Positions 1-21,960 of a stretch of DNA of 21,960 nt are shown here, piece after piece (positions within the stretch are counted from its first letter, which is position 1; each line of letters begins with the position of its first letter). Source of the DNA: a virus; IMG/VR virus record IMGVR_UViG_3300042922_000413, positions 1-21,960 of that record. One strand, given 5' to 3'. Below the pieces are notes generated by a model. The model did no database searches, was not told the DNA's origin, and was given only the letters and a program-made list of their open reading frames with translations. The position numbers were made by a program, and so were the translations under genes.

Positions 1-202
1 TCTCGCTGCTGTCCTCCCATTGCAGGAAGGTCACGCCAGACCCTGCGCCGCCGTGGTAGTAGTACGTACCGCCACTCTGCAACACCACGGAGCGAGGCCC
101 CTCGTCGAGCTTCGCTGAGATGAAGGTCGGGGCGAGGTCGCGCTGCGCCAGGACTTCGCCGTTGGGGATGCCGGGACCGAACACCTTCGTCTTGATAGTC
201 AT
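1..202 (-). CDS. Partial hypothetical protein, 3' end off the left edge
   Basis: The reverse strand reads open from an ATG at 202 to the window edge, giving 67 residues that begin MTIKTKVFGPGIPNGEVLAQ and include a Gly/Tyr-rich stretch (GGTYYYHGGAGSG). I do not recognise the family. Codons are G/C-ending like the rest of the window, which supports real coding. There is no SD sequence before the ATG; instead TACCGT lies exactly 6 nt upstream, suggesting a leaderless transcript. It follows the other leftward gene after a 110-bp gap, so it probably has its own promoter. Together the two form a leftward accessory pair beside the packaging genes. The C-terminal part is missing, so function cannot be judged. 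Confidence 0.7.
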   Translation of the reverse strand, partial: MTIKTKVFGPGIPNGEVLAQRDLAPTFISAKLDEGPRSVVLQSGGTYYYHGGAGSGVTFLQWEDSSE

Positions 203-208
203 GACCGA

Positions 209-214
209 ACGGTA
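209..214 (-). promoter_or_regulatory. Candidate -10 box (TACCGT) of a leaderless promoter for the partial gene
   Basis: On the reverse strand TACCGT fits the actinobacterial TAnnnT -10 consensus and sits 6 nt before the ATG at 202, so transcription would start at the start codon. A weak -35-like CTGCCA lies 18 nt further upstream. There is no SD-like sequence near the ATG. The call rests on position and consensus only. Confidence 0.45.
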
Positions 215-312
215 CCGGTGAGAAGCCCTCGATGGCAGGCCTGTGCCGGCCCGACAGTGATCAAGCGGAGGCGTCAACGCGGCGCGTGTGCAGCCGCGAA
301 GGACGCCCTCTT

Positions 313-1008
313 TCAGTGGCCGCCGGCGGTCAGCACACCGGCGATGATCGACGGCGCAGAGCCGAGCGCCCCCGCGACCGTCGGCCACCAGAGCCTGTCC
401 GCGAAGTCGCGCCACTGCTTCTTCGTCTGCTCGGTACCCGACATGTTCGATGCCGTGTGCAAGGCGGTCCAGAGCCGTCGCCCGGCATCCTCGAAGTCGA
501 ATCGCTTGAACACCTGCTCGTCGCGGAGTGCGGTCTGCATCTCATGCACGAGCCTGTAGAGGTAGTTCTTCAGGTCCCAGCTGATGGTTTCGTCACCCTC
601 GATGAGCCCCTCGACGTTACCCAGGAACTCACGGAGCTCTTGCTGGCTCTCCTCGTTGGGAAGTCGCGCGTCTTGCTCGAACCAGCCAGCGAGCGAGAAC
701 AGATGATCGAGTGTCGATGACGGGTACGTCGTGTCGGGATTTACTGCGGTTTCCCAACCGTCCGGGTACGCCATGACCATGTCGGTCCACTCCCTGAGGT
801 ACTTGCGGTAGACCGAGACGGGTCGCCCCTTTGCCTCGAGCTCGTCGAGGCCGCGCCGGAGGGCTAGCAGATCACCAGCAGCCTGAAGCTGCGCATCCAT
901 GCCGGCGGCCTCTTCGAGGCCGCGCGCGTCCTTCGGCCACTGGTTGCCAGTCCGAGTGCCCTCTTTCGCTTCGATCAAGAAGTCGTAGAGGTTCTGCGCA
1001 GGGTTCAC
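313..1008 (-). CDS. Hypothetical accessory protein with hydrophobic C-terminus
   Basis: A 231-residue leftward gene. The only in-frame start before the upstream stop (1048-1050) is the GTG at 1008. The protein is mostly helical and charged, rich in Glu, Arg and Trp, and ends in a hydrophobic run of about 20 residues after an RLWWP motif (VAGALGSAPSIIAGVLTAGG), a possible C-terminal membrane anchor. It looks like a type of actinobacterial chromosomal protein I have seen only as hypothetical, with the N-terminal NPAQNLYDFL pattern and the terminal WWP plus hydrophobic tail; that is recollection, not a search. It is opposite to all virion genes, has no SD and has its own -10-like box. This fits a moron-type gene expressed from a prophage, for example in superinfection exclusion or host fitness, but the role is inference. 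Confidence 0.75.
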   Translation of the reverse strand: MNPAQNLYDFLIEAKEGTRTGNQWPKDARGLEEAAGMDAQLQAAGDLLALRRGLDELEAKGRPVSVYRKYLREWTDMVMAYPDGWETAVNPDTTYPSSTLDHLFSLAGWFEQDARLPNEESQQELREFLGNVEGLIEGDETISWDLKNYLYRLVHEMQTALRDEQVFKRFDFEDAGRRLWTALHTASNMSGTEQTKKQWRDFADRLWWPTVAGALGSAPSIIAGVLTAGGH

Positions 1009-1011
1009 GTG

Positions 1012-1083
1012 GTGAGCGTAACCGAGACCGGTGCCAACGCGCCGCCGCTAGCCGATGCCATCGAGGACAGGAGCGGAAAGTGA
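1012..1083 (+). CDS. Possible 23-codon ORF or remnant of a truncated gene
   Basis: From GTG 1012 (or GTG 1009) an open frame encodes VSVTETGANAPPLADAIEDR followed by SGK. It ends in a TGA that overlaps the GTG of the next gene in the GTGA arrangement common here. Most third positions are G or C, as in genuine genes of this window. No good SD precedes it, and its start abuts the start of the leftward gene. It may be a tiny leader ORF, the tail of a gene cut off when the leftward genes were acquired, or chance. Confidence 0.3.
   Translation: MSVTETGANAPPLADAIEDRSGK
1015..1020 (-). promoter_or_regulatory. Candidate -10 box (TACGCT) of a leaderless promoter for the 231-residue gene
   Basis: TACGCT on the reverse strand matches TAnnnT and ends exactly 6 nt before the GTG at 1008. 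That is the same geometry as the box ahead of the other reverse-strand gene. No SD precedes the GTG, and no convincing -35 is seen at 17-18 nt. Confidence 0.45.
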
Positions 1084-1319
1084 GCGCCGAGACGAAGGCA
1101 GCCCTCGATCACGCAGTCGCCGTGCACTTCGCCGACGAGCAGGACGGCGCCATCCTCACCGGGTACGTGTTGCAGGCCAAGGGCCAGGGCTTCTCCGCCG
1201 AGGACAGCAACCGCACCCGCATGCTGCGCGCCATCGCCGACGGGCAGGACTACATCACCACCCTCGGGCTCGTCGACTGGATGCGCATCGTCGCCCAGCG
1301 CACAGCACTCGAGGACTGA
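1080..1319 (+). CDS. Small conserved-type phage protein (79 aa)
   Basis: GTG 1080 is chosen because an AGGAG (1069-1073) lies 6 nt upstream. The frame is open further upstream, but that part would run antisense to the leftward gene. The protein contains ADEQDGAILTGYVLQAKG, a pattern I recall from small uncharacterised proteins of actinobacterial phages, often near the terminase; the biochemical role is unknown. No transmembrane segment or metal-binding motif is seen. It is the first confident gene of the rightward operon and is followed after 14 bp by another small gene with its own strong SD. Confidence 0.75.
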   Translation: MSAETKAALDHAVAVHFADEQDGAILTGYVLQAKGQGFSAEDSNRTRMLRAIADGQDYITTLGLVDWMRIVAQRTALED

Positions 1320-1333
1320 CCGAGGAGGCGAGC

Positions 1334-1573
1334 ATGCCGGCACCGTGGTCACCGACGGCAGCACCGCCGCTCCCGCTCCGCAACGACGCCGAGTGGAACA
1401 CCTGCGCTCACGCGTACCCAGCCGAGCTCTGCCCCGGATGGGACGGACCACACCCGGACCTGCCGCCCGTCACCCTGCACGACCCCGCGTACGACGCCGT
1501 CCGCCTTCGCATGGAGGCTGCGCTACTCGACGTGGTCCTCTGCCCGCAGGTGTTCGTGCAGGTGCACCCGTGA
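1334..1573 (+). CDS. Hypothetical protein, Pro-rich (79 aa)
   Basis: The ATG at 1334 follows an AGGAGG (1323-1328) by 5 nt, a near-ideal ribosome binding site. The protein has a Pro-rich N-terminus and cysteines at 24, 33 and 70 (TCAHAYPAELCPGW), then a short helix (YDAVRLRMEAALLDVVL). I do not recognise the family, and the three cysteines are too few to argue for a zinc site. The stop overlaps the GTG of the HNH gene, so the two are probably translationally coupled. Confidence 0.65.
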   Translation: MPAPWSPTAAPPLPLRNDAEWNTCAHAYPAELCPGWDGPHPDLPPVTLHDPAYDAVRLRMEAALLDVVLCPQVFVQVHP

Positions 1574-1845
1574 GCAAGCAGCCGAGGAACACGAAGCAGC
1601 GAGACCGCGACCGGGCCACCATCCGGAAGACCGGGGCCGCGTGTCACATCTGCGGTCAGGCCATCGACTACTCGCTGCCACACACGGACCCGAAGTCGTT
1701 CGTCGTCGACCACGTCATCCCTCTCGCCAAGGGAGGAGCCGACACCCTGGCGAACAAGAAGGCTGCACACAGGGACTGCAACAGCACCAAGCGCGCTCGA
1801 CTCGTCGCACCGATCGTGCGTCGCAGCGGCTCACTCACACGCTGA
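1570..1845 (+). CDS. HNH endonuclease
   Basis: A 91-residue protein with a basic N-terminus, a zinc-ribbon pair CHIC (C25, C28), the ββα-metal core DH (D47, H48) in VVDHVIPLAKGG, N62, and HRDCN (H67, C70, N71). These are the expected HNH metal-binding and catalytic residues. The family nicks or cleaves DNA with a divalent metal. Small HNH proteins encoded beside the terminase are established partners of cos-site cleavage in several siphoviruses. Here the gene lies two genes' width from the left edge and directly before the terminase gap, so a packaging role is the best inference; a homing nuclease is less likely. GTG 1570 overlaps the upstream stop. Confidence 0.88.
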   Translation: MSKQPRNTKQRDRDRATIRKTGAACHICGQAIDYSLPHTDPKSFVVDHVIPLAKGGADTLANKKAAHRDCNSTKRARLVAPIVRRSGSLTR

Positions 1846-1857
1846 CTTGTACCAACC
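1842..1857 (+). repeat. Direct repeat copy 1 (CTGRCTTGTACCAACC)
   Basis: This copy reads CTGACTTGTACCAACC and spans the HNH stop codon. The second copy at 2007-2022 differs at one base (G at position 4), and the copies start 165 bp apart, at either end of the HNH-terminase gap. It also contributes TTGTA, which is inverted as TACAA 17 nt later. Confidence 0.6.
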
Positions 1858-1884
1858 AATGTGCTGATACAAAGCTCTGCACCT

Positions 1885-1905
1885 GACACAAGAGGCGACA
1901 CAAGA
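1885..1905 (+). repeat. Short direct repeat, two GACACAAGA units
   Basis: The units GACACAAGA at 1885-1893 and 1897-1905 are separated by GGC, giving a 12-nt period, close to one helical turn. That spacing suits same-face protein binding, for example by a small terminase or a regulator. Binding is inference. Confidence 0.5.
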
Positions 1906-2006
1906 CCCCAGGGGGAGGCCCCCCAGCCGGGCCCACGAGGTACCTCCGGGGATAGGCGCTCTCTCCCTCCGCCCTTTTTTCCACACTGACCGTTCCGGCT
2001 CCCTGA

Positions 2007-2022
2007 CTGGCTTGTACCAACC
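2007..2022 (+). repeat. Direct repeat copy 2 (CTGRCTTGTACCAACC)
   Basis: This copy reads CTGGCTTGTACCAACC, with one mismatch to the copy at 1842-1857. It lies 36 nt before the small terminase start codon, and its last two bases begin the stem that covers the terminase SD. A related CAACCAAC follows at 2033-2040. Confidence 0.6.
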
Positions 2023-2048
2023 CTCGGGGCTTCAACCAACGCCGAGGG
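2021..2048 (+). promoter_or_regulatory. Stem-loop overlapping the terminase ribosome binding site
   Basis: CCCTCGG (2021-2027) pairs with CCGAGGG (2042-2048), a 7-bp stem with a 14-nt loop. The right arm includes most of the SD GAGGGGG (2044-2050) of the small terminase gene, so the fold could lower its translation. It could equally be a chance fold in G+C-rich DNA. Confidence 0.3.
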
Positions 2049-2058
2049 GGTGGCTCGG

Positions 2059-2361
2059 ATGGCTGATCGGAAGCTGCGCGCGGTCACCGCGGACGATGTC
2101 CCGGCTCCCCCGAAGAAGGCGAAGACCGTCTCCGAGGCGGCGAGGACGGGCACCGTCCGTGAGCTGCTGGAGGCGACCCGTGACCGGATCGCGGTCGCGG
2201 TGGAGAACCCGAACACCCCTGCCAGGGACCTCGCGGCGCTGACGAAGCGCCTGCTCGAGACCGTGCGGGAGATCGAGGCGTGGGACGCCCGGGAGGAAGC
2301 GGACGATGCCGACAGCGACGACGCCGTCCAAGACGGGTACTTCGACGCCTCGGCTGTCTGA
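2059..2361 (+). CDS. Terminase small subunit
   Basis: A 100-residue protein with a basic, Pro-rich N-terminus, then helices containing TPARDLAALTKRLLETVREI and a highly acidic C-terminus. This pattern is typical of actinophage small terminases, in which the helical part recognises viral DNA and oligomerises for the packaging motor. ATG 2059 is preferred over GTG 2050 because the SD GAGGGGG (2044-2050) ends 8 nt before the ATG but immediately abuts the GTG. It overlaps the large terminase gene by 56 nt. A repeat-bearing gap lies upstream. The assignment rests on position and pattern; no classical helix-turn-helix was identified with certainty. Confidence 0.8.
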   Translation: MADRKLRAVTADDVPAPPKKAKTVSEAARTGTVRELLEATRDRIAVAVENPNTPARDLAALTKRLLETVREIEAWDAREEADDADSDDAVQDGYFDASAV

Positions 2362-3802
2362 GTACGCGAAGTCGTTCACGTTCCCCTCCGGGATCGTCCG
2401 GACGGTGTGGCCGCGGGTCGAGGCGAAGGGCCTCGAGCTGGGGCTCGGCTTCGACTGGTGGCAGAGCCAGCTCGGCACGGTGTGCCTGGGCTACGGCGTC
2501 GACGGGAAGTACGTCGCGACGGTCGGCGGGATCGGCATGTCGATCCCGCGGCAGGTCGGCAAGACGTACTTCGTGCTCGCGATGCTCGTCGTGCTCTGCA
2601 TCCTCTACCCGGGGCTGCAGGTCGTGTGGACAGCGCATCACCTAAGCACGTCGACGAAGACGTTCACGTCGTTGCGCGGCATCTGCCGGCGCAAGAAGGT
2701 CGCCCCGCACATCGCCGCGCTGCGGGCGGCGAACGGTGAGCAGCAGGCGGTGTTCCGCAACGGCTCGCGGATCATGTTCGGCTCTCGCAAGATGGGCTTC
2801 GGCCGCGGCTTTGACGAAATCGACGTCGAGGTGTTCGACGAGGGCCAGATCCTCGACACGAAGTCGCTCGAGGACATGGTCGCTGCGACGAACCAGGCGC
2901 GGCACGAGCACGGCGCGCTCCTGCTGTTCATGGGCACTCCCCCGCGGTCGTCCGACCCGTCGGAAGCGTTCCGCCAGCGTCGCGATGAGGCTCACGCGGG
3001 TGAGGCGGACGACGCCATCTGGCTCGAGATCGCTGCGGACCCGGACTCGGATCCGAACGACGAGGACCAGTGGGCGGTCATGAACCCGTCCTACCCGCTG
3101 CGCACGCCGCGGGAGTCGCTGCTGCGTCTGCGGAAGAACCTGAAGGACGACGACTCGTGGAACCGTGAGGGCCGCGGGATCTGGGACCCGAAGAACGACA
3201 GCGTCGTCATCGACGAGGCGTCGTGGGGACTCATCGCCGACCCGGGCTCGATGGCGATCGAGCGGCTCACGCTCGCGATCGACGTTCCCCCGGACCGGTC
3301 GGTCGCCGCGGTGGCGCTCGCTGGCCGCCGAGCGGACGGTCTCTGGCACGTCGAACTCGACGAGCAGCGCAAGGGCGTCGACTGGGTCATCCCGTGGGTC
3401 GCCCAGGTCGCCGAGCAGAACCGTCTGCACGCCGTCGTCGTCGACGAGCTCGCCGGCCTCACCGAGAAGCGTCGCGACCGGAACTACCTGATCGGCACCG
3501 ACATCGAGGTGACGCTCGCAGCAGCGGAGGGCAGGGACATGGCGATCGCCTGCGCGAAGTTCTTCGACGCCGTCATGGACCGCTCGGTCCGGCACACGGA
3601 CCAGCCGCAGTCGAACGTCGCGCTGTCGGTCGCCCGCAAGCGGCCGATCCGCGCCGGCGGTTGGGCGTGGAACCGGAAGGACGGAGCGTCGGACATCACG
3701 CCGATCGTCGCCGAGACCCTCGCGCTCTGGGGTGCCCAGAACGACAACGTGAAGCGCCCGACGCGGCGCCGGACTTCGAGCAGAACGGCGGTGATCCTCT
3801 GA
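2306..3802 (+). CDS. Terminase large subunit
   Basis: A 498-residue ATPase-nuclease that drives DNA into the procapsid and cuts it. The Walker A-like motif SIPRQVGKT is at 79-87, Walker B with its catalytic Glu is VEVFDEGQ (D178, E179), and the coupling motif region LLFMGTP is at about 206-212. The C-terminal RNase H-like nuclease shows acidic residues in LAIDVPPD (D326) and VVVDEL (D380), with a further candidate at D464. Length and order match full-length terminases. The ATG at 2306 has GGAGG (2292-2296) 9 nt upstream, inside the small-subunit gene. Its stop TGA shares a base with the portal ATG (TGATG). Nothing looks broken. Confidence 0.95.
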   Translation: MPTATTPSKTGTSTPRLSEYAKSFTFPSGIVRTVWPRVEAKGLELGLGFDWWQSQLGTVCLGYGVDGKYVATVGGIGMSIPRQVGKTYFVLAMLVVLCILYPGLQVVWTAHHLSTSTKTFTSLRGICRRKKVAPHIAALRAANGEQQAVFRNGSRIMFGSRKMGFGRGFDEIDVEVFDEGQILDTKSLEDMVAATNQARHEHGALLLFMGTPPRSSDPSEAFRQRRDEAHAGEADDAIWLEIAADPDSDPNDEDQWAVMNPSYPLRTPRESLLRLRKNLKDDDSWNREGRGIWDPKNDSVVIDEASWGLIADPGSMAIERLTLAIDVPPDRSVAAVALAGRRADGLWHVELDEQRKGVDWVIPWVAQVAEQNRLHAVVVDELAGLTEKRRDRNYLIGTDIEVTLAAAEGRDMAIACAKFFDAVMDRSVRHTDQPQSNVALSVARKRPIRAGGWAWNRKDGASDITPIVAETLALWGAQNDNVKRPTRRRTSSRTAVIL

Positions 3803-5217
3803 TGGCGTTCGCGAAGCTCCGGATCTGGGAACTCTCCGACGACGAGAACGATGTCCTCAACGGTCTGCTCGAGCAGCTCGACGAGAAGGTGCCGCGGAAC
3901 CTCTACCGCGCCAACATCTACGACGGCAAGCGCGCGACGAGGCAGGTCGGCGGGGTCATCCCTCCGCAGTACCAGGACCTCGCTCTCGTGCTCGGTTGGT
4001 GCGCGAAGGGCGTCGACGGGCTCGCGCGGCGCTGCAACATCGAGCGCTTCGCGTGGACTGGGGGCGACCTCAACGCGCTCGGGATGAACGAGCTGCAGGA
4101 CAGTAACTTCCTTCTCGCCGAGCTCGCTCAGGCGCGCACCGACTCCCTGATCAACGGCGTCTCCTACCTGGTGACAACCCGCGGCGAGCCGGGTGAGCCG
4201 AAGGTGCTCGTCCAGGCACGCGACGCCCTAAACGCCACCGGCGAGTGGAACGTGCGGTCACGGAAGCTCGACAGCTTCGTATCCGTGACGTCGCGCAGCA
4301 AGTCCGGATCGAACGAGGTCACCGGGTTCGTGCTGTACCTGCCGAACATGACGATCAGCGCGGAGAAGGACAGCAGCGGCTGGTCTGTCGACCGGTCGGG
4401 GCACACGTTCGGCGTGCCGGTCGACCCGATGGTCTACCGGCCCCGCGCCGGCCGCCGCATGGGCCGGTCCCGGATCAACCGGCCCGCGATCTCGCACCAG
4501 GAAGCCGCGATCCGCTCGATGATGCGCCTCGAGGCGCACATGGACATCTACGCGATCCCGAAGATGGTTCTCCTCGGCGGCAGCGACTCGATGTTCAAGA
4601 ACCAGGACGGCACCTACAAGGCGTCCTGGCAGGTCGCGATGGGGCGCATCTTCGGCATCCCGGACAACACCGAGGACACGGACGCGGAGAACCAGCGCGC
4701 CGACGTGAAGCAGTTCGCTGCTGAGTCGCCGCAGCCGCACCTCGCGCAGCTCAACGCCCTCGCGAAGCTCGAAGCCCGCGAGTTCGACCTCCCCGACCAG
4801 GACTTCGCGCTCACGGACATGGCGAACCCGACGTCCGAAGGCTCCTACGTGCAGGGCCGTGACTCGCTCATCGCCGAGGCGGAGGGCGCGATGAGCGACT
4901 GGTCTGTGTCGGTGCGCCGCAGGATCGCAGCAGCACTCGCGATGCAGAACGGCCTCTCCGAGGTGCCGGAGTCGTACGCGAGCATCGTGCCCGAGTGGCG
5001 GAACCCGCTCTACCTGTCGAAGTCGGCTCAGGCTGACGCCGGCGGGAAGCAGCTCGCGGCCGTGCCGTGGCTCGCGGAGACGCGCACCGGGCTGAAGCTC
5101 ATCGGTCTCACCGAGCAGCAGATCACCGAGGCCCTCGCCGAGAAGCAGCGGCTTCAGGGCCGCGCGGTGATCACGGCGCTCGCGAACCGGACGCAGGGCA
5201 ATGCCAACGCCGGATGA
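3802..5217 (+). CDS. Portal protein (SPP1 gp6-like)
   Basis: A 471-residue protein directly after the large terminase, starting at the ATG that overlaps the terminase stop. Its features match the SPP1 gp6/HK97-type portal group: an N-terminal NxYxAxIYDG region, ARTDSLINGVSYLV near residue 110, the RINRPAISHQEAAIRSMMR helix of the clip/stem region, and an acidic/Gln-rich C-terminal segment. Portals form the dodecameric ring at the capsid vertex through which DNA passes and to which connectors bind. The open frame extends upstream of 3802, but that part is out of frame with and inside the terminase gene. Confidence 0.92.
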   Translation: MAFAKLRIWELSDDENDVLNGLLEQLDEKVPRNLYRANIYDGKRATRQVGGVIPPQYQDLALVLGWCAKGVDGLARRCNIERFAWTGGDLNALGMNELQDSNFLLAELAQARTDSLINGVSYLVTTRGEPGEPKVLVQARDALNATGEWNVRSRKLDSFVSVTSRSKSGSNEVTGFVLYLPNMTISAEKDSSGWSVDRSGHTFGVPVDPMVYRPRAGRRMGRSRINRPAISHQEAAIRSMMRLEAHMDIYAIPKMVLLGGSDSMFKNQDGTYKASWQVAMGRIFGIPDNTEDTDAENQRADVKQFAAESPQPHLAQLNALAKLEAREFDLPDQDFALTDMANPTSEGSYVQGRDSLIAEAEGAMSDWSVSVRRRIAAALAMQNGLSEVPESYASIVPEWRNPLYLSKSAQADAGGKQLAAVPWLAETRTGLKLIGLTEQQITEALAEKQRLQGRAVITALANRTQGNANAG

Positions 5218-5884
5218 GTCGCGGGCGGACCTGCAGCTCGTCACCGCTGCGGCGGTGGAGGACGCGCAGGCGGTCTTCGCCACCACGTCGGGTGCGCCGG
5301 AAGCGCGTCGGCTGCAGCTGCTCGACACCGTGCCGGGGCTGATCGGGTACTACTCCGACGGTTCCGCCGCCCTCGCCGCGGACTTCTATGAGGAGACCCG
5401 GGAGATCGCTCGGGCGCGCTCCTCGTTCCAGGTCACGCTGACGGTCGTCGACAGGGTCGTGAAGATCCGGCGCGGCATCGCGTGGGCTGCGGAGCCGCTG
5501 TTCGGCGAGACCGAGGACGGCGACGACGTCGACAGCCGCCTGGCGCAGGTCGTGCAGCTCGAGACGGCGCGCCCCTACCGGGACACCGTCCTCGGGAACC
5601 GGAAGCGCGACCCGGATGCGATCGGCTGGGCCCGCGCGGCGGCGGGCGGCTGCAAGTTCTGCCGGATGCTCGCCGACCGCGGCGCCGTGTACCGGGAGCG
5701 GTCGGCCAACTTCGCGGCCCACCCGAACTGCCACTGCACCGCCTACCCGGTCTTCCGGGGTGGCGAGCACGGCCCCGAGGCGAACGCGGTCCAGTACCTC
5801 GCGTCGAGGCGCAGCCGCACGCCGGCGCAGCGCGCCTACATCCGCGAGTACCTCAACGAGAACTACCCGGACATCCACGGGTGA
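5201..5884 (+). CDS. MuF-like minor capsid / head morphogenesis protein
   Basis: A 227-residue protein that follows the portal with a 17-nt overlap, the usual place for MuF-type minor head proteins. The N-terminal two-thirds is helical. The C-terminal part has CKFCRMLADRGAVYR (C151, C154) and FAAHPNCHCTAYPVF (H174, C177, H178, C179), a likely metal-binding site of the kind found in actinophage VG15/MuF-like capsid proteins. The family attaches to the portal inside the head and in some phages is cleaved or ejected. It is not obviously a maturation protease: no Ser-protease signature was seen. The SD is weak, so translation probably relies on coupling with the portal. Confidence 0.8.
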   Translation: MPTPDESRADLQLVTAAAVEDAQAVFATTSGAPEARRLQLLDTVPGLIGYYSDGSAALAADFYEETREIARARSSFQVTLTVVDRVVKIRRGIAWAAEPLFGETEDGDDVDSRLAQVVQLETARPYRDTVLGNRKRDPDAIGWARAAAGGCKFCRMLADRGAVYRERSANFAAHPNCHCTAYPVFRGGEHGPEANAVQYLASRRSRTPAQRAYIREYLNENYPDIHG

Positions 5885-5967
5885 CACAAACTTCCCCGCT
5901 GGGGAGAGCGCTACGGCCGCGTTTCAGGCCGGTCTGACGTCCGACGGGACAGAAACGGAACGTACCG
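5885..5967. other. Short intergenic gap before the scaffold gene
   Basis: The 83-bp gap has two small folds. TCCCC-GCT-GGGGA (5893-5905) could extend by a G-U pair, and CGGCC/GGCCG lies near 5914-5932. No T-run follows, so termination is unlikely. A promoter or processing signal for the abundant scaffold and capsid proteins is possible, but no clear -10/-35 is visible. Confidence 0.25.
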
Positions 5968-6522
5968 ATGAACACGACCCCCATCACCGCTCGAGGACCG
6001 CTGTTCCAGCCGGCGTACTACCGCCCCTGGCTCCGGTTCATCGACTCCACCGATGCCGCTGACGGCGGCGCTGGTGGCGGCGACGACAAGGGCAAGCAGG
6101 GCGACGAGGGCAAGACCTTCACGCAGGAGGACCTCGACAAGTACGCCGCCAAGGTCCGTGGCGAGGAGCGCCGCAAGGCATCCGAGCGCTTCGCGGACTA
6201 CGACGACCTGAAGACGCAGGCCGCCGGCGCGAAGACCGTCGAGCAGAAGCTCGAGGAGCTGACCCAGAAGCACGCCGCCGCCGAGGCGCGCGCGCTCCGC
6301 AGCGACATCGCCGCGGCCCACGGCATCAGTGCCGAGGACCGCGACCTGTTCCTCACCGGTACGGACGAGGAAACCCTCACCGCACAGGCGAAGCGCCTGT
6401 CCGAGCGTGAGGCGGACCGGAAGAAGCAAGGCAACCGAGCCCCGAACGAGGGCAAGACCCCCCTGCTCAAGGCCGACGACGAGCGCGCTGCGGTGCGCTC
6501 GCTGTTCGGCGGCGGGCAGTAA
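5968..6522 (+). CDS. Capsid scaffolding protein
   Basis: A 184-residue, strongly charged protein immediately before the major capsid gene, the invariant position for scaffolds. After an N-terminal region and a Gly/Asp linker (GGAGGGDDKGKQGDEGK), residues about 50-110 are a predicted coiled coil (KYAAKVRGEERRKASERF onward, VEQKLEELTQKHAAAEARAL). The basic C-terminus is suited to contact with the capsid. Scaffolds direct procapsid assembly and leave before or during packaging. There is no separate protease gene nearby, so exit may not need proteolysis. The SD before ATG 5968 is weak (ACGGAAC). Confidence 0.85.
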   Translation: MNTTPITARGPLFQPAYYRPWLRFIDSTDAADGGAGGGDDKGKQGDEGKTFTQEDLDKYAAKVRGEERRKASERFADYDDLKTQAAGAKTVEQKLEELTQKHAAAEARALRSDIAAAHGISAEDRDLFLTGTDEETLTAQAKRLSEREADRKKQGNRAPNEGKTPLLKADDERAAVRSLFGGGQ

Positions 6523-6540
6523 CCGGAAGGACCCAACGTC

Positions 6541-7461
6541 ATGGCCGTTTTCGGCACCAACGACGCCAAGGTGCTCATGCCGCGGAACATCGCCGACGGC
6601 ATGGTGAAGGCGTCGAAGACGCTCTCCACCGTCGCGCGACTCTCGCCCCGCGAGCCGCAGCGCTTCGGCACCACCGACTACATCACCTTCAACGACATCC
6701 CCAAGATGGAGTTCGTCGAGGAAGGCGCCGACAAGGCCTCGCAGGGCACGTCGTTCGGCTCCGTGACCGCCAAGCCCCACAAGGGCCAGGTCACGCTGCG
6801 GTTCAACGAGGAGGTGCAGTGGCTGGACGAGGACTACCAGCTCGGCATCCTCCGCGAGGTCGCTGACGCCGGCCAGACCGCGCTCTCTCGCGGCCTGGAC
6901 CTCGGCCTCGTGCACCGCATCAACCCGCTCACCGGCACGGTCATCAACGGCTGGGACAACTACGTGACGGCGACCACGAAGCGCGTCGTGCGCTCCGCGG
7001 GTGTCGACGCAGACGCGGAGGTGCGCGCGGCCGTCGGTCTGCTGGTCAACGACAGCAAGACCGTCAACGGCTTCGCGATCGACCCGAAGCTCTCGTGGGA
7101 CCTCGCGGGCCTGCAGGCGCTGTCGGGCGGCCAGCCCACCGGCACGCCCCGCTACCCGGGCCTCGGCTTCGGCACCGACATCACGGACTTCCTCGGAATC
7201 CCGTCGGCGCAGGGCGACACCGTCTCCGGCCTCCCGGAGGCCGCTGCGGACACCCGGGTGCGAGGCATCGTCGGCGACTTCCAGAACGGCATCCGCTGGG
7301 GTGTCCAGCGGGAGCTGCCCGTCGAGATCATCCGGTACGGCGACCCGGACGGTCAGGGCGACCTGAAGCGCAAGAACCAGATCGCGCTCCGTCTCGAGAT
7401 CGTCTACGGCTGGTACGTCTTCGCCAACCGCTTCGCCGTCATCGAGGAGGCCGCAGCATGA
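6541..7461 (+). CDS. Major capsid protein (HK97 fold)
   Basis: A 306-residue protein after the scaffold, with GGAAGGA upstream of ATG 6541. The start MAVFGTNDAKVLMPRNIADG, the TVARLSPREPQRFG segment, the E-loop-like VTAKPHKGQVTLRFNEE, and the C-terminal RLEIVYGWYVFANRFAVIEE fit the small HK97-fold capsid proteins of actinophages. There is no N-terminal delta domain; the separate scaffold gene replaces it. The protein would form the hexamers and pentamers of the head. Its stop overlaps the next ATG (ATGA). Confidence 0.9.
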   Translation: MAVFGTNDAKVLMPRNIADGMVKASKTLSTVARLSPREPQRFGTTDYITFNDIPKMEFVEEGADKASQGTSFGSVTAKPHKGQVTLRFNEEVQWLDEDYQLGILREVADAGQTALSRGLDLGLVHRINPLTGTVINGWDNYVTATTKRVVRSAGVDADAEVRAAVGLLVNDSKTVNGFAIDPKLSWDLAGLQALSGGQPTGTPRYPGLGFGTDITDFLGIPSAQGDTVSGLPEAAADTRVRGIVGDFQNGIRWGVQRELPVEIIRYGDPDGQGDLKRKNQIALRLEIVYGWYVFANRFAVIEEAAA

Positions 7462-7745
7462 CCCAGTTCAAGACGGAGCAAGGCGTGATCGTCGACGTCG
7501 ACGACGAGCTCGCCGCTCGCATCGGCGGGAAGTGGAAGCCGGTCGGCGTCGACGAGCAGCCGGAGGGCGACCCCGACGCCTCGTGGACGCTGCCGCAGCT
7601 CAAGACGTTCGCGTCCGAGCACGGCATCGACCTCGGCGGCGCGAAGACGAAGCCGAAGATCCTCGCGGCGATCACCGAGTCGGACACGTCCGACGAGGGC
7701 GACGACGAGGAGACCGACGAGGACGACGAGTCCTCGGACGAGTGA
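7458..7745 (+). CDS. Small head-region protein with SAP/HeH-like helix pair and acidic tail
   Basis: A 95-residue protein starting at the ATG that overlaps the capsid stop, with GAGGAGG 8 nt upstream. Residues 1-30 may form a small β unit (QGVIVDVDDELAARIGGKW). LPQLKTFASEHGIDLGG onward to KPKILAAI resembles the helix-extended-helix fold (SAP/Rho-N-like) often found in small phage proteins at this locus. The last 25 residues are almost all Asp, Glu and Ser. It may be a head decoration or connector accessory protein. The function is inferred from position. Confidence 0.7.
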   Translation: MTQFKTEQGVIVDVDDELAARIGGKWKPVGVDEQPEGDPDASWTLPQLKTFASEHGIDLGGAKTKPKILAAITESDTSDEGDDEETDEDDESSDE

Positions 7746-7762
7746 ACGGAAGGGGGGCGGTC

Positions 7763-8236
7763 ATGACCGTCGAACTCGCGAAGATCGCGATCGAACTCGG
7801 TCGGGCCGCCCCCGACCCCGACACCGCTCTCGCCGAGCAGTGGCAGCTGTGGATCGATGACGCCGAGATGCTCATCGAGGACCGCGCTGTCGAGCTCGGC
7901 AAGGAGATGCCCGACCAGAAGAAGGTCGACTACGTCGTCCGGCAGGCGGTGGTCAAGCACATCCGGAAGCCGGACGACGCGACACAGGTGACCGTGTCGG
8001 TCGACGACGGCTCGTCCTCGAAGACGTACCAGTCGGGGCAGGGCCGCGTCGTCATCCTCGACGAGTGGTGGGCGCAGCTCGGGCTTGTGAAGGCGAGCGG
8101 CGGCGCGTACGCGTTCGACACCGCGCCCGGCCGCGGCTCCCGGCACGTGCCCTGGTGCAACCTGCTCTGGGGCGCGACCTACTGCTCGTGCGGTGCTGAC
8201 ATCGCCGGCACCCCGATCTACGAGAACCGACCGTGA
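7763..8236 (+). CDS. Head-tail adaptor protein
   Basis: A 157-residue protein with GGAAGGGGGG before ATG 7763. It is the first gene of the connector block and fits the gp6/gp15-type adaptors that bind the portal ring: a helical N-terminal half (LAEQWQLWIDDAEMLIEDRA, KVDYVVRQAVVKHIRKP), then a β-rich part (ATQVTVSVDDGSSSKTYQSG). The C-terminus carries three cysteines in CNLLWGATYCSCG, unusual for an adaptor. The stop overlaps the following GTG. Confidence 0.75.
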   Translation: MTVELAKIAIELGRAAPDPDTALAEQWQLWIDDAEMLIEDRAVELGKEMPDQKKVDYVVRQAVVKHIRKPDDATQVTVSVDDGSSSKTYQSGQGRVVILDEWWAQLGLVKASGGAYAFDTAPGRGSRHVPWCNLLWGATYCSCGADIAGTPIYENRP

Positions 8237-8658
8237 CAGACCTCGGCGCGGACATCGCCGCAGCACTCCCCGATCTCCGAGCCGCCGCTGAGTCGAAGAT
8301 GGTCGACACCTGCACCATCGTGGAGGTCAAGACCAGCGGCGACCCCGACCCGGAAACCTCGCTCCCCGCGGAGACCCGCACGACGGTCTACGAGGGCCGA
8401 TGCGAGTACCGCGCCGCCGACACCCAGGCACGCTCCGTCGACTCCGCCGGCCGCCAGCTCGTGCAGCAGGGTGCCGTGCTGAAGATCCCAGTCGACGCCG
8501 CCGGCTCAGCAGCGGTCCGGGTCGGCCACATCGCGACCATCACGCTCGCCACGAACGACTCTGCCACGGCTCCTGTCGTCGTCACGGTGAGCGGAACACA
8601 CCAGCAGACGTACGCGACCGCGCGTCGGCTCCCCGTGGAGGTGACCAGCAGTGGCTGA
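8233..8658 (+). CDS. Head-tail stopper protein
   Basis: A 141-residue β-rich protein with the motif pattern of stoppers: an MVDTCTIVEVKTSG opening, then YEGRCEYRA and VGHIATITLATNDS. This type is annotated in actinophages as head-to-tail stopper, which plugs the connector after packaging. It starts at a GTG that overlaps the adaptor stop by 4 nt and overlaps the next gene by 8 nt, so it is tightly coupled in the connector block. Confidence 0.75.
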   Translation: MTDLGADIAAALPDLRAAAESKMVDTCTIVEVKTSGDPDPETSLPAETRTTVYEGRCEYRAADTQARSVDSAGRQLVQQGAVLKIPVDAAGSAAVRVGHIATITLATNDSATAPVVVTVSGTHQQTYATARRLPVEVTSSG

Positions 8659-9067
8659 CGCCGTCACCATCGATGTCTCGGAGTTCGACAAGGCCATCGC
8701 CTATCTCGGCCAGCTCTCCGCCGAAACGCTCCCGTTCGTCCGCAAGGCGGTGCAGGTCAACGTCACCCACGTGAAGAACGCGTGGCGGGAGAAGCTGCAG
8801 GGCACGCCCTCAGCACCCCGCGTGCCGTACTCGATCACGTACGACACGAAGGAACTCGCCGACGCCGTCGAAGCCGAGATCGGCGCGACGAAGGGCACCG
8901 GTAACCAGGGCGGTGTCGCGTTGCTCCTCGAGTACGGTGCGCCGAACAACCCGTCACGGCTCCCGGCGCATGGCTACGGTCTCGCAGCGCTGCAGGAGAA
9001 CGTCGAGGACCTCGAGGCGGGCGTCGGCAAGGCGATCGACGACGGCCTGAAGGCGATCGGATGGTGA
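8651..9067 (+). CDS. Tail completion / HK97 gp10-like connector protein
   Basis: A 138-residue protein in third connector position. It opens with a helix pair (FDKAIAYLGQLSAETLPFVR, VQVNVTHVKNAWREKL) and contains GGVALLLEYGAPNNPSRLPA, which resembles the conserved E-x-G-x-x and P-x-R-P segment of the HK97 gp10 family. Such proteins join the tail tube to the head connector. GTG 8651 has GGAGG 9-10 nt upstream within the stopper gene. Its stop overlaps the next gene's start region. Confidence 0.75.
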   Translation: MADAVTIDVSEFDKAIAYLGQLSAETLPFVRKAVQVNVTHVKNAWREKLQGTPSAPRVPYSITYDTKELADAVEAEIGATKGTGNQGGVALLLEYGAPNNPSRLPAHGYGLAALQENVEDLEAGVGKAIDDGLKAIGW

Positions 9068-9507
9068 GCGCAGAGTTCGACGAGACCGTCGCGCTCCGAG
9101 CGCTGGTCGAGTCCGTCCCACAGCTCGCCGGCCGCGTCGGTGTCGGTGCGGCGCCGACCAGCGGCGACGGCAAGGTGCTCACGCCGCCCTACGCGGTCCT
9201 CACGCTGTCGAACGAGGCGACCGAGACCGACCGGTTCTCGAGTCCGGTCGCCGCACGCCGCCCGTCCTGGATCCTCCACGCCGTCGGCACGTCCGAGCTG
9301 GGGGCGATACAGGTCCTCGGCTGGATTGACGGGCGCCTCCGACCGGGTGGTCGCGGCGTCGTCCCCGTCGTCCCAGGGCGCGCCACGAAGCGCATCACCC
9401 GCCTCGAGCGCCCGGGCAACGCCGAGGACGACGCCGTGCAGCCGTCCGTCTGGTACGCGATCGCCGTCTACGGCTTCGAGTCCAACCCCGCACGCCCCAC
9501 CACCTGA
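9061..9507 (+). CDS. Tail terminator protein
   Basis: A protein of 148 residues from ATG 9061, or 147 from GTG 9064, whose GTGA overlaps the upstream stop. Position and composition match gpU-like tail terminators: APTSGDGKVLTPPYAVLTLS, then RPSWILHAVGTSELGAIQVL, the αβ layout of that family. These cap the growing tail tube and join it to the head. It is followed 13 bp later by a small disordered-tail protein and then by the major tail protein, the standard order. Confidence 0.75.
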   Translation: MVSAEFDETVALRALVESVPQLAGRVGVGAAPTSGDGKVLTPPYAVLTLSNEATETDRFSSPVAARRPSWILHAVGTSELGAIQVLGWIDGRLRPGGRGVVPVVPGRATKRITRLERPGNAEDDAVQPSVWYAIAVYGFESNPARPTT

Positions 9508-9520
9508 ACTGGAGATCCTC

Positions 9521-9892
9521 ATGCGAGAGAAGCCCCTCGTCGAGAAGGTCGACGTCGTGATCGGTCAGGACGGCGATGAACGCCTCGTGACCGTCGCGAA
9601 GGCGACCGCCGACCGCTGGCCTGACGTCTACCGGCCCGCGGAGACCGCAACCGGGAAGCCGACTGCGGCCGCAAAGCGAGCCGTCGACGACACCGACGAG
9701 CCGCCCCAGGACTCGAAGGCGGACAGCGCCAAGCCGCGGCGCCCCCGGGCAAAGAAGCCGCCGGCGAGCAAGGACACCGGCCCGAAGTCGCCGGACGAGC
9801 TGCCCGCGGCCCCCAACACGTCCCCGGCGACCGCCGTGGCCGACACCACCGCCGGTGACGCCGGCGTGACCACGGAAGGAGTCACGTCGTGA
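9521..9892 (+). CDS. Small protein with disordered Lys/Pro/Ala-rich tail
   Basis: A 123-residue protein with GGAG 7 nt before ATG 9521. Residues 1-45 look folded (MREKPLVEKVDVVIGQDGDE, then a VAKATADRWPDVYRP segment). Residues about 46-123 are low complexity, rich in Lys, Pro, Ala, Ser and Thr, and surely unstructured. Its place between the terminator and major tail genes suggests a minor virion or assembly role, but no function can be read from the sequence. Its stop overlaps the major tail GTG. Confidence 0.65.
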   Translation: MREKPLVEKVDVVIGQDGDERLVTVAKATADRWPDVYRPAETATGKPTAAAKRAVDDTDEPPQDSKADSAKPRRPRAKKPPASKDTGPKSPDELPAAPNTSPATAVADTTAGDAGVTTEGVTS

Positions 9893-10392
9893 CTCGCGAT
9901 CTCATCCTGCCCCCCAGCGTCGACGTCGACGGGAACTTCGCGCTCCTCGCGGCCCCGAAGTCGGCGATCACCACCTGGCCGCCCACGCTGGCGGATCTGA
10001 AGGCGGCGACCACCGTCGACATCACCTACTCCCTCACCACGGATGGGTGGACCCACGGGAAGGCGCAGGACGCCACCACCGACCCGCGCTTCGCGCTCCG
10101 GCAGGTGCTCGGCGGCTTCGGGCCCGTCACCCACACCGCATCGCTGACGTACGTCTACGGCGGCGACGAGGACGAGGCCGACCCGCTGCTGCAGGAGGGC
10201 GAGGAGTACATCCTGTTCGCCCGCTACGCGACTCCGTGGGAGGAGGACTTCGCCGCCACCGACAAGTGGGACATCTTCGACGTCATCGCTGGCACGAAGG
10301 TCCGCAACACCGCGTCGGGCGGCAAGTTCACGAAGACGCAGGCGCTCGCGCCGCGCCGGAACGTGCTCGAGGACTACACGCTCGCCGCGTAG
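9889..10392 (+). CDS. Major tail (tube) protein
   Basis: A 167-residue protein from GTG 9889, with the strong SD GAAGGAG 8-9 nt upstream. It has β-strand-rich segments (TTVDITYSLTTDGWTHG, VTHTASLTYVYGGDEDEADP, EYILFARYATPWEEDF), typical of tube-forming tail proteins, and ends TQALAPRRNVLEDYTLAA. Identity is supported by location between the terminator and the chaperone pair and by the strong hairpin after its stop, a common place for transcript attenuation after a highly expressed structural gene. No Ig-like extra domain is present. Confidence 0.82.
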   Translation: MTRDLILPPSVDVDGNFALLAAPKSAITTWPPTLADLKAATTVDITYSLTTDGWTHGKAQDATTDPRFALRQVLGGFGPVTHTASLTYVYGGDEDEADPLLQEGEEYILFARYATPWEEDFAATDKWDIFDVIAGTKVRNTASGGKFTKTQALAPRRNVLEDYTLAA

Positions 10393-10408
10393 CCCTTCCC
10401 CGCAAGAC

Positions 10409-10446
10409 ACGCGGGCGGCAGTCCTCCCCGGAGCTGCCGCCCGCGT
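10409..10446 (+). terminator. Strong hairpin after the major tail gene (terminator or attenuator)
   Basis: ACGCGGGCGGCAG (10409-10421) is perfectly complementary to CTGCCGCCCGCGT (10434-10446): 13 bp around a 12-nt loop that may pair further. No T-tract follows, as is often so in actinobacterial terminators. Located 16 bp after the major tail stop, it probably limits readthrough or stabilises the upstream mRNA. Confidence 0.7.
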
Positions 10447-10482
10447 CCACACCACCATCCGGGAGATCCGGGGAGGATCATC

Positions 10483-11130
10483 ATGGGCAACATCGCCAAG
10501 GCCCGCGAGGGCTACAAGCCGCCGACAGGCACCGTGCAGGTCGTGCTCGACGTCGAGCTCGCGCGCGAACGGAACACGCTCCTGCAGCAGCAGGCGCAGG
10601 AGGAGCAGACGCTCTCCACGGAGATCGACCGCGTCGCCGCACCAGCCGCCGGTCGCACCGTCCCGCCGAAGCTGAAGAAGCTGCGCGACGAGATGGTCGC
10701 GCTGCAGCAGCGACACCGCGAGCAGCTCGAGGCGCTGACCGAGCGCGAGCGGGAGCACCTCCACAAGCTCCACATGACCAAGCTCGCCGGCGTCGAGTGG
10801 AGTGACCTCGCCGACAAGTTCCCGCCGCGCCTCGATGTGCAGTTCGACATCGACCTCGGCTACAACCACCACGCCGTCGCAATCGCGGCCGCCCGCCGGT
10901 CCACCGTAGACGTCAAGGAAGCGCTGCCCGAGGGGGCGAAGCGCGACCCCGAGCAGACCTACGTCGAGGTGGGAGGCGTCGTCCACCGCGCCGAGCCGCT
11001 CGACGAGGACGACTGGAACTACATCCTCGAGATCGCGTCCGGCTGGGACATCTCGAACATCATCAACCTGCAGATCAACCTCAACGTGCTGCAGGCGTCG
11101 AACCGTCTGGGGCGACTGAAAAAAGACTGA
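10483..11130 (+). CDS. Tail assembly chaperone, short form (gpG-like)
   Basis: A 215-residue protein with GGGAGGA before ATG 10483. It sits between the major tail and tape-measure genes, where lambda G/GT-like chaperones are found. It is helical, with a long coiled segment (residues about 25-105: LLQQQAQEEQTLSTEIDR, MVALQQRHREQLEALTERER), then a more compact C-terminal part ending NRLGRLKKD. The stop TGA (11128-11130) lies just after an A6 run at 11119-11124, at which a -1 shift would enter the next open frame. Chaperones of this type coat the tape measure during tail assembly and are absent from the virion. Confidence 0.78.
   Translation: MGNIAKAREGYKPPTGTVQVVLDVELARERNTLLQQQAQEEQTLSTEIDRVAAPAAGRTVPPKLKKLRDEMVALQQRHREQLEALTEREREHLHKLHMTKLAGVEWSDLADKFPPRLDVQFDIDLGYNHHAVAIAAARRSTVDVKEALPEGAKRDPEQTYVEVGGVVHRAEPLDEDDWNYILEIASGWDISNIINLQINLNVLQASNRLGRLKKD
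11119..11125 (+). other. Programmed -1 ribosomal frameshift site (A6 run)
   Basis: In the zero frame the mRNA reads CTG AAA AAA GAC TGA. A tRNA-Lys on the second AAA can slip back one base and still pair AAA, after which translation continues AGA CTG ACC GAG in the downstream frame. That frame is open from here to 11639 and has no ATG/GTG start with an SD near its beginning. A6 runs are very rare in DNA this rich in G+C. A possible 6-bp stem CTCGCG/CGCGAG (11139-11144 and 11167-11172) lies 14 nt downstream. Confidence 0.72.
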
Positions 11131-11639
11131 CCGAGGACCTCGCGCTGCGGGCCCTGGTGACGCTGTCGCGAGACACCGGCCGGTCCGTCCGCAAGCTGCA
11201 GGGGTGGGAGCCGTCTCAGCGCACCGTGTACGAGCACGACGCGCAGGGGCGGCTCTCGTCGTCCACCACGACCCTCGAGTCTGAGTTCGGGCCCACCGAC
11301 ATCGAATGGCTCACCGCTCTCCTCGAGGTGGAGCGCGAGGAGGGCGGACACGGGTTCCTGATGTCCGAGGCGACCAGCCCGGACGCTGACCCAGACCTCC
11401 CCGACTCCCACTACCGGTTCGTCGCCGGCACGCCGCAGACGACACCGGAGGGTGACCTCGTGTTCTCGCCGACGTACGACCTCGCCGAGCGGGCACGGCT
11501 GAACTTCGTCGCCGACCTCCGCAAGGAGGAACGCGACCCACACGCCGGTCTCGTCGTGCCCGTCCACCGGGTGCGCGTCGAGCCGAAGGGCGCTCGCAAG
11601 CGTCGGCGCCGCAACACCTCTCCGCCTCCGACTGACTGA
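11124..11639 (+). CDS. Tail assembly chaperone extension (gpT-like), made by -1 frameshift
   Basis: The downstream frame adds 171 residues to residue 214 of the short chaperone, giving a predicted 385-residue fusion. Its opening (LTEDLALRALVTLSRDTGRS, then VRKLQGWEPSQRTVYEHDAQ) resembles the second ORF seen between chaperone and tape-measure genes in other actinophages. The C-terminus is basic (KGARKRRRRN), possibly contacting the tape measure or nucleic acid. The first in-frame conventional start is GTG 11157, but it has no SD and would drop the conserved-looking LTED opening, so frameshift expression is favoured over independent translation. Confidence 0.65.
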   Translation, partial: RLTEDLALRALVTLSRDTGRSVRKLQGWEPSQRTVYEHDAQGRLSSSTTTLESEFGPTDIEWLTALLEVEREEGGHGFLMSEATSPDADPDLPDSHYRFVAGTPQTTPEGDLVFSPTYDLAERARLNFVADLRKEERDPHAGLVVPVHRVRVEPKGARKRRRRNTSPPPTD

Positions 11640-11672
11640 CGCCCTGCTCGGGGCAGAGAGAGCAGGTGCTCC

Positions 11673-14600
11673 GTGCCCTTCGGATCCGACCGCAGTGTGA
11701 AGCTCACCGTCGCAGCGTCGATGGACGGGTTCTCCAACGAACTCGCCCGCGGTGAGCGTGCGGGGCAGCAGTTCTCGAAGTCGATCGTCGCGAACGCGAA
11801 GCAGGCAGCGACCAGCCTCGCCGCGGTCAAGGACGAGGCGAAGGAGGTGGCGGTCCCGCTCCTCGCGATCGGGACCGTCGCCGCCGCCGGCGTCGCGTAC
11901 GCGGTGAAGTCGTACGCCGACTTCGACGAGAGGATGTCGTCGGTCAAGTCGCTGTCGCACGCGACCGCGGACGAGCAGCGGCAGCTGAAGCAGGCCGCGC
12001 TCGAGACCGGCACGGCGATCGGGTTCTCGGCGACGCAGGCGGCCGACGCGGAGATCGAACTCGTCAAGGCCGGCGTCCAGGCCAACGACATCTACGGCGG
12101 GGCGCTGTCCGGCTCGCTGAAGCTCGCCGCCGCTGGCCAGATCGACGTCGCGGACGCTACCTCGATCGCCGCGTCGACGATGGTGCAGTTCGGGCTCAAG
12201 GGCCGCGACGTGACCCACATCGCCGACCTGCTCGCAGCCGGCGCCGACAAGGCGCTCGGCGGCGTCTCCGACCTCGGCGAGGGCCTGAAGTACATCGGCC
12301 CCGTCGCCGCCTCGTCGAACATCTCCCTCGAGCAGACCGTCGGCACGATGGCGCTGCTCGCGCAGAACGGCATCCTCGGCCAGCAGTCCGGCACCGGCCT
12401 CCGCGGCGTGCTGCTCTCCCTGACTGCGCCGTCCAAGATCGCGTCCGACACGATGAAGCAGTACGGGATCAACGTCTACGACGCCCAGGGCAAGTTCATC
12501 GGGTTCAACGGGGCAGCCGAGCAGCTGCACACACGCCTCGGACGCCTCGGCGACGCAGAGCGCGACGCCGCCCTCGGCCGCATCTTCGGCAACGAGCAGA
12601 TCACCGTCGCCACGATCCTCATGAACGGCGGCGCGGACGCCGTCGACAAGTGGACGAAGTCCGTCAACGAGCAGGGCTTCGCGACCGAGCAGGCCGTCGG
12701 CAAGATGGACAACCTCAACGGCGACCTCACCAAGCTCAAGGCCACCTTCCAGACCGCCGCGATCGTCACCGGCGAAGCCGCAGACGGCCCACTCCGCGCA
12801 GCCGTGCAGGTCGTCACCGACCTGCTCGACACCTACAACCAGGCCCCGGGCGCAGTCCAGGGCGTCGTGCTCGGAGTCGGCGCGCTGACCGCAGCGGTTG
12901 CCCTCAGCGGCGGCACGATGCTGATCGCTGTGCCCAAGGTCGTCGCCTTCGGCGCCGCCCTGCAGACCCTCTCCGCATCCCGCATCCCCGGCGTCTCCCG
13001 TGCCGCTGGCGCGGGTCTGAAGGCGGCGTCCGGGCTCGGGCGCGGCCTCGCAGCGACCGCTGGCATCCTCCTCGGCCCGTGGGGCCTCGCGATGGCTGCC
13101 GGCGCGCTCGCGGTGAACTCGATCATCGTCGCAGCCGAGTCGGGTGCGGTCTCGCAGGAGAAGCTCACCAACGCGATCTCGACGACCGTCGACGCGTCGA
13201 AGCTCCTCGACCTCGCCGGGCAGCGGTCCGGCGTCTCGAAGTTCCTCGCCGGCGACATCAGCGAGAACCTGAAGGACCTGCCGCGAATCATGAAGGACCT
13301 CGGCGACGAGGGCTTCACGACCGGTACCGTCCTGCGCGTCGTCGGAGACGACTTCGCGTCCCTGGTCAACTCGAAGAAGCAGTACATCGCGGTCGGCACC
13401 CTGAAGGAGGAAGCCCGGTCGATCGAGAACGTCGGCAAGGCGCTCTCCCAGGTCGCGCAGGCAGACGCCCCCGCCGCATCGAAGGCGTTCTCGGATCTCG
13501 TTGACCAGCAGAAGCTGACCAAGGACCAGACCTCCCAGCTCATCAACCTGATGCCCGACTACAAGGCCGAGCTCACGAATCAGGCCACGGCGCTCGGCAT
13601 CTCGGCGTCCAAGTCGAACCTGCTCAAGCTCGCCATGGGTGACTACGAGGGCGCGGCGAAGTCGGCGAAGAACCCGACGAAGGAGAACGCGGACGCCCTG
13701 CAGCAGATGGACAAGTCTGCGGAGGACGCCGCGAAGGCGATCCAGGACACGGCCAACGCGCTGAAGAACCTGACGTCGCCGACGTTGGACGCCCGGGAGG
13801 CCAAACGTCAGTTCCAGGCTGCCGTGGACGGGGTAACGGCCTCCGTGAAGGAGAACGGCGCGACGCTCGACATCTCGACGGAGAAGGGCCGCAGCAACCA
13901 GGCGGCGCTCGACGGGATTGCGCAGTCCGCGGAGAACGCTGCGGGAGCGATCTACACCCAGACGGGGTCGCAGGAGCAGGCGACCGCGGCGATGGAGCAG
14001 GGTCGCAACGAGCTGATCGCGGCTCTCGGCCAGTACGGGATCACCGGGGATGCTGCACAGGCGTACGCCGACAAGATCATCGGCACGCCGACGGACTGGG
14101 CGACGTTGTTCCAGAACAACGCGCCGCAGGCAGCCGCTCCGGTGAGCGACTACCAGGCGAAGCTCGACGCGCTGCCGAAGGAGAAGCGCACCCAGGTCAA
14201 CGCGGCGACAGCGGTCGCGCAGCAGGCGCTGCAGAACGTCGCGAACACGCTCCTGGGCATCCCGACGCAGAAGACGATCACGATCACCACGAACCGGGTC
14301 GAGGTCGCGACGCCGAGCAACACCAACGGCGTCTTCAAGAACGGGAAGGCGACTGGCGGCCGGATCGTCGGGCCGGGCACCGGCACGTCGGACGACATCC
14401 CGATCTGGGCGTCGAACGGCGAGTGGATGATCCGTGAGTCTTCGGCCTCGATGTACGGGCCGCAGATCATGCATGCCATCAACCAGGGGATGTTGTCGAA
14501 GCAGCAGCTCATGTCGGCGATGGCCGGCGCGCGCGGGTACGCGAGCGGCGGGCAGATCACCCGGGCGTCGTACGCCCCGCCGTCCTCGGCGCCGATCATC

Positions 14601-14732
14601 GTCCAGGCACCTGCTGGCGGTGGGAACGACGTGTTCGCCCCCGTGCTGCAGTCGACCGGCGACTTCCGGAGCGATCTCGACACGGTCATGTTCAGGTACC
14701 GCACCCAGGTGCGAGGAGGGCGGCGCCGATGA
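11673..14732 (+). CDS. Tape measure protein (TP901 type)
   Basis: At 1019 residues this is the longest gene here. Residues about 80-290 match the TP901-type tape-measure domain (SYADFDERMSSVKSLSHATA; KLAAAGQIDVADATSIAAST; ALLAQNGILGQQSGTGLRGV; GRIFGNEQITVATILMNGGA). Hydrophobic segments lie at about 59-78, 396-428 and 463-490, and helical Ala/Lys/Gln-rich regions follow. The C-terminus has the usual Gly-rich GGRIVGPGTGTSDDIPIWAS followed by NGEWMIRE. The protein sets tail length and is released at ejection. By the rule of about 1.5 Å per residue the tail should be near 150 nm. No peptidase or lysozyme domain is visible. The start is GTG 11673 with a modest AGAG/AGG SD; the stop overlaps the next ATG. 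Confidence 0.93.
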   Translation: MPFGSDRSVKLTVAASMDGFSNELARGERAGQQFSKSIVANAKQAATSLAAVKDEAKEVAVPLLAIGTVAAAGVAYAVKSYADFDERMSSVKSLSHATADEQRQLKQAALETGTAIGFSATQAADAEIELVKAGVQANDIYGGALSGSLKLAAAGQIDVADATSIAASTMVQFGLKGRDVTHIADLLAAGADKALGGVSDLGEGLKYIGPVAASSNISLEQTVGTMALLAQNGILGQQSGTGLRGVLLSLTAPSKIASDTMKQYGINVYDAQGKFIGFNGAAEQLHTRLGRLGDAERDAALGRIFGNEQITVATILMNGGADAVDKWTKSVNEQGFATEQAVGKMDNLNGDLTKLKATFQTAAIVTGEAADGPLRAAVQVVTDLLDTYNQAPGAVQGVVLGVGALTAAVALSGGTMLIAVPKVVAFGAALQTLSASRIPGVSRAAGAGLKAASGLGRGLAATAGILLGPWGLAMAAGALAVNSIIVAAESGAVSQEKLTNAISTTVDASKLLDLAGQRSGVSKFLAGDISENLKDLPRIMKDLGDEGFTTGTVLRVVGDDFASLVNSKKQYIAVGTLKEEARSIENVGKALSQVAQADAPAASKAFSDLVDQQKLTKDQTSQLINLMPDYKAELTNQATALGISASKSNLLKLAMGDYEGAAKSAKNPTKENADALQQMDKSAEDAAKAIQDTANALKNLTSPTLDAREAKRQFQAAVDGVTASVKENGATLDISTEKGRSNQAALDGIAQSAENAAGAIYTQTGSQEQATAAMEQGRNELIAALGQYGITGDAAQAYADKIIGTPTDWATLFQNNAPQAAAPVSDYQAKLDALPKEKRTQVNAATAVAQQALQNVANTLLGIPTQKTITITTNRVEVATPSNTNGVFKNGKATGGRIVGPGTGTSDDIPIWASNGEWMIRESSASMYGPQIMHAINQGMLSKQQLMSAMAGARGYASGGQITRASYAPPSSAPIIVQAPAGGGNDVFAPVLQSTGDFRSDLDTVMFRYRTQVRGGRRR

Positions 14733-15616
14733 CGGGCACATGGTCCCTGCTGCTCCCCGGGGAGTCGCCGTACGAGTTCACCGACGAGTCGGGGACCTTC
14801 CTGCGGCGACCCCCCGAGCTGCAGGAATACGACATCGCCACGCAGGACGTGAACATGGCCGGCGTCGACGGCACGCTGTTCGGCCGGGACACGCACGGCG
14901 GGGCGACGTTCGCCCTCACGTTCGGCGTCGACGGCTCGAGCGAGTACGAGACGCGCGACCGTGAGGACCGTCTGAAGACGCTGTGGCGCGGCGACACCGT
15001 GCGCCGCGACCCGGACGTCGTCGGGGAGCTCATCTCGGACCGGGGGCGGTCGTCGTTCGGCCGCCCCCGCCGCATCGCGACCGCCGACACCCGGTACGAC
15101 CACACGCCTCCGTCCGCCGACGTCGGCGCCGAGTGGTTCGCAGCGGACCCGGTCTGGTACGGGGCGCTCCGCAGCGCGGACGTCGGACTGGTGACGTCCC
15201 GCACCGGCGGGTTCAGGACGCCGATCCGAACGCCGATCGTCGTCGGCAGCCCTCCGGGCAGCCGAAGCGTCCAGTTCGACGTCGACAGCGACATCCGCAC
15301 CTGGCCGACGCTCCGCGTTCGCGGGCCCATCCGGGCACCCATCGTCCGGGTCATCGGACCGTCGACAGCGTGGCAGTTCTCGTTCCCCACGCTGAACCTC
15401 GTCTACGACGACTGGGTCGACCTCACCACGGTCCCGTGGGCGCGGGACGCCGTCCGCAGGAACAGCGGCGGCTCTGTGCCGCTCGGCGTCGGGTCGTCAC
15501 GGTACGACGACGCGTTCCTGCAGACGGGCACGTACGAGCTCATCCTCACCGGCACTGCCCCAACTGGCAGCCCGCGCGCGTTCATCGAGTGGCGCGACGC
15601 ACACGCAACTCCCTGA
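14729..15616 (+). CDS. Distal tail protein (Dit-like minor tail protein)
   Basis: A 295-residue protein right after the tape measure with GAGGAGGG before ATG 14729. The first half has the phage tail-component pattern (VDGTLFGRDTHGGATFALTF; REDRLKTLWRGDTVRRDPDV; ADPVWYG near residue 145, as in Dit/siphovirus tail components). The second half is a β-rich module (RSVQFDVDSDIRTWPTLRVR; ending AFIEWRDAHATP). Dit hexamers join the tube to the baseplate hub. Position and motifs agree. Confidence 0.82.
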   Translation: MTGTWSLLLPGESPYEFTDESGTFLRRPPELQEYDIATQDVNMAGVDGTLFGRDTHGGATFALTFGVDGSSEYETRDREDRLKTLWRGDTVRRDPDVVGELISDRGRSSFGRPRRIATADTRYDHTPPSADVGAEWFAADPVWYGALRSADVGLVTSRTGGFRTPIRTPIVVGSPPGSRSVQFDVDSDIRTWPTLRVRGPIRAPIVRVIGPSTAWQFSFPTLNLVYDDWVDLTTVPWARDAVRRNSGGSVPLGVGSSRYDDAFLQTGTYELILTGTAPTGSPRAFIEWRDAHATP

Positions 15617-15627
15617 GAGGAACAGAC

Positions 15628-16611
15628 ATGACCTGGTCGAACCCGTGGCTCGTCGGCGGCGACGCCGAGACCCCTGAGCAGGTCGCCCGAATGTTCGCGT
15701 TCGTCGCGACCGGCGGCGCGGAGGGCATCGCGCAGCCCGGTGACCTGAAGGTCGTCGCGCAGCCCGTGCCCAACAACCAGCTGTCGGTCTCCGCGGGCGG
15801 GGCGCTGATGCTGAACCGCGGCGCCGACAGCTACGAGCAGTCCTACATCGCAGCGAACCCGGACCCGGACGTCGTGACCATCACGGCGACCGGGTCGACG
15901 GGCGTCCGGCGGGACCTGGTCGTGTGTCGTGTCGAGGACCCGAACGCCGCCGGCGGGTCGCAGTGGAAGAACAACGGAGCGGACCCCGTCAAGGGGCCGT
16001 TCATGTTCACGCGCGTCATCGAGAACGTGCCGGCGGGCACGACGCGCCTGCAGGACGTCCCCGGCCACGGGAGCGACATCGGCTTCGCGCTCGCGCTCGT
16101 GACCATCCCGGCGAACACCGGCACGATCACGAACGCCATGATCGCGGACCTGCGCAAGCTCGCTCGACCGCGAGAGACCCGTATCGTTGCCCGCGACCTC
16201 GGCATGTCTGTCGGTTCCCTGGCCGGCACCGCCGGGACGCTGTTCCCGCCTTTCCAGCCCTCGATCGTCGTCCCCGACTGGGCGACACATGCCGAGGTCG
16301 AAGTGACCATCTCGCAGCTCTCCGCGCAGGGGAGCTCGAACGGGTTCGCCAACGTGTCGCTCCGTGCCGCGGACGGGGCGACGGTCGTCGTCGACGGCGA
16401 CCAGATGGCGTACAACGCGGACGTGTCCTCGGGCAGCAACACCCGTTTCGTGCATCAGTCGTCTGTCTACGGCGACGTCCGCTCGCAGCGTGGCAGGACG
16501 GTGAAGCCGAGCAATTTCATGCGCAAGGAAGCCGCCGCCCGGGGCGATCTGCGCTATGACCAGTACGCCCAGATCAAGTTCGTCGTGACGTTCTACGAGC
16601 GGATCGTGTGA
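15628..16611 (+). CDS. Minor tail / baseplate protein
   Basis: A 327-residue protein with GAGAGGAAC 5 nt before ATG 15628. The N-terminal half follows a pattern common in actinophage minor tail proteins: VVAQPVPNNQLSVSAGGALM, VTITATGSTGVRRDLVVCRV, and AGTTRLQDVPGHG then ALALVTIPANTGTITNAMIA with DLRKLARPRE. This is a trimeric β-rich module with a short exit helix. The C-terminal half (SIVVPDWATHAEVEVTISQL; KFVVTFYERIV) looks like a β-sandwich. It probably sits in the baseplate or carries an accessory binding domain. Its stop shares a base with the next ATG. Confidence 0.75.
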   Translation: MTWSNPWLVGGDAETPEQVARMFAFVATGGAEGIAQPGDLKVVAQPVPNNQLSVSAGGALMLNRGADSYEQSYIAANPDPDVVTITATGSTGVRRDLVVCRVEDPNAAGGSQWKNNGADPVKGPFMFTRVIENVPAGTTRLQDVPGHGSDIGFALALVTIPANTGTITNAMIADLRKLARPRETRIVARDLGMSVGSLAGTAGTLFPPFQPSIVVPDWATHAEVEVTISQLSAQGSSNGFANVSLRAADGATVVVDGDQMAYNADVSSGSNTRFVHQSSVYGDVRSQRGRTVKPSNFMRKEAAARGDLRYDQYAQIKFVVTFYERIV

Positions 16612-18101
16612 TGGGTGACCGGTGGATTCTGAAGCGGGCGCTCACCGGCGCCACCCTCAGCACCGACGCCCCCGTGAACGTCACCAAGCAGCCGACGCGG
16701 GCCCTGAACGGGTCCGGGTCGCTGCAGTTCAGCATGACGGGTGAGTTCGCCGGCCGCATCTCGGACGTCGACCAGAAGCCGATCGTGCAGGAGTGGGGCA
16801 CCCGCGTCTACAAGGTGTCCGACACCGATGAGGTGCTGTGGGGCGGGATCGTCATCTCGTCCGACGACTCGGCTACCGAGTGGGTGTGCGAGGCGCAGAC
16901 TGACTCGACGATCCTGTTCGGCACCCCGTACCTCGGCCCGGTGCAGCGGCTCGCGGAGACGGACCCGGCCGACATCGTGCGGCTGATCTTCCACCACGTG
17001 CAGGGGCAAGACGAAGGCGACCTCGGAATCGAAGTCGCCGGGTCGACCCGCATCCGCGTCGGCAGCCGCTCGTCCCGTGAGGCGCTCGAGTACGAGCGGG
17101 CCTACGTGGCCGCCGGACGGGCGTACGACGCCGAGGTGGCCGAGCGGAAGCGGCTGGCGGCCATCGTGTCCGACTCGCGGAAGACGTACAGCAAGTACGT
17201 GCAGCAGGGGCAGGCCGCGACGAAGGCGCTGTCGGACGCCAAGAAGGCGCTCTCGGACGCCAAGAAGATCAAGCCGAAGAACCAGGCTGCGATCGATCGG
17301 GCGCAGGCCGGGGTCGATCAGGCGCAGGCCGAGGTGGACCGGGTCGCGGCGCTGAAGAAGCAGCAGAACGGGTACATCAAGGCGCACCAGGCGGACGTCG
17401 ACGTGCAGACGAAGGTCGTCGCCCAGGCGAAGGCCGCGAAGCAGCTCGCGAATGACCGGAAGGTCAAGGCGAACGAGCGAGCCCGCGAAGACGGCGGCGC
17501 GTACGAGCTGCTGTGGTGGGAAGCCCCGGACTGCGGCAACACGGTGCAGGACCTCGCCGAGGACGGGCCGTTCGACTACCTCGACACGTGGAAGATGACC
17601 GGGGACACCATCACGTCCACGTTCCAGATCCTCTACCCACGTGCAGGGCGGAAGAACGACGACGTCGTGTTCGAGCAGGGCGTGAACGTCGTCGACGTCA
17701 TCGAGGCGACGGTCCCCGGCGACGAGTACGCGTCGGAGGTCGTCGGGATCGGTGCCGGCGAGGGGTCACGATCTGTGCGGCGGTCAACGGCCCGCCGGAA
17801 CGGCCGCATCCGCAGGGCGGTCGTCGTGACAAACAAGATGGTGAAGACCTCGGCGGGCATGGACCGAATCATCAACCGGGAGCTCGCCACTCGGCAGAAG
17901 GTGCTCGAGGTGCAGAAGCTCCGCGTGCGCCGGCAGGCCGGGAAGGCGTGGCAGCTCGGCGACGACGTCCTCGTCCGCGTCACCTTGCAGGGCCACGGCC
18001 GCATCGATCTGCTGCACCGCATCGTCGAGGAGCAGCCCGTTTCTGACCGCATCTTCGATCTGACGCTGAGGCGGTCGGACTCGTTCGTCTACGGAGGTTG
18101 A
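16611..18101 (+). CDS. Baseplate hub / tail-associated minor tail protein with coiled-coil insertion
   Basis: A 496-residue protein from ATG 16611 (GTG 16608 would add one residue). The N-terminal part (residues 1-155: RALTGATLSTDAPVNVTKQP; EVLWGGIVISSDDSATEW) and C-terminal part (about 297-496: YELLWWEAPDCGNTVQDLAE; SEVVGIGAGEGSRSVRRSTA; GDDVLVRVTLQGHGRIDLLH) fit the ReqiPepy6 gp37-like hub proteins that follow Dit genes in actinophages. Between them, residues about 157-295 are Ala/Lys/Gln-rich and almost certainly coiled coil, including exact heptad duplications ALSDAKK-ALSDAKK. The insertion interrupts an otherwise conserved-looking fold. The SD is poor, so coupling to the preceding gene is likely. 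There is no obvious peptidoglycan hydrolase domain. Confidence 0.75.
   Translation: MGDRWILKRALTGATLSTDAPVNVTKQPTRALNGSGSLQFSMTGEFAGRISDVDQKPIVQEWGTRVYKVSDTDEVLWGGIVISSDDSATEWVCEAQTDSTILFGTPYLGPVQRLAETDPADIVRLIFHHVQGQDEGDLGIEVAGSTRIRVGSRSSREALEYERAYVAAGRAYDAEVAERKRLAAIVSDSRKTYSKYVQQGQAATKALSDAKKALSDAKKIKPKNQAAIDRAQAGVDQAQAEVDRVAALKKQQNGYIKAHQADVDVQTKVVAQAKAAKQLANDRKVKANERAREDGGAYELLWWEAPDCGNTVQDLAEDGPFDYLDTWKMTGDTITSTFQILYPRAGRKNDDVVFEQGVNVVDVIEATVPGDEYASEVVGIGAGEGSRSVRRSTARRNGRIRRAVVVTNKMVKTSAGMDRIINRELATRQKVLEVQKLRVRRQAGKAWQLGDDVLVRVTLQGHGRIDLLHRIVEEQPVSDRIFDLTLRRSDSFVYGG
17223..17336 (+). repeat. 21-bp tandem repeats encoding heptads in the hub gene
   Basis: Units 17223-17243 and 17244-17264 are identical except for one silent change (CTG versus CTC), encoding KALSDAK twice. 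A second pair, 17295-17315 and 17316-17336, begins GATC(G/A)GGCGCAGGCCG and encodes DRAQAGV and DQAQAEV. The 21-bp period equals one coiled-coil heptad. Confidence 0.85.
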
Positions 18102-18104
18102 TCT

Positions 18105-20237
18105 GTGTCTGAGCTCGACGAACTGGGCCTGAAGGTCGCCGGGCTCGAGCAGCTCCTCCGGAAGCTCGCAACGGGCGACATGCTGTCGTCGTCGTCGGTC
18201 GGCTTCGACGATCCGGACGACGAGGCCACGGCGCCGGTGCTCGTGGGCGATGCTCTCGTGTCCGGGAACGAGGCTGCGGGGTCGATCCCGCAGCTGCAGG
18301 ACGATATCGATGAGCACGCGACCGCCATCTCTGACCTCGGCAACACCATCGCCGACACGATGGACGAACTCGACGAGCGGTTTGCGCTCGCGGCCGTCGA
18401 CCTCGAGGTAGCTCGGGAGGAGATCGACGAGTCGCAGGAGGCGATCCGCGACGCCTTCGGGCAGCAGGTCGAAGGGCTGTCCGGCGACGTCGACACCGCG
18501 ATCAAGGCGGCCGGCAGCGCGAAGACGGAAGCGGAAGCGGCCTCCGAGGCGGCTCTCGCGGCGGCCGGGCTCGCGGCCTCCAAGGGCGAGACGATCGTCC
18601 AGATCTCGGCGCCGACGGGTTCGCGTGCGACCGCCGCCAACCTCTGGATCGACATCTCGACCAACGCCGCTGGGGTTCCGAAGAACCAGCCAAACCGGTA
18701 CAACCCGGACACGGCGAAGTGGGAGCCGATCACCGACGCACAGGCCGTTGCCGCCGCCCAGGCCGCGGCCACCGCCGCGGCCGCAGCGCAGGCCGCGAAG
18801 GACGTCGCCGCACAGGCCAGTGCCGCAGCAGGCGTCGCGCAGCAGACCGCGACCGACGCGAACACCGCCGCCCTCGCCGCCGCGGGTATCGCGAACGGCA
18901 AGGGCAAGGTCATCTACCAGCTGTCCAAGCCGACTGGTACGAACGCAGCGGTCGGGAACCTCTGGATCCGCTCGAGCGACAACACCCCGTGGGCGTACGA
19001 CACCTCGAAGGCGGACTGGGTCCAGGTCACCGACAAGGCAGCGACCGACGCCGCCGCAGCCGCCGCCGCCGCAAACCAAGCTGCCGTCGCCGCGTCGAAC
19101 GCAGCGAAGGCAGCGCAGGCGACCGCCGACAGCAAGCCGCTGATCCTGTTCTCGGACTCGGCGGGCCCATCGGGCACCGCCCCGACCGGCACCATCTGGT
19201 TCCTCTGGGATACGGCGAAGAACGTCGCCGGGCAGTGGCTGCAGTCTGGGACCCTCGCGGCTCCGGTGTGGACGCCGCAGCAGATCCGATCCGAGGTCAT
19301 TGCGAACCTTGACGTCGCGAAGCTCACGGCCGGATCGGCAGCGATCGCTGCGCTCGTCGCGCAGAAGATCGCGGCGGCAACGGCGAACTTCCAGACCGTC
19401 AACGTGTCGAACCTGTTCGTCGCGTCCGGCGCGACGATGTCTCAGGCGGTCATCGACTACCTGTTCGCCAACGTCGTTCAAGCGAAGAAGATCACTGCCG
19501 GCATGATCGACGTCACCACGTTCAACGGCGTCACGCTCACCGGCACCGTGTACCGGTCGGCTGCGAGCGGCCAGCGCATTGAGATTCAGGGCACGTCGAT
19601 GCGAGTGTTCGACGCCACCGGGGCGCAGGCCGGCGTCATCAGCGGAGACGCTGGCGGACTCCGGCTTGTCGGTGGCATCAGCAGCAACTTCTACGTCGGG
19701 GAACGCGCCACCGGGACGCCCTACGGTCCTGTTGGCTGCTACGCGCCAAGCATCAAGATCGACGTCGCGTTCATCGGCGACCGTTTGTTCGATCAGAACG
19801 GCAATCAGTGGTGGACCAGCCAGAACGGCCTCAAACCGATCATGGAGGTCCAGGGCCTGACTGCGACGAACATACGAGCCGATGGGTTCTTCATCGGCGG
19901 TGTGGACGCGCAGCTGGGCGACACCGGCTGGATTCAGCCCGCTCTCGCTGGTGGCACGAACGACGCCGACAGTCCGTTCCGATACCGACGGCTCAACGGC
20001 GTCATTTACTTCGATGGCCTCGTCGCACCGACTGCGACCAATCAGCGCATGTTCGTCCTGCCTGCGGGCTTCCGCCCCGCCCGCATCCGCCGCGCGTGGA
20101 TCGACCGCAACGGCACAACGACGCCGACACAGTGGATCGTCCGCGTCCACAGTGGCGGGGCGATCGACCTCATTGGCCCGTCGGGCGGCTCCGGGGCGCT
20201 CGACTTCGGCGGCTACCCACCCTTCCCCGCGAGCTAG
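18105..20237 (+). CDS. Modular minor tail protein, probable fibre / receptor-binding protein
   Basis: A 710-residue protein with GGAGG 9 nt before GTG 18105. Residues 1-25 and 60-155 are helical or coiled coil. Three modules follow, each a short β unit after an Ala-rich helix: about 160-210 (SAPTGSRATAANLWIDISTN), 266-309 (KPTGTNAAVGNLWIRSSDN with YDTSKADW) and 345-390 (GPSGTAPTGTIWFLWDTAKN). A helical neck (about 391-470) and a β-rich distal part come next. The last 100 residues (FRYRRLNGVIYFDGLVAPTA; MFVLPAGFRPARIRRAWIDR) resemble C-terminal receptor-binding β-sandwich domains of actinophage tail proteins. Likely a trimeric fibre contacting the host surface; the ligand is unknown. Confidence 0.78.
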   Translation: MSELDELGLKVAGLEQLLRKLATGDMLSSSSVGFDDPDDEATAPVLVGDALVSGNEAAGSIPQLQDDIDEHATAISDLGNTIADTMDELDERFALAAVDLEVAREEIDESQEAIRDAFGQQVEGLSGDVDTAIKAAGSAKTEAEAASEAALAAAGLAASKGETIVQISAPTGSRATAANLWIDISTNAAGVPKNQPNRYNPDTAKWEPITDAQAVAAAQAAATAAAAAQAAKDVAAQASAAAGVAQQTATDANTAALAAAGIANGKGKVIYQLSKPTGTNAAVGNLWIRSSDNTPWAYDTSKADWVQVTDKAATDAAAAAAAANQAAVAASNAAKAAQATADSKPLILFSDSAGPSGTAPTGTIWFLWDTAKNVAGQWLQSGTLAAPVWTPQQIRSEVIANLDVAKLTAGSAAIAALVAQKIAAATANFQTVNVSNLFVASGATMSQAVIDYLFANVVQAKKITAGMIDVTTFNGVTLTGTVYRSAASGQRIEIQGTSMRVFDATGAQAGVISGDAGGLRLVGGISSNFYVGERATGTPYGPVGCYAPSIKIDVAFIGDRLFDQNGNQWWTSQNGLKPIMEVQGLTATNIRADGFFIGGVDAQLGDTGWIQPALAGGTNDADSPFRYRRLNGVIYFDGLVAPTATNQRMFVLPAGFRPARIRRAWIDRNGTTTPTQWIVRVHSGGAIDLIGPSGGSGALDFGGYPPFPAS

Positions 20238-20250
20238 GAGGTACAGACCC

Positions 20251-20493
20251 ATGACCACCGCTGACACCGCGCCCGCTGAGAGCGCGCCAAACGGCACGAC
20301 GGCTGACGACGGAACCCAGATGCCTCCGGTGTACCCGGACAACACTGTCGGGATCCTGCAGCGTCAGCGTGACGACCTGCAGCGCTCCATCGACGCGGAC
20401 CGAGTCACCATCGGCATCATCACCGCTCGTGCCGACGAGTCTGCCGCCCGCGTGAAGCAGCTCGACCAGTCCATCGCGGAGCTCTCCAAGTAG
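20251..20493 (+). CDS. Small coiled-coil protein before the lysis genes
   Basis: An 80-residue protein with AGGAGG 10 nt before ATG 20251. The N-terminal 30 residues are disordered and rich in Thr, Ala and Pro. Residues about 34-79 form an amphipathic coiled coil (GILQRQRDDLQRSIDADRVT; RADESAARVKQLDQSIAELS). There is no membrane segment or signal peptide. It is the last gene before the UUCG-loop terminator, so it probably belongs to the tail operon as a small structural or assembly protein. Function is unknown. Confidence 0.7.
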   Translation: MTTADTAPAESAPNGTTADDGTQMPPVYPDNTVGILQRQRDDLQRSIDADRVTIGIITARADESAARVKQLDQSIAELSK

Positions 20494-20510
20494 CACCGTC
20501 GCTCACATCT

Positions 20511-20532
20511 AGGCCGTCCTTCGGGGCGGCCT
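20511..20532 (+). terminator. Intrinsic terminator with UUCG tetraloop
   Basis: AGGCCGTCC (20511-20519) and GGGCGGCCT (20524-20532) form a 9-bp stem with one G-U pair around a very stable cUUCGg loop, followed by the weakly T-rich TCGTCGTT. It lies between the last tail gene and the lysin and should separate the tail and lysis transcripts, at least partly. Confidence 0.8.
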
Positions 20533-20552
20533 TCGTCGTTCCAGGAGGAACC

Positions 20553-21341
20553 ATGACGCTCACGCTCGACGTGCGCAACGCACCCGCCCGGTTCCGGGAG
20601 ATGTCCGGGACCGGGGACAACGGGCTCCGCTACGGGCCCGGACGGAACCAGCCCGGCAAGTGCGCCCGGTGGGTGTGGCTCGCGCTCGGCGCGTTCCAGA
20701 ACACCACCCCGCTGCCGTCGGCCGTGGCCGCGTGGGAGCACGCCCCGGCCGCGCGGCGGCACCCGCTGACCGTGAAGCCCTTCGCCGGCGCGATCGCCGT
20801 GTTCGGTGCGACTGCCGGTCCGCGATGGGCGGGAGACGTGAACTGGCCCTACGGCGACGTCGCGATGTTCACCGGCGAAGGACTCGACTCCGACGACTGG
20901 CGCGACTGGGTCGTCCGAGCCACCGACGCGAACGGTCTCGGCGTGATCGCCGACGTCACCATGGGCACCCGCTACGTCCAGACCGGCCGCCGCCCCGTCC
21001 TCGGCTGGATGGACTCCTACGGCGGAGCGGTCCTCGTCAACGGCGGCATCCCCACACCGAAGCCCATCCCAACCCCGGCACCCGTGCCGGTCATCAAGCC
21101 TGAGGAGCAGGACATGCAGCGCTACCAGTACAAGAACGAGCGTGGGGTGACGATCTCCAAGGTGAAGCTCGGAGCTCACACCACCGTGCTCAACAACATC
21201 ACCGTCGCCGGCGAGGTCTTCGACCCGAAGGACCAGTTCGCCCTGCTCGAGCGACTCGACAAGTCGACCCTCGACAACCCGGTGGAGTTCAACCGGAACG
21301 AGATCCAGGTCGTCGAGCGCATCCTGAAGAAGCTCCGGTGA
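20553..21341 (+). CDS. Endolysin, CHAP/NlpC-like N-terminus with separate C-terminal domain
   Basis: A 262-residue protein with AGGAGGA before ATG 20553. Residues about 15-165 follow the layout of CHAP-like actinophage lysins: GKCARWVW (C37 as candidate nucleophile), AVAAWEHAPAARRHP, AGAIAVFGA, PYGDVAMFTGEG, and the late RRPVLGWMDSYGGAVLVNG. In related enzymes the histidine of the catalytic pair is in GHVA; here the residue is D102. A Pro linker (IPTPKPIPTPAPVPV, 166-180) leads to a 75-residue C-terminal domain (about 188-262), possibly for cell-wall binding or oligomerisation. An internal SD and ATG mark that boundary. The gene is followed by a holin, supporting a lysis role, but activity is uncertain because of H-to-D. 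Confidence 0.72.
   Translation: MTLTLDVRNAPARFREMSGTGDNGLRYGPGRNQPGKCARWVWLALGAFQNTTPLPSAVAAWEHAPAARRHPLTVKPFAGAIAVFGATAGPRWAGDVNWPYGDVAMFTGEGLDSDDWRDWVVRATDANGLGVIADVTMGTRYVQTGRRPVLGWMDSYGGAVLVNGGIPTPKPIPTPAPVPVIKPEEQDMQRYQYKNERGVTISKVKLGAHTTVLNNITVAGEVFDPKDQFALLERLDKSTLDNPVEFNRNEIQVVERILKKLR
21114..21341 (+). CDS. Possible internally initiated C-terminal lysin fragment (75 aa)
   Basis: Within the lysin frame, GAGGAG (21102-21107) stands 6 nt before an in-frame ATG (codon 188), exactly where the Pro linker ends and the C-terminal domain begins (MQRYQYKNERGVTISKVKLG). Several Gram-positive phage lysins make such a separate C-terminal subunit that assembles with the full-length enzyme. An alternative is that the Glu-Glu codons look like an SD by chance. 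Confidence 0.45.
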   Translation: MQRYQYKNERGVTISKVKLGAHTTVLNNITVAGEVFDPKDQFALLERLDKSTLDNPVEFNRNEIQVVERILKKLR

Positions 21342-21832
21342 GCGCCCTCGTGACGCGGTACGGCACCACGCTGCTGCCGCTGTTCGTCGCCCTCGCGGGG
21401 GTCTTCACGACGGCGGCGGACTCGACCACGGGCACGCTGCTGACCTGGTCGACGATCGTGCAGGCTGTGCTGCTGTTCCTCTCGACCGGCACCGACTACT
21501 GGCTGCCGCTCGTCGACCGCCGGTGGCGCGGGGCGGCGAAGACGGGCGCATCGATCGTGTTCGTGCTCCTCTCGGCCGCCGTCACCGCCTGGTCCGTCAC
21601 GGACGGCCACGTGACCAAGGCGAACGTGCTGCTGCTCGCGACCGCCGTGTTCAAGGCGCTCGTCACCGAGGTCGCGACGTGGATCCGCGTCGACGCGAAG
21701 CGGGTCGTCGACGCCACGGCAACGCCTGAGGGCCAGGTCCCGGTGATCACCACCCTGCCCACCATCGGCACCGACGAGTCGGAGCAGTCCGGCACCATCC
21801 CCGAGGAGCCCCGGCACCTCGCTGAGTCCTGA
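21338..21832 (+). CDS. Holin
   Basis: A 164-residue membrane protein starting at a GTG that overlaps the lysin stop by 4 nt. Four hydrophobic segments are visible, at about residues 10-26 (TTLLPLFVALAGVFTTA), 34-50 (LLTWSTIVQAVLLFLST), 67-85 (AKTGASIVFVLLSAAVTAW) and 95-116 (ANVLLLATAVFKALVTEVAT). A hydrophilic tail of about 45 residues rich in Thr, Pro and Glu follows. Location directly after the lysin and the multi-span topology fit a holin that permeabilises the membrane at lysis time. The SD is poor, and a second GTG at 21350 could give a shorter form. A generic membrane protein cannot be excluded. Confidence 0.75.
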   Translation: MSALVTRYGTTLLPLFVALAGVFTTAADSTTGTLLTWSTIVQAVLLFLSTGTDYWLPLVDRRWRGAAKTGASIVFVLLSAAVTAWSVTDGHVTKANVLLLATAVFKALVTEVATWIRVDAKRVVDATATPEGQVPVITTLPTIGTDESEQSGTIPEEPRHLAES

Positions 21833-21858
21833 TCGCCCGCCAGTAGAAGGGGGTCCGC

Positions 21859-21960
21859 ATGGCGACGGACGAAAACGAGGTGTGGGGGCCCGGGGAGATG
21901 ACCCGGGCACTCAAGCGCATCGAGGGCACGGTCAACGAGATAGATCGGAAGAGCGTCGTG
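21859..21960 (+). CDS. Partial small protein after the holin, truncated by adapter sequence
   Basis: ATG 21859 follows AAGGGGG by 6 nt. The frame begins MATDENEVWGPGEMTRALKR, a start I recall from small actinophage proteins with an N-terminal helix, a coiled coil and a terminal membrane span, sometimes XhlA-like lysis accessories. Only codons 1-27 (21859-21939) are trustworthy: from 21942 the DNA is Illumina adapter, so the apparent DRKSVV ending is not phage sequence. The ATA codon at the junction, unusual here, is consistent with this. Confidence 0.6.
   Translation, partial: MATDENEVWGPGEMTRALKRIEGTVNEIDRKSVV
21942..21960 (+). other. Illumina TruSeq adapter remnant at contig end
   Basis: The last 19 bases read AGATCGGAAGAGCGTCGTG, identical to the first 19 bases of the well-known TruSeq universal adapter read-through sequence. 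An exact 19-base match at the very edge is not expected by chance. These bases are a library artefact and should be trimmed. Confidence 0.95.

Follow-up and report, generated by a model that had tools for sequence, protein, structure and literature searches.

Internal translation starts in endolysin genes are established. A screen of 3,780 endolysins from Gram-positive and mycobacterial phages predicted such sites in 51.5% of them, with four verified, and 1:3, 2:2 and 1:5 heteromers have been described in which the site lies between the catalytic and binding domains, according to the available sections of PMC9430671. Starts in this position are termed Type II (PMC12203907, in the portion available to us), and all of the heteromers so far, six endolysins, belong to this group, while in some two-polypeptide endolysins the two chains did not associate (same sections of PMC9430671).

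The window analysed here, by which we mean the whole stretch of DNA, is a virus record of 21,960 bases whose open reading frames (ORFs) indicate a tailed-phage late region. Its plus strand carries a lysin gene at 20,553-21,341 (262 aa, 28.7 kDa) whose relatives are annotated as putative lysin, lysin A or endolysin, and whose full-length start, ATG 20,553, follows the SD AGGAGG at 20,543-20,548 after a 4-nt spacer (duplex -10.3). An N-terminal catalytic domain of approximately residues 1-165 (20,553-21,047), delimited from an AF2 model, VIA matches and a table of alignment columns and containing Cys37 and Asp102, leads into a Pro-rich linker (21,048-21,113) that forms a low-confidence stretch of the model and ends in PEEQD. 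The border DNA reads CCT GAG GAG CAG GAC ATG, such that an internal SD, GAGGAG (21,102-21,107), encodes an in-frame Glu-Glu pair, the spacer CAGGAC (21,108-21,113) measures 6 nt, and the in-frame ATG at 21,114-21,116 is Met188. The first-pass annotation, which had placed an in-frame SD-spacer-ATG at the linker/domain border of the lysin, was therefore correct, coordinates included. The C-terminal domain, or predicted separate subunit, occupies 21,114-21,341; as an internal-start product it would comprise 75 aa with a computed mass of 8.73 kDa and pI of 9.5, and would end at the same TGA (21,339-21,341) as the lysin. An in-frame internal start with a shared stop, situated between catalytic and C-terminal domains, is the layout of a Type II iTSS endolysin.

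We consider it likely, with a rough probability of 80%, that the window lysin is a two-polypeptide Type II iTSS endolysin consisting of the full-length enzyme and a free C-terminal subunit. Ribosomes would be recruited to the internal GAGGAG and start at ATG 21,114, producing the C-terminal domain alone; the likeliest fate of these extra copies is to bind the C-terminal domain of the full-length chain, giving a complex in which several wall-binding domains accompany one or few catalytic domains and which would possess higher avidity for the wall. On an evolutionary scale, phages exchange the C-terminal module and retain the internal ribosome-binding site ahead of it. The parts of this model differ in strength: the comparisons below indicate that the internal start is in all likelihood real and functional, its product is very probably translated in the cell, wall binding by the C-terminal domain is probable, and assembly of the small product with the full-length chain is slightly favoured by analogy to LysIME-EF1, CTP1L and LysP7951.

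LysIME-EF1 of Enterococcus phage IME-EF1 resembles the window lysin in its CHAP-type N-terminal domain, a linker of ~24 residues, and an internal ribosome-binding site with a Met at the start of a C-terminal domain of ~70 aa; its 8-kDa internal product and 1:3 tetramer are proven (PMC7098653), whereas their window counterparts are predicted. No sequence relation between the two C-terminal domains was detected, and the window has Asp102 where LysIME-EF1 would have its catalytic His90. Lys170, CD27L, CTP1L, CS74L and LysP7951 likewise have an in-frame start between domains and a shared stop (PMC9430671, in part). They differ from the window lysin in their hosts and in having been verified experimentally. 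Presumably, most of them also belong to other catalytic families. The mycobacteriophage endolysins Ms6 LysA and Pollywog are, like the window lysin, actinobacteriophage enzymes with an in-frame iTSS (PMC9430671, in part), but theirs separates two catalytic domains (Type I), which makes the shorter chain an enzyme too. Of the same catalytic family are the lysins of Microbacterium phages OneinaGillian, Gina, Smarties and Mercedes and of Curtobacterium phages Parvaparticeps and Kithara, which share the linker/Met border and differ from the window in their C-terminal domains, with the SD at the border Met being weak in Parvaparticeps. Our search for literature on internal starts in Microbacterium or Curtobacterium lysins found none, although individual Microbacterium cases may be listed in the supplement of PMC9430671; the available text of PMC7302621, on Microbacterium phages, does not treat internal starts, and that of PMC9862828, on Curtobacterium prophage endolysins, contains neither "internal" nor "isoform".

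Modelled fold and putative active site of the catalytic domain

Residues ~1-165 of the window lysin share 32.8% identity with the putative lysin of Curtobacterium phage Parvaparticeps, and through it the catalytic part is linked to Microbacterium phage lysin A or endolysin genes (52/55 records). In an AF2 model built with 17 aligned relatives, the catalytic domain reached a pLDDT of 80-95 and the C-terminal domain remained below 50; alignments of distant C-terminal domains looked unreliable and were left out of the modelling. Comparison of the catalytic model by VIA returned NlpC2 (Z 10.5, rmsd 3.3, 119 aligned), LysIME-EF1 6ist (Z 9.7, rmsd 3.5, 128 aligned) and the LysGH15 CHAP domain (Z 9.7, rmsd 3.7, 138 aligned), and Foldseek alone gave weak matches, the best being LysGH15 CHAP at E 0.038. 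The domain thus models as a papain-like fold of the CHAP (PF05257) or NlpC-P60-like type. Pfam returned no family at E<=1 for the window lysin, CHAP and NlpC-P60 profiles included, and a search of plasmids with the lysin gave no match.

The column of the catalytic Cys holds Cys in 55 of the 57 aligned relatives, with a gap in the other 2, and corresponds to window Cys37. Window Asp102 (20,856-20,858) stands at the place of the CHAP/NlpC catalytic His, in the column that follows the Gly of GDV; here 42/57 relatives have Asp, 14/57 have His and 1/57 has a Val that is probably misaligned. It is the GHV relatives that lead us to regard this as the catalytic His column. An 8-sequence alignment of the catalytic domain contained no invariant His; the enzyme might use a Cys-Asp pair for catalysis, or a His at another place.

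The border start across the catalytic family

Our family sample comprised 83 sequences (82 loci plus the window) drawn from catalytic-domain alignment scans, earlier scans and annotated phages. By the family HMM, 82 of these contained a relative and one, L080, did not; removal of identical sequences left 57 distinct ones, and a truncated contig (L046) was dropped, giving the 56 distinct lysins counted below. Seven phage loci (L083-L089) stand outside the family counts. We defined the border ATG as the first in-frame ATG past the catalytic domain (HMM column 128) and within 60 codons, a rule adopted ahead of any enrichment count; an alternative that began 15 residues short of where the HMM match ends was rejected because, in several lysins, it selected Mets within the catalytic domain. 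The controls were 207 other in-frame internal ATGs, 147 from the examined lysins and 60 from 17 other window ORFs (18 listed, 1 skipped for a wrong start, 2 read from approximate starts).

Most relatives have the internal site in the equivalent place, with a border ATG present in 50 of the 56 distinct lysins. The six lysins without one were Microbacterium phage Min1, in which the genes are split, L044, which has hardly any C-terminal domain, and L058, L064, L065 and L067. Judged by eye, the catalytic domain of L058 is followed by a GH25- and LysM-like continuation, and L064, L065 and L067 carry PG_binding-like repeats.

Border ATGs were strongly enriched for ribosome-binding sequence, with an SD core of at least 6 nt preceding 23/50 of them as compared to 1/147 other lysin ATGs and 0/60 other window-gene ATGs (p 6e-18). 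Lowering the threshold to at least 5 nt gave 31/50 against 14/147 and 5/60, respectively, and the median duplex energy was -8.4 at the border versus -2.6 for the lysin controls and -2.2 for the window-gene controls. In 38/50 lysins the border ATG was the strongest internal in-frame ATG. Five first border ATGs (L033, L038, L039, L043 and L062) had no SD core of at least 4 nt, though the L062 duplex still reached -9.4; L033 and L039 have an SD core at their second ATG, and both were scored as failures on account of the early Met that the rule selects. When AGGAG-type pentamers were counted from 75 nt upstream to 60 nt downstream of the border ATG, with overlapping pentamers scored separately, 48 of 71 occurrences fell 5-9 nt before the ATG.

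Given that related sequences inflate such counts, we clustered the C-terminal domains by BLASTP; the 51 domains, Min1 orf60 among them, formed 35 families, of which 34 remain when Min1 is excluded. With the member listed first serving as representative for each of the 34, an SD core of at least 6 nt was found at 14/34 border ATGs versus 1/101 other ATGs, and a duplex energy of -6 or lower at 28/34 versus 22/101 (p 6.5e-10 for the duplex energies). The RNA was also more open at the representatives' border starts (median unpaired 0.52 versus 0.38). The internal start proposed for the lysin at first pass is accordingly well supported by comparison, through its recurrence at the border and the codon choice and Min1 gene start considered below.

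The earlier proposal had also turned on conservation of the internal SD and Met in homologues. This held for most relatives in the family, and pairs that have other C-terminal domains in common mostly keep the internal site too. For the window's own domain, the comparison is confined to contigs L002 and L003, the only relatives found to carry it; both keep the SD and ATG, but they are near-identical contigs, so their agreement says little.

The C-terminal module and its exchange

The first-pass description of the C-terminal domain as unfamiliar holds. The 75-aa piece matched no Pfam family at E<=1, and for the window lysin and this domain the best E values were 0.3 in PHROGs and 0.019 among PDB sequences. 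Modelled alone and without an alignment, the domain gave three strands followed by two helices (beta-beta-beta-alpha-alpha) at a low-confidence pLDDT of 66.6; with this model Foldseek found nothing at E<=0.001 and VIA no clear match (best Z 4.9), a lack of structural matches that does not show a new fold. Searches for the domain found it neither in phages (tblastn) nor in 398 Microbacteriaceae genomes, and among viral contigs only in the two near-identical ones. Similarly, the C-terminal domains of Mercedes and Min1 were found in their own or duplicate records only, and searches with those of L050 and L066 found none.

This diversity bears on what a free C-terminal domain would do. It might be made but act alone, whether by binding the wall in free form or by tuning the timing of lysis, among other roles, a proposal that we consider unlikely without dismissing it: with 34 C-terminal families besides Min1, one common mode of assembly is not obvious, and the chains of some two-polypeptide endolysins stayed unassociated, yet the heteromers described to date, in six endolysins, all share the window's layout (available sections of PMC9430671).

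Pairwise comparisons demonstrate that catalytic and C-terminal domains are exchanged. The catalytic domains of L018 and L036 are 92% identical and their C-terminal domains unrelated (24%), the window and L059 share 68% in the catalytic and 18% in the C-terminal domain, and L055 and L070 present the reverse arrangement, with catalytic domains 42% and C-terminal domains 91% identical. An SD-like sequence precedes the border Met in all six, more weakly in L055 and L070. With 34 mutually dissimilar C-terminal families behind it, the internal ribosome-binding site has stayed while the downstream domain was swapped. Arthrobacter phages with a GHV-type catalytic domain have the same layout, clear in Kumotta and weak in GlobiWarming and Pointis.

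In Min1 the two parts are encoded separately. Its orf59 and orf60 (L012, 1264-2042; L032 duplicates this genome) belong to the same catalytic family and differ from the window lysin in being two genes in different frames, with the separate C-terminal ORF starting after TGAGGAGGACGACATG and preceded by the ribosome-binding site GAGGAG, as in the fused relatives. Upstream of its start this second frame stays open and encodes an acidic peptide resembling the linker, which suggests that in Min1 a frame change divided a fused gene or that the sequence has an error; Min1 supports independent initiation only if the split is real.

Min1 could also be taken to mean that a formerly independent gene for the C-terminal domain left its old ribosome-binding site behind in the fused linker, where it no longer serves. 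Its two parts are indeed separate genes with the same ribosome-binding site, and fusion has been raised as a possible origin of iTSS, on limited data (PMC12203907, in the portion available to us). We nevertheless judge this history improbable, since a site without use would be expected to decay, yet the border site is found again and again ahead of C-terminal families that resemble one another little, has persisted through indels and the turnover of codons, and is visible in codon choice. Because the separate frame of Min1 reads back through an acidic linker of the same kind, ancestral separateness is no more likely there than the splitting of a fused gene or an error in sequencing, and we did not accept Min1 as proof of such separateness from a record that may hold a frameshift or error.

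DNA-level and peptide-level constraint at the border

The codon signal was assessed with a synonymous test based on pooled codon usage outside the linker; within-gene synonymous shuffling was rejected for its little power, as EE-rich linkers feed their own codon pool. With peptides fixed, codons favoured the SD across the 34 representatives (p 2e-4) and in the 17 whose borders are not of the EE/QE/KE/EG type (p 3e-6), which points to selection on the DNA beyond any preference for an acidic peptide. GGA accounted for 7/14 border Gly codons versus 167/1643 elsewhere, and AGG or AGA for 3/6 border Arg codons versus 35/852 elsewhere. Glu codons before the border displayed no shift to GAG (27/42 versus 326/426), and codons of the acidic type therefore add nothing beyond the peptide. 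The codon register of the site varied, the core GGA starting at codon position 3 in 23/29 cases, position 1 in 5/29 and position 2 in 1/29.

Selection might instead act on an acidic peptide at the linker end, serving as a hinge or processing site, with the SD arising incidentally from the Glu codons of a GC-rich sequence. Most borders do read EE, QE or KE, the fraction of D/E in the 7 residues before the border Met is 0.32 as compared to 0.10 before other Mets, and the window itself fits this account. It is very improbable, however, since the SD is also encoded as Gly-Gly (L008, L011), Arg-Arg (L061, L007) and Gly-Asp (L042, L045, L069), versions that use the rare GGA, AGG and AGA codons, and since a Met follows at ribosome-binding spacing.

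Considered by itself, the window site is of middling strength. Its duplex with an assumed 16S 3'-end sequence has an energy of -7.8 kcal/mol and contains no 6-nt core, and the RNA around the internal start has an unpaired value of 0.47. When the window peptide was held fixed, ordinary codon usage normally yielded the same SD (mid-p 0.64); PEEQDM nearly dictates the SD, and the window alone is therefore weak evidence. A chance Met behind a Glu-rich linker in the window phage is nonetheless very improbable, for although 7/207 other in-frame internal ATGs have a duplex as strong and the window's synonymous test was negative, the ATG falls exactly at the domain border, as it does in 50/56 catalytic-domain relatives. 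A gene lying inside the lysin out of frame or on the opposite strand, judged from the list of ORFs, was likewise put aside.

The two-polypeptide endolysin of Type II iTSS is a known kind (PMC9430671 and PMC12203907, each in part); what is new here is its members and its breadth across an actinophage group, with one catalytic clade, 34 C-terminal families and one retained internal start. We tentatively propose that, across this clade of actinophage lysins, modules may be exchanged at the internal ribosome-binding site itself, a conserved joint into which any small wall-binding module that starts with its own Met would fit, selection keeping co-expression of the free subunit whichever module is present. 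If so, a plugged-in module would automatically be made in two forms, attached to the enzyme as its tail and free as a subunit, and the more than thirty dissimilar modules at the same joint would reflect selection that maintains this co-expression. That the internal start persists although the domain behind it has been replaced repeatedly is an argument that the free subunit is itself under selection. A clade of this kind bears on whether internal starts are relics of gene fusion, for which data are limited (PMC12203907, in part). The clade also supplies many small, culturable test cases in the phages of Microbacterium and Curtobacterium. In practical terms, recoding such a gene for recombinant production may deprive the lysin of a subunit that it needs, and an SD with a Met at the domain border could serve as a genomic marker for probable wall-binding domains that profiles miss.

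Two ORFs adjoin the lysin gene in the window. A GTG-start ORF at 21,338-21,832 overlaps the lysin stop and has hydrophobic stretches that, by eye, suggest a holin-like membrane protein, a reading for which Pfam and PHROGs gave no support; directly upstream of the lysin, an ORF of 80 aa at 20,251-20,493 has a strong SD, AGGAGGT, and a best PHROGs E of 0.033 (unknown function). Lysins of the family are called "membrane associated protein" in several RefSeq records (e.g. NC_048068.1 and NC_009603.1), while their GenBank twins are named lysin A or hypothetical protein, and the RefSeq label is probably a naming error.
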